Positions 1 through 64,000 of a DNA stretch of 64,000 nt are shown here, piece after piece. The position numbers were made by a program, and so were the translations under genes. Numbering within the stretch: position 1 is the stretch's first letter; the number at the start of each line of letters is the position of its first letter. The notes under the pieces were generated by a model. The model was not told the DNA's origin and did not search any database. It saw only the letters and a list, made by a program, of their open reading frames with translations. Origin of the DNA: Halanaerobiales bacterium (lineage in GTDB: Bacteria > Bacillota > Halanaerobiia > Halanaerobiales > DTU029); NCBI GenBank assembly GCA_029981855.1, contig JARRCS010000015.1, positions 1 to 64,000 of the forward strand. The letters run 5' to 3'.

Positions 1-13
1 GGGCAGTATTATC

Positions 14-139
14 ATGAAGACTATATCATTAACAGTTCCTGATTTTTTTGAGTTAAATGAGAAGGAAACAAAATTGCTTATAGCATCAAAGTTATATGAT
101 AGTTGTAGCCAAACTAACTACCACAGTTACTATTCCTAA
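14..139 (+). pseudogene. UPF0175-like antitoxin N-terminal fragment
   Basis: A 41-codon frame begins MKTISLTVPDFFELNEKE and continues through LLIASKLYD. This resembles the N-terminus of UPF0175-type small antitoxins, where a beta-strand start is followed by a helix ending in LA..LYE. After LYD the resemblance ends and the frame stops early, so the helix-turn-helix part is missing. It overlaps the small minus-strand membrane gene at 92-265. The family assignment rests on about 28 residues and is tentative. Confidence 0.35.
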
Positions 140-265
140 GACCATGTGTCCGGTAATGGCATTTTTAAAGGTTTCCCCTTCAAAATGGATTGCAAAACCG
201 CATCCAATAGTAATAATCAATAGAATCAATGTTAGTGCTGAAAGCCACATCGGAATATTACTCAT
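92..265 (-). CDS. small two-helix membrane protein, 57 aa
   Basis: The frame starts at an ATG at 265, preceded by a GGGGGTGAT ribosome site about 10 nt upstream, and stops at 92-94. The protein starts MSNIPMWLSALTLILLIITI and ends GHMVLGIVTVVVSLATTII. It therefore has two hydrophobic stretches (about residues 7-26 and 40-57) around a short polar loop with EGETFKNAITGH. I do not recognise the family. The good ribosome site and membrane-like composition support it over the plus-strand frame lying opposite. Confidence 0.55.
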   Translation of the reverse strand: MSNIPMWLSALTLILLIITIGCGFAIHFEGETFKNAITGHMVLGIVTVVVSLATTII

Positions 266-321
266 TCATTTATCACCCCCAATTAATTTAGACTTCTTTT
301 TTTGCATCAAAACTATAGTAG

Positions 322-506
322 TCATAGATAGCCGTCAGAAAAGATCCAGGTTTCCCTGGCTGATAGTTTGATACCATATGAAGATTTAAGTTGTTTGCTG
401 ATCTTGTTCAGACCTAAAAACGGTTTATCCTTCTTGAAGAGTAGTAGGCCTCTTCCACCTTTTCTAAAATAGCTTTACCTTTTTTATCATTTTTGGCCTT
501 TTTCAA
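322..506 (-). pseudogene. frameshifted small gene remnant
   Basis: A TTG start at 506 behind a GGGAGG site reads LKKAKNDKKGKAILEKVEEA and stops after about 30 codons. The adjacent frame continues with FLGLNKISKQLKSSYG, then ARETWIFSDGYL, to a stop at 322. Together they look like one lysine-rich protein split by a frameshift. I do not recognise the family. The rest of 266-670 shows no convincing gene. Confidence 0.3.
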
Positions 507-670
507 AATTTAATATCCTCCCTCTTTTTTCAGAGCCAATTATCAGCAGATTATATTATCTACACCCTAATTACATGACACAGCCTAAAATATAGATCAG
601 TCAAGTAATTTATCACTTTCTAATTCCATTTTTATGGTATCATAGAACAATTTATTGATACAAGGTTGTA

Positions 671-1990
671 CTAAAGAACACCATTATTTTGACATTGAGG
701 TTGTACCCAATCAATCGAGACATTCCGTAAAAACACTTCAACAAGCTCGGGGTCAAATTGTGTTCCTGAATTTTTTTTAATCTCTTCCACAGCAGTTGTA
801 AAGGGTAAAGCCTTTTTATAAGACCTGGTTGTTAGTATAGTATCAAAGGCATCAAATATAGATATTATCCTTGATTCTAAGGGAATCTGGTCCCCTTTAA
901 GGCCGTCAGGATAACCTCTACCATCCCATCTTTCGTGATGATGCCGAACAATCTTAGCCACTTCCTGTAAATTTTCAACATTATTAAGGACTTTCCCTCC
1001 ATAGACCGTGTGCATTTTAATCTGTTCAAATTCTTCATCTGTCAATGAACCAGATTTATTAAGGATAGAATCTGGAACTCCAATCTTACCGATATCATGC
1101 AATAAAGCAGCTTCTTTCAGCAGGCGCTTTCTTTGCCTGGAAAAACCCAGTACCTCACCCAGCTTTAAGGAATATTCGGCAACCCTATCTGAATGACCTT
1201 TTGTATATTTGTCCTTGATTTCAACCGCATAAGCTAGAGCTCTAATCATACCAATATATGTATCATCAAGCTCTTGTAAAGAAAGTTTAAGATATATATA
1301 AACAGATGAAATTTTCGACACAGCTTCAAGTATTCTTTTATCCTCATCAGTAAAGGCATCATAATCTGAAAAACTATCCAGGAATATATTGCCAATTATC
1401 TGGTCTGTTTTTAGACCAACGGCAAGAGATGACTTAATCCTGGGAGAACCAGCTTGCTCGAAAATCCTTTTATATTTTTCTGGTATATCTGAGTTAAATT
1501 CATTGTGCAGATTTCTAAAAATTATAGGTTCTTCAGTTAACAATATTATATCTCTGGGAAATTTATTCTCCTTTAATATATCAGTATATCCCCGTTGAGC
1601 AAGATATCTAAAATATTCGCCTTCAACTATCCCCCCACTACCCCCATCTGCTGCTGGTATTAATGATAATGTTAGTTCTAAAATGTCCTCCATAAAATCT
1701 TCCATCGATTTTTCGGGAACTATACTACTCAAAAATTCTATAATAGATAAAAGTTTTCCCTGATAGTTTTGAAGTTCCTCATAAGATCGGGAAATCTCAT
1801 CATTCATAGCCACGATATCTTCATTCTGAATTGAAATTTCCTGTACCAGGGACATGAGCTCATCCATCATCTCCTTGTAAGAAGCCAAAACATAATTCAT
1901 CTCTTCAGAATAAGGTTTTTTATCTTTCAAACTATTTCCCACTATCTCAATAGCATTGGTGCCCGTCAACTGCTTTACCTCCATACCCAA
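671..1990 (-). CDS. HD-GYP domain c-di-GMP phosphodiesterase with GAF-like sensor
   Basis: The 439-residue protein probably degrades cyclic di-GMP in the cytoplasm. It has no membrane segment. An N-terminal helical, coiled-coil-like region (about 1-90) precedes a GAF-like domain (about 95-235). A C-terminal HD-GYP domain (about 240-420) contains ALLHDIGKIG, HHHERWDGRGYPDGLKG and GTQFDPELVEVF. The HD and GYP metal/substrate signatures are intact. The GAF-like part contains no obvious cofactor motif, so the signal is unknown. It stands alone, next to a structured intergenic element. Several other c-di-GMP proteins lie in the window. Confidence 0.88.
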   Translation of the reverse strand: MGMEVKQLTGTNAIEIVGNSLKDKKPYSEEMNYVLASYKEMMDELMSLVQEISIQNEDIVAMNDEISRSYEELQNYQGKLLSIIEFLSSIVPEKSMEDFMEDILELTLSLIPAADGGSGGIVEGEYFRYLAQRGYTDILKENKFPRDIILLTEEPIIFRNLHNEFNSDIPEKYKRIFEQAGSPRIKSSLAVGLKTDQIIGNIFLDSFSDYDAFTDEDKRILEAVSKISSVYIYLKLSLQELDDTYIGMIRALAYAVEIKDKYTKGHSDRVAEYSLKLGEVLGFSRQRKRLLKEAALLHDIGKIGVPDSILNKSGSLTDEEFEQIKMHTVYGGKVLNNVENLQEVAKIVRHHHERWDGRGYPDGLKGDQIPLESRIISIFDAFDTILTTRSYKKALPFTTAVEEIKKNSGTQFDPELVEVFLRNVSIDWVQPQCQNNGVL

Positions 1991-1999
1991 ATAAAGCCG

Positions 2000-2150
2000 G
2001 TCCTAATTTTGCAGATAAAAGAAGTTGCCGAAGGTAATTTAGGGAAATCTTTGATTTCCCTTTTATCCGCCGTTAGGCGTTCCGTCAGGGTTCGAAGCCC
2101 GAAAAGCTGAGAAAATCGCTTCGCCTCACTCCAAATACTCATTAATCTCG
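2000..2150. other. structured intergenic element, possibly attC-like
   Basis: The spacer contains the palindrome GGGAAATC-TTT-GATTTCCC around 2041-2060, nested within a GATAAAA/TTTTATC pair. This is followed by CGCC-GTTA-GGCG, which includes GTTAGGC, a match to the GTTRRRY core of integron recombination sites. No integron integrase is visible and the partner core is not convincing, so the attC reading is only a possibility. Confidence 0.25.
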
Positions 2151-2774
2151 TCATCCAAAATTATCCTCCAAAATATCAATAACCTTGGAAACACCGCCCA
2201 AACTCAACAGTTTCTCGCCAGCTTCTTTTGCATTATTCCTGTATATGGGATTCGTTTCAAATTCTTGAACAATTTGCCTAATCCTCTGAGGTGTAAACTC
2301 ATTTACTTCAAGGGATGTTCCGGCATTTAATCTCTCCACAGAAGTGGCATTATATTGACGTTCAAATATATTGCCGGGATATATGATCTGGGGGACACCA
2401 TTGACTAAACCTGTCATTACGCTGTTTTGCCCGCCGTGGTTTATGAATGCCACCGCTTCTGGCATAAGTTCATCAAAATTAAACCTGCGATCTACATTGA
2501 TATTATCTCTTTTAAATGGCTTTGCACCTTTGGTAGCAATGTATACCTGAAAACTCGTTCCATTAAAAGCGCTGGTAAGTACTTTTATAAGTCGCTTTGG
2601 AGTAAGAGTCCCGTTTCCCATATATGCTATAATATTTTTTCTTCGACTCGATGTCTCTTCTGACTTCTGTAAAGTAATAAAAGGACCCACATGAATTACT
2701 TTATCATCTATTGGCTCTAACTCGTATGAACTGGCGGTTACCGCGGAAAACATCTTCATTTTTTCCTCCAGCAA
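2151..2774 (-). CDS. C-terminal half of a GT1 (UGT/MGT-like) glycosyltransferase
   Basis: The 207 residues match only the nucleotide-sugar-binding half of family 1 glycosyltransferases. The donor-site motif FINHGGQNSVMTGLVNGVPQ is followed by PGNIFERQYNA. Full-length members have about 400 residues; the acceptor-binding N-terminal half is missing. The ATG at 2774 overlaps the end of the upstream permease gene by 19 nt, so it is probably translated by coupling. It may be a truncated enzyme or a half-protein kept with the exporter. Sugar transfer by this half alone is doubtful. Confidence 0.7.
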   Translation of the reverse strand: MLEEKMKMFSAVTASSYELEPIDDKVIHVGPFITLQKSEETSSRRKNIIAYMGNGTLTPKRLIKVLTSAFNGTSFQVYIATKGAKPFKRDNINVDRRFNFDELMPEAVAFINHGGQNSVMTGLVNGVPQIIYPGNIFERQYNATSVERLNAGTSLEVNEFTPQRIRQIVQEFETNPIYRNNAKEAGEKLLSLGGVSKVIDILEDNFG

Positions 2775-3529
2775 AATTGTGAATAAAGAATTAAACCGAC
2801 AATGAAAAGCGAAAGTGATAATGCTATCGTAAGAGTTACTTGACCCATGTTCAATGGATTATAACCGGCAAAGTCCTCTCCCACTAGGAGATAAATAATG
2901 GAAGAATTGGCTGAGGAAACCGGATAAATCCGAGCAAAATGTTGAAGTAGTGAAGGAAACGATCTATACGGGGCGAACAGGCCAGAAATGGAGGCCGTCA
3001 CAACGGAGATGCCTACACCGGTCATGATTGCTCCATGCACGTGTTTGATGAATGTCCCGACAAGCAGTCCTATCCCTACCGAAGCGCAGAGGATCAGCAG
3101 AAGAAAACCTATGGACTGTGAGACTGTGGCAACTGATCCTGAAAAGCGTGCTCCGCAGGCAAATCCGGCAGCCACAACTAAGGCTGTTGCTAAGCAAGAA
3201 AAAGCTGCCAGCCCTAAAATTCTGCCGCTGAAATCTTTCCAGGGACTTATCGGCATTGATATTAACTTTGCAAGAAAGCCGTTTTCCCTATCTCTGGCTA
3301 TGTTACCAGGAAGGTTGGCCATGCTGGCAATCGTTAGTGCAAATACCATCATGGAAATAGTAATAGAGCCTCTAACATATGGGATTATATTCTTTGGGGC
3401 ATCTCCAATAAATGAGAAACTACCTATGAGAACCCATATGATCGGCCAGGCTATGGTCCAGAACAGCACGGATCTTTCACGCAAGAATACTTTGATGGTC
3501 TTACTAAAAGTGGCTGTTACCTGACTCAC
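2756..3529 (-). CDS. ABC-2 type transporter permease
   Basis: This is a 257-residue integral membrane protein with about six hydrophobic segments. It has the ABC-2 family layout, including ARDRENGFLAKLISMPISPW between early helices. It should pair with the ATPase encoded immediately upstream (start directly after the ATPase stop), forming an exporter of drug or small-molecule type. The substrate cannot be read from the sequence. The glycosyltransferase-like gene downstream suggests a macrolide-like or glycolipid theme, but this is inference. Confidence 0.88.
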   Translation of the reverse strand: MSQVTATFSKTIKVFLRERSVLFWTIAWPIIWVLIGSFSFIGDAPKNIIPYVRGSITISMMVFALTIASMANLPGNIARDRENGFLAKLISMPISPWKDFSGRILGLAAFSCLATALVVAAGFACGARFSGSVATVSQSIGFLLLILCASVGIGLLVGTFIKHVHGAIMTGVGISVVTASISGLFAPYRSFPSLLQHFARIYPVSSANSSIIYLLVGEDFAGYNPLNMGQVTLTIALSLSLFIVGLILYSQFCWRKK

Positions 3530-4456
3530 TTAGCTCACCTCCTTAATGGTTTTCCCCGTTAGCTTGAAAAATACGTCTTCAAGTGAGGGTTTTATGGTTT
3601 CAATCCGCGTTGCCTTACATCCAATTTCATCAAGTGACCTCACTATCTCTGGGATTGCTTTTTCCGCATCACGACAATAGATTCTGTATCCCACATCAGT
3701 TTCTAATATCTTCGCGCCCTCACTGAATTTGCTTAGCATGTTGGCGACCTTTCTGCTCTTTATGACGGTTTCTATATTTATTACGTTCTCAAGCCCACTT
3801 GCCTTTTTCAATCTTTCCGGTTCATCTTCGGCTATAATCTTCCCCTCATTTATTAAGCCAACCCTTGAAGCCAACTCGGCATCTGCACCAATATGTGTGA
3901 TTAGCAGGATAGTTGTCTTCGCCTCTTTTATCTCCTCAATCAAGCCAAAAAACTTTCTCCTGGTTGATGGGTCCAAACCTGTAGTTGGCTCATCCAGGAT
4001 CAGGATTCTTATCCCCGGAAAAAGTGCGGTGGCGACTTCTAGCCTTTTCCGCATACCCCCTGAATAATTAGAAACTCTCTTATTAGCCTCTTCAGACAGC
4101 CCAACCTTATCTAAGATCTCATCGACTAGCCTTTCTGCTTGTCTTTTTGTATAACCCAGGAGCCTGGCGAAATACATTAGATTCTCCTTGCCCGTAAGCG
4201 TGGGGCAGGAGAAACTCTCCTGAGGAACATAGCCAATGAATTCCTTTGCCTGCTCAGGTCTTCTCCCATAGATCTCCACCTTTCCGCTAGTGGGCGATCT
4301 GACGGAGGTCATGATGGAGACAAGCGTTGTCTTCCCGGACCCATTAGGCCCCATAAGGGCATAGAACTCCCCCTCTTCTATCCTCAAATTCACCCCCTTG
4401 AGGACTTCGTCATTTCCATACTTTTTGGTCAAATTTTCTACATAGATGGCATTCAT
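3530..4456 (-). CDS. ABC exporter ATP-binding protein (DrrA/CcmA-like)
   Basis: The 308-residue ATPase drives the adjacent ABC-2 permease. Walker A is GPNGSGKTT, the signature motif is NYSGGMRKRLE, Walker B is ILILDEPTTGLDP and the switch histidine is in LITHIGAD. The C-terminal extension of about 85 residues is typical of DrrA-like exporters. It is the first gene of a three-gene operon (ATPase, permease, glycosyltransferase half). Confidence 0.92.
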   Translation of the reverse strand: MNAIYVENLTKKYGNDEVLKGVNLRIEEGEFYALMGPNGSGKTTLVSIMTSVRSPTSGKVEIYGRRPEQAKEFIGYVPQESFSCPTLTGKENLMYFARLLGYTKRQAERLVDEILDKVGLSEEANKRVSNYSGGMRKRLEVATALFPGIRILILDEPTTGLDPSTRRKFFGLIEEIKEAKTTILLITHIGADAELASRVGLINEGKIIAEDEPERLKKASGLENVINIETVIKSRKVANMLSKFSEGAKILETDVGYRIYCRDAEKAIPEIVRSLDEIGCKATRIETIKPSLEDVFFKLTGKTIKEVS

Positions 4457-4499
4457 TCAGATTCCTCCTTTTGTCTTTCTGTGAGCGAAGGGCAATGTT

Positions 4500-4628
4500 C
4501 TATTTCAAAATTCCATTCGGCATCATCTGGAGGAACAAATCAATATTATAAACTACTTTATTACCTGGCTTAATATCCTCCAAATAATTGAGCAAATCAT
4601 TAGCTCTCTTTAATAATTTTTCAGACAT
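4500..4628 (-). CDS. possible short protein, 42 aa
   Basis: A short frame from the internal ATG at 4628 reads MSEKLLKRANDLLNYLEDIK and ends MMPNGILK. The sequence upstream of this ATG is AT-rich and unconvincing as protein. No strong ribosome site is visible. It may be a small real protein or a remnant of the element that carried the neighbouring dead integrase. Confidence 0.25.
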   Translation of the reverse strand: MSEKLLKRANDLLNYLEDIKPGNKVVYNIDLFLQMMPNGILK

Positions 4629-4762
4629 ATAAAACACATCTGCTATCAGAAAAATTATTATATACTTCGATATTAACATATTCGAGAAAAATATACCAAA
4701 TTCCTGCATGCTTTTTATTACATTTATTTAACCCATAGCGTAAAAATTATTATTTTCTTGCA

Positions 4763-5242
4763 CTAAGAAACATTACCTGTACTCAGGAACCAGTTTACCA
4801 TTACACAGTTTCTAAATTTAGCAAAGTTGCAATCCTTTATATCTGGTTTCTCCAGAATCAACTTCAGTTCAGTCTCAGTGTAAGTATCCTTCCTCCTTAT
4901 CGTGTTTGATAAGTTCAACCTTAAAACTTTCTAGATAGTCCAACTTCATGACATAGTACAAAAAAGCCCTGACAGCTCGTAAACAGTGTTAATAGATGTT
5001 GCATTATCTATTTCCCGTAACTTTAAGCTAAATACCTGAACTACATAAGCATCAATATTATTAATATTCTCAATGCCTTCATCATCTAAAAAGCCCTTAA
5101 AACACTCATAATTCTCTTCATAATAACCTATAATCCTTTCACTCAGGTTCTTAGCCTTAGAGTACGTCATGAACTGCTCAAACACCTCATCAACTGTCTT
5201 AACCGAGTTATCATTACCCATAGTTAACCTCTTTTTTGGCAT
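4763..5242 (-). pseudogene. tyrosine recombinase (phage-type integrase) remnant
   Basis: From the ATG at 5242, behind an AAGGTGGG site, the first frame gives a SAM-like core-binding domain. It includes VDEVFEQFMTYSKAKNLSER and then YYEENYECFKGFLDDEG. The match jumps frame to AFLYYVMKLDYLESFKVELI. It jumps again to DTYTETELKLILEKPDIKDC, and ends FLSTGNVS at a stop. At least two frameshifts are present and the catalytic R...HxxR...Y part is absent. It lies beside tRNA-Arg, the expected chromosomal site for such an element. Confidence 0.75.
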
Positions 5243-5283
5243 TAAAAAACCCACCTTTCTTTTTTAGGTGGGAATTGAAATTA

Positions 5284-5310
5284 TTCGAATTTAGGCCTAC
5301 AGATTAGGAA
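5284..5310 (-). repeat. partial duplication of tRNA-Arg core (att-like)
   Basis: The 17 bases at 5294-5310 are identical to 5419-5435 inside the tRNA gene (anticodon loop through variable loop). A TTCGAAT match at about 5283-5289 corresponds to the T-loop. The copy lies between the tRNA 3' end and the decayed integrase. This is the arrangement expected of an attachment site left by a tRNA-targeting element. Confidence 0.6.
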
Positions 5311-5390
5311 AAAAACCTAAAAAAGTCTGTAGGACTGAAGCTTCCTTTATGTAACTGTAAAACCCTTATAATCCCCGTCATAATAAAAAA

Positions 5391-5467
5391 TGGTGGGGCT
5401 AACAGGATTCGAACCTGTGGCCTACAGATTAGGAATCTGTCGCTCTATCCTGCTGAGCTATAGCCCC
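5391..5467 (-). tRNA. tRNA-Arg (anticodon CCT)
   Basis: A 77-nt cloverleaf with the 3' CCA encoded. The acceptor stem pairs GGGGCTA with TAGCCCC. The anticodon stem CAGAT/ATCTG encloses loop TTCCTAA with anticodon CCT, reading AGG. The T-loop is GGTTCGAATCC. Confidence 0.97.
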
Positions 5468-5652
5468 ACAAAATCAGTTAATTATATTTCCGCTTTGACA
5501 TCTAATATTTTAACCTAAATTCATTAATTTTGCAAGGTTTTTTTTTAAAAAAATTAGCTGCTTTCCAGATATAGCCTGTACCAGTTTCTTCCTTCACCCT
5601 GCCAATTAGCTCGACATCACAAAGTAAATTTTTATGGCCGAAGGCAGATTTA

Positions 5653-7032
5653 TCAATCCTTATAGAGGTAAACCCTATTTTTCCCCTCACCCTTTGATCG
5701 GTAAAGGGCACTATCAGCCATCTTTACCAGTTCAACTGGATCCTTAACCATGCATTCCGGGTAAGTAGCAACTCCACCGGAAATTGTGGTCTTGATAACC
5801 TCCCCATTAGAAGTAACAAAATTATTTTCCTCGATGACCTTTCTCATACGCTCGGCTATCTTATAGGCTAGCTCCTGATCGGTAAATGGTAGAATGAGGC
5901 CAAACTCCTCTCCTCCATATCTGGCCAGAATATCATTTTTCCGGATATTACTCTTCAATAAGCAGGCAATCTCCTCCAGAACCTTATCACCAAAAATATG
6001 GCCATAGCGGTCGTTAAGGATTTTAAAATCATCAATATCAAAAATAATAACCGAAAAGGGCTTATTATTGCTGACAGATTGCTGATATATCTTCTCTAGC
6101 ATACTATAAAAATAGCGCTGGTTATATAAATTGGTACCACCATCAGTTATTGCCAGTTGATGGGTATCTTCTAAAAGCTCAATCTTGCTTAAAAGTAAAC
6201 CAAGCTGGTCTGCCAGAACCCCCATGATATCCCTATCTTCCTCCTGAAACCACTCGGGTTGGGTCCTAATGATAATAAGACCTTTAAGTTTTTCTTCACT
6301 CCTGACCGGAACGAGCATTAATTTCTGGTCTTCATCTGCAAACTTATCAAGGCAGGAGATAAACCTTATCTCATCACCACTCTCCATATTAGCTAATTCG
6401 GTTAAACGCTCCTCTGAGAGTCCCGAAAAACCTGAAAGTTTATGTAATTTATACTTATTATCCTCGTAGATAAAATAAGCAATGTCACTATAAAGCAAAT
6501 ACTTATTAAGTAAATTAATCAGTTTTAATATCAGTTTTTCCTTCTCATGAATTAATAATAACTCCTTGGTAATTCTGGTCAGGGCAACCAGTTTGCTCTG
6601 GGTAGCCTCAAGACTACGGTAGGATGCAGCCAGCTGCGCCATTGATTTCTTTAATTCTCCCTGCTTGATTCTGTTTAGTTTGCTGGCATAACTAATCATA
6701 TAAATAGCTACAAAAGAAAATAATGAGCCAGTGAATAAGAATAGAACTACTTTTCCCGGAAAAGAAAAATTGTATTCAAGACCTTCATAGAGGAAAAATA
6801 TCAGAAGAAAGATTATATTTAAAATGATAGCCTGTTTCAACTCTACAAAAATGCATAAATAGAGAACAGGAATAAATAAGAACAGCAATATCTCGGGCAT
6901 AAATATAAGTCCGCTTAAAACCAAAATTATAAGATAGTATATTAAAATAAAAAACATTATTCTTCGCGGGCTCTCCTGTGGTTTCAGAAAGAACTGTAGT
7001 TTGTCCCATAGCCCTTTGCTAAATATTTTCAT
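5653..7032 (-). CDS. membrane diguanylate cyclase (GGDEF) with GAF-like domain
   Basis: The 459-residue protein probably makes cyclic di-GMP at the membrane. The N-terminus has four to five hydrophobic helices (about 25-125), then a coiled-coil linker and a GAF-like region (about 150-290). A GGDEF domain follows (about 295-459). The catalytic motif is ARYGGEEFGLILPF, an active GGEEF variant; the metal-binding IFDIDDFK and NDRYGH motifs are present. No RxxD inhibitory site is evident just before the active site. It is monocistronic. Confidence 0.9.
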   Translation of the reverse strand: MKIFSKGLWDKLQFFLKPQESPRRIMFFILIYYLIILVLSGLIFMPEILLFLFIPVLYLCIFVELKQAIILNIIFLLIFFLYEGLEYNFSFPGKVVLFLFTGSLFSFVAIYMISYASKLNRIKQGELKKSMAQLAASYRSLEATQSKLVALTRITKELLLIHEKEKLILKLINLLNKYLLYSDIAYFIYEDNKYKLHKLSGFSGLSEERLTELANMESGDEIRFISCLDKFADEDQKLMLVPVRSEEKLKGLIIIRTQPEWFQEEDRDIMGVLADQLGLLLSKIELLEDTHQLAITDGGTNLYNQRYFYSMLEKIYQQSVSNNKPFSVIIFDIDDFKILNDRYGHIFGDKVLEEIACLLKSNIRKNDILARYGGEEFGLILPFTDQELAYKIAERMRKVIEENNFVTSNGEVIKTTISGGVATYPECMVKDPVELVKMADSALYRSKGEGKNRVYLYKD

Positions 7033-7239
7033 GATTATACCCCATCCCGTTTTAAGACCAAACCATCACCTACAGTTTCATCCAAACTTGTCCATAGGTC
7101 TTTTGTCATATCTAAAACAAATTATACCATAATTGATAATAATATTAAATGGATTCATAATTTATTTCTTAAGAAATATATATCTATAAGGGTATGTGAA
7201 TTAGTAACTTATTTCCGTTCGGCAACTTGCTTTACCTTA

Positions 7240-7428
7240 ACAACTGCAAATAGATGTTGGAAAGATCTGATGAACCTTAGAGTCATCAAAAAATTTCCTG
7301 CGACGCAACTCGATGTGCTAGTACTGAAATCAACCATGCGTTTATAAATAGAAGATTTCAGTGAAACCATCCTTGCGCAACTAAAGAGAAGGTTTCTGCA
7401 ATCGGAAACATCTATTTGCAGTTTTCAA
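7240..7428. repeat. MITE-like repeat with terminal inverted arms
   Basis: The left arm (7240-7258) contains AACTGCAAATAGATGTT and the right arm (7406-7425) contains AACATCTATTTGCAGTT, an inverted match. The roughly 150-bp interior contains no gene. The same motif recurs at 11568-11583 and, as a compact palindrome, at 13474-13523. The upstream string GGCAACTTGCTTTA also resembles the sequence preceding the 13.4-kb copy. Confidence 0.55.
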
Positions 7429-7448
7429 CAATTAAGGGGGTTAAAATA

Positions 7449-7715
7449 TTGTTTAAGATAGAAAACCTATTATATGCAATGATATTCATCAGAGTCATCT
7501 CCAGTTTAATTGAATTGAGCGCTGCCTATTTAATGTATTACTTTAAAAGTATTGAGACGGCCATCAGAATTAATGCTATTCTGGGTTTAATCGGCCCGAT
7601 GATTTTAATCCTGGTAACCTTTATTGGCCTGGTAGGAATAAGCAGCCAGCTAAGCCTGAAAAACCTGATTCTGATAGCACTAGGGGTATCTTTAATCCTG
7701 CTCGGTACTCGTTAA
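7449..7715 (+). CDS. yqhV: YqhV-like DUF2619 membrane protein
   Basis: I chose the TTG at 7449 because AAGGGGG lies 8 nt upstream; this gives 88 residues. The protein has three hydrophobic helices with IRVISSLIELSAAYLMYYFK, ETAIRINAILGLIGPMILIL and a closing GVSLILLGTR. These match the DUF2619/YqhV family, which is found mostly in spore-forming Bacillota and often sits near spoIIIA genes. No sporulation genes are adjacent here. The function is unknown. Confidence 0.75.
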   Translation: MFKIENLLYAMIFIRVISSLIELSAAYLMYYFKSIETAIRINAILGLIGPMILILVTFIGLVGISSQLSLKNLILIALGVSLILLGTR

Positions 7716-7758
7716 AAAAAACCTTTTACCCTCCACCTAATCTTTTTCAGAAATTTTT

Positions 7759-8532
7759 TCAGGTCTGACTTTTTTTTACCCGGGCAGGATCTTTAAAGGC
7801 AACAAAATAGAGACGGTTATCATCATCACTACCCCTGTCAAAGGTATAGGCATTATAAACATCAATATATTGAAACCCGGCTTCATTTAAAAATTGGACT
7901 ATCTGCCCTGTTGCATATCCGGTCTCCTCGTGAAATTCCTCAAAATATCTGTTCTCATCTCCATCCAAATAGATCTTTAATCTAACCTGCCACCTCTTTT
8001 TTTCCCGGTCGATAATATCCTCCCAGAAACAGGTATAATTTTCACCGCTGAACATGGTAGTACCGGGTTTTATACTCATCAACCGCTTGAGGGTATTCAT
8101 ATCAAAGATAAATAGCCCCTCTTTTTTTAAAGCCCGGAAGACATTTTTAAAAACCTTTTTTAAATCCCCTTCCTCCAGGATATAATTTAAACTATCAAAA
8201 AGGGAAAAGGCCAGGTCATATTCTGCGGCGAGCCGGAAATCCCTTAAATCTGCCTGAATAAAATCAATTTGCTTTTTAGCATCATCGGCCTTAGCCTGAG
8301 CCACCTCCAGCATCTCTCTGGACCTATCTAGTCCGCTAACCTGATAGCCGTTTTCGGCAAATCGCAGACTCATATTCCCGGTGCCACAGGCAAGATCAAG
8401 GACTCTTATAGGTTTCTGGCAATAATAATCTAATAATTCATGAAGGTAATTATACCAGAGGTCATAGGGAACAGCACCCATAATATCATCATAGATTCTG
8501 GCAAAAGATCCTGTATAAACCTTTTCCCCCAT
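7759..8532 (-). CDS. class I SAM-dependent methyltransferase
   Basis: The 257-residue Rossmann-fold methyltransferase has motif I VLDLACGTGNMSLRFAE, an acidic ribose contact in VSGLDRSREML and an IQADLRDFRL motif. The C-terminal substrate part, with FEEFHEETGYATGQIVQFL, is typical of YqeM/YrrT-like small-molecule methyltransferases. The substrate is not deducible. It lies just downstream of ysxC on the same strand (23-nt gap), so it is probably at the end of the lonA-ysxC transcript. Confidence 0.82.
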   Translation of the reverse strand: MGEKVYTGSFARIYDDIMGAVPYDLWYNYLHELLDYYCQKPIRVLDLACGTGNMSLRFAENGYQVSGLDRSREMLEVAQAKADDAKKQIDFIQADLRDFRLAAEYDLAFSLFDSLNYILEEGDLKKVFKNVFRALKKEGLFIFDMNTLKRLMSIKPGTTMFSGENYTCFWEDIIDREKKRWQVRLKIYLDGDENRYFEEFHEETGYATGQIVQFLNEAGFQYIDVYNAYTFDRGSDDDNRLYFVAFKDPARVKKSQT

Positions 8533-8555
8533 CTCTGCTCCTCCATTCCTACATT

Positions 8556-9146
8556 TTAAGCATGATCCAGGAGACCGAGGATAAAACTACTTACCCTTTC
8601 CCTTCCTTCTCCGGTAGTAGCTGAAAAGAAGACAAACTCCATTTCCGGGGTCAGGGCCAGTGTTTCCCTGATCAATTTCTCCTGTTTATGTCGCTGCCCC
8701 CTTGAGATCTTATCAACCTTGGTAGCCGCAACCAGGGTAGGAAGACCGGTCTCCTTTAGCCAGTTAACCATCATTATATCATCCCCGGTAGGTTTATGGC
8801 GGGCATCGACTATCTGAATAATACCGACCAGATTGGGGCGGTTTGTCAGGTAATCCTCTATCAAGTGGCCCCACTCCTCCTTTACCTTCCTGGGGACCCT
8901 GGCGAAACCATAACCGGGGAGGTCGACCAGGAAAAATCTATCATCTATATTATAAAAATTGATACTCTGGGTCCGCCCGGGCTGGGAACTGGTCTTAGCC
9001 AGTTTTTTGCGGTTAACCAGCCGGTTAATCATCGAGGATTTCCCTACATTGGAGCGACCGGTAAAGGCAATCTCCAGCCAGTTGTGTTCCGGGAAATCCT
9101 TATAACTATAGGCACTGGTAACAAAACGGGGATTATTAACCTTCAT
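8556..9146 (-). CDS. ysxC: ribosome biogenesis GTPase YsxC/EngB
   Basis: The GTPase is required for assembly of the large ribosomal subunit. G1 is [10 protein letters not shown]3 is [12 protein letters not shown]4 is ATKVDK and G5 is [10 protein letters not shown] prefer the ATG at 9146 because GGTGGAG lies directly upstream; it gives 196 residues, the usual length. The start lies inside the end of lonA, so the two are translationally coupled, as in Bacillus. Confidence 0.95.
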
Positions 9147-11481
9147 CGTCTCCACCATCCATCAGGATCAGCTCAAGCACCTGATCCATATGCTCCACAA
9201 ACTCTACCTCGATATCCCGTTTGAGCTTACTATTAAGCTCGCTAAAATTTTTCTTGTTCTCTACCGGTAGGATGATTTTCCTTAAACCTGCCCTGCGGGC
9301 TGCCATAATTTTTGTCTTAATTCCACCAACAGGTAAGACCCTGCCTCTTAAGGTGATCTCACCGGTCATGGCATAATCACCCCTAATGGGCCTCCTGGTT
9401 AAGGCAGAGGCGATAGCTGAAGCTATAGTTATACCGGCTGAGGGCCCGTCTTTGGGAACCGCTCCCTCGGGAACGTGAATATGCAGATCATATTTCTCAT
9501 GGAAGTCCTCCGGGAGATTTAACTTCTTTTGAATTGATCTGATATAACTCAAGGCCGCCTGGGCCGATTCCTTCATGATATCACCTAGGGAACCCGTCAG
9601 AATTAGCTTGCCCTTACCCTGTACGGCAGCCGCTTCTATCTCCAGAATCTCCCCACCGGTCTGGGTATAGGCCATACCGGTAGCAACGCCAACTCTATTC
9701 TCCTTGGCTGACTTCTCATACTTATATTTAGGAACACCAAGGTATTTCTCGATACTTTGGGTAGTTATTCTGGCCTTTCTTTCCCTTCCTTCCACAATCT
9801 CCTTGCCCACCTTTCTGGTGATGGCAGCTAATTTCCTCTCCAGGTTCCTAACCCCGGCCTCTCTGGTATATTCCCTAATAATCCTGTAGATAGCATTGGT
9901 CGAGATATTGATCTTTTTTTTAGTAAGACCGTGTTCCTTAAGAATCCGGGGAAACAAATGGCGCTCCGCTATCTGGACCTTCTCATCCTCAGTATAACCG
10001 GGTAATTCAATCACTTCCATCCTGTCCAGCAAGGGAGCCGGTATCGGATAAGAAACATTGGCGGTGGTTATAAAAAGTACCTGGGAAAGATCAAAGGGAA
10101 GTTCCAGGTAGTGATCGGTAAACTCCGAATTCTGCTCCGGGTCAAGAACTTCCAGCAGGGCAGCGGCCGGATCACCCCTGAAATCTGCCGTCATCTTATC
10201 AACCTCATCCAGGAGGAAGACCGGATTCTTGCTCCCTGCCTCCCGCATAGCATTAATAATTCTGCCAGGCCTGGAACCTATATATGTTCTCCTGTGGCCC
10301 CTGATCTCAGCCTCATCCCTGACACCACCCAGAGAGATCCGGACAAAGTCCCGGCCCAGGGCTCTGGCTATTGAACGGCCCAGTGAGGTTTTACCCACCC
10401 CCGGAGCACCTATCAGACAGAGTATAGGGCTCTTTTTCTGCGGAGCCAGTTTACGTACGGCCAGATACTCCAAAATCCTCTCCTTAACATCCTCCAGACC
10501 GTAATGATCTTCATTAAGCACCCTTTCCGATTTCTTTAGGTCCAGGTTTTCCTTCTTCACCTTCCCCCAGGGAAGGTCAAAGACACAGTCCAGGTAATTT
10601 CTAATAACAGCAGCCTCCGGAGACATCCCCGGGGTCTTACTCAGCTTCTTGATCTCCTCTTCAATTTTCCCGGCTATCTTATCGGGCAGGTCCAGTTCCT
10701 CCAGTTTCTCGCGGTATTCAATTATCTCACTATCCTCTTCCGCATCATCCAGCTCCTCTTTGATAGCCTTCAGCTGCTCCCTCAGATAGAACTCCTTCTG
10801 GGTTCTCTCCACCTGTTTTCTTACACGTTTCTGGATCTCCTGCTCTACCTTTAGGATCTCAATCTCATCCTGGATTATATCAAGTAGCTTATTTAACCTC
10901 TCTTTAACCAGGACGGCTTCTAAAAGCCTCTGCTCATCACGGTATTTTAATTCCAGATGGGAGGCAATGATATCAGCCAGTCTTCCCGGCTCTTCAATAT
11001 TCACGACCGTCATCATTGTCTCGGCCGGCAGATGGCGGTTATATTTAATATATTCCTGAAATCTATCAAGAACTGAGCGCATCAAGGCCTTCATCTCGGT
11101 ATCTACTTCTTCAATCTCCTCGGCAAAGGTCTCTACCCTGACGGCAAAGTATTCCTCTTCTTCCGTAAAATCGACAATTCTGCCCCGTTCGACTCCTTCA
11201 ACAATAACCTTAATCATCCCGTTGGGTAGTTTAACCAGCTGCTTAATCTCGGTAATGGTTCCAACCTGATAGAGGTCTTCCTTCCCGGGTTCTTCTATGG
11301 TTTCGTCCTTTTGAGTGGTAACAATAATCTCCTTCTCATCCAGCATGGCCTTTTCTAAAGCCTTAATTGATTTATCCCTACCTACCAGTAGGGGAATGAC
11401 CATATGGGGAAAAACAACCACACCCCTTGAAGCCAGCAGGGGTAACTCCTTGATCTCTTTACTATTAATTTCCTCTGTCAT
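9136..11481 (-). CDS. lon: ATP-dependent protease LonA
   Basis: The 781-residue cytosolic AAA+ protease has the full LonA layout: N-terminal substrate domain (1-200), coiled coil (200-250), AAA+ module and C-terminal protease. Walker A is GAPGVGKTS, Walker B is VFLLDEVDK. The catalytic dyad is Ser681 in [10 protein letters not shown] and Lys724 in [10 protein letters not shown]. It degrades misfolded and regulatory proteins. It lies between lonB and ysxC, the standard Bacillota arrangement. Confidence 0.97.
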
Positions 11482-11567
11482 CTATTCTCTCACCTCAATT
11501 ATTTTATTCGCTTAAAGCATATACTTTTCCTGCCTAAATAGAAAATCTATAATAATTTCCCTTTTGA

Positions 11568-11613
11568 AAACTGCAAATAGATAAAGGACCTCGTCCAAAA
11601 AAAGGGACGAGGT
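11568..11613 (-). terminator. hairpin downstream of lonB, with a repeat half-copy
   Basis: ACCTCGTCC at 11588-11596 pairs with GGACGAGGT at 11605-11613. On the minus strand this hairpin immediately follows lonB. The T-tract after it is weak. Next to it, AACTGCAAATAGAT at about 11569-11582 is a half-copy of the repeat found at 7.2 and 13.5 kb. Confidence 0.5.
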
Positions 11614-11620
11614 TGCTCTC

Positions 11621-13297
11621 TCACTGCGAGATTGTCATTAATCTATCTGAGGTAATCAGTTTAAGTTTATCCTCTTCCTTAATCGTCATTGATTTTTCAA
11701 TAGCTTCTTCCAGGGTTGTAATGGGAATTATCTCTATTTCGCCAATCTTCTTAAAGAGATTCTGCCAGTTATCCTTTGGGATTAATACCCTCTTAGCCCC
11801 CGCCCTCCTGGCGGCATCAATCTTGGCTGTAACACCACCAACCGGTTTTATCAGGCCCCTGATAGATACCTCTCCGGTCATAGCCACCTTATTATCAACC
11901 GGAGATTTGGTCAGGGCAGAGTAAATAGCCACAGCCATTGAAACCCCGGCAGATGGCCCATCAATCGGAATTCCTCCGGGAAAATTTATATGGATATCGT
12001 AGTCGGAGGGGTTGAGGGGCATCATTCTCCTGAGGACCGTGATGGCATTTACCGCCGATTCCTTGGCCATGCTTTTACGGCGAACGGTATGACCCGCTCC
12101 CCCTATCTCTTCTTCTTCGATTACCCCGGTTATCCTGATTTCACCCTTACCTGAACTTACCTTGATAGCTGCCACCTCTATCTCAAGCAGGATACCCATA
12201 TTAGGGCCTCTGACAGCTAGACCATTGACCACCCCTATCTGGGGGAAGCTATGAATTTTTTTCTCAGGCCGCGGTGAATACCTCCCGCTGTTTATAACCC
12301 GCTCAATATCATCAAGAACGATCTCTTTACGGCCATCACCCATAGCAATCCCCCCGGCCAGCTGGACCATATTTACGACCTCACGCCCGTTACTGGCATA
12401 TCTCTCTACCAGGTCCAGGGCCTCTTCGGTGATGCTAAAGTTAATCCTCCTGACGGCATTTTGACTGATTAAACGCAGTTCATCAGGGACCAGGTCCCGG
12501 AAATAGATCTCCATACACCGTGAACGGATAGCTGGTGGAATTTCATGGGGCTGGCGGGTAGTAGCCCCGATCAGCCTGAAATCGGCCGGTAGCCCGTTCT
12601 GGAAAACCTCATGAATATACTGGGGGATATTCTTATCCTCTTCACTGTAATAAGCGCTGTCCAGAAAGACCTTCCTATCCTCTAATACCTTTAACAGTTT
12701 ATTCATCTGAATGGGGTGAAGTTCACCGATCTCATCTATAAAGAGGATCCCACCATGGGCCTTGGTTACGGCCCCGGGTTTGGGTTGGGGTATACCGGCC
12801 ATCCCCATCGGTCCTGCCCCCTGATAGATGGGGTCATGAACCGAACCGATTAAGGGATCGGCAATACTCCTCTCATCAAACCTGGCAGTGGTGGCATCAA
12901 GTTCCACAAATTTTGCATCCTGATTAAAGGGGGAAATAGGGTTCTTTTTAGCTGCCTCCAGTACCAACCTGGCAGCAGCAGTTTTACCTACCCCTGGCGG
13001 ACCATAGATAATGACATGCTGGGGATTAGGGCCGCAGATGGCCGCCTTGAGGGCCTCAATCCCCTCTTCCTGCCCGATAATATCTTTAAAACTGGCCGGC
13101 CTGGTTTTTTCGGCCAGGGGTTCGGTCAGAGAAATCCGGCGCATTGCCCTTAATTTATTTAATTCACTTTTAGACTCCTTAATTACAGCCTTTTTAGTTC
13201 CCTGCTGACTGCGCAGCATATTCCAGAAATACAGCCCGATAACCACAGCAAAGAAAAACTGGATTACGGAAAAAACCCTCAAAAAAGAACTATCCAT
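11621..13297 (-). CDS. lonB: ATP-dependent protease LonB
   Basis: The 558-residue protein is the membrane-anchored Bacillota LonB type. It has one N-terminal helix (about 8-26), no LonA-like N domain, an AAA+ domain and a Lon protease domain. Walker A is YGPPGVGKTAAA and Walker B is GGILFIDEIGEL. The catalytic Ser449 lies in IDGPSAGVSM and Lys492 in GGVTAKIDAA. In Bacillus this paralogue is linked to forespore development; here that is only a family expectation. It has its own promoter region after the clpX terminator. Confidence 0.94.
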   Translation of the reverse strand: MDSSFLRVFSVIQFFFAVVIGLYFWNMLRSQQGTKKAVIKESKSELNKLRAMRRISLTEPLAEKTRPASFKDIIGQEEGIEALKAAICGPNPQHVIIYGPPGVGKTAAARLVLEAAKKNPISPFNQDAKFVELDATTARFDERSIADPLIGSVHDPIYQGAGPMGMAGIPQPKPGAVTKAHGGILFIDEIGELHPIQMNKLLKVLEDRKVFLDSAYYSEEDKNIPQYIHEVFQNGLPADFRLIGATTRQPHEIPPAIRSRCMEIYFRDLVPDELRLISQNAVRRINFSITEEALDLVERYASNGREVVNMVQLAGGIAMGDGRKEIVLDDIERVINSGRYSPRPEKKIHSFPQIGVVNGLAVRGPNMGILLEIEVAAIKVSSGKGEIRITGVIEEEEIGGAGHTVRRKSMAKESAVNAITVLRRMMPLNPSDYDIHINFPGGIPIDGPSAGVSMAVAIYSALTKSPVDNKVAMTGEVSIRGLIKPVGGVTAKIDAARRAGAKRVLIPKDNWQNLFKKIGEIEIIPITTLEEAIEKSMTIKEEDKLKLITSDRLMTISQ

Positions 13298-13386
13298 ATA
13301 ATTGTTGCCCCCTTCTGCAAAGAAGAAAATGATAAATCTTGCAAAAATTAGTATAACCTCTTGGGCTAATTTTATCCTCAGGGGGC

Positions 13387-13420
13387 AAAAAAAGAGATAA
13401 TAGCCAGGCTATTATCTCCA
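13387..13420 (-). terminator. rho-independent terminator of clpX
   Basis: On the minus strand, GAGATAATAGCC pairs with GGCTATTATCTC around a very short loop and is followed by a run of seven T. It separates clpX from lonB. Confidence 0.88.
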
Positions 13421-13473
13421 AAAGTCCTTAAATTATTACCTTACTTCTCTTCAGCAACTTACTTTTAACTTCA

Positions 13474-13523
13474 AACAACTGCAAATAGATGTTAGAGATC
13501 GGAAAGATCTATTTGCAGTTGTT
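13474..13523. repeat. compact palindromic repeat at the clpX stop codon
   Basis: AACAACTGCAAATAGAT (13474-13490) is perfectly inverted in ATCTATTTGCAGTTGTT (13507-13523), a 17-bp stem. The right arm overlaps the clpX stop codon by two bases. The motif is shared with copies at 7.2 and 11.57 kb. Confidence 0.7.
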
Positions 13524-14772
13524 ATGCTGACTCTTCTTTATCTTTTATTCTAACCAGTTTAGGATCTTTATGCTCATTAATTACCTCTGGTGTAATGATA
13601 CACTTGGTTACTGTCGGGTCTGAAGGAAGGTCATACATAATATCAAGGATTGCCTCCTCTATAACCGCTCTTAGGCCTCTGGCCCCGGTATTTCTGGAGA
13701 GGGCCTTGCTGGCAATCTCCTTCAGGGCTTCATCGGTAAACTCAAGTTCTACATCATCCATCTCAAAGAACTTGGTATACTGTCTAACAAGGGCATTCTT
13801 CGGTTCAGTTAAAATCCTGATCAGGTCCGACTCATCCAGTTCATCCAGGGTCACAACCAAGGGTAAACGGCCAATAAATTCGGGAATTAACCCGTAACGC
13901 AGCAGATCTTCAGGCAGAATATGTTTCAGGGTTTCCCCGATATTCTCTTCTCCCTTACTCTTAATATCTGCTCCAAACCCCATTACCTTATTACTTATCC
14001 GGGATTTGATGATCTTATCCAGACCGTCAAAGGCACCCCCGGCAATAAAGAGGATATTAGTTGTATCAATCTGAATAAACTCCTGATGGGGATGCTTCCT
14101 CCCCCCCTGGGGCGGCACACTGGCAACCGTCCCTTCCAGAATCTTTAATAAGGCCTGCTGAACACCTTCACCAGAGACATCTCTGGTAATCGAAGGATTC
14201 TCCGATTTCCTGGCTATCTTATCTATCTCATCAATATAGATGATTCCGTGTTCAGCTTTTTCAATATCGTAATCGGCAGCTTGGATAAGCTTAAGCAAGA
14301 TATTCTCGACATCCTCACCTACATAACCGGCCTCTGTTAAGGAGGTGGCATCGGTTATGGCAAAAGGAACATCAAGAATTCTGGCCAGGGTCTGGGCCAG
14401 CAAAGTCTTCCCACACCCGGTCGGTCCAACCATTAAAATATTACTCTTCTGCAGCTCAACATCATCGATCTTCATATCTGAATTGACCCGTTTATAATGA
14501 TTGTAAACGGCTACCGACAGGGATTTTTTGGCCCTCTCCTGACCAATAACATAATCATCGAGGATTTTCTTAATCTCACGGGGTTTTGGTATATTCTTAA
14601 GGGAAAACTCAATATCATCACTGAGTTCTTCCTCAATTATCTCATTACATAGCTCAATACACTCATCACAGATATAGACCCCGGGGCCGGCCACCAGTTT
14701 GCGCACCTGATCCTGGGACTTGCCGCAAAAAGAGCATTTTAATTGACCCTTTTCATCACCAAATTTAAACAT
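13522..14772 (-). CDS. clpX: ATP-dependent Clp protease ATPase subunit ClpX
   Basis: The 416-residue AAA+ unfoldase feeds substrates to ClpP. An N-terminal C4 zinc finger (CSFCGKSQ...[10 protein letters not shown]) binds adaptors and substrates. Walker A is [12 protein letters not shown] and Walker B is [11 protein letters not shown]. The pore motif is GYVG, and the IGF-like ClpP-binding loop appears as VMGFGADIK. It begins 9 nt after clpP, so the two form an operon behind tig. Confidence 0.97.
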
Positions 14773-14781
14773 TATATCACC

Positions 14782-15378
14782 TTACTTTTCTTTAAGTTCG
14801 TTCCGGGTTATTACCTCATCTATAATACCATATTCAACTGCTTCTTGTGCTGTCATAAAATAATCCTGTTCCACATCCTTCTTAATCTGTTCAACACTCT
14901 TACCGGTGTGCTTAGCCAGGATTTCATTTAATGTCTCTCTGATCCGCAGGAGTTCTTTAATGTGGATCTCGGCCTCGGTTGCCTTACCCTGAATTCCACC
15001 AGCAGGTTGATGGATCATTACCCTGGAATAGGGCAGGGCATATCTCTTACCCTTGGTACCGGAAGCCAGCAGCAGAGCTCCTGCACTGGCAGCCTGACCC
15101 ATACAGATGGTTACTACATCAGGTTTAATATATTGAATTGTATCATACATAGCTAAAGCAGCAGTAACTGAACCACCCGGACTGTTAATATAGAGATAGA
15201 TATCCTTATCAGGGTCATCAGCTTCCAGAAATAACAGCTGGGCTATAACCAGGTTAGCAAGATGGTCGGTTACCTCACTGCCCAAAAAAACAATCCTATC
15301 CTTCAGCAACCTTGAATAGATATCATATGAACGCTCCCCACGATTAGTCTGTTCAACAACTATCGGTATCAAACCCAT
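14782..15378 (-). CDS. clpP: ATP-dependent Clp protease proteolytic subunit ClpP
   Basis: The 198-residue serine peptidase has the complete catalytic triad: Ser98 in [10 protein letters not shown], His123 in RVMIHQP and Asp172 in EQDYFM. It forms the tetradecameric chamber that works with ClpX. The N-terminus [19 protein letters not shown] is the usual short propeptide and axial loop. Confidence 0.97.
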
Positions 15379-15434
15379 TACTTTTCCCTCCTTCTTTAAT
15401 TCATTATTCCCGAATTTATCAGATTTAAACCCCC

Positions 15435-16718
15435 TTAATTATTTTCCACCAGAAAATCAATGACCTTTTTGATCAGCATTGAGTGTTTTATACCATCTAA
15501 CTGACCCTGCAGCTTAAGTAAACCCTTTATCTGCTCAGGGCTCTTCTCGCTGTCAGCAGCCATCTCCTCTATTCTCTTATCTATTTCTTCATCACTAACC
15601 TCAATTCCTTCTTTTTTTGCAATAGCCTCTAGCACCAGATTAATTTTTGCCCTTTTAGTTGCAGTCTCCCGCTTATTTTCCCGCCAGGTCTCTTCATCAA
15701 GGCCCATAAATTCCAGATAATCTTCGATTTTTAAGCCCTGTAGGGAAACACTATAAGCCATATTTTGGTACATCATATCCAGTTCATTATTAATTAAAGC
15801 CTCGGGTACATCTACTTTGGCATTTTCAGCCGCCTTTTCAATAATCTTATCTTCAAACTCCCGGTTAACCCTCTCCTCTTCAAACTTTTCCAGCCTCTCC
15901 CTGGTTTTTTCCTTTAGCTCATCAAGGGTATCATACTCGCCTACCTCTTTGGCAAATTCATCATCTAATTCCGGTATCTTTTTTACCTTAATCTCCTTAA
16001 TATTAACCTTAAAGATGGCTTCCTTACCTGCCAGGTTCTCAGCCTGGTAGTCCTCAGGGAAGGTAACCTTTACCTCCGTCTCCTCCCCAACCTTTTGACC
16101 GATTAACTGCTCTTCAAAACCAGGAATGAATATCCCGGAACCTATCTCTAAAGTATATTCCTCCACACTCCCGCCAGGAAATATCTCTCCATCAATAGTA
16201 CCTTCAAAATCAATTACAACAAAATCACCATCTTCTACAATCTCCTTATCGGAGTTCTCCAGCTGACTGTGCTGTTCCTGCAATCTTTTTAGTTCTTCTA
16301 AAACTGCTTCCTCTGTTACTTCAACCTCTTCTTTCTCAATTCCTAAATCGGTATACTGGCCCAGTTCAACCTCCGGTTTAACCTCAACAACAGCAGTAAA
16401 AGTAGCGGGTTCATTCTCGGCAAGATAAAGGTTATCTATTTCGGGCTGGGCGATCGGTTCAATCTCAGCAGCCTTAACAGCCTGAATATAGGCAGAAGGG
16501 ATTAATATATCAAGGGCATCTTTGTGCAGTACCTCTTTGCCGTATCTAGCCTCAAGCACTCTACGGGGCGCTTTTCCCTTACGAAAGCCAGGAATTGTAA
16601 CATTTTTTACCACCTTGCGATAAGCCTGCTCCAGGGCCTTATTTACCCTTTCCGGCTCGATCTCCACCTTTAATTCTACTTTATTTCCTTCTAAGTGTTC
16701 TTTAGCTACCTCCATCAT
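15435..16718 (-). CDS. tig: trigger factor
   Basis: The 427-residue ribosome-associated chaperone binds emerging chains. The ribosome-binding signature is [16 protein letters not shown] near residue 45. An FKBP-type PPIase domain (about 150-245, [29 protein letters not shown]) and the helical C-terminal arms follow. Two adjacent ATG codons can start it. It leads the tig-clpP-clpX group. Confidence 0.96.
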
Positions 16719-16798
16719 GAGCCTCCTTTGTATTCTCTTATCATATTATATTCTTTAAATAAATATTATTTCCTCTTTTAATTTCTTATAAATTTAAT

Positions 16799-16828
16799 CC
16801 CCGATCTGGCCTGGAGCCAACATCGGGG
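16799..16828 (-). terminator. hairpin between tRNA-Leu and tig
   Basis: CCCCGAT (16799-16805) pairs with ATCGGGG (16822-16828), with an inner TGGC/GCCA pair. It may end the tRNA transcript. There is no clear T-run, so function is uncertain. Confidence 0.45.
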
Positions 16829-16843
16829 TTACTATTAAGTATA

Positions 16844-16929
16844 TGGTGCGAAAGGCGGGACTCGAACCCGCACGGGAAGAACCCACTAGATCCTAAGTCT
16901 AGCGCGTCTGCCAATTCCGCCACCTTCGC
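16844..16929 (-). tRNA. tRNA-Leu (anticodon TAG)
   Basis: An 86-nt class II tRNA with long variable arm and encoded CCA. The acceptor stem pairs GCGAAGG with CTTTCGC (one G-T wobble). The anticodon stem CTAGA/TCTAG encloses CTTAGGA with anticodon TAG. The T-loop is GGTTCGAGTCC. Confidence 0.96.
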
Positions 16930-17031
16930 ATAGTAACCTTTGCAGAAAGCTAATCTTAAAGCTCCCTGCTTAAGGCAAATATAATATTAGCATATACTAC
17001 TTATCTTGTCAAGTATTTTTGGCTAAAGTTT

Positions 17032-17373
17032 TTACTTATATCCTTTGGCCATTAATTCTTCCTTACTCTCCCTTTTCCTTGTTTTTCTCGCAGGCCTTTT
17101 CTGTTTAACGGACTTTCCCATTTCTGCAAGAACAACCTCATGAATAGCGACCATAGCCATATCCGTTGTTACCTCACCTGAGAAAGCCTTCAATAATATT
17201 TTATTGATCAACCTATCCCGTTCCGGATCTAAACTACCGATCAGGTCTTTAATCAATCTCTCCAGTTCATCCTTTAAATGCCGATCATCTTTATCAGGAT
17301 TCTGCTGCCCCCGATCATAAATAAGCCTTCTTATTTCAATCAGCCTTTTAACAGTCTGTGACCGGTTTAACAT
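17032..17373 (-). CDS. hypothetical protein, 113 aa, next to DnaC-like gene
   Basis: The protein is highly charged and helical. It starts MLNRSQTVKRLIEIRRLIYD, has a middle region with LDPERDRLINKILLKAFSGE, and a basic tail RPARKTRKRESKEEL. I do not recognise the family. It lies 12 nt after the DnaC-like gene and is probably co-transcribed, so a DNA-replication or nucleic-acid role is possible but unproved. Confidence 0.65.
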   Translation of the reverse strand: MLNRSQTVKRLIEIRRLIYDRGQQNPDKDDRHLKDELERLIKDLIGSLDPERDRLINKILLKAFSGEVTTDMAMVAIHEVVLAEMGKSVKQKRPARKTRKRESKEELMAKGYK

Positions 17374-17385
17374 CTGTTACACCCC

Positions 17386-18231
17386 TTAATTTTCACGGTA
17401 ATCTTTATAATCATCAAAGACAAACTGAAAGCCCTGGGTCATCTCCTCAATCCTGGAGTAGAGATAAGTGGCACTATAGTAATGTTCGGTCTCTAAATAA
17501 GGATTACCCTCAAAACCAGGCCGGAATATTTTAAAATCCTCGTTCGATGTGAAAATGACGGGTTTATTATAATCATACCGCTGACAGAGCCAGGCGGTTA
17601 ATTCACCAAAGGTAAATTCCGTATCCCTCTCTTTGAAAAAATCGTCTATGATTAAAAGATCTGAATTGATGATGGCATTTTCTATTAATTCAACTTCCTG
17701 CAGGACTTCCTGATTACGGGTTCGATACTGTTTTTTCTTCCATAAATAATTTTTTTCACTCATAAAAAAGACGGGGGCGTAATGATTAAATTCATTCAGG
17801 TTATTACCCCTTCTCCTGTATTTAAAGGGGTTCTGCTGATAAATTCGCTTAACAAACTGCCAGAGGGCAAGTTTAGCCGTGGCAACAGCTATATGGGTTT
17901 TACCGGTACCGTTCCGGTAGCTAAATAAATAAGCAGATTGCGGGATCTCCATTACCTTAAAGATATTCTCGGCAAATGATTTCATTTTTTTAGCCCTTTT
18001 AGCATTTTCAGGCATAAAATCCGTATCAAAATTATCAAAGGTACAATCGAGATACTTTTCCGGTATATGGGCATTAGCTAACAATTTCCTGTAGATTCTG
18101 GACATAGCCTCCTCTTCCGAATAATATAGCAGACGCTTATTCATATCCGTCTGCTTTGAGTTCCTCTCTCGGCCTTTCTTTGCGTACTCTTTTTTCTTTT
18201 CCTCTATTATTTTTTTGAAATTGCTCTCCAT
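17386..18231 (-). CDS. DnaC/DnaI-like helicase-loader ATPase
   Basis: The AAA+ protein resembles replicative helicase loaders. Walker A is SYRNGTGKTHIAVATAKLAL, Walker B is DLLIIDDFFKE, and the sensor-like PVIFTSNEDFK follows. I chose the ATG at 18231 (281 residues) because AAGGTGAT precedes it; it overlaps the upstream DnaD-like gene by 95 nt. A shorter start at 18144 would nearly remove the overlap, but it lacks a close ribosome site. The N-terminus lacks the zinc-binding cysteines of Bacillus DnaI. It probably loads helicase together with its neighbour. Confidence 0.8.
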   Translation of the reverse strand: MESNFKKIIEEKKKEYAKKGRERNSKQTDMNKRLLYYSEEEAMSRIYRKLLANAHIPEKYLDCTFDNFDTDFMPENAKRAKKMKSFAENIFKVMEIPQSAYLFSYRNGTGKTHIAVATAKLALWQFVKRIYQQNPFKYRRRGNNLNEFNHYAPVFFMSEKNYLWKKKQYRTRNQEVLQEVELIENAIINSDLLIIDDFFKERDTEFTFGELTAWLCQRYDYNKPVIFTSNEDFKIFRPGFEGNPYLETEHYYSATYLYSRIEEMTQGFQFVFDDYKDYREN

Positions 18232-18817
18232 CCCTAAAATCACCTTTTTCAAATTCCTCCACTGTCAGGATTCCCTCTCTTGAAAGATTGATCAGGGTTG
18301 CCCTGGTATAAGAAAAGGGATCTCCCCTGGCATTCTTGCTGCTATATTCCATCACCTTTAAAACCAGTTCTTCTTCCATACCCTGATTAAGCACAAAATC
18401 CTTCAAATCCTGGAGTTCCTCATACCTGATCAACCTTGTGCCGAAATACTTGCTCCAGGCCCTGGCAATACTGCTGCCCGGTTCATTATAAACGCTTCTT
18501 TCCGGTTTACCTAAATAGTATTCGACCCTAATTTTCCCATCTTCATTTACTTCCCTTATCTTTTCAATCCAGCCAAATCCCTGCAACCGTTTCAGAGAAC
18601 TATAATAGATATTCTCTGTAATTTTGGCCGCTTTAAGTACCCTCTCTTTCCTGAGGCAGACCTTTTTTTGACCCGGACCGGTAAAACTGTAAAGGGCTGA
18701 TATCAGACAGATATCAAAGGAATTTAACCTGTCATCTCGGAATATGTAAATAGGAATAAGGGAATATTCTCCGGCAATCTCATCTATAATAACCTTTCTA
18801 TCATCCAAGATTAACAC
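18137..18817 (-). CDS. DnaD-like replication initiation protein
   Basis: The 226-residue protein has an N-terminal winged-helix region (about 25-105, with RLNSFDICLISALYSFTG and IYYSSLKRLQGFGWIEKI). A DnaD/DnaB_2-type helical domain follows (about 125-195, with FVLNQGMEEELVLKVMEYSS and PFSYTRATLINL). The basic tail overlaps the helicase-loader gene. In Bacillota, DnaD-family proteins act with DnaI-like loaders in primosome assembly; the gene pair supports that here. Confidence 0.75.
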   Translation of the reverse strand: MLILDDRKVIIDEIAGEYSLIPIYIFRDDRLNSFDICLISALYSFTGPGQKKVCLRKERVLKAAKITENIYYSSLKRLQGFGWIEKIREVNEDGKIRVEYYLGKPERSVYNEPGSSIARAWSKYFGTRLIRYEELQDLKDFVLNQGMEEELVLKVMEYSSKNARGDPFSYTRATLINLSREGILTVEEFEKGDFRDGEQFQKNNRGKEKRVRKERPREELKADGYE

Positions 18818-19006
18818 CTCTAAATAAATAAACTGAACAAACCGGCTTTACTCTTCCCATTATTAATATTAGACATAAATATAGATATTCCTTTTTTTCA
18901 CTGGAGAAATTTATGCCGGCAACATAGCCCTTTCTATTCGTCAAACTCCAGATTATACAGATCGACCCTGTAACCCTGTTCTTTAAAATTTCTCTATAAT
19001 ATTACT

Positions 19007-20611
19007 TTATTCCACCGCCTTTGAGAAAGCTTCAGCTAGAGTTTTATCCCGCTCATAGATATCATCACGGAAATTTATCATGCCATCCATGTCTACCCAG
19101 GCAGTCCAGTAGACCAGATAAACTGGTACAGGTTCAGGCAAATAGATAGTCTTTTCTTCCCCCTTTTCGATCTCGGCAAGAATATCCTCCCCTGTCCAAC
19201 CGGGATTATCTTTTAGTAAATACTCCGCCAGTTCTATGGGTTTTTCAATCCGGATACAGCCTGAACTATAGGTCCGAAGGGGGTCGGCAAATAATTGTTG
19301 ATGTGGGGTATCATGTAGATAGACCTTATATTCATTAGGAAATATAAATTTAAGGCGTCCGAGAGCATTATGTGGTCCAGGATCCTGTTTTAACTTGTAT
19401 TTAAAGGTTTCGGGGTCAACCCTGTCCCAATCGATCAACTGTGAAGGAATCTCTCTAGCATCATCTCCCCAGTCTTCAAACACCCTGATATTCTGATCAG
19501 AAAGATAACCGGAGTCCTTCCGGACTTTCGGTAAGATATCATTTTTAAAGATATTTTCAGGAATCTTCCAGCTGGGATTAATTACCAGATGGGTCATCTC
19601 ATCACTGAAGACAGGGGTCTGCCGGTCCTGCTTGCCTACAATCACCCTCATCGACAGTACCGGACGCTCCTTTTCTATAACCTTTAATACGAAATCAGGT
19701 ATATTAACGATAATATATCTCCCGCCGGGTTCCTGGGGAAGCCATCTAAAACGCTCCATGTTTAATTTCAGTTGACAAATTCGTTCCTCCACAGGCACAT
19801 TCAATGCTTCCAGGGTTCTATCTCCAACAACACCGTCTATTTCCAGCCCGTGTCTAAGCTGAAAGCGTTTTAAGGCATTCTCCAAACTCTGATCAAAAAG
19901 ATAATCATCATGGCTTATTCTCTCTTCCAGGTCGCCTGAAACCAGCAGTCTCTTTCGCAGCAGGGCAACTCGTTCGCCGTAATCACCTTTTTTTAATTTG
20001 GGGCCAGCAGGTATAGCCGGCCAGCCACCCATCTTTGAAATATAACGGTACCAGGCCAGGGCCTCGCGTAAACCTCCATAAGCTGGCTGTAAAGGCAGAA
20101 GACTCTGCAGGGATTCTTCGATTCGGTCTTTTGCAAGAGCATCCCGGAGTATATCAACCAGGTCAAAATTCCCGTACTCGGGAAAAAGACTTTTGTGATC
20201 AATCCGGCCTCTTAACAGGTGGGTACCGTAAGTAAAATAGGCATCAGTAAGTAATATATCCAGGTCAACCAGTTGGTGATTATCCCTTTTACCATTCTTT
20301 ATTTCCTCTAAGATGGCCATAATCTCCGTAAGATGATATTCCTGCGGATTAAGCCCCTCACGGTCAGCCTGAATGAGTGCGTTAATCAGTTCAAAAGCAT
20401 TTGAAGTAAGTAGACCATCTTCACTCCAGACTAGTTGATAGTCCTGTAAATTATAAAAACGTGATAACAGGAAGGGGGCTTTGATCAAACCCTTTTCGAC
20501 TCTTTTTTTTAATAACGTGCTTAGATTTTTATTGGCACTCACAAGTAAAAGAGAGCTACCGAGGATTATAAAGGCAAGGGTTAAAAGGAAAACCACATAA
20601 ATCTTGCGCAT
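19007..20611 (-). CDS. YcbB-like L,D-transpeptidase
   Basis: The 534-residue exported protein probably makes 3-3 peptidoglycan cross-links. It has an N-terminal signal anchor (about 5-27), an alpha scaffold region, a peptidoglycan-binding domain (about 215-270, with LFDQSLENALKRFQLRHGLE and DGVVGDRTLEALN) and a YkuD catalytic domain (about 295-470). The active site is intact: HDTPHQQLF and YSSGCIRIEKP with the nucleophilic cysteine. This large domain order is the E. coli LdtD/YcbB type and is common in diderm bacteria. Confidence 0.9.
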   Translation of the reverse strand: MRKIYVVFLLTLAFIILGSSLLLVSANKNLSTLLKKRVEKGLIKAPFLLSRFYNLQDYQLVWSEDGLLTSNAFELINALIQADREGLNPQEYHLTEIMAILEEIKNGKRDNHQLVDLDILLTDAYFTYGTHLLRGRIDHKSLFPEYGNFDLVDILRDALAKDRIEESLQSLLPLQPAYGGLREALAWYRYISKMGGWPAIPAGPKLKKGDYGERVALLRKRLLVSGDLEERISHDDYLFDQSLENALKRFQLRHGLEIDGVVGDRTLEALNVPVEERICQLKLNMERFRWLPQEPGGRYIIVNIPDFVLKVIEKERPVLSMRVIVGKQDRQTPVFSDEMTHLVINPSWKIPENIFKNDILPKVRKDSGYLSDQNIRVFEDWGDDAREIPSQLIDWDRVDPETFKYKLKQDPGPHNALGRLKFIFPNEYKVYLHDTPHQQLFADPLRTYSSGCIRIEKPIELAEYLLKDNPGWTGEDILAEIEKGEEKTIYLPEPVPVYLVYWTAWVDMDGMINFRDDIYERDKTLAEAFSKAVE

Positions 20612-20893
20612 GATAAAATCCCCTTTTAAGAGTTTAATGCTTTCCTTTTATTAATTTAACCCTAAAACGCCTGTTAAATTCCCTTTTTAAGGGCAGAAAA
20701 AACTACCAATTTGGACAATCAAGCAATTGACAGTTCAGCAAAACATTTATTTCCAATGATATGTATTTGTTCCTGAAGGTAATTGCGTAGACATTAAATT
20801 TAATATTATAGGAGTCATTAATCTAAGGCAATTTTCATTATATATGATACCGTAATATCTATCAAGGGGAAAGGGCTTCCGGGCAAAAGATAG

Positions 20894-20916
20894 AAGGCCG
20901 GAAAAAATCCGGCCTG
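20894..20916 (-). terminator. terminator downstream of hcp
   Basis: AGGCCGGA pairs with TCCGGCCT around a five-base loop. It lies about 50 nt beyond the hcp stop on the minus strand, followed by a partly T-rich stretch. The rest of 20612-20966 shows no gene. Confidence 0.65.
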
Positions 20917-20966
20917 ATTATCATGAAAATTTATCGTTATCATAATAATTTATTAAAATAGTAATC

Positions 20967-22637
20967 TTACTCACCGGCCATAATAGCCTTAACGTCATCT
21001 TCAACATTACCGATGGGTTTAATGTCAAACTTCTCTACCAGCACCTTCAGTATATTAGGAGAGATAAAGGCTGGCAAGGTTGGTCCGAGACGGATTCCCT
21101 TGACTCCAAGATATAGCAGTGCCAGTAGAACCGCTACTGCCTTTTGTTCATACCAGGCAATATCATAAGAAATCGGTAGTTCGTTAATATCCTCTACCCC
21201 AAATACTTCAGCCAGTTTCTGAGCAATTACCACCAGGGAATAGGAGTCATTACACTGGCCGGCATCCAGAATCCTGGGTATACCTTCGATATCACCGAGA
21301 TCCAGTTTATTATAACGGTACTTGGCACAGCCTGCGGTTAAGATAACAGCATCCTCTGGTAGTTCCTCGGCCACTTTCGTATAGTACTCCCGGGTCTTAT
21401 GTCTGCCATCACACCCAGCCATGACAACAAATCTCTTGATCTTTCCAGCTTTAACTGTTTCAACAACTTTATCAGCCACACTCATAACTGCCTCATGGGC
21501 AAATCCGCCGGGAATTGTTCCACTCTCTAATTCTTCCGGTGGAGCACATTTTTTGGCATGTTCGATAATCTCGGAGAAGTCCTTCTGTTCGCCCGGTTTA
21601 CGGTCCGGAATGTATTTTACCCCGGGGAAACCAACTACACCGGTAGTATATACCCTGTCTTTATAAGAATCCTTTGGTGGTACGAGACAGTTGGTGGTCA
21701 TTAAAATTGGGCCATTAAATTTCTCAAACTCTTTATCCTGCCGCCACCAGGCATTACCGTAATTACCTACAAAGTGATCATATTTCTTGAAAGCAGGATA
21801 GGCATTGGCTGGAAACATTTCACCATGGGTATAGACATCTACTCCTGTTCCCTCTGTCTGCTCCAGTAATTCCTCCAGATCCTTTAAATCATGGCCGCTG
21901 ATCAGGATACCCGGCCTGTCATTAACCCCGATATTAATCTGGGTAGGCTCGGGGTTGCCGTAAGCACCTGTATTAGCCTTATCAAGTAGAGCCATGGTTT
22001 TAACCGCTACTTCACCGCATTTCATCACCAGACCTACCAGATCATCAGCAGTCAAAGATTCATCGGTAGTAGCTGCCAGGCCTTCAACTAAAAAGTCAAA
22101 CACCTCATCATCTTTTACCTCCAGGATATAAGCATGCTCGGTATAAGCAGCAATCCCTTTCAGGCCGTATGTTAATAATTCCCTTAAGGACCTGATATCC
22201 TCATCCTCAGTAGAAAGAATGCTGATCTCTGCCCCTTTTAAATAATATTCCTTAACATCATCACTATACCAGGTGCACATTTCCGGTAATTCCCCGGAAA
22301 AATCTTCACCCTTTTCTGCCCTGTATGCCTCCAGAAATCTATTTTTAATTCCTTCTCTGATTACAAAAGCCTCTTTAATTCTCTTTTCAATTCTTTCCGG
22401 GTCAAAGTTTACATTAGTTATAGTAGCAAATAAACTCTCTGCAACAAAGGGGCCTATCTCTTCATCACTAATTCCCAGCTCTTTTGCTTTTACAGCATAA
22501 ACAGAAATTCCCTTCAGCAGGTAAATTAATAAATCCTGCAGGTTAGATACCTCATCTGTCTTACCGCAGACACCTCTGATAGTACATCCTTGATTTTTAG
22601 CAGTTTCTTGACATTGATAACAAAACATACTCATCAT
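20967..22637 (-). CDS. hcp: hydroxylamine reductase (hybrid cluster protein)
   Basis: The 556-residue cytoplasmic Fe-S protein belongs to the Hcp family, which protects anaerobes against nitric oxide and hydroxylamine. The N-terminal cluster cysteines are in [19 protein letters not shown] and VCGK. Hybrid-cluster ligands occur in [19 protein letters not shown] and [12 protein letters not shown], with [14 protein letters not shown] further on. Length and motifs are full. AAGGAGGT precedes the start. It stands alone with a CRP/FNR-like palindrome upstream. Confidence 0.96.
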
Positions 22638-22699
22638 CCCATACCTCCTTATAACTTTATTTGTTATTATTAATTATAGGGTTTTAAGACAAAACAGGC

Positions 22700-22715
22700 T
22701 ATGACATTTATCACA
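22700..22715. promoter_or_regulatory. CRP/FNR-like palindrome upstream of hcp
   Basis: The site TATGACATTTATCACA has half-sites TATGA and TCACA separated by six bases. This is the spacing of CRP/FNR-family operators, including HcpR sites described for hcp genes in other anaerobes. It lies about 65 nt before the hcp start. No regulator gene is nearby. Confidence 0.4.
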
Positions 22716-22836
22716 GATCATCAATTTTTCTCTAGTTCCCCAGTTTATTCTGTATAATTAATCTGGACATAGAAGAGTATAATAATGACCATTATTGATG
22801 ATAATTAATCAGAATTGACTATGAAGGGAGATTAAT

Positions 22837-22920
22837 ATGAAAAAATTAAGAACGGGAATTATCGGCATGGGAATGACATTTGAAAGGTTTCACTACCTGG
22901 CATATCAGGAGTTAAATTGA
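22837..22920 (+). pseudogene. Gfo/Idh/MocA oxidoreductase stub
   Basis: A good AAGGGAG ribosome site precedes MKKLRTGIIGMGMTFERFHY. This is the glycine-rich NAD-binding start of a Gfo/Idh-type dehydrogenase. The frame stops after 27 codons and nothing downstream continues the fold. Between here and the res gene, the minus strand at about 23046-23160 has a short open frame without a start (VGDLADNTPIDAKEETIAEW), another unidentified remnant. Confidence 0.6.
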
Positions 22921-23166
22921 TATTCCTGTTGCGTCAATTGGCTAAAAAGACAGCTGAATTTGTATAACGTTCTGGCTATTTGTCAAGTAGCCAACCAATT
23001 TCTGTCAATCATCCTACCCTTTCCTCTTCAAATATTTATTTGCTGCTACTGGCCGGTTCTTTCAAACCACTCTGCTATAGTTTCTTCCTTAGCATCGATA
23101 GGAGTATTATCTGCTAAATCACCTACTAGAATGTTAAGCCTTATTAATTTTATAGATCTATCTTAT

Positions 23167-26100
23167 TCATATATTAATCAAACAAATTTTAGTAAACAAT
23201 TTCGCTATTAAATCCTCATCATCATTAAATAAAACATTCCGCTTTTCAAATTCCTCTCTTCTATCCTCTTTAAACTCTCTTCTCAGTTCTTCAAACCTGG
23301 TGTTGGAGATAATAAAGGAATTTAGGATTATCAACTTATCCCGGGAATCACTTAATTCTTTTTCGATATCTTTTATAGTCTGATGTAACTTAATCTTTGG
23401 ATGCTCGAGATGGTGTAGGTTCCTTATCCCTTTAGGATCAACAAAGTTGATATATTGTTTCTCATCATCCTTAACCCAGAGAATGAAGTCAGGATAGAAG
23501 TTATTAGCCTCAAAGAAACCTACCCCCTTCCCCCTGGTCAGGTTTCTTAAGACAAAGATCTCTTTATCCTTAAGCAGTTCCTTTTCTTTTGCACCTAAAA
23601 AATACTCTCTCAGCTTCTCTATAAAATACCTTTCATCTTTATTTAAACCTACTGGTGTTGATTTTATTTGTTTTCCCTGGACCAGTAAGGGCTGGAAAAG
23701 ATGCCGGTCAAAATAGACATTAGGGATTGCCTCAATCTCTTCCAGTCTTTCATCATAAATCTCATCCTGACGGTCAATCAATTCCTTAATCTCTTTGATT
23801 AATTCCTTCTTTCTCTTATCCACTTTCAGCACATAGTCCTGAAAGTTACTATCTTCTTTACTTAGTGGGGTATATTCCAGATGTTTATTTTCATAAGCCA
23901 GCCGCCTATTTTTATAGAATTTAGCAATATATTTTTTCAAAATCTTACTGACCGTATCCTCTAGCTTACTAAAATCAGCAAAAATTCTAACAGTGATATC
24001 TTCTGGATTACAGTAGAGAGTATATAGCCTATTCTCTAAGATTGACTTTAAAGTTTCTTTTTTCAGTAATAGATTACTGAACTGCCTTTGTTTTTTATAA
24101 CTAACCATCTCTAAATAAAGCTGATCCCAGTTTAAATAATCCAGATATTTGGTCTTGATTATCTGGGGTTCCTCATCATTAACTACATCATTATCCTTTT
24201 TCGAATTAAAACTCATTAACTGCTCCATTTTCGGCCTGAGGTCAAGCTTAACAATTATATCTTTATCTACTTCCAGTTCAATCAGCTTATCTTCTTTAAA
24301 ATTAACCTGATCATTGACCTTCAGGGTTAAGAGGTCTTTTTTTAGAAATTCCGTATTTCTCTTGACCGGCAGTTTTATCTCTTCATAACCGGCTGTCTCA
24401 ATTCCCTCTTTCTCCAGGTATTCTCTGAATTTATCCATATAATCTGCTTTAATCCCGAAGATATTTAAGGTCTCCAATAATTCAATATACTCAGGATGTT
24501 TCCGCTCGGTAAAAACAGAGCTCCGCTGGAGGGAGTTATTTAATCCCCTTAATCTTACCCCTCTACCGAAAAGCTGGATGATCTGTGAGCCTTCACTCCT
24601 ACCAATATTTAATAGGCCAATATTGGATACCCGATAACTATTCCAGCCTTCAGTAAACTTACGGGAACCTATTAAAATATTTATCTTGGAATCCCTGTCA
24701 TTGATCCGGGTAAAAAAGGAATCGGCAAAATTATCTTCTAATAAGTTAATACTTGCCTTTTCTAATCTCTTACTGAGTCTGGAAACATCTCCAATATTGA
24801 TTAACCCAAAGTAATCGGCAGATCCTTTTATCTTCAGACCGATCTCACCCTGTACATTTTTGATCTCATATAATTCCAGGACATGAGAGAGGCCGGCTGA
24901 GGTATTGAAGATTGCTTTAAGGATTCCTGCATAAATCTCCGTACCGTCCTGTTCCTTTCCTTTTAAATAAGGGAATTTATCGGCAAATATATCCCGACCA
25001 TCTTCATCAATAAAGCCACTTTTGTTATTTAAGATATTATTAATTGTATTAATCATAGCTGCCTTTTCGCTCAGGAATTTATTGAGAAACTGGATAACAA
25101 ACTCCAGGTCACTGATACTGGCCTTATCATCACTGGTAAGACTACCCGAAGCACTGACAGTGTGACCCACAAAGAGTAACAAAGGATTTTCCAGATTATA
25201 CGTCCTTATCTTTTCTTCATTTTCCTGATAATATAATTTCTGTTCATAAAAGGATAAAAGATTAGCCAGTAAGAAGTTATCATTATATTCCTTCAACTGG
25301 GCCTCTTTAAGGTTTAAGATACTGTAATCCTTACCATAACCGTCTTCATAGAAGTATTTATAGGAATAATCGAAGATTATGGATTTAGAGTACTCTTCCA
25401 GGAGATTATTATATAAGCCCTTTATCTTCTCCTGCTGAAGAGTGTCAAGGTTATACTCCTGCATCTTCTCCTCAAGCTGATAGAGGGACATATTGATATA
25501 GGTATGGTGTTTATTAACATTAAAAATATCGTCTGCAATCTCTTCCGGGAGACTCAATTCCTTGACCCGGTTATTAACATACTCAGCATCATTCTTCCAT
25601 TTTTCCGAGCAGTCAACCCGATTACCTACAGCTTGACCAAAGGTAGCACTGTACTCAAAAATAAAACCATCCCGGGCCAGAAGTTCCCGGTTCTCCTTCC
25701 AGACATCACCACCACTACCTTTATGGCCTTCATCGACTAAGACCAGGTTATGACCTTCCAACCAGCTGATTTCAATACTATCCCCTTCACCCTCTTTGGT
25801 TTCCACCAGTTTGGTAATTTCAATTATATAGACCTTATCTTCTTTAAATAAACCTCCCTGGACATTTAGGAGGTAATCAGCTTCTATGTTGCTTTTTTTA
25901 AATTCCTCCAGATGCTGCTTACTTAAGCCACTATTAGGGGTTACCAGGATAACATTATCCAGTTCCCGGTCACTATATCTGAGATACTGCAGGTAATTGA
26001 TATGCATAATCAGGGTTTTGCCTGATCCGGTCGCCATATAGTAGGCTAACTTATGTAAATCCTTCTCTGTAAAATGGGAATAACGTTCTTTTGCCTTTTT

Positions 26101-26511
26101 AATCTGCTGGTTTTCCTCATTGACAAACCGATTCAATTCTGCCAGGAATTTTTTTCTTTGCTTAAAATACCTATCAAGGAATATCTCCGTAAAAAGAACT
26201 GCTAGATACTGAAAATACTTAAGAACAATCGGATTATCCCTTTTTAGGTTAATATGGTCAAGGTATTCTTTAATGTTACGATCATAATCCTCCAATTTAT
26301 TGAATAACTCTTTATCAAGCTCAAGGTTTGAGGATAACAAACTCTCCAGGAAATAGCTCTTTCCTTCCTCATTAAAACCCTCTCTGGCATTTAGTAGCAC
26401 ATCACGTAAGTTTTGCTCAAATAATTGCGGGTTATCTGCTGCAGCCAATTTTTTTACACCGAAGAGGGATAAAATATATTTATTGAGAATTAAACGGTCC
26501 TGTAACTTCAT
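23167..26511 (-). CDS. type III restriction enzyme, Res subunit
   Basis: The protein of about 1,114 residues combines a superfamily 2 helicase with a nuclease. Walker A is YYMATGSGKTLIM, motif II is LVLVDEGHKG, and the late helicase motif is QLFGRGVRLRG. A PD-(D/E)xK nuclease site appears near the C-terminus as YPDFILWV followed by INFVDPKG. I start it at the ATG at 26511, preceded by AAGAGGTG. It works with the Mod methyltransferase encoded upstream, separated from it by three small genes. Confidence 0.9.
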   Translation of the reverse strand: MKLQDRLILNKYILSLFGVKKLAAADNPQLFEQNLRDVLLNAREGFNEEGKSYFLESLLSSNLELDKELFNKLEDYDRNIKEYLDHINLKRDNPIVLKYFQYLAVLFTEIFLDRYFKQRKKFLAELNRFVNEENQQIKKAKERYSHFTEKDLHKLAYYMATGSGKTLIMHINYLQYLRYSDRELDNVILVTPNSGLSKQHLEEFKKSNIEADYLLNVQGGLFKEDKVYIIEITKLVETKEGEGDSIEISWLEGHNLVLVDEGHKGSGGDVWKENRELLARDGFIFEYSATFGQAVGNRVDCSEKWKNDAEYVNNRVKELSLPEEIADDIFNVNKHHTYINMSLYQLEEKMQEYNLDTLQQEKIKGLYNNLLEEYSKSIIFDYSYKYFYEDGYGKDYSILNLKEAQLKEYNDNFLLANLLSFYEQKLYYQENEEKIRTYNLENPLLLFVGHTVSASGSLTSDDKASISDLEFVIQFLNKFLSEKAAMINTINNILNNKSGFIDEDGRDIFADKFPYLKGKEQDGTEIYAGILKAIFNTSAGLSHVLELYEIKNVQGEIGLKIKGSADYFGLINIGDVSRLSKRLEKASINLLEDNFADSFFTRINDRDSKINILIGSRKFTEGWNSYRVSNIGLLNIGRSEGSQIIQLFGRGVRLRGLNNSLQRSSVFTERKHPEYIELLETLNIFGIKADYMDKFREYLEKEGIETAGYEEIKLPVKRNTEFLKKDLLTLKVNDQVNFKEDKLIELEVDKDIIVKLDLRPKMEQLMSFNSKKDNDVVNDEEPQIIKTKYLDYLNWDQLYLEMVSYKKQRQFSNLLLKKETLKSILENRLYTLYCNPEDITVRIFADFSKLEDTVSKILKKYIAKFYKNRRLAYENKHLEYTPLSKEDSNFQDYVLKVDKRKKELIKEIKELIDRQDEIYDERLEEIEAIPNVYFDRHLFQPLLVQGKQIKSTPVGLNKDERYFIEKLREYFLGAKEKELLKDKEIFVLRNLTRGKGVGFFEANNFYPDFILWVKDDEKQYINFVDPKGIRNLHHLEHPKIKLHQTIKDIEKELSDSRDKLIILNSFIISNTRFEELRREFKEDRREEFEKRNVLFNDDEDLIAKLFTKICLINI

Positions 26512-26524
26512 TAAGTAACACCTC

Positions 26525-27094
26525 TTATAACTCCAGATCAATATCCACTTTATCTGGATCTACTTTAACTGTAAATTTTAATTCATCACTCTTTATCATA
26601 TTACCCATCTGATTTTCAAGAAATTTAAAATACCCGTTTATACCCCATTCGTTATTCCATAATTCTACTGATTCTTTAATTCTTATTAAACACATAACAG
26701 GATTTGTAAAAAATTCTTCCAGTGTTGTTTTATCAGTTAAATCGAAGTCTTCACCTAAAACAGCCTTCAACTCTTCATTAAAAAAGGGGTCACAACATGT
26801 CTGTAATGCTTCTAAATACGCCTTGTTGGCATCATCCAGTTGCCTGGAAAAATCATATTCAATATCATTTAGATATCCATCAATTTTCAATAAAAAAATA
26901 TTAATCGCTTCAATAACCTTTCTACTATTATAGTTTGGATATTTTCGATGAATTTTTAAAAGATTAGACTCCATTGTAAAAAGTTCAAGGCTGTAAATAG
27001 CCTCTTCTCCCTTTTTTATTTTCCCGAATTTCTTACTCATTTTATCTGCTATTTTTTCCATTTTATAATTATTTACCCTGAGCTGTTTCATCAT
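26525..27094 (-). CDS. hypothetical protein between mod and res, 189 aa
   Basis: The ATG at 27094 overlaps the stop of the small zinc-finger gene as TAATG, with AAGGAAG upstream, so the two are coupled. The protein is helical and acidic: MESNLLKIHRKYPNYNSRKV, EALQTCCDPFFNEELKAVLG, and a C-terminal TVKVDPDKVDIDLEL. I recognise no family. It ends 13 nt before res, so it is probably part of the same transcript and may modulate the restriction system. Confidence 0.75.
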   Translation of the reverse strand: MMKQLRVNNYKMEKIADKMSKKFGKIKKGEEAIYSLELFTMESNLLKIHRKYPNYNSRKVIEAINIFLLKIDGYLNDIEYDFSRQLDDANKAYLEALQTCCDPFFNEELKAVLGEDFDLTDKTTLEEFFTNPVMCLIRIKESVELWNNEWGINGYFKFLENQMGNMIKSDELKFTVKVDPDKVDIDLEL

Positions 27095-27252
27095 TACCAC
27101 TTCCTTAGATCTTTATTTTCTTCTGCAGGACCGGTATACCCACATACTCCCATCCGCGGAGAATTAACACAGCTTTTTAAATGTCTTGTCATTCCTCTTT
27201 TTGCATATTCATTGCCACAACAAAAACATTTCCCTTTATAAACTTTTGCCAT
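27094..27252 (-). CDS. small zinc-finger protein, 52 aa
   Basis: GGAGGAGATG precedes the ATG at 27252. The protein has KCFCCGNEYAKRGMTRHLKS followed by a cysteine, giving a C-x2-C...H-x4-C zinc finger. A similar finger occurs at the N-terminus of some pRiA4b ORF-3-like proteins, and such a protein is encoded just upstream. It may therefore be a detached domain. It is coupled to the next gene through TAATG. Confidence 0.7.
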   Translation of the reverse strand: MAKVYKGKCFCCGNEYAKRGMTRHLKSCVNSPRMGVCGYTGPAEENKDLRKW

Positions 27253-27346
27253 CTTTACATCTCCTCCTCTAATAGTCTGAACTAAAACCAGACATTAACT
27301 TATTTATAACAAGCCTGCCCTTATGGTTAATATCTAATTGTAAAAA

Positions 27347-27922
27347 TCACTTAATCTTACGTAATTCCCTATTAACTTCATTACGGTAGAAATATTCAGG
27401 ATCAAATTTCCTTCCACCAGTATCCTTTTCCGCCCAGATCAGCATATTCTCATAATCCGGATGATTACTATCACTTATGATCCTGATAAATTCTTCATAA
27501 CCTCCGACACCTCCAACATCCTCAGGCGGCCGGTGCCGCTCACCATCTAAACAGACAGGATAACTATATTCATCTTCAGCCTTTAACACTTTTTCAACAA
27601 CAACTTCATGAATCCAATCATCTCCAAGATCATAAGTATAGGTAAATTTTGCACCTTCAGTCATATATGCGTCTATTTTTGTACTTCTGGGATTCTTCTC
27701 CGGCTTGCCATATAGTTCACCCGATGCAAATTCATCTGATGGTAATGTAACTACAAAGTCCTGAAATTCAAAATTATATAAATGATAGTTTTGCCAACCA
27801 AAGGAAGCCTGAATATACTTATGCAACCTTGCAAATGTGATATCGGAAGGAATAACTATTCTCCTCCAGATTGGCGGTTCTATTCCTTGAATTGTAATTT
27901 TTATTTGATACACTTTCTCCAT
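27347..27922 (-). CDS. plasmid pRiA4b ORF-3-like protein
   Basis: I use the ATG at 27922 behind AGAAGGAGAG, giving 191 residues. MEKVYQIKITIQGIEPPIWR starts a pRiA4b ORF-3 domain. Family hallmarks follow: FARLHKYIQASFGWQNYHLY, TYDLGDDWIHEV and CLDGERHRPPEDVGGVGGYE. The family is widespread and linked to mobile elements, but its biochemical role is unknown to me. It lies between mod and res. Confidence 0.85.
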   Translation of the reverse strand: MEKVYQIKITIQGIEPPIWRRIVIPSDITFARLHKYIQASFGWQNYHLYNFEFQDFVVTLPSDEFASGELYGKPEKNPRSTKIDAYMTEGAKFTYTYDLGDDWIHEVVVEKVLKAEDEYSYPVCLDGERHRPPEDVGGVGGYEEFIRIISDSNHPDYENMLIWAEKDTGGRKFDPEYFYRNEVNRELRKIK

Positions 27923-28061
27923 TGATACTCTCTCCTTCTCTATAATAAGTTTCGTCAGATTCACCACTAGAAAAAGTCCCTGATTTCCCTGCTGCATAGT
28001 CCTTAATAGAAGTTTTACTGGCTCACATGGCTTTTTTAATGAACCAGTACTATTATTTGTT

Positions 28062-31004
28062 CTACGCAAACAATAGCTTAGAAAACTGCTCTTCAATTAA
28101 TAAAGAACCAGGGAGATAATTATCTCCATTAAGATAGATCAGATCATAGACTTTATCTCCAATTATTTCTGTTTCAACAAATTCCTTGTCTTTTTTCAAA
28201 TCTAAGCCCTCTATATTCCTCCAGACAATCAATATTTTCTGGTTATTTTTCTTACCTGTTACGACTTTATATCTCCTACCCTGATCAGTAAAGATCCTGA
28301 TTTGTTGAACATCTAAACCGATTAGATAATTAAAGGTCTCAACCAGATTTACTTTTTTCTTGATCTTCTCCTTATCCATAGTTATTTCCAGACAGTAATT
28401 AAAGGGATCTGTGAATTTATCGATATCTAACAGGGATTTGCTGGTTTCATAATCAAGCATATATTTAATAAGGTAATCGGGAAACTGGTCATTTAAACTT
28501 AATTGTGCCCTTTCCTGCTCAAATTTTATATTATCCAGGGTGTCTTCATATTGTTCAAGACTCTGGTATTTGAAGATGTGGCTATATCCTTCCTGGGATT
28601 GTGGTTGTCCATCTTTCCAGGCAGAGGAATACATAATCCTTTTCAAACGAGGAAGCATAGTTGTATAGAAATAATCCCCTAATTCAACCTGGATATATTT
28701 ACGGTTTCCTTCATCCTCTTTATTTAATTCCAGAGCAGCCTGGCCGGTAGTTCCTGAACCGGCGAAAAAGTCCATTACTATATCATTCTGAATAGAACCA
28801 AGCTGTAAGATTCTTTTAATCAAACGCACTGTTTTGGGAGTATCAAAAATATTATCATCTTCATTCAATAGTGATTTTAACTCTTGTTTTGCCTCCTGAT
28901 TATGACCTACTTCATTATGTGTCCAGATTGTTAATGGAGTTACGCCATCTTTTACTTCAGAAAGAAACCTTTTTAATCTAGGGACATTATTACCATCTTC
29001 ACCAAACCAGATCCGGTTATCTTCTACTAACTCCTCAAATTTTTCTTCAGTTACCCGCCAACAAGTACCAGCAGGTGGTTTTACTTTTCTCCCGGAAGGT
29101 GTGGTAATCTCATAATCAGTATCTGGATTATAAGTTTTTACAGATAAATCACCAGAAGTCCAGGGACCACGCGGATCATTATCAGGATTTTTATAGCGAC
29201 TATTCTGTTTTTCAGTCCTCGGCAGAAGATTAATAACCCAGTTTTCTTTATTTTTAGCATAACAGACTATAAAATCATGGTTATCTGAAAACCAGCGGGC
29301 ATCATTCTGTGGTGAGAATTTTTTCTGCCAGATAATATTTGAAACAAAATTGTTATCCCCAAATATCTGATCACAGAGTTTCTTAAAATTAGAATGTTCA
29401 TTATCATCGATACTGACAAAGATAACACCATCATCAGCCAACAGTTCGGCAGCAAGAGCAAGCCTATTTTCCATCATAGTTAACCAGCTGGAATGCTGGT
29501 AATTATCCTTATAGATAAAGTCATCACCCCCGGTATTATAGGGAGGATCGATATAGATACATTTCACCTTACCCCTATATTTTTCTAACAAAAGATTAAG
29601 AGCCTGGAAGTTCTCACTGTTTATCAATAAGCCTTCTATCTCTTCATCCAGGTTATCAAAGGCAGCTAAAAGCTCATCCTTAAATTTCTCATCAAAGTAT
29701 TTTGTATCTATAACCAGATTTTTTAAACCTTTTCCATCAAAAAGATCAGGCTTTTCTATAAATAAATCTTCCTTGCTTGCTATTTTCTCCCCATATAATT
29801 CTTCCCACTCTTTTAACTGTTCATGATTATTTAAGACTTCATTAAAGACCTTATCCCGGATCTTTTCCGGTACCCTATCTAAGGTTAAACAATATTCATC
29901 CTGTAAAACAAACTTCTTCTTTTCGAAGAGTTTCTTCTGGTAGTTCTCTATCTGAGCCAGGAACTCTATTATCTTCTGGCAAATAGCTTTAACAACCTTT
30001 ATCCTGGTCAGATATGCCTTAAAGTCATTTTCGGTTGCCGTTCCGATAGAATCGATATCCATGATCTCATTTTTTATGTAGAAGTCTAATTCCCTTTCCA
30101 GAAAGCCCTTTAAGTCTTTATGGATAAAGTAATCAGATTTATTCTTTTTAGTGTATTTATAAAGATGTTTGGCCAGGATTGATTTAGCTTTATTATCTTC
30201 ATCAATTAACCAGTACAGTTCCTGTAATAATTTTGTATCTGCTTTAATAATATCAGCAATCTCTTTTTCGATATACTCCCTAATATCTGCCTGGGTATTT
30301 TGAGTCTTATAATTCTTCTTTTCCTCAGCGGTTAGATTACGGTATTCAAAATAGATAGTGAGTATTTTCGCTTCCGGATCATAAACAAAAAAATCCTTTT
30401 CCTTAAGGAGAAAATATCTGTCTTCATCAGCCTTATTATTATTCTTTTCCACCTGGGCCTGTTTAATCTCAAAATTTACCTGAAAATTATTCTGTTTAAA
30501 GGTGTAATGATTGAATTCCTCACTGGTTTTGATATAGTACTGGTCATTATTAGCCCAATGTAAGTATACCTCTTCCCCATTATAGGGAATAGCATATTTA
30601 TACTGTTTTGAATATCTCCTCTTAGAAAGGAAGTCACCATTATCATAATAGCGTTTAAAAAAGGTATAGATATCATTATAGATTTCTGATTCCAGGTTTT
30701 CTCCCACCTGATATTGAGCCATCTTTTCCTGAATTTCCTGGTATTTAGCAGTTTGTTTATAGTCTACACCTAAGCTTTCTGCATTTTCTTTTACCCTCTC
30801 CAGTTCCTGTTCTAAACTTTCTTTGCCTTCATCTTCAATAAGAACTATTTCTTCTTCAATAAAATTAATTAAATCTTTATTTATAAACTCTTTTATTTCC
30901 TGGTGTTTTTGATTCATGATTCGATAGATGCCAAAATCGAGATCAGCATTATCGAATTGAAAGAGCTCTTTTAGTAGGTTTTGTAACCTGACCCTATTAT
31001 CCAT
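28062..31004 (-). CDS. type III DNA methyltransferase, Mod subunit
   Basis: The 980-residue adenine methyltransferase has motif IV CIYIDPPYNTGGDDFIYKD before motif I IVMDFFAGSGTTGQAALE, the beta order used by type III Mod proteins. It gives sequence specificity and protects host DNA. It is longer than classical Mod (about 650), with an N-terminal helical extension of about 430 residues. The long form usually accompanies a Res of over 1,000 residues, as here. Confidence 0.92.
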   Translation of the reverse strand: MDNRVRLQNLLKELFQFDNADLDFGIYRIMNQKHQEIKEFINKDLINFIEEEIVLIEDEGKESLEQELERVKENAESLGVDYKQTAKYQEIQEKMAQYQVGENLESEIYNDIYTFFKRYYDNGDFLSKRRYSKQYKYAIPYNGEEVYLHWANNDQYYIKTSEEFNHYTFKQNNFQVNFEIKQAQVEKNNNKADEDRYFLLKEKDFFVYDPEAKILTIYFEYRNLTAEEKKNYKTQNTQADIREYIEKEIADIIKADTKLLQELYWLIDEDNKAKSILAKHLYKYTKKNKSDYFIHKDLKGFLERELDFYIKNEIMDIDSIGTATENDFKAYLTRIKVVKAICQKIIEFLAQIENYQKKLFEKKKFVLQDEYCLTLDRVPEKIRDKVFNEVLNNHEQLKEWEELYGEKIASKEDLFIEKPDLFDGKGLKNLVIDTKYFDEKFKDELLAAFDNLDEEIEGLLINSENFQALNLLLEKYRGKVKCIYIDPPYNTGGDDFIYKDNYQHSSWLTMMENRLALAAELLADDGVIFVSIDDNEHSNFKKLCDQIFGDNNFVSNIIWQKKFSPQNDARWFSDNHDFIVCYAKNKENWVINLLPRTEKQNSRYKNPDNDPRGPWTSGDLSVKTYNPDTDYEITTPSGRKVKPPAGTCWRVTEEKFEELVEDNRIWFGEDGNNVPRLKRFLSEVKDGVTPLTIWTHNEVGHNQEAKQELKSLLNEDDNIFDTPKTVRLIKRILQLGSIQNDIVMDFFAGSGTTGQAALELNKEDEGNRKYIQVELGDYFYTTMLPRLKRIMYSSAWKDGQPQSQEGYSHIFKYQSLEQYEDTLDNIKFEQERAQLSLNDQFPDYLIKYMLDYETSKSLLDIDKFTDPFNYCLEITMDKEKIKKKVNLVETFNYLIGLDVQQIRIFTDQGRRYKVVTGKKNNQKILIVWRNIEGLDLKKDKEFVETEIIGDKVYDLIYLNGDNYLPGSLLIEEQFSKLLFA

Positions 31005-31117
31005 TATTTTTTTGCCTCCCCATTTTTACAAGAAATTAATCATACTATATATATTTTTAGCAAATAAAACAAATTAGCGTCGCCATAATATTTAATAATG
31101 TAAATTTGTTAATGTCA

Positions 31118-31150
31118 GGAATTATGTTATCTACTATATAACATAATTCC
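31118..31150. repeat. inverted repeat, paired with a copy at 45.2 kb
   Basis: GGAATTATGTTAT pairs perfectly with ATAACATAATTCC around an eight-base spacer. A similar palindrome with a similar A-rich trailing sequence (AAAAAAATC) occurs at 45212-45241. Confidence 0.5.
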
Positions 31151-31159
31151 TTAAACATC

Positions 31160-31187
31160 AAAAAAATCCTGCTTTTTAAGCAGGAAA
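31160..31187 (-). terminator. rho-independent terminator of the methyltransferase gene
   Basis: TCCTGCTT pairs with AAGCAGGA, followed on the minus strand by a run of seven T. It lies between the methyltransferase gene and mod. Confidence 0.8.
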
Positions 31188-31305
31188 TATGAATGTAAAC
31201 TTTAGATTATTAGCATTTCTAACAATTCCTTAGTCCTCTTTTTACTCATTCTTCTTATTAAAATATATTTTTAAATTTTTAGTTTGGCATATCTTTCTCC
31301 TCCGC

Positions 31306-31893
31306 TCAATTAATCTTTTTACTAAATATAACCGCATAATGATATTTTCCAACCTCAACAACCCTCTCTTTCTTAAACCCGTGCCAACTGACAATCTTCT
31401 CAACTTCTTCTGGCGACATCCGGATGGATAACGGTGGGCCGGATGGACCATCGATCTTCTTAAAGTCCACAACAGCGAGATCACCGTTAGGTTTCATTAC
31501 CCTGGAGATTTCTTTCAATGTACTTTCAACTTCTTTGTTTATAACAAGCCCATGTAATACATTAGCCACCAGGCATATATCAATAATCTCATTTCCTAAA
31601 GGTATCTTTTTAGTGATATCACCAGTAATTGCCTTGATATTGGTGATATTTCTCTCATCAATTTCTTTCTTCAAATTGACTATTGCTTCATTGTTGATAT
31701 CAATGGCGTATACTTTTCCGCTGTCTCCAACTACTTCCGAAGCAACAATAGAGAAATACCCTTCTCCACATCCAGCATCCAGAAAGATATCACCAGGTTT
31801 GAGTCCAATCTCTCTAATAACCTTTTCAGGATCAAGAAGACTCCTACTTGACCTACCAAAGTGACGATGTTTTTCAAATTTATTGTTGTTCAT
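31306..31893 (-). CDS. class I SAM methyltransferase
   Basis: The 195-residue protein has motif I IFLDAGCGEGYFSIVA, the acidic ribose contact VYAIDINNEA, and the post motif GDLAVVDFKK. It is of the UbiE/small-molecule methyltransferase type. The segment RMSPEEVEKIVSWHGFKKER is common in methyltransferases of anaerobes. The substrate is unknown. It is monocistronic with its own terminator. Confidence 0.82.
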   Translation of the reverse strand: MNNNKFEKHRHFGRSSRSLLDPEKVIREIGLKPGDIFLDAGCGEGYFSIVASEVVGDSGKVYAIDINNEAIVNLKKEIDERNITNIKAITGDITKKIPLGNEIIDICLVANVLHGLVINKEVESTLKEISRVMKPNGDLAVVDFKKIDGPSGPPLSIRMSPEEVEKIVSWHGFKKERVVEVGKYHYAVIFSKKIN

Positions 31894-31974
31894 TTTTGTT
31901 TATCTTCTTTCATTTATGAATATTTTACAGACCTTTAAAAAATTTTTTCTGATAGTTACCCGTAATTCACGTTT

Positions 31975-32222
31975 TCACATAACGGAGTGCCCGTATCCCC
32001 GAAGTATCCCGAAAGGACATTTGGATATCTGCTGGAAACTCAACAGATAGGCGCCGTTCGACAGCCAGCCAAACAAGCCCCGTGCCCTTGAGAACACGGA
32101 CACTTCAATAGGCCGCCGAATGGCGGCCTATCGTTCTGCGGGTATGCGAAACCCTGAGCGGAGCGAAGGGTTTGGGTAAGCGTAAGCGAACTGCATACCC
32201 GCTGTTAGACGACATTGCTACT
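31975..32222. other. GC-rich multi-hairpin element, possibly attC-like
   Basis: The stretch is far richer in G+C than its surroundings. Visible stems include AGGCCGCC-GAAT-GGCGGCCT, an outer GCGGGTATGC/GCATACCCGC and an inner AAACCCT/AGGGTTT. The outer stem is flanked by GTTAGAC, which fits the GTTRRRY core of integron sites. It ends directly at the rubrerythrin stop. It could be a recombination site, a remnant or a structured RNA. No integrase is present. Confidence 0.35.
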
Positions 32223-32223
32223 T

Positions 32224-32799
32224 TTAATAATTCTCACTCAGCAGTTCGAAATATGCTCTTGGATGTGCACAGGCTGGACACTTTTCAGGTGCTTCAGTAC
32301 CCTCATGGATATATCCGCAGTTCCTGCATTTCCATCTTACGACTTTCTCTCGTTTAAAAACTATACCCTTTTCAATGTTCTTAAGTAAAGCCAAAAATCT
32401 TTTCTCATGCTGCTTTTCCGCAACTGCTATTGCTCTGAACACCGCTGCGATTTCTGAAAAACCTTCTTCTTCAGCTATGCGTGCGAATTCAGGGTACATC
32501 TTTGTATGCTCATGGTTCTCACCTGCAGCAGCAGCCCTAAGATTTTCTTCTGTATTTCCAATAACTCCCGCGGGAAAACTTGCAGTAATCTCAACCTCTC
32601 CACCCTTAAGGAATTTAAACAGTCTTTTTGCGTGTTCCTTCTCGTTCTCCGCTGTTTCCAGAAAAATTGCAGCTATCTGCTCATAGCCTTCTTTCTTTGC
32701 CTGAGAAACAAAGTAAGTATAGCGATTTCTTGCCTGCGATTCCCCTGCAAATGCTGTTAAAAGATTCTTTTCAGTCCTACTTCCTTTTATGTTTTTCAT
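32224..32799 (-). CDS. rbr: rubrerythrin
   Basis: The 191-residue non-heme iron peroxidase detoxifies hydrogen peroxide in anaerobes. I start at the ATG at 32799 behind GGAGGTG. The four-helix diiron domain contains [45 protein letters not shown] and [13 protein letters not shown]-terminal rubredoxin-like domain has [12 protein letters not shown] and CPACAHP. It follows the superoxide reductase gene by 14 nt, so the two enzymes act in series. Confidence 0.95.
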
Positions 32800-32813
32800 T
32801 TTTACACCTCCGT

Positions 32814-33197
32814 TTATTTTTTCACCCATAAACCATGGATATTACACATTTCTCTTGCCGATACTTCGCTGCCTTCTGGCACTTCAAATATCGCTTCAGG
32901 TGCATCCCCTGGATTTAAGTGCTTTCTATAAATTACTCCATCTACGATAAGTTCTATCCACTCAATATAATGTTTCTCTTCCATTGGGTGCAAGGCATTT
33001 TCTCCAATTCTAACTATATACTTATTACCTTCTCTTTTTAGAAATGGAACATGCTTCTCTGTTGATGTATCTGCTGTCTTCTCCTCAAGAAACTTCATAG
33101 GCTGACCACAACATACAAGTTCTCCTGCACCCTCGTGGAGCACCTCAACAATATTCCCACAGACCTCACATTTATACACTTGCATTCTCTTTGTCAT
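32814..33197 (-). CDS. dfx: desulfoferrodoxin (superoxide reductase)
   Basis: The 127-residue protein reduces superoxide to peroxide. The N-terminal desulforedoxin-type centre is YKCEVCGN with VCCGQPM. The catalytic iron site has [15 protein letters not shown] and a C-terminal CNIHGLW. A GGAGGTG site precedes the ATG at 33197. It heads the block with rubrerythrin, its natural downstream partner. Confidence 0.96.
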
Positions 33198-33199
33198 CT

Positions 33200-33458
33200 T
33201 TACACCTCCTTTTTATTTCCTTCTTTAATATATGTTGGTGCTGTTTTGGGTGATTTGCCTCTTTTGATTTCATGATAGTATGCATAAGTCATTGGTTCAC
33301 CATCTGCCATTACTTCAGCATCAATTACCTTTCCAATAAAGATAGTGTGTGTTCTACTATCACTCATATCGATAACTTCGGTTTCTAAGTAGGCTATAGA
33401 ATGCCCTAAAACTACAGGAGCACCAGTCACACCTAATTTATAATTGATATCTCCGAAT
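33200..33458 (-). pseudogene. flavin reductase/flavoredoxin C-terminal fragment
   Basis: The frame contains LGVTGAPVVLGHSIAYLETE, then SRTHTIFIGKVIDAEV and EPMTYAYYHEIKRGKSPKTA, all typical of the FMN-binding flavin reductase-like family used with rubredoxins. The N-terminal FMN-binding half is missing. A GTG at 33430 could initiate 76 residues, but the protein would lack the cofactor site. It directly joins a glycosylase fragment at 33459. Confidence 0.75.
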
Positions 33459-33653
33459 TTATTTCAAATTTCTCAGAATGTGCCTGTCAAGAATTGTCTT
33501 GTTTTCTCCCATCCCAATATTTCTCAAAAAGTGGCCTGCTTCCTTATATCCCATTCCGCTTATTTCCCCAACCAACCACTCCCTTGTTTCTTTGGCATCT
33601 TTGAATCTGGTTATCATGGCTTTACTGCTGAATAAATTAATATCCAGAAAAAT
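33459..33653 (-). pseudogene. archaeal-type 8-oxoguanine DNA glycosylase fragment
   Basis: The open frame reads [38 protein letters not shown], then [12 protein letters not shown] to a stop. These match the helix-hairpin-helix and catalytic region of Ogg2-type N-glycosylase/DNA lyases, including the catalytic aspartate context LDRHI. Only about 60 codons remain; both ends are missing. The family call is from motif recall. Confidence 0.65.
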
Positions 33654-33768
33654 TTATCTATTAACCAGCCAAACATAAAAAATTATCCTATTTGATATAT
33701 AATTCGACATTAAAATATTAAATTCCTCCAAATTTATAAAAAAATATACCTTAATATTTAATTTCATA

Positions 33769-33795
33769 GGAAGAGCAGAACCCTTCTGCTCTTCC
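33769..33795. other. strong 12-bp hairpin
   Basis: GGAAGAGCAGAA pairs perfectly with TTCTGCTCTTCC around a three-base loop. It lacks a T-run on either strand, so it is not a standard terminator. It lies in a gene-free stretch between the glycosylase fragment and the rhodanese operon. Confidence 0.5.
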
Positions 33796-33861
33796 TCGGT
33801 TTGGGTGAGATAATTAGTCTTTTAAAGAGTATTGATGATAAACTAAATAACTAATAGAACC

Positions 33862-33902
33862 TTAAAAAAGAGGGGTAGGTGATCTTTAACCACCTGCCCC
33901 TT
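33862..33902 (-). terminator. terminator of the rhodanese gene
   Basis: GGGGTAGGTG pairs with CACCTGCCCC (one mismatch), followed on the minus strand by TCTTTTTT. It lies just beyond the rhodanese stop at 33917. Confidence 0.8.
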
Positions 33903-33916
33903 TAAGTTTTTCTTTA

Positions 33917-34816
33917 TTACTTTACAACCTCATACCCTTTATTCAGCCATCCGTAGGGTTTGTTTGAAGGCGTACCTATACCGCCATTTAACGAAACGGC
34001 ATCATAACCCAGCATCCTCAAACCGGCAACTGTCTGTCCGGCGGTCTGACCTGTATAGCAGTAAACAACTATTTTTTTATCTTCGGGTAATGACCCGAAA
34101 CTCTCCTGCATTCCCTTTCCCCAGGGAATATTAACAGCCCCGGGTATATGTCCTTCAGCAAAATGCTTGGCCTGTCTGATGGAAAGAATATATATACTTT
34201 CATCTTCGGCCTCAACCAGCATGTTGAGGACATCCTCGCTAATCTTGTAGTTTTTAAACATTGTATCCTTAACATCAGCCAACCCTGCATAGTATTCCTC
34301 GATAGCGTCTCTGATCTCAGGATCAATCTCAGCAGGGGTAACGTCGCTAAAGTCATTAGCCTTAGTTTCAACGATATCTTCATAACCCGGTACTCTGGTT
34401 ATTCCCAGATTCCAACCGAACCTGACGGATTTTGCCTCAAATCCAGCAAAGTTTAAGAGAGCCACAGTCTGGTTAGCCGTTTGAGCGGTATAGCAGTATA
34501 CATAGATAGTCCGGTCAGCCGGCAATTTATCCAGACACTCAGGAAAAGCTGGACCCCAGGGAACATTAATAGCACCTTTAATATGCCCTTCATTATAGAC
34601 ATCCGGCTGCCTGATATCCAGAATAAAGAGATCCTCCCCGGCCTTTACCTTCTCTACAAAGAGATCCTGTTTAATCATACTGTTATCTGCCGGCAGATTG
34701 GCAAAATAGTTCATTACTGTTTCCTCAACCACATCAGAAACAGCCCCGGCTACTCCACCAATGAGACCCACACAAATAATCAACGCCAATATCAGTGGTA
34801 AACATTTAATCTTCAT
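33917..34816 (-). CDS. exported double-rhodanese sulfurtransferase
   Basis: I start at the ATG at 34816 behind TAGGAGGG, giving 299 residues. A signal peptide (LPLILALIICVGLIGGVAGA) is followed by two rhodanese domains (about 45-155 and 185-299). Each has a candidate active-site cysteine in a similar loop: VYCYTAQTANQT and VYCYTGQTAGQT. The EGHIKGAINVPWG and EGHIPGAVNIPWG motifs are typical. It probably handles sulfane sulfur outside the cytoplasm. It follows a second rhodanese gene on the same strand. Confidence 0.9.
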   Translation of the reverse strand: MKIKCLPLILALIICVGLIGGVAGAVSDVVEETVMNYFANLPADNSMIKQDLFVEKVKAGEDLFILDIRQPDVYNEGHIKGAINVPWGPAFPECLDKLPADRTIYVYCYTAQTANQTVALLNFAGFEAKSVRFGWNLGITRVPGYEDIVETKANDFSDVTPAEIDPEIRDAIEEYYAGLADVKDTMFKNYKISEDVLNMLVEAEDESIYILSIRQAKHFAEGHIPGAVNIPWGKGMQESFGSLPEDKKIVVYCYTGQTAGQTVAGLRMLGYDAVSLNGGIGTPSNKPYGWLNKGYEVVK

Positions 34817-34903
34817 TTTAACCCTCCTAAAATGACAAATATTTATAAAAAACCAGCCTGAAAAAAACAAACTTATACCTAACATACTATTTCATCCAGG
34901 TAC

Positions 34904-35824
34904 TTATGAAGCATCCTGAAAGTTTGCTTCAACCTTATTCTTGCTTGGTAGCTGTACAGGCAAGGACGTATCTGAGGACCATTCGATCCAAGCCCCATCA
35001 TATAACTTTAGTTTTCTGTAGCCTGCATTATGTAAAGCAAGAAAAGTCTGGGCTGCCCTGATCGAGGTTTTACAGAACATTATTACCGTCTTATCAGGAT
35101 CGATTCCGGCTTCCCGATAAATGATATGAATGTCCTGAATAGATCTATAGGTTCCATCCTTATAGTTATTATTATGAAAATCTATAAGAATTGAACTGGG
35201 AATTGTCCCATTATCATATTCAGCCTGAGATCGGGTATCGAGGAGCACAACATTCTCATCAGGATCATCAACTTGTTTTTTCACATCTTCAAGTGTTGCA
35301 ATCAACTCAGTATTTTTATCCCCGGCAGTATACTTTACAGGAGTAACTTCCGGAACCTCGGTAACCTGTTGAGCACCAGCCTGCAGAAGGGCCTGCAGTC
35401 CACCGCTGACCACCTTCATTTTTTCGTGTCCGTAGACCTTTAGAGTCCACCAGAGCCTGGCAGAATCCATATTGCTATTATTGTCATAGATAACTACCAT
35501 GGTGTCATTTGTTATACCGCTTTTGCCCAGAACTTTTTCTATCTTCTCCTTGGGAACCAGCATATTGGGGAAGGGTCCCAGAACAACGATATCCCCACGA
35601 CTGATATTGATAGCACCCTTTAGATGTCCTTTTTTGTAATCACTGGATTTTTGAGCATCTACCAGAACAACCCCATCCTCATTTAGTAATTCCATCGCCT
35701 TTTCAGCACTGATAATATCCTGTCCCTGTTCACCTGCTGTCTTAGTTGTGGTCACACATCCTGTAGATAAAACCATCAATAATAAAACCAGGGAAATTAC
35801 AAGTAACTTTGATATTGTTTTCAC
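34904..35824 (-). CDS. rhodanese-like lipoprotein, thiosulfate sulfurtransferase type
   Basis: The 306-residue protein starts with a lipoprotein signal and lipobox LSTGC (Cys23), so it is membrane-tethered outside the cytoplasm. It has two rhodanese domains. The first (about 40-155) has VVIYDNNSNMDSARLWW with no active-site cysteine, so it is structural. The second (about 175-290) has VIMFCKTSIRAAQT with the catalytic cysteine. This inactive-plus-active order matches thiosulfate:cyanide sulfurtransferases. It probably acts with the downstream double-rhodanese protein. Confidence 0.9.
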   Translation of the reverse strand: MKTISKLLVISLVLLLMVLSTGCVTTTKTAGEQGQDIISAEKAMELLNEDGVVLVDAQKSSDYKKGHLKGAINISRGDIVVLGPFPNMLVPKEKIEKVLGKSGITNDTMVVIYDNNSNMDSARLWWTLKVYGHEKMKVVSGGLQALLQAGAQQVTEVPEVTPVKYTAGDKNTELIATLEDVKKQVDDPDENVVLLDTRSQAEYDNGTIPSSILIDFHNNNYKDGTYRSIQDIHIIYREAGIDPDKTVIMFCKTSIRAAQTFLALHNAGYRKLKLYDGAWIEWSSDTSLPVQLPSKNKVEANFQDAS

Positions 35825-36014
35825 TTTTTCACCCCCATTTCTTTTATTGTTTTGAATAAAATATTAATTATATAAGCAATCCACAACTATATTATACTTC
35901 ACTTTACACTGCTCTGGGTATAAATATTTTGAATAGTACATTTGATTATTAAATAAGAGTTTTATAAAATTGAAACTGTCAGGGATGTTATAATAGGAGG
36001 GGGGAGGATTAAAA

Positions 36015-37628
36015 TTGCTTTCAACCTACCGGAAAAGAGCAATCTATGTTATTTTAATAACATATTTTATTGCTAATCTCTTTTTTTTAACCAATTACCC
36101 CTTTATCCATTCAGATGAGTCCTGGCTAAGTGGTTTATCCAGAAATATGCTGGAAAAAAGGGATCTTTCTGTTACCGAGACCTTTTTCGATCTCTATCCC
36201 AGAAATCCTCATGCCATAAAAACCATCTTCCACCTGATCCAAATACTCTTTATTAAAGGATTAGGGTATAGCATCTTCACTGTCAGGTTAATCTCCTTAA
36301 TCACAGGAACAATCAGCTTATATCTCTTTTATAAACTTAGTCTTTTACTCTTCAAGTCAAAAAAGCTCTCCCTGCTGGCAGCAGTTCTTCTGGGCCTGGA
36401 TATTCAATATATTTATGCTTCTCATTTTGCCAGACAGGAAATCATTCTGGTATTTATCTTAATCTTAGGACTATATTTCTTTTATAACAAATTGACCTTC
36501 GGCTATAATCATAAACAAGGAAAAGGTAGGATTTCTCCACATATAACCCTTGGAGTAATTATCGGCCTAGGTGCAGGAATCCATCCCAACAGTTTTATCA
36601 TCGCCCTCCCCTATATTTTTATTTATCTTTACCACCTACTAGCAACTAAAAAGATTAAAGTAAGGTCTTTTCTGGCATTCAGTTTAACCCTGGTGGTTTT
36701 TGCGTTCTTCTTTATTATCTTAAGTCTCTCCTTCGACCCGGATTTCCTGCAGCATTACTCTCAGTACGGTAAAAAGCTGGGGGTTCTCAATCCCCTATCA
36801 GCAAAAATGAAACAGCTGGTTTACTTCTATTTAAAGCTCTTCTATGGGGTTAGCGGAACCTACTACACCCCGAATATAAGGTTTCAATTTTTTCTCTTTG
36901 GAGCTGTCCTGTTCCTTTCTTTAGGCAGGGTTATCCTGGTCAAAAAAGAAAATAATCGAGAGTTATCTCTTGCATTACTCCTCTCGATTCTGGCAATTAA
37001 CACTGGCTATATCTTAATCGGCAGATATAACCAGACAAGTATCATCTTTTTATTCCCGCTTTTTTATCTTTTAACCATCGATCTGATAACAAATTGGCCT
37101 TCAGCCATAAATTACAGGATAAATTCGTTAATAGCAAGGAAGATTAAAGGTATCCTCTTTACCGGATTAATCTTAACCCTTGCCGTTAACACGGTTTTAA
37201 ATCTTTATACAAGTTCTTACGATAACTATGACGATTACCTGAAGGATATAGCAACGGTAGTGAGCCGGGATGCTGAGGTTCTAGCCAACTTAAACTGTGA
37301 GTATTATTTTGCCAATGGTAAATTACATGATTACAGAAATCTGGGGGAATTAAAGAAACACGGTTTATCTTTTAGGGAGTATATTATCCGAAATAAGATC
37401 GAGTATATTATCTACCCGGAAGAGATGGATTTTATCTATAATACAAGGCCGGTCTGGAACGTATTATATGGCAATCTAGCCTATTATTATCAAGAGATGC
37501 AGGACTTTTTCCAGAATAACTGTCTCCTCATCCATGAATTCGAAAATGAAACATATGGCATGAGGATAGCACGTTATATCGGAAAGAAGAACTGGAAGAT
37601 AAAGATTTATAAGGTAGTTAGTTACTAG
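36015..37628 (+). CDS. GT39/ArnT-like membrane glycosyltransferase
   Basis: The 537-residue protein has about ten to twelve transmembrane helices. An early exoplasmic loop NYPFIHSDESWLSGLSRNM contains the acidic pair of GT-C enzymes that use lipid-linked sugars, and IHPNSF follows in a later helix. It starts at a TTG behind GGAGGGGGGAGG. It is alone on the plus strand between minus-strand operons. The acceptor is unknown. Confidence 0.8.
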   Translation: MLSTYRKRAIYVILITYFIANLFFLTNYPFIHSDESWLSGLSRNMLEKRDLSVTETFFDLYPRNPHAIKTIFHLIQILFIKGLGYSIFTVRLISLITGTISLYLFYKLSLLLFKSKKLSLLAAVLLGLDIQYIYASHFARQEIILVFILILGLYFFYNKLTFGYNHKQGKGRISPHITLGVIIGLGAGIHPNSFIIALPYIFIYLYHLLATKKIKVRSFLAFSLTLVVFAFFFIILSLSFDPDFLQHYSQYGKKLGVLNPLSAKMKQLVYFYLKLFYGVSGTYYTPNIRFQFFLFGAVLFLSLGRVILVKKENNRELSLALLLSILAINTGYILIGRYNQTSIIFLFPLFYLLTIDLITNWPSAINYRINSLIARKIKGILFTGLILTLAVNTVLNLYTSSYDNYDDYLKDIATVVSRDAEVLANLNCEYYFANGKLHDYRNLGELKKHGLSFREYIIRNKIEYIIYPEEMDFIYNTRPVWNVLYGNLAYYYQEMQDFFQNNCLLIHEFENETYGMRIARYIGKKNWKIKIYKVVSY

Positions 37629-37646
37629 CTACATTTCTTTGTAGAA

Positions 37647-38408
37647 TTAGAGCAATCCATAGATCTCCTTATACATCTCCGTAAAATCCCTGCTCAATTG
37701 GTCCCGGGGCCTGGTTAGTTTATTCTCCATTACTTTTTTTACCCGGCCCGGGGAGCTACCCATAACAACAATCCGGTCAGAAAGCAGGAGTGCTTCTCTA
37801 ATATCATGAGTAACAAAAATAATAGTACTCTCTGATTCCTGCCAGATCTTCAAGAGCATCTCCTGCAGGGTACTCCTGGTCTGACCGTCCAGGCTGGCAA
37901 AGGGTTCATCCATCAGCATTATTTCAGGGCTGGTAGCTAATGCCCGGGCCAGGGCAGCCCTCTGTTTCATTCCCCCTGATAACTGATGGGGGTAAAAATG
38001 CAAAAACTCATCTAACTGTACCCTTGCTAGATATCTGCGGGCGATCTCCTCCCTCTCTTTCCTCGAGCTACCGACTTTTTTTAATTTTAAGGGAAAAACC
38101 ACATTCTGTAGGACCGTTTTCCAGGGGAACAGCTGGTTAAAGTCCTGAAAGACCATAATCCGGTCAGCATCAGGACCGGACAAAGGTTTCCCTTTTAAAG
38201 AAATACTGCCTGAATCGGGCTTAAGAAAACCGGCAATTAATCTCAAAAGGGTAGATTTACCGCAGCCGGAAGGGCCCAGTACTGATAAAAGCTCTCCCTT
38301 TTTTACGCTCATATTCATCCTCTGTAGAACCAGCAACTTATTTTTGCCTGTTACAAATGATCTGGACAGGTCTTTAATCTCCAGAAGATTCATATCTGCA
38401 TTCCCCAT
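37647..38408 (-). CDS. ABC importer ATPase (SsuB/TauB/ThiZ-like)
   Basis: The 253-residue ATPase has Walker A GPSGCGKSTLLR, signature QLSGGMKQRAALARALA, Walker B IMLMDEPFASLD and switch FVTHDIREAL. These match the nitrate/sulfonate/taurine importer class. It overlaps the permease gene by 19 nt and is the last gene of the importer. The substrate is not certain. Confidence 0.9.
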   Translation of the reverse strand: MGNADMNLLEIKDLSRSFVTGKNKLLVLQRMNMSVKKGELLSVLGPSGCGKSTLLRLIAGFLKPDSGSISLKGKPLSGPDADRIMVFQDFNQLFPWKTVLQNVVFPLKLKKVGSSRKEREEIARRYLARVQLDEFLHFYPHQLSGGMKQRAALARALATSPEIMLMDEPFASLDGQTRSTLQEMLLKIWQESESTIIFVTHDIREALLLSDRIVVMGSSPGRVKKVMENKLTRPRDQLSRDFTEMYKEIYGLL

Positions 38409-39169
38409 CTTTTAACCGTAATATCCTCCACTTTATTAAATAAAAGATCCTCCACCAGGACCCCGATTATAACAATAACGATTAAGCCGGCAAATACCCC
38501 GGGGATATCAAAGAAAACCCGTTTCTTGAAGATATACCAGCCCAGTCCACCGATACCACCTGCTGCACCAAAGAGCATCTCGGCACTTATTAAGGCCCGC
38601 CAGGCTCTTGCCCAGCCGATCTTTATACCAGCTAAAAAATAAGGCAGAGATGCCGGGGTCATAATATACCACATGATCTTCAGGGAGTTTAATCCGTAAT
38701 TCTCTCCCACCAGCCTGTAGATCTCGGGGATTGCTCTAAATCCGGTTAATAAATTAAGCACTAGCGGCCAGAGCACCGAATGAACGATTATAAAGATAAT
38801 TGCTTTGGTTCCGGCGCCAAACCAGATTAAAACCAGAGGCATCAGGGCGATTCCCGGCAGGGGATGGGCGATAGCCAGTAGGGTTTCCACCATTCCCGCA
38901 AAGGTTTTTGAACTAATTGCTAACAGGGATAAGATCAGAGCTATAATCAGACTAATAATTAGACCCCTTAAAATTAGAGAAAGGGAGATGATTGTCTGCC
39001 TTATTAATTCTCCATTTAGAAGGGAAAGATAGAATGACTTTAAAACCGTCTCCGGCGAAGGAAAGATTAGAGGTGAAAAAAGGCCGCTTAAAGAGATTGC
39101 CTTCCATATTCCTGCAATCACTAAAATCCAGAAAAGGCGCTGAAAGTAATTATTTTTCATCTTTAACAT
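38390..39169 (-). CDS. ABC importer permease (SsuC/TauC-like)
   Basis: The 259-residue permease has about six transmembrane segments and the BPD_transp_1 fold. The EAA-like cytoplasmic loop is ENYGLNSLKIMWYIMTPASL. The later segment ARAWRALISAEMLFGAAGG is characteristic of nitrate/sulfonate/taurine permeases. It overlaps both neighbouring genes, so the three importer genes are translationally coupled. Confidence 0.9.
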   Translation of the reverse strand: MLKMKNNYFQRLFWILVIAGIWKAISLSGLFSPLIFPSPETVLKSFYLSLLNGELIRQTIISLSLILRGLIISLIIALILSLLAISSKTFAGMVETLLAIAHPLPGIALMPLVLIWFGAGTKAIIFIIVHSVLWPLVLNLLTGFRAIPEIYRLVGENYGLNSLKIMWYIMTPASLPYFLAGIKIGWARAWRALISAEMLFGAAGGIGGLGWYIFKKRVFFDIPGVFAGLIVIVIIGVLVEDLLFNKVEDITVKRWGMQI

Positions 39170-40118
39170 CTTCCCAGATTACCTCTTCCCGGCTGGCATA
39201 GATTTTGGAGATATAGTTGTTCTTCTTTAAAAAGTGAGCAAACTCATCGAGCCCCTTGATTACTGGAGTATATTTCATCCCGGGCCAGGTAATATATTTT
39301 AAGACTTCTTCCTCCGGCAGATTATATTCTGTTGCCAGGATAGCTGCAGCTTCTTCAGGATGGTCATTAATAAAATCTATCGCCTCTCTTAAAGAGCTAA
39401 CAAAGGCTTTATAAACCCGGGGGTTGTTATCATAAAACTTCTCGGTAGCAGCCCCGACGATAAAGGTAAACTCCTTCCCCATGGCCTCTTTCCCGCTTAA
39501 AATCTGATGCATCTTCCCATCTTTAAGTTCCTTAAAAATATATGGTGGGGAGGTAAAATGAGCGGTAATCTCCTTTCGGGAAAGCAGGGCATTCATCCCA
39601 TCAGGATGGGCCATTGTTACCAGAAGGTCATCTAACTTACGAGGGTTAGAGAACTCCCTTTCACAGGCCATGGAAAGCAGAATATGCTGGATGCTCCCGG
39701 GCTGGGGGAGGGCAATCCTGTCTTCCGGGGAAAAATCCCTGATGGATTTAATGTCATCCCTATAAGTTACCAGCCCCAGAGGACTGATAGAAAGCCCGCT
39801 GATAATCTTCCACTTCATCCCCTTATCCCAGGCGATTAAAAAGGGAGGTATGGCCATAAACCCTATATCCAGCTTACCGGCCAGCATCGCCTCTCTGATA
39901 GCGGCAGTATTACCCAGTTGTTCCCAGTTAACCTCTATTCCGGGAAGGTTTTTTTCCAGAAAACCTTTTGCTTTCATTATCTGCAGAGGTGCGTAGGCCA
40001 GACCATATTGTTCAGCTATCGAGATTCTATTTTCAACTTCCTTTTTGCAACCGCTAAGCAGTAGTATAAAGAGAATGCTTATTAGTATTATTGCTGAATA
40101 TTTCCTCATCTCGTTCAC
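39150..40118 (-). CDS. ABC importer substrate-binding lipoprotein (NMT1/SsuA-like)
   Basis: The 322-residue protein has a lipoprotein signal ending LLLSGC (Cys24). The binding-fold motifs are AEQYGLAYAPLQIMKAKGFL, LAGKLDIGFMAIPPFLIAWD and ITAHFTSPPYIF, typical of the NMT1/SsuA family that binds sulfonates, nitrate or pyrimidine-like precursors. It is the first importer gene. It lies 43 nt after the ATP-grasp gene on the same strand. Confidence 0.9.
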   Translation of the reverse strand: MNEMRKYSAIILISILFILLLSGCKKEVENRISIAEQYGLAYAPLQIMKAKGFLEKNLPGIEVNWEQLGNTAAIREAMLAGKLDIGFMAIPPFLIAWDKGMKWKIISGLSISPLGLVTYRDDIKSIRDFSPEDRIALPQPGSIQHILLSMACEREFSNPRKLDDLLVTMAHPDGMNALLSRKEITAHFTSPPYIFKELKDGKMHQILSGKEAMGKEFTFIVGAATEKFYDNNPRVYKAFVSSLREAIDFINDHPEEAAAILATEYNLPEEEVLKYITWPGMKYTPVIKGLDEFAHFLKKNNYISKIYASREEVIWEDVKDEK

Positions 40119-40161
40119 CTCTCTAGTTACTTTATCTATTATAAAGGGTATCCTCCCCTTG

Positions 40162-41433
40162 TTATGAACTACATCGGGAATAAATTACCGGGGATTTTGT
40201 CCCAGTCTTTCTAATTACCAGATTATTTCCTTCTTCATCAAAAATCTTCAGCCGGGCAAAGACCCGGTTCAGGTTTTTAGCTAGATGCTCCCTGTCTTTA
40301 CCCCCAACAAGTATATATCCGGCCCGCTGGGTAGCATTTTTAATCTCTCCGATCTCATCCCCTATTTTAAAATTAAATCCTGCCTCAATTACCCCAGGCA
40401 GCCTCTTTAAACTATTCAGGTCTGTCAATCTTTTGATTTTGCCGGGCCAGGCAAAAAATAGCTGGGCCGAAAACCATTTATTATTATTAGTAAGGTCATA
40501 TTCCTTAAGGGGAGCCGGATCTATTTCCAGACCCAGGGCTGCATCGATCATCATCTCCAGAATATCCACCCCGGTTAAATGGGGAATAAATACATCCTCA
40601 TAGGCCCCACCGATCCGGCAGGCAACCTCATTAATCCTGATCCCTTCATCTCCAACCAGCATTTGAATATAGATGGGCCCGTTCCGGATATTAAACCCTT
40701 TAACTATTTTCGCCGATATCTCCCGGATCTCCTGGAAATACCTTTTTAAATAGCGAGAGGGAAAATTATGAGCGCTGCAGATACCGATATGGGGACCGTT
40801 CTCAAAGGTCACCCTGTCGGTAACGGTAAGCAGATAAACCCTGCCCTCTTTAACCCAGCCACTAACCGTTATTTCATCACTCTCATAATACTCTTCTACC
40901 AGTATCTCCTCTTCCCGGGAGAAACTTAAGACATCAGTAAAATGCTCCCTGATCTCCCTAATAGAACCCAGTCTATAAACCCCCCGCTGCCCCTGGCTAT
41001 CCAGGGGTTTTACTACCACCGGAAAGTTCATTCCATCCAGCTTACTGTCAGAAAAATCCTTCTTTAAAAACCTAAAATTAACGGTGGGAATTCCCTCTGC
41101 TTTAAACCTATTCTTCATAATCCTTTTATTTGTGACCGCTTTTGCGGTGGTTAGATCAATTAAAGAAGGCAGTCCCAGCTCTGCTGCCACTTTAGCAGCT
41201 GTATAAACAGGCTGATCAGTCCCGGTAGTCATTACTCCATCGACAGCATACTTTTTAGCAACCTCAATATTTCCTTCTACATCAAATGTGCTGGTAAGCT
41301 CTCCAAAATCTGAAAGTTCCTTGCCCGGGGCATCGGGGTAATAGTCGGAAACGATGACAGTATGGCCCTTCTCTTTAGCCCGTCTGATGGCGTTAAGCTG
41401 GCAGCTTCCCCCGCCCAGGATTAATAGTTTCAT
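40162..41433 (-). CDS. ATP-grasp ligase
   Basis: The 423-residue enzyme should use ATP to join a carboxylate with an amine or thiol. The pre-ATP-grasp start is LLILGGGSCQLNAIRRAKEK. The grasp domain has FPVVVKPLDSQGQRGVYRL and IRINEVACRIGGAYEDVFIP. It resembles PurK/CarB-like and peptide-forming ligases but has no clear specificity signature. It sits between the glycosyltransferase gene and the importer, so it may modify a small molecule that the cluster makes or takes up. Confidence 0.82.
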   Translation of the reverse strand: MKLLILGGGSCQLNAIRRAKEKGHTVIVSDYYPDAPGKELSDFGELTSTFDVEGNIEVAKKYAVDGVMTTGTDQPVYTAAKVAAELGLPSLIDLTTAKAVTNKRIMKNRFKAEGIPTVNFRFLKKDFSDSKLDGMNFPVVVKPLDSQGQRGVYRLGSIREIREHFTDVLSFSREEEILVEEYYESDEITVSGWVKEGRVYLLTVTDRVTFENGPHIGICSAHNFPSRYLKRYFQEIREISAKIVKGFNIRNGPIYIQMLVGDEGIRINEVACRIGGAYEDVFIPHLTGVDILEMMIDAALGLEIDPAPLKEYDLTNNNKWFSAQLFFAWPGKIKRLTDLNSLKRLPGVIEAGFNFKIGDEIGEIKNATQRAGYILVGGKDREHLAKNLNRVFARLKIFDEEGNNLVIRKTGTKSPVIYSRCSS

Positions 41434-41445
41434 CTTTTCGCTCCT

Positions 41446-42183
41446 TTAAAGCCTGATATCTTTAATCTCGTACTGAGGTCTAGATGAAGTAAATACTTTT
41501 AGTAATGATGATTTTGAGTAATAGATATAGAGTTTCAAAAACAGAGTAAGAAGTTTAAAAAAATGGTAGTTAGATTTGCCGTATTTTCTGCTATCATGTT
41601 CAACAATAACATTACCAACATTATCAGTATATTTAAAAATGATTGCCGAAATATAGACAAAGGAGGTTTTCTCGCTAATAATCTTCTCTAACAGGTTCCT
41701 TTTAAAGGCCCGGAAACTACTGATTTTGATTCCCTCCAGTTTGTCCGTTATCCGGTTAAATAGGTGGTTGGTAAGTTTTGAACCGATTCTTCTGTATAAG
41801 GAGTGCTGTTTTACCGTCGGAATGCCAAAAACAGCATCATAACCCTTATCCAGGGTTAAAAGGAGCTTTTCAATCTCTTCCGGTAGATGCTGCAGATCAT
41901 CATCAAGAGTAATAATATATTCCCCGGTCGCATAATGAAAACCACATAATAAAGCATTCTGCTGGCCGAAGTTACCGGCAAGGCTAATTGCCTTAACCCT
42001 CCGGTCTTTAGAGCGCAGTTGGAGAATCTTTTTAAAACTATCATCCCTGCTGCCGTCATCTACCATGATTATTTCGTATCTCTGGCAGATTCTCTTTAAA
42101 ATGTGAAGAAGCCTTTCATATAACTCCTCCAGAGAATCACTACTGTTATAGACTGGAATAACTACTGATATGCTCGGCCACAT
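41446..42183 (-). CDS. family 2 glycosyltransferase (DPM1/ArnC-like)
   Basis: The 245-residue protein has ISVVIPVYNSSDSLEELYER, MVDDGSRDDSF and YIITLDDDLQHLPEEIEKLL, the GT-A nucleotide-sugar and DxD-type metal motifs. ArnC/DPM1 relatives transfer sugar to polyprenyl phosphate and have C-terminal membrane helices; here those are absent or weak. It starts one nucleotide after the aminotransferase gene, strongly coupled. Confidence 0.87.
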   Translation of the reverse strand: MWPSISVVIPVYNSSDSLEELYERLLHILKRICQRYEIIMVDDGSRDDSFKKILQLRSKDRRVKAISLAGNFGQQNALLCGFHYATGEYIITLDDDLQHLPEEIEKLLLTLDKGYDAVFGIPTVKQHSLYRRIGSKLTNHLFNRITDKLEGIKISSFRAFKRNLLEKIISEKTSFVYISAIIFKYTDNVGNVIVEHDSRKYGKSNYHFFKLLTLFLKLYIYYSKSSLLKVFTSSRPQYEIKDIRL

Positions 42184-42184
42184 T

Positions 42185-43330
42185 TTAAAGCTCCTTAAAT
42201 ATTTCCCTCAATTTAGCAACCACATACTCCATTTCCTCTTTTTTCATTCCAGTATAAAGCGGTAACCTCATAAGACAGTTGCTAACCTTCTCTGTAATCG
42301 GAAGGTCTCCGGCCTTATAACCAAGTCTCCTCCCCATGGTTGAGCTATGCAGGGGTATATAATGAATAACTGCCGAGATCCCACTTCTCTGCAGCTTAAA
42401 AATAACAGCATCTCTGATCTTCTCGCTTTCGAAAAGGAGATAAAATAGATGGTAATTAGAATCACAATCCCCGGGTACAGTGGTTATCCCTCTAATTAAA
42501 CCCGAATCGAGATAGTTTTTCAACTGTTCAGTATAGTAATCATGGATTATCCTCCTACGGGATTTTATCTCTTCCAGCTGATTTAACTGAGCATATAAAA
42601 AAGCCATTAAGAGATCAGAGGGGAGATAACTCGAACCCTGTTCAACCCAGGAATATTTTTCAACCTCCCCCCTAAGAAATTGAGCTTTATTCGTTCCTTT
42701 TTCCCGGATAATCTCTGCTTTTTTAATAATAATGGGATTGCTACTGTTAATCGCTATTGCCCCACCCTCACCAGAAATATAATTTTTCGTCCCGTGAAAA
42801 CTATAGCAGCCAATATCTCCCCAGGTTCCCAGATATCTATCCTTATATCTGGCATTAACCGCCTGGGCAGCATCTTCTATCACCATCAGCCCGTGCATTT
42901 TTGCCAGCTCCATAATCCTGTCCATTTCACAACCTATACCTGCATAGTGGACGGGAATAATTACCCTGGTTTTTCCGGTAATCTTCCTCTCTATATCTAA
43001 GGGGTCGATGTTAAGAGTGTCTTCTTTTATCTCGGCAAATACCGGTCTGGCCCCCTGTTTCATTACTGCATTGGCGGTGGAGGGAAAGGTAAATGAGGGC
43101 ATTATAACTTCATCTCCCGGTTTCAGGTCGGCCAGCTGAGCGGCCATTTCCAGGGCATGGGTTCCAGAGGTAGTCATTAAGACCTTATTAATCCCAAACT
43201 TTTTCTCCAGAAGAGAACTTACTTGCCTGGTATAAAAGCCATCACCGGTTAGCTCTCTTCTTGCCAGGGCATCTTTTATGTATTCCATCTCTTCGCCGGT
43301 GTAAAATACTTGATTAAATGGTACCTTCAT
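42185..43330 (-). CDS. WecE/RffA-like sugar aminotransferase
   Basis: The 381-residue PLP enzyme belongs to the DegT/DnrJ/EryC1/StrS family. Its start FNQVFYTGEEMEYIKDALAR and segments TSGTHALEMAAQLADLKPGD, VPVHYAGIGCEMDRIMEL and FHGTKNYISGEGGA closely resemble WecE, which makes dTDP-4-amino-4,6-dideoxygalactose. The lysine in HGTKNY is the PLP-binding residue. It is adjacent to the GT2 gene and 17 nt after the LysR regulator. Confidence 0.88.
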   Translation of the reverse strand: MKVPFNQVFYTGEEMEYIKDALARRELTGDGFYTRQVSSLLEKKFGINKVLMTTSGTHALEMAAQLADLKPGDEVIMPSFTFPSTANAVMKQGARPVFAEIKEDTLNIDPLDIERKITGKTRVIIPVHYAGIGCEMDRIMELAKMHGLMVIEDAAQAVNARYKDRYLGTWGDIGCYSFHGTKNYISGEGGAIAINSSNPIIIKKAEIIREKGTNKAQFLRGEVEKYSWVEQGSSYLPSDLLMAFLYAQLNQLEEIKSRRRIIHDYYTEQLKNYLDSGLIRGITTVPGDCDSNYHLFYLLFESEKIRDAVIFKLQRSGISAVIHYIPLHSSTMGRRLGYKAGDLPITEKVSNCLMRLPLYTGMKKEEMEYVVAKLREIFKEL

Positions 43331-43347
43331 TGCTATACCTCTTTCTG

Positions 43348-44241
43348 TTAACAGCAGACATTGTTCCCCAGATTCTTAAACCCCTCGATAAACTCCCTGA
43401 CCGGATTGCTCAGGTCAGTATCTGCCTTATTGATAAGATAGATACTGTAATCAAGGCTGATATCTGGAATTTTTACAGTGATAAGTTCTTTAGAGAATAG
43501 CTCCTTTTTTACTGCTGAATACGGGAGAAAGGCTACTCCGTAGCCCTTAAGGACCAGTGACTTAACCGCCTCTGTTGATTCAAGGGTAAATACAATATTG
43601 AGGTCTTCGAGACTATAGTCGATCTTCTTTAAGTTGTTCTCCAGGTTTTCCTTGATTATACATTCCCCCTTAAGTACAATCAAAGGGTAGTTCAATATCT
43701 CCTTCAGATTAATTTCTTCAGGTATGTCGTAATTGGGTAAAGCAGCTAATACCACCTTTTCGTTAATAACCTCATAACATGATAGTGATTGGTTAGAGGG
43801 TTTGACATTTGCAAATCCAATATCACAGATATCATTCAGCACATCCTGCTCAATTTTTTCCGGGGAGCTGGAAACTAGATCATAGTTGTGGCTGGGATAT
43901 TTTTCCTTCATTTTGTAAAGGGCACAGGGCAAACAGTAGGTTGCTATCGTCCAGGCAGCCTCAATCTTTATTTCCTGATTATTTCCCTGGTTTTTTAGCT
44001 CATCCATCATCTTATTATAGGTTCTGATGATGTTATCGGAATACTTCAGGACAATATTTCCCCATTCAGTCAGCTCCACACCGCGGTTACTTCTAACAAA
44101 CAACTTAAATCCCAGGCTCTCCTCCAGTTTTTGCATCTGCTGGCTTAAAGCGGATTGTGAAATATGGGAACTATTAGCAACCTTTGATATGCTCTTCATC
44201 TTGGCAATCTTCAGGAAAAAATCAAGACACTCTATATGCAC
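43348..44241 (-). CDS. LysR-family transcriptional regulator
   Basis: I use the GTG at 44241 behind a GAGGGGGGGG tract (297 residues). The N-terminal helix-turn-helix is KVANSSHISQSALSQQMQKL. The C-terminal part is a periplasmic-binding-like effector domain of the LysR substrate-binding fold. It heads the minus-strand aminotransferase-importer group and is divergent from the YeeE-TusA operon, so it could control either. The effector is unknown. Confidence 0.9.
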   Translation of the reverse strand: MHIECLDFFLKIAKMKSISKVANSSHISQSALSQQMQKLEESLGFKLFVRSNRGVELTEWGNIVLKYSDNIIRTYNKMMDELKNQGNNQEIKIEAAWTIATYCLPCALYKMKEKYPSHNYDLVSSSPEKIEQDVLNDICDIGFANVKPSNQSLSCYEVINEKVVLAALPNYDIPEEINLKEILNYPLIVLKGECIIKENLENNLKKIDYSLEDLNIVFTLESTEAVKSLVLKGYGVAFLPYSAVKKELFSKELITVKIPDISLDYSIYLINKADTDLSNPVREFIEGFKNLGNNVCC

Positions 44242-44427
44242 TAAAACCCCCCCCCTCAACATTTATTAATCATTATAATATATTTATCCACCCATTACAA
44301 GTGAATAATTTCTGCTGTTATTACATTCTATAATATAGCATTACAATATCATATACTAAAAATAATGAATTATATGTTAAAATTAAATTGGGTTTGTTAA
44401 AAATATCTCAAAAAGGAGTGTGATGCT
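44242..44427. promoter_or_regulatory. divergent promoter region between lysR and yeeE
   Basis: The spacer is very AT-rich. It contains a palindrome-like TTCTATAATATAG at about 44326-44338 and several TTATAAT-like elements. LysR proteins often bind such divergent regions, but I cannot define the operator. Confidence 0.4.
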
Positions 44428-45132
44428 ATGGCTGAAGTAAGTAATACCGAAACAACCGGTTCTTCAATCAAAAGAAGCCTTTCATCCAGAAGAAGAAGTA
44501 GCAGGAAGCCTAAAAAGAACATGCTTCCATATGGCATCGGTCTATTAGTTGTCATAGTTATTATTGGCTTGCTCTTGTCTACCAAATCGGGTTTACTTGG
44601 TTTCTTCTGGTTAACAGGTATCGGTTTCGGATTTATCCTGCAAAAGGCAAGATTCTGTTTTACCGCTTCCCTCCGCGACCCTTACCTAACCGGAAGTACA
44701 AGCCTGACCAGGGCTGTACTGATAGCCTTTGCCGTAACTTCTATCGGTTTTACAGCTATCAAGTATGGAGCCTACATCAGAGGACTCCCTATTCCCGGAC
44801 AGGGTTATGTTGTACCAATTAGTCTAGCTACCGTAATTGGTGCTTTTATGTTCGGTATCGGAATGGTTATCTCAGGCGGCTGTGCCTCAGGAACCTTGAT
44901 GAGAGTAGGGGAAGGTTTTTTTATGCAGGTTTTATCCCTCATTTTCTTTATCATCGGTTCCTTATGGGGAGCCCATGACTTTGGCTGGTGGAAACTTCAT
45001 TTTATGCTTAAAGGGAAAGCCATTTTCTTGCCGGATATCTTTGGCTGGTTTGGTGCGATTGTTGTTCAACTTCTGTTTATTGCCTTTCTGTATATCCTGG
45101 CGGAAAAATGGGAAAACAGGAAACAGGCATAG
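44428..45132 (+). CDS. YeeE/YedE-family sulfur transporter, first half
   Basis: The 234-residue protein has a basic cytoplasmic N-terminus and about five to six membrane helices. Family motifs are GFILQKARFCFTASLRDPYL and GMVISGGCASGTLMRVGEGF, with conserved cysteines of thiosulfate transporters (YeeE/TsuA type). Full YeeE proteins are about 350 residues and have two such halves; the second half is encoded at 45525. AAAAAGGAG precedes the ATG. Confidence 0.85.
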   Translation: MAEVSNTETTGSSIKRSLSSRRRSSRKPKKNMLPYGIGLLVVIVIIGLLLSTKSGLLGFFWLTGIGFGFILQKARFCFTASLRDPYLTGSTSLTRAVLIAFAVTSIGFTAIKYGAYIRGLPIPGQGYVVPISLATVIGAFMFGIGMVISGGCASGTLMRVGEGFFMQVLSLIFFIIGSLWGAHDFGWWKLHFMLKGKAIFLPDIFGWFGAIVVQLLFIAFLYILAEKWENRKQA

Positions 45133-45211
45133 GTTTGTGAAAAATATTTTTTGTTTGTAACAAATTGACCTATCTGCCATAATCATTAACAAATAAAATT
45201 TATTGATGCTA

Positions 45212-45241
45212 GAAACCATGTTATCCATATAACATAGTTTC
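45212..45241. repeat. inverted repeat before tusA, related to 31.1 kb copy
   Basis: GAAACCATGTTAT pairs with ATAACATAGTTTC, with one mismatch, around a four-base loop. It lies about 40 nt before tusA and is followed by GAAAAAAATC. The stem differs from the 31118-31150 copy at several bases while mostly retaining pairing. Confidence 0.5.
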
Positions 45242-45282
45242 TTAGAAATTGAAAAAAATCAATTAATAAGGAGGAATTTTTA

Positions 45283-45510
45283 ATGGCTGAAAAGATTGTA
45301 GATGCTTTAGGTGAGGCCTGTCCGGTACCTTTAATTAAGGCTCAAAATGCAATAAAGGAGATGAATGTTGGCGATATCTTAATTCTTCAGATTGACCACA
45401 GCTGTGCCATGAAGAATGTCCCCGAATGGGCAAGAAAAGAAGGTCATAATGTAGAAATCGAGGAAGTAGATGACGGAGAATGGGAGATTATTATTGAGAA
45501 AGTTAAGTAA
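45283..45510 (+). CDS. tusA: TusA/SirA-family sulfur carrier
   Basis: The 75-residue protein has the family CPxP motif, GEACPVPLIKAQNAI, with Cys13 as the persulfide carrier. The fold ends EVDDGEWEIIIEKV. It is encoded between two YeeE-family halves, and TusA proteins commonly pair with YeeE for thiosulfate uptake. AAGGAGG lies just upstream. It should take sulfur from the transporter and pass it to cytoplasmic acceptors. Confidence 0.93.
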   Translation: MAEKIVDALGEACPVPLIKAQNAIKEMNVGDILILQIDHSCAMKNVPEWARKEGHNVEIEEVDDGEWEIIIEKVK

Positions 45511-45524
45511 GAGGAGGGGCTATC

Positions 45525-46058
45525 TTGGATATTAGGAAGAATGAGTTTTATAAAAAATGGTTTAAAAATGCCTGGACATATGTTGTTGGCGCCATCCTCT
45601 TATCGGTTTTTCAGATAATTACATTAGCAGTAACGGGAAACCCCTGGGGGGTTTCAGGTGTTTTGGCTAACTGGGGTGCCTGGCTCTATCAAGCAGTAGG
45701 CGGTAGTGTTGATAAGTGGTATTACTTTAGCAGTGAAGGGGCACAGAAAACACTAGAAGCCGGTTTCTGGAACCATGGCGGCTCAATGAGAAACCTGGGA
45801 ATTATCTTCGGGGCATTACTGGCAACCTTATTTGCTTCACAATTTAAGATTAAAAAAATAAAATCAAAAAAACAGGTGCTGGCTGCAGTTTTGGGTGGAT
45901 TATTGATGGGTTATGGTGCAAGAATCGGTTTCGGTTGTAATATCGGTGCATTATACAGCGGTATTGCATCCCTTTCCCTTTCAGGCTGGGTCTTTGCCCT
46001 TTTCCTGTTCCTAGGTGCCATGGTTGGTAGCAAACTTTTGGTTAAATTCTTTATGTAG
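45525..46058 (+). CDS. YeeE/YedE-family sulfur transporter, second half
   Basis: The 177-residue protein starts at a TTG behind GAGGAGGGGC. It has about four membrane helices. The family motif GGLLMGYGARIGFGCNIGAL carries the conserved cysteine. An early WNHGGSMRNLGIIFGALLA region is typical of the YeeE N-terminal half. Together with the protein from 44428 it would complete a transporter. It is 14 nt after tusA. Confidence 0.85.
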   Translation: MDIRKNEFYKKWFKNAWTYVVGAILLSVFQIITLAVTGNPWGVSGVLANWGAWLYQAVGGSVDKWYYFSSEGAQKTLEAGFWNHGGSMRNLGIIFGALLATLFASQFKIKKIKSKKQVLAAVLGGLLMGYGARIGFGCNIGALYSGIASLSLSGWVFALFLFLGAMVGSKLLVKFFM

Positions 46059-46067
46059 TTACCACAT

Positions 46068-46112
46068 AGCAATCAACCCTGTGTGAGGTTGATTGCTTAT
46101 TGTTTTATTTTT
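46068..46112 (+). terminator. terminator after the second YeeE gene
   Basis: AGCAATCAACC pairs with GGTTGATTGCT around an eight-base loop, followed by TTGTTTTATTTTTT. It may attenuate transcription into the downstream reductase gene. Confidence 0.82.
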
Positions 46113-46156
46113 TAAGGACATATGTCAAGAATAAGGAATAATCAAGGAGGTATATT

Positions 46157-47383
46157 ATGCCGAGAGAAAAGAAAGTTGAAAATTATGATGTTGTTGTTAT
46201 TGGGGGTGGACCAGCAGGCTTAACAGCTGCCATTTATGCAGGCCGGGCAAAGTTGAAAACCATACTGATTGAAAAGGCCCTGATCGGTGGGCTGGCTACC
46301 TATACCAATGAGATTGCCAATTATCCCGGCTTTCCTGAGGCTCCCAAGGGAGAAGAGATTACCAACTTGATGAAAAAACAGGCCGAAAAAATGGGAGTAG
46401 ATTTTAAACTTACAGCCGTAAAGTCAGTCGACCTCGAGGGAGATATTAAGACTGTAGAAACCTTTAGAACTACCTATAAAACCAAAGTCGTTATTATTGC
46501 TACCGGTGGCAGACCAAGAACAACCGGGGCCAAAAATGAAGAAAAATTTCTTTTTGATAAAGGAATCTCCTTCTGTGCTACCTGTGATGCAGCAGCAAAT
46601 ACAGGTAAACATGTGGTTGTTATTGGTAGTGGAGATACTGCCATAGAAGAAGGATTGTTCCTGACCAAGTTTGCCAGGAAGGTTACCGTCTCTGTTATTC
46701 ATGACTGTGGCAAAATGGATTGTAACGAAATTGCCAAAGAAGCTGCCCTGGCTAACCCCAAGATGGAATTCATCTGGAATACAGTTGTTGATAGTTTTGA
46801 AGGTGAAGAGCGACTGGAAAGGGTTATCCTGAGAAACCTTAAAACAAATGAATTAATACCGGTTGAATGTGATACCTGTTTTGAGTTTATCGGTTATATT
46901 CCTAATACCGAATTATTTGCCGACCAGCTGAACCTAACAAAAGCAGGCTATATAATTACCAATGAGAAGATGGAAACAGGTATAGAAGGGGTATTTGCCT
47001 GTGGAGATGTAAGGGATAAATGGTTAAAACAGGTCTCAACTGCTGTAGGTGATGGGGCAATTGCAGGATTTGCCGCAGAAAAATATATCGAAGAGACGAA
47101 AACCTTTAAAGAGTTAATTATGCAGGACAAAAAACCGGGTATAGTTTACTTATATAATGCTATTGACGTAGCTTCCAGAGATTTCTTAAGTACTATTGAA
47201 AAGATAGAAAAAGAATCTTCCGGAAAGCTTGCTGTAGCAAGAATCGATGTATATAAATCCAAAGGTATCGCTGACCGCCTCAATGTAAATACATTCCCCA
47301 GTGTAGTTATCATTAAAGATGGTAAGATTTATCAGGTTATAACTGAAGACCTGAGCGAAGAAAAGATTCTTTCCTGCTTATAA
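46157..47383 (+). CDS. thioredoxin reductase-like protein with degenerate thioredoxin domain
   Basis: The 408-residue flavoprotein has an FAD site DVVVIGGGPAGLTAAIYAGR, the redox CATCD at about residue 142 and the second nucleotide site VVVIGSGDTAIEEGLF. The final GVFACGDVRDK closes the FAD domain. A C-terminal thioredoxin-like fold (about 310-408) retains the cis-proline FPSVVIIKDG but lacks a CxxC (LYNAIDVASRDF). It lies behind the YeeE-TusA genes and AAGGAGG, so it may reduce persulfides or recycle the carrier. Confidence 0.88.
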   Translation: MPREKKVENYDVVVIGGGPAGLTAAIYAGRAKLKTILIEKALIGGLATYTNEIANYPGFPEAPKGEEITNLMKKQAEKMGVDFKLTAVKSVDLEGDIKTVETFRTTYKTKVVIIATGGRPRTTGAKNEEKFLFDKGISFCATCDAAANTGKHVVVIGSGDTAIEEGLFLTKFARKVTVSVIHDCGKMDCNEIAKEAALANPKMEFIWNTVVDSFEGEERLERVILRNLKTNELIPVECDTCFEFIGYIPNTELFADQLNLTKAGYIITNEKMETGIEGVFACGDVRDKWLKQVSTAVGDGAIAGFAAEKYIEETKTFKELIMQDKKPGIVYLYNAIDVASRDFLSTIEKIEKESSGKLAVARIDVYKSKGIADRLNVNTFPSVVIIKDGKIYQVITEDLSEEKILSCL

Positions 47384-47388
47384 CAAAT

Positions 47389-47416
47389 TGGCCCCGCTCC
47401 GGTGGGGTGGGGTCTT
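47389..47416 (+). terminator. terminator of the reductase gene
   Basis: GGCCCC pairs with GGGGTC across a G+C-rich imperfect stem, followed by TTTAGC. It lies directly after the stop. Confidence 0.6.
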
Positions 47417-47549
47417 TAGCAACATGATTCATAATTTTCTGACCTCATACTCTCTGTGTAGTATGGGCCGCCGTGATTTTTACATCCAAGCGTAATATAG
47501 TTTGTTACCTCCCTATATTTTGGATATGCTAATCACCCGAATCGGCCAA

Positions 47550-47681
47550 TTAGTGATAGAGGACTTTCACCTCATTAGATTTCCAACCTTGACAGCTGCT
47601 CCTGCAAGATTTTTGCTCATCAATAGCCGACACAAAATTATTTACACTCGCCCAAAAAATGCTCCATTGATAATTTACCAT
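47550..47681 (-). pseudogene. truncated MazF/PemK-like toxin
   Basis: A 43-codon frame starts at an ATG overlapping the stop of the ribbon-helix-helix gene (ATGGTAA). It reads MVNYQWSIFWASVNNFVSAI, similar to the IFWADLNP...GSEQ start of MazF-like toxins, then loses resemblance and stops. The remaining 47417-47549 has GAGGTGAAAGTCCTC-type sequence and no gene. This is a likely dead toxin. Confidence 0.4.
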
Positions 47682-47947
47682 TCTTCTTGCCTCCCTGCTA
47701 CTTCATCATCAGAAGGCTCAAATAATTCCATGTTCTCCTCAAGGTCTTTCATAAACAATGGATCTTTTGAAGCTTCTAACATCTCTTTATACAATTTCTC
47801 TTTTTCCATCTTTTTTACATATTCCTCTAATGTTTCTTTAACTCCAGCATTAATAGAAGGTATATAATTCATTTTCGCATATTCTCTAATCTTTTCTAAA
47901 AGTTCTGTTGGCAAAGAAAAAGTAGCATTTTTAAGTTTAGAACCCAT
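47675..47947 (-). CDS. ribbon-helix-helix antitoxin-like protein
   Basis: The 90-residue protein has an N-terminal ribbon-helix-helix DNA-binding region, KNATFSLPTELLEKIREYAK followed by a second helix. An acidic C-terminal tail, EENMELFEPSDDE, is typical of toxin-binding parts. It resembles antitoxins of MazEF/PemIK-like pairs. Its downstream toxin partner appears truncated. Confidence 0.75.
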   Translation of the reverse strand: MGSKLKNATFSLPTELLEKIREYAKMNYIPSINAGVKETLEEYVKKMEKEKLYKEMLEASKDPLFMKDLEENMELFEPSDDEVAGRQEEW

Positions 47948-48044
47948 AAAACCACCCCATTTCTATTGTATATTTATATTGTATAATATGACACAAAAAT
48001 ATACAATAGAAATATACTAAATTTTATGGGCAGTTATTAAAAGC

Positions 48045-48400
48045 AAAAAAGTGCCTCTTCTCCAATTTTCTACAGTACAATAAATTCTAGACTATTGAAT
48101 TTCATCCGGGGAAGGTTTATAATAGTACTTGGGATTGGTGCCATTATTATTACTCCTTTCTGTGGTGAGATTAGAGTAATAATTCGGTGTCAATCCCTTT
48201 TTTCCTTTAATAATACTTACTTGTTTTTCCCTGTGACAGTTAAAATATATATTTTTTAGAATCTGTCAAGGGCACGCGACAGCGCGGGCGAAGCCTTTAC
48301 CCTTGTACTGATTATAAAAAATATATTACAATTCTAAACCAGGGAAATAACAGGGATCATGCTAAAATTCTACTGTAATACTTTGGAGAAGAGCCCTTTT
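48045..48400. repeat. large multi-arm palindromic element
   Basis: The outer stem pairs CCTCTTCTCCAA (about 48052-48063) with TTGGAGAAGAG (about 48383-48393), with an inner TACAGTA/TACTGTA pair. One internal arm pairs GGGATTGGTGCC plus ATTATTACTC with GAGTAATAAT plus GGTGTCAATCCC. A longer arm pairs the 48230-48271 segment, from CCCTGTGACAG to GTCAAGGG, with 48299-48343, CCCTTGTAC to ACCAGGG, around a GC-rich loop. No open frame fits. It could be a MITE or a structured RNA. Confidence 0.6.
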
Positions 48401-48438
48401 CTGCTATTTATCTTATTGCTTAATTTATTTTGCTTAAT

Positions 48439-48891
48439 TTATTGAAAATGATCATTCCATTTATCAACTCTCTGATTATAGGCAAATGGAGAAAAATCTT
48501 TCAGCCAATTCATAAATTCATTATATAGCTTAGTTTCCTTTAAAAATTGATGTTCCTTTTCTAACGCTCTCTCATGGGGACTATCACTTCCATCAAGCTC
48601 ATACTGTTCTTCAACCTTTTCATGGTATACAATTACTTCAAAAAACTTTTTTGGCACATGATCTGAAATAAAAATTAATCCAAAAGGTCTGATAGCAATT
48701 TTATCCTTTACATAATCATGTGGAACAACCCATACAGGTCTACCTAAAATAATTAAATAATCATTTTTATTCATATATTCTAGAATATTTTTATGAATTT
48801 CTTTGGTATCACAAAATCTTGTTTTATCCTTAAAAAACTTTATCTTTGCTTTATCAATGTCAAATTTAGAATTAGTATTTGAACTTGTCAT
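48439..48891 (-). CDS. hypothetical protein, 150 aa
   Basis: The protein includes NDYLIILGRPVWVVPHDYVK, FGLIFISDHVPKKFFEVIVY and then HEKVEEQYELDGSDSPHERA. The HE..E and SPHERALEKEH cluster of histidines and glutamates could bind metal, but I recognise no family. It is monocistronic beside the palindromic element. Confidence 0.6.
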   Translation of the reverse strand: MTSSNTNSKFDIDKAKIKFFKDKTRFCDTKEIHKNILEYMNKNDYLIILGRPVWVVPHDYVKDKIAIRPFGLIFISDHVPKKFFEVIVYHEKVEEQYELDGSDSPHERALEKEHQFLKETKLYNEFMNWLKDFSPFAYNQRVDKWNDHFQ

Positions 48892-49071
48892 AATTACCCA
48901 CCCAATATGAACTTAATTAAAATATCATCTAATAATGAAATAAAGATTAATTGTATTAGTTTAATTTACTAAAATGAATTTAAACCCAAGTTTGTTGTAC
49001 AAAGTTAAATAAATATCTAGAAGAATAAGGTTAATCTCATTTAAAGATACCCTATCAGAAAAAGAGCTAAT

Positions 49072-49185
49072 TTAAACTTGCCTCTGGTTAGTAGTTTCAA
49101 AGACATCAAATCCTTCTTCTGACAACATATTACGCACTTTTAATCTGATTAGTCCAGAATCATCAATAACCAGGATTTTAGCCAT
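49072..49185 (-). pseudogene. truncated response-regulator receiver
   Basis: From an ATG at 49185 behind AAGGAG, the 37 codons read MAKILVIDDSGLIRLKVRNM then LSEEGFDVFE. This is the N-terminal third of a CheY-like receiver, including the acidic DD pair. The frame stops before the phosphorylated aspartate. It directly follows the LTD-GGDEF-HD-GYP gene, so an intact pair may once have existed. 48892-49071 shows nothing else. Confidence 0.75.
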
Positions 49186-49210
49186 TATTTACCTCAACTC
49201 CTTACTCTAG

Positions 49211-51712
49211 TTATTTTTCGTTTAGGACTTGATTAATAAAGATATCAACAATTTCAGGATCAAATTGACTACCGGCATTTCTTTTTAACTCTTTTATAGC
49301 CTCCTCTTTACTTTTTGCCTCTTTATAAGGGCTACCATGAGTCATAATATCATAGGCATCTATGATAGCAATTATCCGGGAAATTAGCGGGATCTCCTCC
49401 CCTTTTAATCCCCGGGGGTAACCTGAGCCATCCCACCATTCATGGTGGCTTAAAATCCCTTCGGCAATATTATTTAATTCAGGAGAGGAACTGGCAATCT
49501 TATACCCTATCTCAGGATGTCTCTTTATTTCTTCCCATTCCTTGGGACTTAATTGGCCTTGCTTTTGCAATATTTCTTTAGAAATAGCCACTTTACCCAG
49601 GTCATGTAATTCTGCTAATAAAGCTAGATCTGTTAACTCATACTCTGATAAATTTAATTTCCTGCCTAATTTTAAAGCTAACCCCTTTAAGCGTTGACTA
49701 TGCTCTAAGGTCTCACTGGTTGTCTCACTTAACGTTTTTTTCAAAGAAGAAATAATGGTATTATGAGCATTTTTACTCTCATTCAATTTATTCTTATACA
49801 TCCGGTCTTCTGCCTTTTTAAATATTACTTGAATATCTTCAGTTACTTCTTCCTTAGTTCCATATCCCAGAGCAATATTGGGCTTAATTGGATCTGCCTT
49901 AGATTTTTGACAGGCCTCTTTAATCCTTGAACAAATCTCCTGTGCATCCTTTTCACTGGTCTGGGGTAAGAGAATTACAAATTCATCCCCTCCCCAGCGG
50001 GCTATAAGGTCCTCCTGGCGACAGGAGCTTTTAATTATCTGAGCAACTTTAATCAAAAGCTCATCACCTTTTTGATGTCCAAAGGCATCATTAGTCAGTT
50101 TAAGTCCGTTAACATCTCCAATAATAATACTTAAAGGTAACTGTCTTTCGGTATCATACCGCTTCATCTCTTCATTAAAATAAGTCCTGTTATATAACCC
50201 GGTCAGACTATCATGGAATGATAAATGTTTTATCTTTTCCTCCATCTGTTTTCGTTCTGTTATATCCCTGCTAGAGCCAACAATCTGAACTACTTTATCG
50301 TCAACAATTACTGGAGAAAGACTAGTATGACAAATTCTTTTTCCCGCTGGAAGATCTAATTCCTCATCATAAGATATGACCCTTTTTTCTGTTAAACACT
50401 TTTTATAATTAGCCTCTATCTCTTTACCAAATTCTTTACCATATACTTCCTGTGGAGTCTTGTCTTGAAGATCTTCGGCAGATAAACCTGTTAGTTCTAA
50501 ATAGGAAAAATTAATCCGATTATACCTGAATTTCCCATCTTCTGTTACATCAACCAGAAAAATAGCATCTTGAGTATTACTGAAGATCGTTTCATATTCA
50601 CGGGCCAGTTTCCTTATTTGATCTTCTATTCTTCTCTTTTCAGTTATATCTTCTGCTGAACAGATAACATATTCTACCTGACCATTATTATCTAGTTTAG
50701 GAGTCTTGGTGATAGATAGAAGCCTTTTTTCTCCTTGCCAATTTTCAACCCATTCCTCTGTTTTTATCTGTTCTTTCTTTTGGAAAACTTCTTTATTACC
50801 TTCAATACAGGCCGCAGCCTCTTCCTCACTACGTATTTCCAAAAGGCTTTTATTTTCCAGTTCATCCTTATCTATGCCTGTAAATTCTAAATAAGCTTTA
50901 TTAGCCGTTCCACATTTATCTACATCTTCAAGATACCAGACCTGAGTTTGAATATTATTTAATAGCAAAGACTGTTCTTCATTTATTTTCTTTAATTCAC
51001 TTTCACTCCGCTTAAGCTTAACTGTAAAACTAATAACAATAATACTTAACAATAAGACAATTAATAAAAGAATAATGATATAGGTTACTAATAGCTTGTT
51101 TTCTAAATAAAAAGTGTAAAATTCAGCCTTTTTTAAAGAAGAAAAGCCCCCAATCTGATTAGGGGCAGCTGGTGTTGGTTCCAGAAAGAATTCCCATTTA
51201 TCAGAACCATCTGGTTTTCTCCCGTAAGAAACATCCCTTTCCTGCTTACCAAATTCTATCTGATCAATAACGGTTTTCTTATCCGGTGCAGTTAAGGTTA
51301 TGCTTTCACCATCTTTTGAGAGTTTAAAACCTAAATGCAGAGGGCCTTTTTCCGTATCTTCATCAGCCCAGAGCAAGAGATAGCCTCCTGGTGGGATAGT
51401 AGTTTTTTCAGGTTGGTCATCGGGAATTTGCCATCTTAATGGTTCATTTTTATGGTCGGAGATATAAAAACCGCCAATATCTACAGGTTTATTGGTGGGG
51501 TTATATAATTCAATCCAGTCACCGGAATCACCAGCTTCATCAACGATAGTATCCCCATTAGATGCCATAAATTCGTTGATATATAGATTCGGTTTTTTTA
51601 TAGAATCCCCGGCAAAAGCATTTAGAGAAATAACTAAATTTAGTATTATAAAGCAGAATATAAATCTTATTAGAAGACCAGTTCTTTTTCTCTTCCCAGT
51701 AAATCTTTGCAT
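49211..51712 (-). CDS. lamin-tail-domain sensor with PAS, GGDEF and HD-GYP
   Basis: The 833-residue protein has a signal/membrane helix (about 8-32), an extracellular lamin-tail domain (about 38-175, with LYINEFMASNGDTIVDEAGD, DWIELYNPTNKPVDIGGFYI and PPGGYLLLWAD), and a second membrane helix (about 207-230). Two PAS domains (about 245-490) lead to GGDEF (ARWGGDEFVILLPQ) and HD-GYP (LHDLGKVAIS, HHEWWDGSGYPRGLKGEEIP). Both catalytic signatures are intact, so it may both make and degrade cyclic di-GMP. The LTD likely binds an extracellular ligand. Confidence 0.9.
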   Translation of the reverse strand: MQRFTGKRKRTGLLIRFIFCFIILNLVISLNAFAGDSIKKPNLYINEFMASNGDTIVDEAGDSGDWIELYNPTNKPVDIGGFYISDHKNEPLRWQIPDDQPEKTTIPPGGYLLLWADEDTEKGPLHLGFKLSKDGESITLTAPDKKTVIDQIEFGKQERDVSYGRKPDGSDKWEFFLEPTPAAPNQIGGFSSLKKAEFYTFYLENKLLVTYIIILLLIVLLLSIIVISFTVKLKRSESELKKINEEQSLLLNNIQTQVWYLEDVDKCGTANKAYLEFTGIDKDELENKSLLEIRSEEEAAACIEGNKEVFQKKEQIKTEEWVENWQGEKRLLSITKTPKLDNNGQVEYVICSAEDITEKRRIEDQIRKLAREYETIFSNTQDAIFLVDVTEDGKFRYNRINFSYLELTGLSAEDLQDKTPQEVYGKEFGKEIEANYKKCLTEKRVISYDEELDLPAGKRICHTSLSPVIVDDKVVQIVGSSRDITERKQMEEKIKHLSFHDSLTGLYNRTYFNEEMKRYDTERQLPLSIIIGDVNGLKLTNDAFGHQKGDELLIKVAQIIKSSCRQEDLIARWGGDEFVILLPQTSEKDAQEICSRIKEACQKSKADPIKPNIALGYGTKEEVTEDIQVIFKKAEDRMYKNKLNESKNAHNTIISSLKKTLSETTSETLEHSQRLKGLALKLGRKLNLSEYELTDLALLAELHDLGKVAISKEILQKQGQLSPKEWEEIKRHPEIGYKIASSSPELNNIAEGILSHHEWWDGSGYPRGLKGEEIPLISRIIAIIDAYDIMTHGSPYKEAKSKEEAIKELKRNAGSQFDPEIVDIFINQVLNEK

Positions 51713-51721
51713 TTAATAGTC

Positions 51722-52159
51722 ACCTACTGACTTAAATTAGCTATATGAATATAATTAAATAAAAAACACTATTTTCCTTCATTTTTGTCCGTAAAAAATA
51801 TTTTTTAACAAAAAATTAACGTTCATAATCCAAGATAATCATTAAATTCATCAATATTAAAATTTTGGTTAATATCAGTATAACTCTCGTTTCGACCTTT
51901 AAAATTTAGATAAATTAATTATTCTAATATCCATTTTTAACCAATCGATAAATTTATATTTTATGCTATATTACCCCACTTTTTTTAGTTTTGCTCCAGC
52001 TCATCCCATTATGCTTTTGTCGGTCAACTACCGCCAAGTTATTCGCTTTTTCCCCTCTGTTGCTGGAAAAATACGCAAACTCAGCTTCTTCCTCAGTGCA
52101 TAGCATGGAATATAGCTCCTATTTCTGTCAAAATAACCTATAAGCGTTTCTATTGTCCC
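51722..52159. other. gene-free stretch with transposase-like remnant
   Basis: No complete gene is seen. On the minus strand near 51980-52045 a short frame reads RQKHNGMSWSKTKKSG, reminiscent of the C-terminal GMSWSK of ISLre2/UPF0236 transposases. The rest is very AT-rich. Confidence 0.25.
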
Positions 52160-52390
52160 TTACCCAAACATGAAACCTTTCTTAGCAAAAAGCTTTATGC
52201 AAGCATCCACCACCTCGGGATCATAAAGGAAACCCCTATTTTTGGAGATTTCATCCAGAGCCTTGTCTATGCCGCAAGTCGGCCGGTAAGGCCAGTGAGA
52301 AACCATAGCCTCGACAACATCAGCCACTCCTATAATTCTCGTTTCCAGACGTATATCTCCAATCTTTAAGCCCGAAGGATAAAGACGATA
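52160..52390 (-). pseudogene. HD-GYP C-terminal fragment
   Basis: The frame reads YPSGLKIGDIRLETRIIGVA, DVVEAMVSHWPYRP and YDPEVVDACIKLF. This is the last third of an HD-GYP domain, starting at the GYP motif's YP. The HD metal site is missing. It joins the glutamine-amidotransferase fragment near 52380. Confidence 0.75.
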
Positions 52391-52590
52391 AGCTCTCCAA
52401 AGTGAAAATTTTCCCATCGTTCATCGGTCAATCGTCTTGTAGCAACAATAAATCCTGTTTGAGTTGGTTCTTTTTCTTCTGCAAGATCAATCTCAAAGTC
52501 TTCATCTAATAATTTAACTTGACCATATGGAGCTTTACGATGAACAAAACAAAGACCATTGTAGCCGTTTTTGTCATAATAACAAAACAA
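52366..52590 (-). pseudogene. class II glutamine amidotransferase C-terminal fragment
   Basis: The frame reads YNGLCFVHRKAPYGQVKLLD, TGFIVATRRLTDERW and FGELIVF, resembling the C-terminal part of YafJ-type class II glutamine amidotransferases. The catalytic N-terminal cysteine region is absent, and the end runs into HD-GYP sequence. Confidence 0.5.
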
Positions 52591-52764
52591 GTATTCTCCA
52601 TCGGAGAAGAGGCATTTTTCCCACTTTATTATTCAACAAAAGTCCCTCAACTCCTTTTATAAAATCTAAATACTACACATAGTTGTCAATCCTTTCTTAT
52701 AAACATTTTTTATGTTATAATATATTCTATGAATTAAAAATCATCTATTAAGGGACTGATTTAG

Positions 52765-53437
52765 ATGATAAGAAAATTACCTGATATTGTACAAGATATT
52801 AAGAATAAGAAATATTGGTATTTTAGTAATCATAATAAAGATTTTGCAAAAATGTGCTACGTAGTTGATTTATTAGAAAAAATGCCTCCTGATACTACCC
52901 AAACACAATTAGATGTTATAAGAAATGATTTTAATAGAAGGCATTCAGATATACAAATAGAAGCTGCCATGTTTAAAAGTATGATTGTATCTAAACTATA
53001 CGGATTATTAGATACTTCCCATCGGTCATATGTTAAATGTAATCCTACACCAGTTTTTAAGACAATAAAAGATAGAACTTCAGGAAACTACAAAAACACT
53101 GACTTATATATGGATATCATAGAACAGCAAATTGAAAAAATTTTTTGCATTACCCCACTTTTTGGAACTAAAGGCAAAGAAGATTTACAACTTTATCCAC
53201 TATTTTTACTATATAAGATATTAATAGAAATTGGTATTTCAAAATATTGGCTTGATCCTTTATCCAGGAAAAGAAATAGGTTATATCGAAGATAAAGTAA
53301 ACTACCTTTATAAAATATATCAAATTCCTATTTTACCCTGGAAACAAAGAACTTATAAAAGAATGAAAAATAAAATTCGAAATGAAATTTATAATATATT
53401 CATGGAAACAAGAGGTGATATTTATGCTAGTAGTTAA
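52765..53437 (+). pseudogene. frameshifted gene beside type II REase
   Basis: The first frame (52765-53295) gives 176 residues, from MIRKLPDIVQDIKNKKYWYF to KILIEIGISKYWL. The next frame (from about 53265) continues with EIGYIEDKVNYLYKIYQIPI and ends TRGDIYASS. One frameshift near 53265-53275 joins them into a protein of about 223 residues. I do not recognise the family. It overlaps the start of the nuclease-like gene, so it was part of the same operon and may be a restriction subunit. Sequencing error is possible. Confidence 0.6.
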
Positions 53438-53984
53438 AATAACACCCGCTATGAGGGAAAGGGCTTTTAATTTTGCATCCCAAATTATTAGAGATGGTAA
53501 CCAGTATAACCGCCTGCCAACAAGCATTAAAAAAAGAATAGAAAGAACTTTTGTCGGTAAGCTGGCTGAATATGTATTTTTAATATATTTAAGAAGACAA
53601 GGCATTAATTATCCTGAGGGAGATATGTTTACAATTTATCCTGGAGAAAGAAACGTAGATGGTTATGACTTTATAACAAATAATAGTGAAACGGTTGATA
53701 TTAAATCTGCCTATAAGAACTATCATCGTAGAATAATGGTCCCCATTGATCAGTTTGAAAATATTCCCAAAAATTATTATGTAGGTATTAAATTTGTTAA
53801 TACAGATTTATCAAATAATGGTTTAGTTTTACGTGACTCATTAAATCAGGCAAGAATATATGGATTTTGTACCTATGACGTTTTACGAAAAAGGCCTACA
53901 GAAGACTATGGAGAAGGTCTCTGTAAAGCAATAGAACTAGATAAACTCGATAATATTGATGTACTAGTAAATATGTTTAGATAA
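53424..53984 (+). CDS. putative type II restriction endonuclease
   Basis: I start at the ATG at 53424 behind AAGAGGTG, giving 186 residues. A PD-(D/E)xK-like core is visible: FVGKLAEYVFLIYLRRQG (the glutamate), ERNVDGYDFITN (an aspartate), and ETVDIKSAYKNYHRR with the D-x-K catalytic motif. It is convergent with a DNA C5 methyltransferase whose stop is 16 nt away, so the two probably form a type II restriction-modification pair. The specificity is unknown. Confidence 0.7.
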   Translation: MLVVKITPAMRERAFNFASQIIRDGNQYNRLPTSIKKRIERTFVGKLAEYVFLIYLRRQGINYPEGDMFTIYPGERNVDGYDFITNNSETVDIKSAYKNYHRRIMVPIDQFENIPKNYYVGIKFVNTDLSNNGLVLRDSLNQARIYGFCTYDVLRKRPTEDYGEGLCKAIELDKLDNIDVLVNMFR

Positions 53985-54000
53985 GGAAAGAGAAGGTGCT

Positions 54001-55083
54001 TTACCTTCTCTTTCCCATATCCTCCAGTATAATTTTAGCAATTACTTCAGCTAACAAAGGTGGAACCGCATTACCGATTTGTTTGCCGATAGAAGATTTA
54101 GATCCTACAAATCGGAAATTATCATCAAATGATTGAACCCTCGCTGCCTCTCTTGGAGTCAGGGTCCTATTCAGTTCGGGGTGAATCACTCTCCCGGCAG
54201 AAGGAGTATCAAATCTTGTTGTTATGGTCATAGCCACATTGTTCCACTCAAGTCTACCATATGCTCCACTATGGACCGACTTTATATTTTCATCTATTTG
54301 TTCCCGATTTTGACCTGGATCTACCGCTTTCATCCTTTCAATAGCTTTCTTACTGTGGTTGGTGGCTTTATGATTATATAATTTATCAGAATTTGCTCTT
54401 CTCTCTTTCTGGTAATCACTTTCAGGTTCCAGTAAATAATCTGAACAATCATTTCCTTCTCCGGAGTTTAAATAATTTAAATCAGAAATAGCTTCTCTTA
54501 AAGTTACCTTTTCCTTATAGTATTTTCTTGTTTCTTTATATAGATCTATTCTTTCAAATTTGGACCCTATTATAAATAGCCTCTTTCTAACCTGAGGAAT
54601 ACCAAAGTTCTGTGCATTGAGTACCCTTTTATCTACCTTGTATCCCTCTTCTGTAAAAATTCTCTCAATCTCTTCAACAATCTTCCCCTTTTTAGAACTT
54701 AACATCCCCTGTACATTTTCCATTACAAAATAATCCGGCGATAGAGCTTTAATTATTTTATAGTAATACTTAAATAAGTAATTTCTGGGATCATCTAAAA
54801 AACTATTTTTTCTAATACGACTTCCTGCCATACTAAAACCCTGGCAGGGAGGTCCCCCAATAATAACATCTACTTTTTGATAATTTATACTTTCTTTTAA
54901 TCTATCTATTTCTAAAGATAGGTCTTTAATATCTTCATTAAACATTATAGTATCTTTATGATTTAACATGTATGTCTTTGCTATTTCTTCATTTATTTCA
55001 TTAGCTGCCAGAATTTTAAATCCAGCTTTTTTAAATCCTTCTGAAAATCCTCCGGCCCCAGAGAATAGATCAATAACATTCAT
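54001..55083 (-). CDS. DNA (cytosine-5) methyltransferase
   Basis: The 360-residue enzyme has motif I NVIDLFSGAGGFSEGFKKAG, the catalytic motif IV VIIGGPPCQGFSMAG with the nucleophilic cysteine, motif VI FVMENVQGM, and late motifs LTPREAARVQSF and IGKQIGNAVPP. It probably protects DNA against the adjacent nuclease. A GAGGTGAG site precedes the ATG. It is downstream of the large methyltransferase gene on the same strand. Confidence 0.95.
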   Translation of the reverse strand: MNVIDLFSGAGGFSEGFKKAGFKILAANEINEEIAKTYMLNHKDTIMFNEDIKDLSLEIDRLKESINYQKVDVIIGGPPCQGFSMAGSRIRKNSFLDDPRNYLFKYYYKIIKALSPDYFVMENVQGMLSSKKGKIVEEIERIFTEEGYKVDKRVLNAQNFGIPQVRKRLFIIGSKFERIDLYKETRKYYKEKVTLREAISDLNYLNSGEGNDCSDYLLEPESDYQKERRANSDKLYNHKATNHSKKAIERMKAVDPGQNREQIDENIKSVHSGAYGRLEWNNVAMTITTRFDTPSAGRVIHPELNRTLTPREAARVQSFDDNFRFVGSKSSIGKQIGNAVPPLLAEVIAKIILEDMGKRR

Positions 55084-55101
55084 ACTCTCACCTCTTTTAT
55101 A

Positions 55102-57807
55102 TTATAACTCGTTACTCATTCTATACTTAATATTATAATTAATTATATAATCAAGTTCTTCTTCAGTAAATCCATAATGTATGGCTAAAACATGGTCAAT
55201 CTTATCTATTATATTTTTAGATTTTTTATGATAATATTCATAATCGGTTTGTACAGTTCCAACATAACCTTTATTTTTCTCTAAATCCTCTTCTAATTTC
55301 AATGCTAATTTATAAAGCTCCTCTTTATCTTCATTATTAATTTGATCTAAATCTAATTTAAATAGCTTTAATTCCTTATTTGTTATATGCCAACAATCTG
55401 AGACTATCTCCCAAAAGTAGAAGAAAGTGTTTGAATTCAAAACAGCCATAATAACTTTTGCATCTAAGTCGTTATCTAAATTAAATACCTTAAATTCATT
55501 TGATTTTTTAGGTCTTAAAAAACACTTTGTCCAAAATGTCATCCTCATACTTAAATAAATACTATTTCTAGTATCTTTTTTATTGATAATTTCATATAAA
55601 CTCTTTTGCTTATTTTGAAGTTTTTCCCAGATTGATTTTCCTGTTTCATCACCAATTTTTAAAATACACTCTTTTCCATAATCCAAATAATCATTCGAAA
55701 CATAACAAAGTTTATCAAACAAATATTTGCGTTCGTTATAATCTTTATTTGAATACCAGTGATAATAATTAGTTGTAAATAATTTTGGTTCAATTTTTTT
55801 ATCTGTAATTTGTTTCTTTTTGCTCAAGATAATAGATAATTTTTGGTGTACTCCATTAAAGAGTGTACCAGGTCTATCTCCAAAAGTTGAAAAATATGTA
55901 TAAACACTATTGTTAGTAATTAATTCTCTTAAATCTGACATTCTAGGAGTTGAAACAATAGAAATGGGAGTGATAAAACCTAAATGGCCATTATCTTTTA
56001 GAATTTCATAACTTCTTTCAGTTACAAAGGCAGATAAATTACCACATTTTTCGGTTTTAAAATCCTTAATAGTATATAATGACTTTCTAACCTGATAATA
56101 TTCAACATAAGGTGGATTACCTATTATACAATCAAAACCTCCATTGTTCATAATATCATTAAACTCAGCAAACCAATGGAATGGTTTATAATTTGATATC
56201 CAGTCTTGTAATCCCTGTTCATCAGTAATTTTATATTCTTTAGCCAACAACTTATTTAATTCCATAATTAATTTTTTTTTCTTTTTGGTAAATTCAGTTG
56301 TATTTTTCTTCAGCTCTCTCAGTTTTTTTATTTGTTTATTAAATTGTAATTTTAAGTTTTCACTTGACAATTTAAATACATCTTCTTTTTTAGCAAAACC
56401 AACCAAAGTATTACCTGATATAATATTAAAATCAATATCAGGTAATGGTTCTATTTTATCATAATCTTCTACTAAAGATAACAATTTCAATAACAATCTT
56501 AATTTTGTTATCTCCACAGCTTCACTCATTATATCTACACCATATAAATTTTTTAGTATGATGGATTTATAAATATAATATTTTGTATTATTATGACTAT
56601 CTATTTCACTTAATATATTTTCAAATTCTATATATTTATTTGGCTCTTCTAGTACAAGATCTCTCATCCTGCTTATGCAATTCTCATATATAACTTCTAA
56701 TATATTTAAGGCAGAAAATAGAAACGCCCCTGACCCACAAGTTGGATCTAATATACTAATAGGTAATCTTTTTTTGTTATCACCAGCTATTATTAAATAC
56801 AATTCTTTAATTAACTTGTAATCACCATTTTCAATTATATCTTGCATAAGTTTTTCCACGTTTAAATTATAAGTAATTAAATCCCTGACAATGTTTATTT
56901 GATTATCATTAGCTTTTTTATGGATCTTTTTATATATATTTCTTCTTTGAATAACTTCCCTCCAAAGTTCTGTAGAAAATCCATATTTAATATCAGCATT
57001 ATTGTTCCAAATATTTCTTTTAGTATAGTCATCTAATCCTTCTTCAATTTCTGAAGGCAATTTGTGTTTTATTCCCTTTTTTATAGAAGAATAAATATAC
57101 CTATCTAAATTATCTTTTAATAAATTCCATACTAGTCCACCTTTATTAAACTCGTTAGGGAATTTTTCTTTTAACTTGTATAATATATAAGGGATTATAG
57201 TATATTTAGAAATATAATCAGTAGTATCTTTCTCGGTATAATAAGCACCTTTTTCCTTTCTATTAATATATTTTTCAAATATATACCCAATTATTTCAGG
57301 AGTTATTTCATTATTTTTATCTAATGGGCGTTCATCTAAATACCACTCGTATTTTTCAAAAAAAGTGAATACTTCTTCAAAAATATCATTATTTATGCAA
57401 ATATTGTTATATTGTTGCTCTAAATAATGAATATTAAACAAACCACCATTTAGATATGGAACATCTCCAATTTTTTCCTCTATTTTTTTATCTCTTTCAC
57501 TTTTGGGTATACTTAAACCCTTATGAAATAAATCAACTATAAAATTATTATAAAAGCTATAACTGGATTCTTTTTTATGATGTTCTAAATGATTCCTTAA
57601 ATAATCAAAATCATTATCCAAAAAACCTTTTTTTTGAACAAAATATGTAAACATCAGTCTATTTAACATAACAGAAGTATACCATTCTTTATTGGTTTCG
57701 TCTTCTATACCTTCAATAGAATTTTTAAATTTATCATGTATTCTTTTGTAAGAATTATAAAATTTTCTTGTAATCTTATCAATTTTATACTTTTTATCAG
57801 AACCCAA
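55102..57807 (-). CDS. Eco57I-like type IIG restriction/adenine methyltransferase
   Basis: The 901-residue protein has motif I SILDPTCGSGAFLFSALNIL and motif IV FDCIIGNPPYVEYYQVRKSL, the N6-adenine methyltransferase signatures. A helical, charged N-terminal region of about 340 residues precedes them; a C-terminal specificity-like region follows. I see no certain nuclease motif. It begins at a TTG behind AAGGAG. It follows a 70-residue DNA-binding-type gene by 2 nt. It could be a stand-alone type IIG enzyme or a PglX-like methyltransferase. Confidence 0.85.
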   Translation of the reverse strand: MGSDKKYKIDKITRKFYNSYKRIHDKFKNSIEGIEDETNKEWYTSVMLNRLMFTYFVQKKGFLDNDFDYLRNHLEHHKKESSYSFYNNFIVDLFHKGLSIPKSERDKKIEEKIGDVPYLNGGLFNIHYLEQQYNNICINNDIFEEVFTFFEKYEWYLDERPLDKNNEITPEIIGYIFEKYINRKEKGAYYTEKDTTDYISKYTIIPYILYKLKEKFPNEFNKGGLVWNLLKDNLDRYIYSSIKKGIKHKLPSEIEEGLDDYTKRNIWNNNADIKYGFSTELWREVIQRRNIYKKIHKKANDNQINIVRDLITYNLNVEKLMQDIIENGDYKLIKELYLIIAGDNKKRLPISILDPTCGSGAFLFSALNILEVIYENCISRMRDLVLEEPNKYIEFENILSEIDSHNNTKYYIYKSIILKNLYGVDIMSEAVEITKLRLLLKLLSLVEDYDKIEPLPDIDFNIISGNTLVGFAKKEDVFKLSSENLKLQFNKQIKKLRELKKNTTEFTKKKKKLIMELNKLLAKEYKITDEQGLQDWISNYKPFHWFAEFNDIMNNGGFDCIIGNPPYVEYYQVRKSLYTIKDFKTEKCGNLSAFVTERSYEILKDNGHLGFITPISIVSTPRMSDLRELITNNSVYTYFSTFGDRPGTLFNGVHQKLSIILSKKKQITDKKIEPKLFTTNYYHWYSNKDYNERKYLFDKLCYVSNDYLDYGKECILKIGDETGKSIWEKLQNKQKSLYEIINKKDTRNSIYLSMRMTFWTKCFLRPKKSNEFKVFNLDNDLDAKVIMAVLNSNTFFYFWEIVSDCWHITNKELKLFKLDLDQINNEDKEELYKLALKLEEDLEKNKGYVGTVQTDYEYYHKKSKNIIDKIDHVLAIHYGFTEEELDYIINYNIKYRMSNEL

Positions 57808-57809
57808 TT

Positions 57810-58022
57810 TTAATTCTCCTTCTTTTTAGATTTTCTTGATTTTATTTCACTAGTTATTAAATCAACTGTTTTCTCTGAGAAACTATTACCTTCACCATAT
57901 TTTTTTATATCTTCTTTAACTCTATCCGTTATATATATCTTTACACCTTTCTTTTTTTCACCTTCCTTTAATGGTTTTCTACCTGCACCTTTTCTTGCTC
58001 CTCCCCAATTATTCTTACTCAT
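57810..58022 (-). CDS. small GRKP-motif DNA-binding-like protein, 70 aa
   Basis: I choose the ATG at 58022. The start MSKNNWGGARKGAGRKPLKE carries the GGARKGAGRKP motif found in small proteins with ribbon-helix-helix folds. Then VKIYITDRVKEDIKKYGEGN and a basic tail SRKSKKKEN follow. It lies 2 nt before the large methyltransferase gene and may be its controller. Confidence 0.65.
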   Translation of the reverse strand: MSKNNWGGARKGAGRKPLKEGEKKKGVKIYITDRVKEDIKKYGEGNSFSEKTVDLITSEIKSRKSKKKEN

Positions 58023-58135
58023 AATGTCAATCCCCCATATATATGTTTGGTTTAACATAATTATAACACAAAGAACTTGAAAAATAAACCCCCAAATCAA
58101 ATTTCGTAAATAAAATATATTATCTATGGAATAAG

Positions 58136-58312
58136 ATGAGTGATAAAGAGAAAGAAAGGTATAAAGTACTGGCCCGGGGTAAAGATCAATCCGGAATTAA
58201 TATCTTTCTTAAGAAGTTTTTTGATAACTGGGACTTCGGCACACAGCCCTTTGGTGAGATGAGATTCGGCAGTAACTTACGTAAATATAGAAAGATAAGG
58301 GAATTTAGATGA
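58136..58312 (+). pseudogene. unidentified C-terminal gene fragment
   Basis: A 58-codon frame begins MSDKEKERYKVLARGKDQSG and ends GSNLRKYRKIREFR. There is no good ribosome site. It is basic and could be a C-terminal fragment of a larger protein. No family recognised. Confidence 0.35.
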
Positions 58313-58623
58313 TCGGGAGGAAGTCACCTATGACCTATATAGTTAAATGCGGCAAATGTAAACAAAAAAGTATCTGTGAAATAGAAGATATAAATAACCG
58401 GAAAGATATTCAGGTTCGGACTGCCGGCCCCGGTGTTTTCCTTCACTCTAAATTGATCATTGTCGATAAAAGATTTGTGCTGCTGGGTTCGCATAATTTC
58501 AGTGTTAACAGCTGGTTCAAGAATTATGAAACCAGTGTTTTGATAGAGTCACCGCAGGTGGCTGATGTTTATTATGGTTATTTTAAGAAAATCTGGCAAA
58601 AAGATAAATTAAATAATAATTAA
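58309..58623 (+). pseudogene. phospholipase D-like C-terminal fragment
   Basis: The frame contains TAGPGVFLHSKLIIVDKRFV then LLGSHNFSVNSWF. This is the HxKxxxxD and GSxN core of PLD-family nucleases/lipases. A PLD enzyme needs two such motifs; only one is present, and the preceding 35 residues do not fit the fold. It is probably a truncated gene. Confidence 0.7.
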
Positions 58624-58698
58624 AAACTCCTGGATGTCCTCTACAGTATGGCATTCTCTGGCTAAATCTTTGATTGTTTTCTCTTGCATGTTTTGCAT
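58609..58698 (-). pseudogene. IS256-like transposase N-terminal stub
   Basis: After AAAGGAGATG, the 29-codon frame reads MQNMQEKTIKDLARECHTVE then DIQEFL, resembling the start of IS256/mutator transposases. The frame stops and the remainder of the transposase is absent. It lies directly beyond the 3' end of the group II intron. Confidence 0.5.
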
Positions 58699-58727
58699 AA
58701 ATGGTCATCTCCTTTATTGGTTATTCA

Positions 58728-58760
58728 GAACCGTGCTTGCGCTATTCACGCACACGGCTC
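58728..58760 (-). ncRNA. group II intron domain V
   Basis: GAGCCGTGTGC pairs with GCAAGCACGGTTC through the typical bulged 34-nt hairpin, the catalytic core of group II introns. Confidence 0.85.
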
Positions 58761-58779
58761 CTCACTTGGAGTTTCACAT

Positions 58780-60099
58780 TTATGCCGGACACTGCTGCTC
58801 ATAAAATATACTGACGTATATTTTCGGTGTGGGCAGTGGCTTGGCTTTGAGTAGCAACAGGAACTTTTCCCAGGTATAGCTATTTCGCTGGCTTCTACGA
58901 TTAAGCCATTTGAACAGTAATTTCGTTACCTCGTACCAATATTGGTATAACATTGGTCCATTATCTGTGATGCCATAGTACCTGTAGTGTCCTATGAGTT
59001 TGGGTTTCATTTGTTCTAGCAGTATACTAATAGGCGTAGTGCGGTTAGCTTTTATCCACTGTTTCATTCTATATAAGGCTCCTTTGAATTTCTTCCTGCT
59101 GGTTTTCCGCTTTACTCTGAACTTACCGTTCCGACTTTTACCGCAGTAGTGGGTAAAACCAAGAAAATCGAATGTATCCGGCTTATTCTTCCCCTGTTTC
59201 TTGGCGTTCCAAGTGGCAAATAAACCAAATTCGATTATCTTGCTCTTTTCCGGCGCTATGTTCAGGTTGAACTTTTCTAGTCTCTTGATTAGTGCTTGGT
59301 AGAAGTTTTTCGCTTCAAACTCATATTGGAAGCAGCAGACGAAATCATCGGCGTATCTAACCATGTGTGCACTACCTTTGCACTGCTTTCTTACGACTTT
59401 CTCAAACTACAGGTCAAGTACATAGTGAAGGTAGATATTTGCAAGAACTGGAGACACAATTCCCCCCTGAGGGGTTCCCTCTTGGGGTGCTTTGAATTCT
59501 CCTTCTTCCATGATTCCCGCTTTAAGCATCCTTGCGATAATCCTTAGTAACTTGCTGTCCTTTATCCTGACTTCAAGGCATCTCATCATCCAGCCATGGT
59601 CGACGTGGTCGAAGAACCCGGATATATCGGCATCTACTATCCAGTTTGTTTTCTTTGTCATTATGATGTCATTCAACTTTCGCAGGGCATCATGACAGCT
59701 ACGTCCAGGGCGAAACCCGTATGAGCTATCAAGAAAATCCTGTTCATATATTGCCGTTAGTATCTTACTGACTGCCAACTGAACTATCTTGTCTTCATAG
59801 GCCGGTATGCCCAGTGGTCGTTTCTTACTGCTACCTGGTTTGGGAATGTATACACGCCTAACTGCTTGCGGCTTATATGCCATCTTCCTTAGGGACTCAT
59901 GTAGCCTGTTGATATTTTCTAAAAGGTTTTCTTCGTATTCGGCTTTAGTTACTTCGTCTATACCGGATGCTTTGTTCCCATTAAGTTCATGATGGCATTT
60001 TAGTAGCATCTCCACATTGATTAAATGGGCTAGACTTGTAAACTGTTCCTTGGGGCGTTCTTTTGCTACTTGTGCTATCCTTGCAAGTTTTGTTTCCAA
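58780..60099 (-). pseudogene. ltrA: group II intron reverse transcriptase/maturase with in-frame TAG
   Basis: The frame covers about 440 codons. The RT domain has KASGIDEVTKAEYEENLLEN, YIPKPGSSKKRPLGIPAYED, SSYGFRPGRSCHDAL, QEGTPQGGIVSPVLANIYLH and the catalytic MVRYADDFVC. A maturase domain ends SYTWEKFLLLLKAKPLPTPK. A single TAG at 59407-59409 interrupts YVLDL*FEKVV, where relatives have tryptophan; the frame is otherwise open throughout. A TGG-to-TAG change explains it. Without readthrough the intron cannot make its own protein. Confidence 0.88.
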
Positions 60100-60636
60100 T
60101 TAGCTTCCACCTCTGTGTGTGGTAATTGTGTCCTTCGCAAAGGTCTCCTTGTGTGACTGCCTTCTCTCTGCAACCGTTACGTTGCTTCATTGATACTATT
60201 CAGTCATCCGACTCCCTGCCTCTCATTTGCCTTCCTTGCTTGGTTATCGCTTGTAGGGCATACCCATTCTCAGGAAGAAACAGGGTCTCCCGGGTTGCCG
60301 CTAATTCTCAATGTTAACGTGCCGAGCTCTTAGACCCCGGAGCGTCAGTAAAGACTCACCAAAACGCCCATACTGATATTGCCTTCTGTGTGTGTAACCA
60401 CATCGGCCTTTCTCGAGTATATTTCGAGGCTCAATCACTTCAGCTTTAGCTTTCGGCCCGCTATTTTGCCGTCCTACGCTTAAAACTTTCAGTTGCCTGA
60501 AAGCCTCCAAGAACTAGCTACAGGGCTGCTGGTTAGGCTTTACCCTGGTGGGACTTACACCCACTAGAATTAGCGACCTTGCCCGGCCGCACTACACAAA
60601 ACTTTAGACATTCTCGGTTAATCCGCTCTTAGTCAG

Positions 60637-61178
60637 TTAAAATTGTATATGTATTATTTTATCTGGGATATCATATTTATAGATTGCATTAATTTGATCT
60701 CGTGCTTTTTCTAACATAGCAACAGCATGATTATAATCTGTATTAGCATATAAACTATCATAGCTTAATAAAACATATCTGTCCTTAATAATAACCCCAA
60801 TAATTTCACGATTCTTTTTTAGAGAGTCATATTCTTTTATTACTCCATTGCTAAATAGTTTTTTTATTTGAGGTATTAATACTATCATATGAGATTCCAC
60901 CGGATATGTAGACTTATCTAAAATATTACTTACTCCGACGATATCCATTACAGATGACAGGTTTATAGCCTGAACCCTACAGTTTCCCCCTTTAGTTCTG
61001 TATGAATCATCAATATTATTTGTAATAACATTTACTGGCCAAGTCAAGCCCCAAGCCTTATTTCTTTTTATTCCCGCAAATTTTAAATACTCCCTTTCTA
61101 CACTTCTTATACCCTGCTCTAAATCATCACCAATAAGCGAAGCTAAATAGGCTGTATTTGGAGAAAGATAATTACCAA
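60637..61178 (-). pseudogene. 3' part of a long gene split by IS insertion
   Basis: The frame enters from the IS boundary as IGNYLSPNTAYLASLIGDDL, EQGIRSVEREYLKFAGIKRN and WGLTWPVNVI, and ends PDKIIHIQF. Removing the IS and one copy of TACCAA joins it in frame with the part at 63113-64000. I do not recognise the family. The 3' part shows no internal stop. Confidence 0.7.
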
Positions 61179-63112
61179 CCCAAGTTTGCAGTAAATAATT
61201 ACCAATCGCCTAAATATCAAGTTTCACTAACACACCCTTAAAATTGTAGTCCCAATAGAATATAAATAAATATCTTCTAACTATTGCCATATTAATGATA
61301 TTGCGATATAATATATGTAGTCCCAAATCGTGGAGGTGCTACATATGTATCTGAAATGTTCTGGCAATAGACCAGGCGATGATTCTATTGGGTATTACAA
61401 GGTCGTTGAGTCTTACCGCAACAAGAATAATGAAGTCAGGCAGCGTATTTTATTGAACCTGGGGGCCATCCCCCATGAAAAGGCTGATATACTGAAAGCT
61501 CTTCTTGCTGCTTATCGTAAGCCAGATGTTGTCTGTACTTCGCTCGAAGATATTTTGGTTACCGAACATAAAGATTATCTTGATATCACTGTTCTCTACC
61601 ATTTGTGGCAAAAATGGAAACTAGATAAACTCTTTGCAGATTTCAAATTTATAGTACCAATGGTCATTAATAGGTGTATTGATCCAAAATCCAAAATAGG
61701 TGTTACCAAATGGGTAGGAAAAACTATTCTTCCTGAAATTATGGATATTTCTTATGAGAATGTTAATCCCTTTGCTATTTACAATGAATTGGATCAGTTA
61801 AATCAGATGGAAGAGAAAATACAAAAACACCTGTTTCATCAACTGGAGAAAAAGACCGATATCCTGTTTTATGATATTACCTCCACATATTTTGAGGGCG
61901 AAAGCTGTATTTTATGTGCCCGCGGTTATTCTAGAGATCACCGGCAAGATAAAAAACAGATAGTAATTGCCCTGGTTATTAATGAAATGGGATACCCCTT
62001 TTACTGGAAGGTATTACCCGGTAATACTCAGGATGTAACAACTATGGTTGATCTGGCAGAAACTTTGAAACAAGATTTTAAGATAAAGAAATGCACTTTA
62101 ATCTTTGATCGGGGTATGGTATCTGATGACAACCTATACTTCTTGCGTGACAAAAATATGCATTTCATAACAGCTCTAGACCGGGACCAGATTAAACCCC
62201 TTGGACTTTTTGATTTATCCATTTTTACGGAGTTTGACCTTAGCAAAAACATTGAAGAACAGTTACCCGGTTTTCAAAAATATGATGATAGTCTATACTA
62301 TCAGGAAAAGCAAAAAGGCAACACCCGCTATATTTTAGGTTTTAATCTAGATATTATCAAAAAGAAGAATAAAGAACTATCTCAGGCTAAAAAAAGTCGG
62401 AACCAGGAGAAACTGAGAAAACAACTGGACAAAGAACTCAGGAGCAAGGGCATGCATAAAGTTATCCACTATCAACTGGTTGAATATAAAATTCCAGTAG
62501 TTAGAAAAGACAATACCACAAGAACTGTCCGGTCTTTTCAAATAAAACCTGAGATAAGAGAAAAAGAAGTTAAGAAGGCTACTACTTTATTTGGCCTTAG
62601 TTGCTTTACCACTGAACTTGACAAAAAAGAGTTAAAGACTGACAAAGTAATAGCCGCTTACCGTTCTAAATATCTAATAGAACAAAGTTTCAGGGTTATT
62701 AAAAACATGATAAAACTCAGACCTGTATATTTAACTATTAGCGAACGTGTTCAGGCCCATGTAACAGTTTGCATTTTATCATATCTCCTGTTAATGACGA
62801 TGGACAATATGTTAAAAAACAGTGAATTAAATTTATCAGTTTCCGATGCATTAGCAGAGCTATCAGACTGCAAAGCAAATACGATAGAGATTAAAAACCA
62901 GGATAAACTGATAAGAAATATAACTGAGCCTACATTTATTCAAAAGAAGTTGGTTGAAACCTTTGGCTGTAAGAAAGTTTTAAGAAAGAGTTTCTACAAA
63001 AAATTCCTTGAAAAGATGGAGGTTAAGAAAATGTAGTACCAAAAATGAAGCTAAAATTTTTAAAGGTTGTTGATATATCAACGTTTCTTTAACTTTATAC
63101 TACAAACTTGGG
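61179..63112 (+). mobile_element. IS1634-type insertion sequence, 1,934 bp
   Basis: The terminal inverted repeats begin CCCAAGTTTGCAGTA and, on the other strand, CCCAAGTTTGTAGTA (14 of 15 identical). A 6-bp target duplication TACCAA lies at 61173-61178 and 63113-63118. One transposase gene is inside. The intact ends and duplication indicate a recent insertion. Confidence 0.92.
61345..63036 (+). CDS. IS1634-family transposase
   Basis: I start at the ATG at 61345 behind TGGAGGTG, giving 563 residues. The N-terminus MYLKCSGNRPGDDSIGYYKV and the DDE core (ILFYDITSTYFEGES, NEMGYPFYWKVLPGNTQD, LIFDRGMVSDDNLYFL, and IAAYRSKYLIEQSFRVIKNM with the catalytic glutamate) match IS1634/IS4-type transposases. 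The reading frame is complete, so the element may be active. Confidence 0.94.
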   Translation: MYLKCSGNRPGDDSIGYYKVVESYRNKNNEVRQRILLNLGAIPHEKADILKALLAAYRKPDVVCTSLEDILVTEHKDYLDITVLYHLWQKWKLDKLFADFKFIVPMVINRCIDPKSKIGVTKWVGKTILPEIMDISYENVNPFAIYNELDQLNQMEEKIQKHLFHQLEKKTDILFYDITSTYFEGESCILCARGYSRDHRQDKKQIVIALVINEMGYPFYWKVLPGNTQDVTTMVDLAETLKQDFKIKKCTLIFDRGMVSDDNLYFLRDKNMHFITALDRDQIKPLGLFDLSIFTEFDLSKNIEEQLPGFQKYDDSLYYQEKQKGNTRYILGFNLDIIKKKNKELSQAKKSRNQEKLRKQLDKELRSKGMHKVIHYQLVEYKIPVVRKDNTTRTVRSFQIKPEIREKEVKKATTLFGLSCFTTELDKKELKTDKVIAAYRSKYLIEQSFRVIKNMIKLRPVYLTISERVQAHVTVCILSYLLLMTMDNMLKNSELNLSVSDALAELSDCKANTIEIKNQDKLIRNITEPTFIQKKLVETFGCKKVLRKSFYKKFLEKMEVKKM

Positions 63113-64000
63113 TACCAATCTTAGTTATCAATAAATTAGAAAACATAAACACTGTGTCAAAATTAATTTCTAGCAATATTTTGTGCCATTTATTATACAG
63201 CACATCACCAGCGATAGTATCATAACCGGAAGAATGTATGGAAGTAAGCGCAGCAATCTCTTTTTCTTTAGCTGTCGTTAATATGCTGACCTCTTTTAAA
63301 TGGTTGATTATTTCTTTTTCCTGTTGGTTTAATTCTGGTACATTATCGGATGTAGAAATGCTTTTTACAATTTTATTTAACTCTGGATTAGTTGCTGTAT
63401 CGTCTCTTTCCATTAGGGGATACCAGACATTTCTTTCATTAAAAACCAGGATGGGATGATTTATTTTTTCAGAAATAACTTTCTGACCAAGGCAGTCAAA
63501 ATAGCTTCCATCCGAGTAAACATAGCCCTGCTTATCTTTGGTAAAAATTAAAAATGTATCATCTTCAGGGCTCCCCTCAATTCTCTTTTTTATATAAATA
63601 AGGTTTGCTGCTTCAAGGCTTGTTACATCTTTAACTTTTAAAACTGTCTGTATTGATGATATTCTTTCGTCAATATAATCGAAGATAGGATAATGATTAT
63701 ATATTTCACTGTTTGGTTTAATATTATAATCATTAAAATTAACGAGATCAAAACTAAAAGGGGTGCCCCATTTATAGTTTCGCGGTCCAGAGGCGGTTCC
63801 AACCTTATACCACTGTTCATACCCCTTATGAGATGTAATCAATTTAGCAAAGTACATATCCCCCTGTAAATATACCTCAGGATATTTAACTGTAATAATC
63901 CGGGAAGAGTAAATACCATATTTATAAAACGAGTTGTTAGCCGCTTTATTTAATACTTTTTCAAAGGACTTACTATGAATATCTAAAGAACTGTCTGCTA
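63113..64000 (-). pseudogene. 5' part of the IS-split gene, running off the window
   Basis: The frame is open from the window edge to the IS. It includes DSSLDIHSKSFEKVLNKAAN, SSRIITVKYPEVYLQGDMYF, LDTS-like acidic stretches, and KVISEKINHPILVFNERNVW. It ends MFSNLLITKIG at the insertion. The start codon lies beyond the window. I do not recognise the family. It has no signal peptide in the visible part. Confidence 0.7.

Follow-up and report, generated by a model that had tools for sequence, protein, structure and literature searches.

An accessory gene block lies between the methyltransferase gene (mod) and the restriction/helicase subunit gene (res) of a type III restriction-modification (R-M) locus in the 64,000-nucleotide stretch of DNA analyzed here (the window). 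The block is best read as partly decayed passenger cargo in a slot that is used recurrently, in which a pRiA4b ORF-3 gene and the gene of an unnamed protein (p189) are still open, and this reading was assigned a probability of roughly 0.63. The block would have been acquired in the mod/res orientation and would once have held at least four genes, encoding an integrase-SAM-like protein, a pRiA4b ORF-3 protein, a full-length zinc-finger/pRiA4b protein, and p189. It appears to be eroding by internal deletions, which would have left the frames of pRiA4b and p189 alone open in the window. The block probably shares the transcript of mod and res and travels along with the R-M locus. Judged by gene content, it is presumably dispensable for restriction, since most of the related loci examined had no insert.

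The genes were ordered mod, pRiA4b ORF-3, 52-codon ORF, p189, and res on the minus strand (Table 1). The first-pass annotation had placed three ORFs of one strand between mod and res, and both their location and their orientation were confirmed, as was the TAATG overlap in which the stop codon of the 52-residue ORF and the start codon of p189 share base 27094. The stop codon of p189 was located 13 nt before the ATG of res. The Mod protein carried the N6-adenine methylase domain expected of a type III system (PF01555, E=8.2e-45; PADLOC MTase_III, E=7.2e-186), and a DPPY sequence read by eye is presumably its methylase motif. The Res protein contained the helicase motor (PF04851, E=1.1e-11; PF00270) and matched PADLOC REase_III (E=2.2e-177) over residues 42-1106, and its C-terminal endonuclease motif was read by eye only, without a Pfam nuclease match. 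Mod and Res were 73% and 68% identical, respectively, to their counterparts in genome G342. Judged by gene content, mod and res of the window form an otherwise ordinary type III system, which they resemble in the full-length Mod and Res, the PADLOC type III models, and the helicase and methylase Pfam domains; however, they are 1.55 kb apart.

Table 1. Features in and around the mod-res gap of the window
Feature	Position	Strand	Description
mod, type III DNA methyltransferase	28062..31004	-	980 aa, full length, ends ...SKLLFA*
Hairpin over mod stop codon	28049..28077	-	11-bp stem, 7-nt loop
Remnant of phage-integrase SAM-like gene	27942..28047	-	Between mod and pRiA4b; internal sequence deleted
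pRiA4b ORF-3 family gene	27347..27922	-	Open, 191 aa
52-aa ORF	27094..27252	-	C2HC finger joined directly to NSPRMGVCGYTG tail
p189, unnamed protein family	26525..27094	-	189 aa from ATG 27094; 191 aa from GTG 27100
res, type III restriction/helicase subunit	23167..26511 from ATG	-	1114 aa, full length

A comparison of 33 mod-res junctions, the window included, revealed gaps of -74 to 61 bp in 28 of them, one gap of 268 bp in which no gene was listed, and four gaps that carried genes, all different. The proposal that extra genes lie inside a type III locus was thus borne out by the 1550-bp gap of the window, which is an insertion. A res homologue was present in 24 of 398 phylum genomes, including the window's (E<=1e-40), and the phylum part of the sample consisted of 22 junction loci from 21 of the other 23 genomes; G252 and G320 gave one contig-cut fragment each without a junction, and a second G252 fragment was left out. 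The plasmid part consisted of 10 of the 27 records with a res homologue, and 11 of the 17 records omitted shared identity and score with an included E. coli record. The 33 junctions were not independent events, since some were related, such as haloarchaeal L179 with L186 and two loci of G275, and a slot with four cargos is a small sample. The repeat-like sequence in the 268-bp gap, which belonged to a Hymenobacter plasmid (L185:5688-5955), was seen by eye. Several plasmid loci (L178 and L180-L184) had a large helicase gene adjacent or close to mod or res, among them an SNF2-type helicase resembling DrmD in L182 (E=4.7e-177) and a UvrD helicase with PDDEXK_1 in L181; by eye, no such large helicase gene was seen among the listed window ORFs around the locus.

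The inserts in all four gene-bearing gaps run in the mod/res direction. The 482-bp gap of G342 held an MNT-kind nucleotidyltransferase gene (PF18765; PADLOC PDC-S09, E=1.5e-19), followed by what appeared by eye to be the end of a HEPN gene. The 1762-bp gap of G214 held the gene of a GmrSD_N protein (PF03235, E=1.3e-33; PADLOC HEC-05, E=8.1e-38), and the 1776-bp gap of Aeromonas media plasmid pE31A held an AAA ATPase gene (PADLOC HEC-01A, E=2.9e-115) and a DUF4276 gene (PADLOC HEC-01B, E=2.1e-66), which were joined by 1-bp overlaps. These three cargos may be defence genes, and their matches to candidate-defence models serve as leads. The resemblance of the three other occupants to defence genes favours a functional cargo. 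With four different gene sets in 4 of 33 gaps, three of them with candidate-defence matches, the mod-res gap is worth searching for unknown defence genes, and p189 is thereby given a testable prediction. Our literature search on genes between mod and res of type III restriction loci retrieved no paper. A broader proposal, in which the junction of a long-Mod type III subfamily would be a recurrent docking slot for R-M-guarded second-line defence genes, with the MNT nucleotidyltransferase, GmrSD, AAA plus DUF4276, and p189 with pRiA4b as its cargos and p189 as the founder of a new defence family, was considered distinctly improbable.

The sequence around the mod stop codon bears on whether the insert regulates res. 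The hairpin at this stop had a fold z-score of -3.3 in the window and -5.2 in G274, where it was kept and formed the end of a mod-tail trace (DNA match of 37 bp, 86%, E=6.5e-6); by eye, one pair of the G274 hairpin was changed on both sides, and one G-T pair was changed to G-C. A small ORF lay between the hairpin and the SAM-like ORF in G274. The hairpin was rejected as a terminator, with no T-run after it, and as a dispersed element, with itself as the sole perfect match in the genome; a genome scan gave 3 other matches with 3 mismatches versus 3 for the reversed control. Terminator-like sites were found at 28127-28112, inside mod just 5' of its stop, and inside p189, with 3 found in the region versus 0.8 expected. 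These sites weaken a simple mod-insert-res co-transcription and are compatible with one long transcript. Promoter-like sites (12 found versus 8.5 expected) were little above expectation. The tight 13-nt spacing, the TAATG coupling, the hairpin, and the terminator-like site just before the mod stop would all suit a model in which the 1.55-kb separation and translation of p189 set the level or delay of Res. However, this model is very unlikely, because mod and res are nearly joined in 28 of 33 junctions, whose systems are assumed to work, and because the three other cargos are unrelated proteins. The excerpt of the report on EcoP15I, for which delayed Res translation was described, also named no such genes (PMC12707154).

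Comparison with longer relatives indicated that the 52-residue ORF is what an internal deletion has left of a larger zinc-finger/pRiA4b-like gene. Its residues 1-28 matched the start and its residues 29-52 the end of full-length zinc-finger/pRiA4b proteins, which consist of an N-terminal C2HC finger, a middle domain, and then an NSPRxGxCxY tail. As a query, the ORF matched 19 of 398 phylum genomes, the window's own included (E<=0.01). In G321, residues 1-29 and 28-52 matched two places 600 bp apart in one open frame of 231 codons, and the middle domain of this protein matched PF07929 weakly (E=0.001, below the cut-off). The split match was also found in G158 and G235 and, across two frames, in G251. 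A motif scan of 31 loci (24 short loci from the 52-residue search and seven longer stretches) showed both motifs in eleven distinct sequences, the window included, with a two-motif pattern that misses genes with a different tail or a broken frame. The other 10 were all in stop-to-stop frames of 223-544 codons with 150-201 residues between finger and tail (10/10), versus 1 in the window. The finger and the tail are therefore present but the residues that separate them are missing, which makes the ORF a relic and not a member of the fusion family, and the homologues for both halves argue that it is not a chance ORF. What the first-pass annotation had taken for a 52-residue zinc-finger gene is thus a real ORF with a real finger motif but not an intact small gene, and the tempting annotation as a new restriction regulator is corrected to the joined ends of a far longer gene.

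The same gene was also damaged in the other copies of the block. Part of the lost region (IKENDGEFYSLPI) was kept in G274, in another frame than its tail, and was absent by eye from the window, which implied that the two copies were shortened separately. The finger was lost in G274 and its tail was out of frame with the preceding sequence, and the whole zinc-finger gene was gone in G362. The dN/dS of the zinc-finger tail against G274 was 0.17, over only 23 codons with few amino-acid changes, which counts against pure decay. The window deletion was in frame, the finger motif was complete, and the coupling to p189 was kept, so a functional miniature zinc-finger protein created by deletion and working with p189 might be imagined. 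This idea is hardly credible, since a deletion is in frame by chance one time in three, the G274 and G362 genes were broken or gone, and p189 stands alone in three other genomes.

The remnant between mod and pRiA4b matched an ORF of G274 (L014:8904-9356) by blastn in two parts, one of 61 bp at 93% identity (E=1.4e-20) and one of 48 bp at 90% (E=7e-12). The G274 ORF is still open and encodes 150 residues with a match to PF13102 (E=5.6e-6), and this protein was matched in 6 of 329 genomes. Weakly similar SAM-like proteins (E=2.5e-5 and 8.5e-4) are encoded in G414, after a zinc-finger/pRiA4b gene, and in G416, after a pRiA4b gene. The next-best copy, in G197 (47%), had no pRiA4b gene in its 1.5-kb flanks, which argues against a fixed set of four genes. 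The SAM-like ORF was rejected as a marker of the block, as none besides that of G274 occurred with pRiA4b in the three loci checked.

The block was found in three genomes, namely those of the window, G274, and G362, and the latter two copies were wrecks. G274 keeps the last 74 residues of pRiA4b (92% identical), the zinc-finger tail, and p189 with one frameshift, in this order; the last mod codons with the hairpin at the stop remain upstream, and no recognisable mod or res protein was found within 20 kb. The G362 copy lies at a contig end, where a deletion has fused the start of pRiA4b to the end of p189, and res fragments followed. The trio was thus not found mostly outside restriction loci, as all three block copies were accompanied by type III traces. 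The first-pass suggestion that the trio may regulate or extend restriction was not supported, given the gutted zinc finger, the decay of the block in G274 and G362, and the presence of p189 alone in three genomes, and a direct role of the block in restriction is not supported.

The pRiA4b gene product matched PF07929 along nearly the whole domain (profile positions 1-171 of 173, E=2.5e-61), with 206.8 bits against a curated cut-off of 26.6; the one solved relative was 2i1s_A, a 'hypothetical protein' (E=2.5e-42). The dN/dS of pRiA4b was 0.10 against G274 (74 codons) and 0.08 against G362 (28 codons). This purifying selection suggests that some function is kept and counts against pure decay, and the open frames of pRiA4b and p189 in the window likewise count against full decay. 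A zinc-finger/pRiA4b gene was located directly 3' of a pRiA4b gene in G081, G419, and G414, and the first two genes of the trio were therefore taken as an old pair, although G414 has its zinc-finger/pRiA4b copy split across two frames and, like G419, a shortened pRiA4b domain. No p189 was found in these stretches of G081, G419, or G414.

Matches to pRiA4b were found in 2681 of 72,556 plasmid records (E<=1e-10), 31 of 59 class genomes (E<=1e-8), and 4 of 50,697 phage records (E<=1e-5). A pRiA4b gene adjoined istB on an Azospirillum plasmid, directly followed an IS66 transposase gene in Pseudomonas phage Marin, stood beside TnpA under the name TnpR in a mycobacteriophage, and was about 0.8 kb from a Tn3 transposase gene on the opposite strand of a Nostoc plasmid. 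These four records, which were hand-picked and not a random draw, suggest that pRiA4b genes travel with transposons. The window gene resembles such passengers in its PF07929 protein, but differs in that no transposase ORF was seen in the window and only inverted repeats of 75-82% were found within 26300-28300, none of them flanking the block. Six papers mention pRiA4b ORF-3, none of them addressing its function judging by title, and literature searches on PF07929 and on IS1096 with TnpR and a passenger retrieved no paper. A second pRiA4b fragment with two stop codons was observed elsewhere in the window's genome (G000:C28:3141-3320, L158). In G251 (L097:4536-12003), a zinc-finger/pRiA4b gene in two frames and a UPF0158-like gene immediately preceded Wadjet genes (JetA2, E=2.7e-204; JetB2, E=1.5e-150); such loci near defence genes were seen as single cases. 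The loci L096, L148, L154, and L156, from genomes of the window's order, were recurring neighbourhoods of pRiA4b with small unnamed genes, whose partners varied among zinc-finger/pRiA4b, SAM-like, and UPF0158-like genes; L148 continued into a DUF2357-PDDEXK_7 gene, and L096 and L156 continued, by eye, into a similar one.

The diverged homologues of p189 (64% and 44% identity) argue that it is not a chance ORF, and on sequence grounds p189 is a real unnamed family. It matched 10 of 398 phylum genomes (E<=0.01), and four of these matches, in the window, G274, G086, and G362, were convincing. The six weak rows (E 2e-4 to 0.01) were dropped, most of them being short or interrupted by stops; one dropped row, G012, was a fragment of 28-31 residues (E=1.6e-6) that had no trio neighbours within 1.8 kb. 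Two of 59 class genomes were matched, the window and G412, which was taken as the same record as the Halanaerobium congolense copy, and the class and phylum sets overlap. A further copy was found in an uncultured Lachnospiraceae genome. Searches of genomes near G274 and G086 returned only these copies themselves (1 of 2 and 1 of 4 genomes), and a profile search of 327 genomes covered mostly genomes from the earlier searches. The three other near-full-length copies are solitary, next to kdpC and Usp genes in Halanaerobium, aroB and ABC-transporter genes in Lachnospiraceae, and grpE in G086, where dnaK was recognised by eye beside grpE.

Codon comparisons showed that p189 is conserved among the solo copies, and its C-terminal part is near neutral between the block copies. 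Against G274, dN/dS was 0.21 over 64 N-terminal codons and 0.91 over 114 C-terminal codons, and against G362 it was 0.76 over 61 codons; against the three solo copies, dN was 0.24-0.41 with dS saturated. Compared with L014 and L016, the C-terminal part (26528-26869) had few synonymous changes, unlike pRiA4b. Its synonymous divergence was lower than that of pRiA4b, with 5.5 changes at 62.7 sites versus 13 at 42.8 (Fisher p=0.009 on rounded counts). Few counts underlie these selection values, and of the three block copies two are broken.

Searches of Pfam, PADLOC, NCBIfam, PHROG, and PDB sequences gave no usable match to p189. Its matches to interleukin-2 and cathepsin (E=0.008 and worse) were regarded as chance hits, and an AlphaFold2 model from three sequences, all helices with a pLDDT of 41, was unusable. 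With PADLOC 2.0.0, pRiA4b and the 52-residue ORF had no match and p189 had a weak one (E=0.03 over 57 residues); a full-length zinc-finger/pRiA4b relative also matched no PADLOC model. The first-pass idea of a separate defence module gained from the three other cargos, which match candidate-defence models, but not from the window genes. In this alternative, p189, with or without pRiA4b, would be an independent defence or toxin-antitoxin type module in the mod-res slot, perhaps silenced while the R-M complex is active and set free once restriction is blocked, by analogy with PrrC. The MNT, GmrSD_N, and AAA plus DUF4276 candidates in the other gene-bearing junctions are in its favour, as is a p189 that is open and has diverged in the solo copies. 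The module nevertheless seems unlikely, because p189 matched no toxin, nuclease, or ATPase domain in the searches of Pfam, PADLOC, NCBIfam, and PDB sequences, the solo copies lie beside housekeeping genes such as kdp, aroB/ABC-transporter, and grpE, the phage, plasmid, and viral contig collections searched held no p189, and PADLOC models also match many ordinary ATPases. A defence role of p189 is possible from its location in the slot, and the eroding passenger block is preferred as the explanation of the locus.

Genes lodged in R-M loci have precedents. The prrC gene is reported to be nested in the EcoprrI R-M locus (PMC12707154), and type I loci of Campylobacter are reported to contain rloC, rloE, or rloG as inserts; of 72 RloC copies, 8 map to an R-M locus of type I or type III (PMC2610378). 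The window shares with PrrC and RloC a foreign gene within an R-M locus, but it lacks an ABC ATPase or anticodon-nuclease protein, and no ATPase domain was found in the three ORFs. Other defence genes, GmrSD among them, are described in a report on BREX as linked to or within the host defence locus (PMC12839542). The host system differs from that of the window, and no nuclease domain was found in the window cargo, but in both cases the genes are embedded inside a host defence locus.

Follow-up and report, generated by a model that had tools for sequence, protein, structure and literature searches.

Masking of a start region should reduce translation, and the insertion sequence IS10 (of Tn10) is protected from impinging transcription in that its transposase start site is held in a hairpin in read-through transcripts. 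The transposase of IS200 is preceded by two stem-loops, the second of which lies over the ribosome binding site, while the first stops impinging transcription (PMC3196728). In ISPpu9, the ribosome binding site is likewise thought to be buried in a structured 5'-UTR and to be freed by an antisense RNA, and weakening of that structure raised expression 26-fold (PMC8450116).

In the present work, we have analysed a palindromic locus in a 64,000-nucleotide stretch of DNA from a Halanaerobiales bacterium (hereafter the window). Our analyses indicate, with a probability of about 0.8 for the two parts taken jointly, that positions 48053-48395 are a non-autonomous internal-deletion derivative (MITE-like, 343 bp) of an insertion sequence of the ISL3 family, and that one arm of the palindrome (arm A) masks the transposase start site. 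The features of the locus are as follows.

48053-48395, minus strand: whole element, 343 bp; left end at 48395 and right end at 48053 in the transposase orientation
48371-48395, minus strand: left terminal inverted repeat, GGCTCTTCTCCAAAGTATTACAGTA (from sequence and five copies of the left end in the genome)
48247-48326, minus strand: arm B, in which an AT-rich stem encloses a pair of small GC-rich hairpins, GGCTTCGCC and CGCGCTGTCGCG
48131-48197, minus strand: arm A, a hairpin in which an upstream segment pairs with the Shine-Dalgarno site and the start codon
48153-48159, minus strand: Shine-Dalgarno-like AAAGGAG, 8 nt before the start codon and partly paired in arm A
48070-48144, minus strand: open reading frame of the transposase remnant, MAPIPSTIINLPRMKFNSLEFIVL followed by the stop (from sequence and the parent gene in L014 and L021)
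48053-48077, plus strand: right terminal inverted repeat, GCCTCTTCTCCAATTTTCTACAGTA (from sequence and further genomic copies of the right end)
48019-48435, minus strand: insertion target; the joined flanks make an AT-rich terminator-like hairpin (AGCAGAAAAG/CTTTTTTGCT)

The locus resembles members of the ISL3 family (PF01610; NCBIfam transpos_ISL3) in its terminal repeats and in the organisation of the leader of a single transposase; relatives make 8-bp target duplications, whereas the window copy is deleted to 343 bp and shows none. Like bacterial MITEs and internally deleted IS derivatives it is short, has both terminal repeats, is multicopy and lacks a complete gene, but it differs from them in keeping a large structured leader, hence its appearance as a three-armed RNA. 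The start-site hairpin, which pairs ribosome binding site and start codon with sequence upstream, recalls IS10, and so does the promoter predicted within it for some members of the ISL3 clade; however, the two families are unrelated, no such promoter is evident in the subgroup of the window, and the ISL3 case is predicted from sequence. The ISL3 leader also shares with IS200 the presence of two hairpins, the second covering the ribosome binding site, but the first hairpin of IS200 halts impinging transcription, whereas neither strand of arm B has a T-run. A 5' structure that buries the start site is common to ISPpu9 and the ISL3 element, although no antisense RNA is known for the latter. A puzzling palindrome becomes in this way a member of a known mobile-element class, of which the conserved hairpin is the useful part. 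The hairpin conserved over the ISL3 start site adds a new case to a known principle of regulation and suggests that translational self-restraint, studied in IS10, IS50, and IS200, is used in another large family; no earlier description of it was found in the literature searched, which lay mostly outside subscription journals.

Fold, Ends and Layout of the Element

The preliminary description had reported a three-armed palindrome of about 350 bp, and its existence is borne out by independent inverted-repeat detection (outer arms 48048-48081 and 48367-48400; inner arm 48247-48266 and 48307-48326) and by folding of both strands, which had been proposed as a check. The predicted fold of region 48020-48430 has an energy of -122.9 kcal/mol on the plus strand (z -8.4 against dinucleotide shuffles) and -119.7 kcal/mol on the minus strand (z -8.0), no shuffle being as good on either strand. 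It consists, as described, of an outer stem and two long internal arms, and the GC-rich loop is placed in arm 48247-48326.

The outer stem is formed by the terminal inverted repeats (GGCTCTTCTCCAA...TACAGTA and GCCTCTTCTCCAA...TACAGTA). These repeats (GCCTCTTCTCCAA and GGCTCTTCTCCAA at the two ends) are imperfect, of ISL3 type and common to the full-length relatives, and the ends of the element can be placed exactly at 48053 and 48395 because the repeats set them. The order on the minus strand is left repeat, arm B, an A-rich stretch, arm A, the start codon at 48144, 24 codons and a stop, and the AAAGGAG is invariant among close homologues. Since the stop of the remnant lies inside the right terminal repeat, as does that of the full-length element, and the leader is in this order, the locus is an internal-deletion derivative, which has kept both terminal repeats and the whole transposase leader while nearly all of the transposase gene is gone. 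No match to the element was obtained in Rfam, or at the DNA level in phage and plasmid collections.

The view that the palindrome lacks a gene is correct in that no complete gene is present, but the element does contain the 24-codon transposase remnant. Similarly, what had seemed more elaborate than a simple MITE is a MITE-like ISL3 derivative, and as such ordinary; the elaborate interior is the transposase leader. The MITE marks that had been put forward as a test were recovered in part, viz. several copies with shared ends, without a target duplication at the window copy.

Copies in the Same Genome and Full-Length Relatives

The genome to which the window belongs (2.59 Mb in 39 contigs) was searched and contains several partial copies of the element. 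All of the five left ends found terminate at window base 48395, and additional right ends match the window from 48053 onwards. Most of these copies run into contig ends, as expected from repeat collapse in assembly, and the window copy alone is assembled end to end. A second derivative (C3) joins the N-terminus of the transposase to its C-terminus, and at the end of another contig (C22) an ISL3 C-terminus adjoins the same terminal repeat. Neither an intact parent transposase nor an intact N-terminal zinc ribbon was found in this assembly, perhaps because the repeats have collapsed at contig ends.

A full-length relative (L021/L066) is present in a Halobacteroidaceae MAG of the same class (G049, contig PWGV01000106.1), where the same leader precedes a transposase of 401 aa. 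This protein matches Pfam DDE_Tnp_ISL3 (PF01610) with 231 bits, HTH_Tnp_ISL3, and NCBIfam transpos_ISL3 (NF033550) with 322 bits against a cut-off of 180. The ISL3 origin assigned to the window copy rests on such homology.

Two further occurrences of ISL3-type termini were observed. On contig C18 of the same genome (L051, 2441-3404) an ISL3-type terminal repeat directly adjoins a CRISPR-like array of 14 repeats (ATTTCAATTCCACTCTGGTGCGATTAAAAC) with 66-67 bp spacing, and a one-mismatch copy of the terminal repeat core (TCGGAGAAGAGGC) at 52601-52613 (plus strand) of the window, for which no second end was noticed, may be due to chance.

Insertion Site

The flanks of the window copy, when joined, form an AT-rich hairpin, so that the element seems to occupy the loop of a palindrome resembling a terminator, which stands after a minus-strand open reading frame (48439-48891). 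Perfect 8-bp target duplications are seen in six copies of ISL3 relatives (L055, L058, L061, L064, L071, and L095), but neither the window copy nor the full-length G049 copy is flanked by one. For the window copy, a recent and clean insertion is thereby made less certain, while the ISL3 origin is unaffected.

On the other side of the element, a perfect 17-nt inverted repeat (47959-48013), possibly an operator, lies just upstream of an open reading frame of 90 aa (47675-47947, minus strand) that has no Pfam match.

Arm B

Some pairs of arm B are changed on both sides in related copies, although the sequences are few. One copy (C25) lacks the arm entirely, the loss being exact and leaving one of two ATATATTTT direct repeats. 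Hairpins resembling arm B are also found beside one gene each of IS110 (L017), ISLre2 (L158), and a further ISL3 element (L156), as well as in apparently plain intergenic DNA of related genomes (L155 and L160). Both the exact loss and the scattered hairpins would fit a palindromic element that inserted independently and is nested in the IS, which we regard as unlikely. However, the ISL3 elements of G049 and G040, the full-length one included, hold a diverged arm B at the same position, and because relatives keep the arm at this place, slippage between the direct repeats is the simpler explanation for its loss from C25. A further and rather doubtful conjecture is that arm B represents one recurrent type of hairpin which the unrelated ISL3, IS110, and ISLre2 elements of this bacterial class carry near their ends, possibly as an exchangeable module that insulates them from outside transcription or aids movement.

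The possibility that arm B is a normal terminator was considered and rejected on account of the missing T-run. A scan of the genome contigs for an exact arm B pattern returned zero matches, the pattern being too strict.

Arm A

Upstream pairing of the start site is seen in L014, L021, and many more distant ISL3 genes. A segment located about 50-75 nt upstream is the partner of the start codon, of the first codons, and of the Shine-Dalgarno site in part or as a whole. The loci with such a hairpin carry record names from diverse groups of bacteria (viz. Halobacteroidaceae or Halanaerobiales, Clostridiales, Syntrophomonadaceae, Nitrospirae, Acidobacteria, WOR-3, Hydrogenedentota, Planctomycetota, Proteobacteria, and Desulfobacteraceae), and their transposases are mostly 34-60% identical. 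Within a set of 18 elements, which were chosen after their folds had been seen and whose start sites were picked by script, the pairing is stronger than in shuffled upstream sequence, with z -6.8 in both the window copy and L066 and z -2.1 to -5.9 in the remaining relatives. As a control, 314 other genes from the same loci gave a mean z of -0.25, with 1% of them below -4. Cognate arms pair with a mean energy of -27.2 kcal/mol, and arms exchanged between elements with one of -17.1 kcal/mol; in 100,000 permutations the cognate pairing was never equalled. Two pairs of arm A are changed on both sides within the close group, and the upstream arm, which has no coding duty, nevertheless tracks changes in the start region. 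As this comparison shows, arm A has been kept by selection in one ISL3 clade across several phyla. Its effect is most likely to repress translation of the transposase; in the window copy it is a relic.

The idea that a start-site hairpin is a general feature of ISL3 was rejected. Among 38 other, mostly more distant ISL3 genes, the mean z was -1.0 and the hairpin was mostly absent, hence arm A belongs to one clade of the family. The leaders of ISKox3, ISEc53, and ISPpu12, judged by eye, also lack it.

These results bear on the suggestion that the locus is a plain MITE, the arms of which are the palindromic leader of the parent IS and serve only as DNA, either in transposase binding or as a cruciform, without a role as RNA. 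The terminal repeats, the several copies and the lack of coding capacity agree with it, and so does arm B, which unlike arm A involves no start site. However, members of the clade have arm A centred over the Shine-Dalgarno site and the start codon, while its sequence and loop length vary, and a DNA binding site would conserve sequence rather than pairing; we consequently consider a role in DNA alone improbable. The proposal of a free-standing structured RNA of about 350 nt, to which we assign very little probability, is already largely refuted in spite of the very stable fold on both strands, in view of the absent Rfam match, ends that coincide with the terminal repeats of an IS, homologues that are IS leaders joined to a transposase gene, and the C25 copy that is entirely without arm B.

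The large structured RNA of the preliminary description survives only in the narrower sense that arm A looks like a selected mRNA hairpin, and of a recombination hairpin, its other suggestion, no sign was seen. The compensating differences it had noted within the one copy are in part ordinary mismatches of the terminal repeats; real compensatory changes are seen only between homologues.

Promoter Placement and Proposed Mechanism

Returning to masking of the start site by arm A, a transcript of the autonomous parent that contains the full hairpin would hide the ribosome binding site and the start codon, and little transposase would be made. Whether the hairpin acts only on read-through transcripts depends upon where the promoter lies. 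Compared with shuffles, promoter-like sequences placed for a start in the loop are over-represented (combined p 9e-6), unlike those with an upstream placement (p 0.65), in a test that is partly confounded, since the arm complementary to ATGTCC resembles a -35 box and may supply part of the signal. A predicted promoter with its start inside the hairpin is present in L070, L071, L072, L077, L081, L092, and L095, the best candidates being TTGACA-17-TATCCT in L070 and TGGACA-17-TATAAT in L072. Removal of the upstream arm raises the predicted average openness of the start region from 0.28 to 0.43 unpaired. In this part of the clade, the element's own promoter in the upstream arm would yield a translatable transcript, beginning in the loop and without the blocking arm, while read-through transcripts from neighbouring genes would keep the blocking arm and remain untranslated, as in IS10.

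In the subgroup of the window, no good promoter with a start in the loop was found; the best match, a TTGACA, lies upstream of arm A within arm B. Nor is shortening of the transcript predicted to open the start site further. Hence, the IS10-like step may not apply to this subgroup, for which we infer translational masking alone. The window element itself would be mobile only with transposase supplied by another ISL3 copy.

Other Features of the Window

The window contains a match to Group II intron D1-D4-6 at 60325-60557 (minus strand; 138.6 bits against a gathering score of 49) and a weak match to group II intron D1-D4-4 at 47445-47576 (minus strand; 42 bits against a gathering score of 49). 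No open reading frame for an intron-encoded protein was noted near the latter, which is possibly a truncated intron. A degraded gene is suggested at 52160-52590 (minus strand) by two short open reading frames that overlap, one of them with the end of an HD domain (PF13487).
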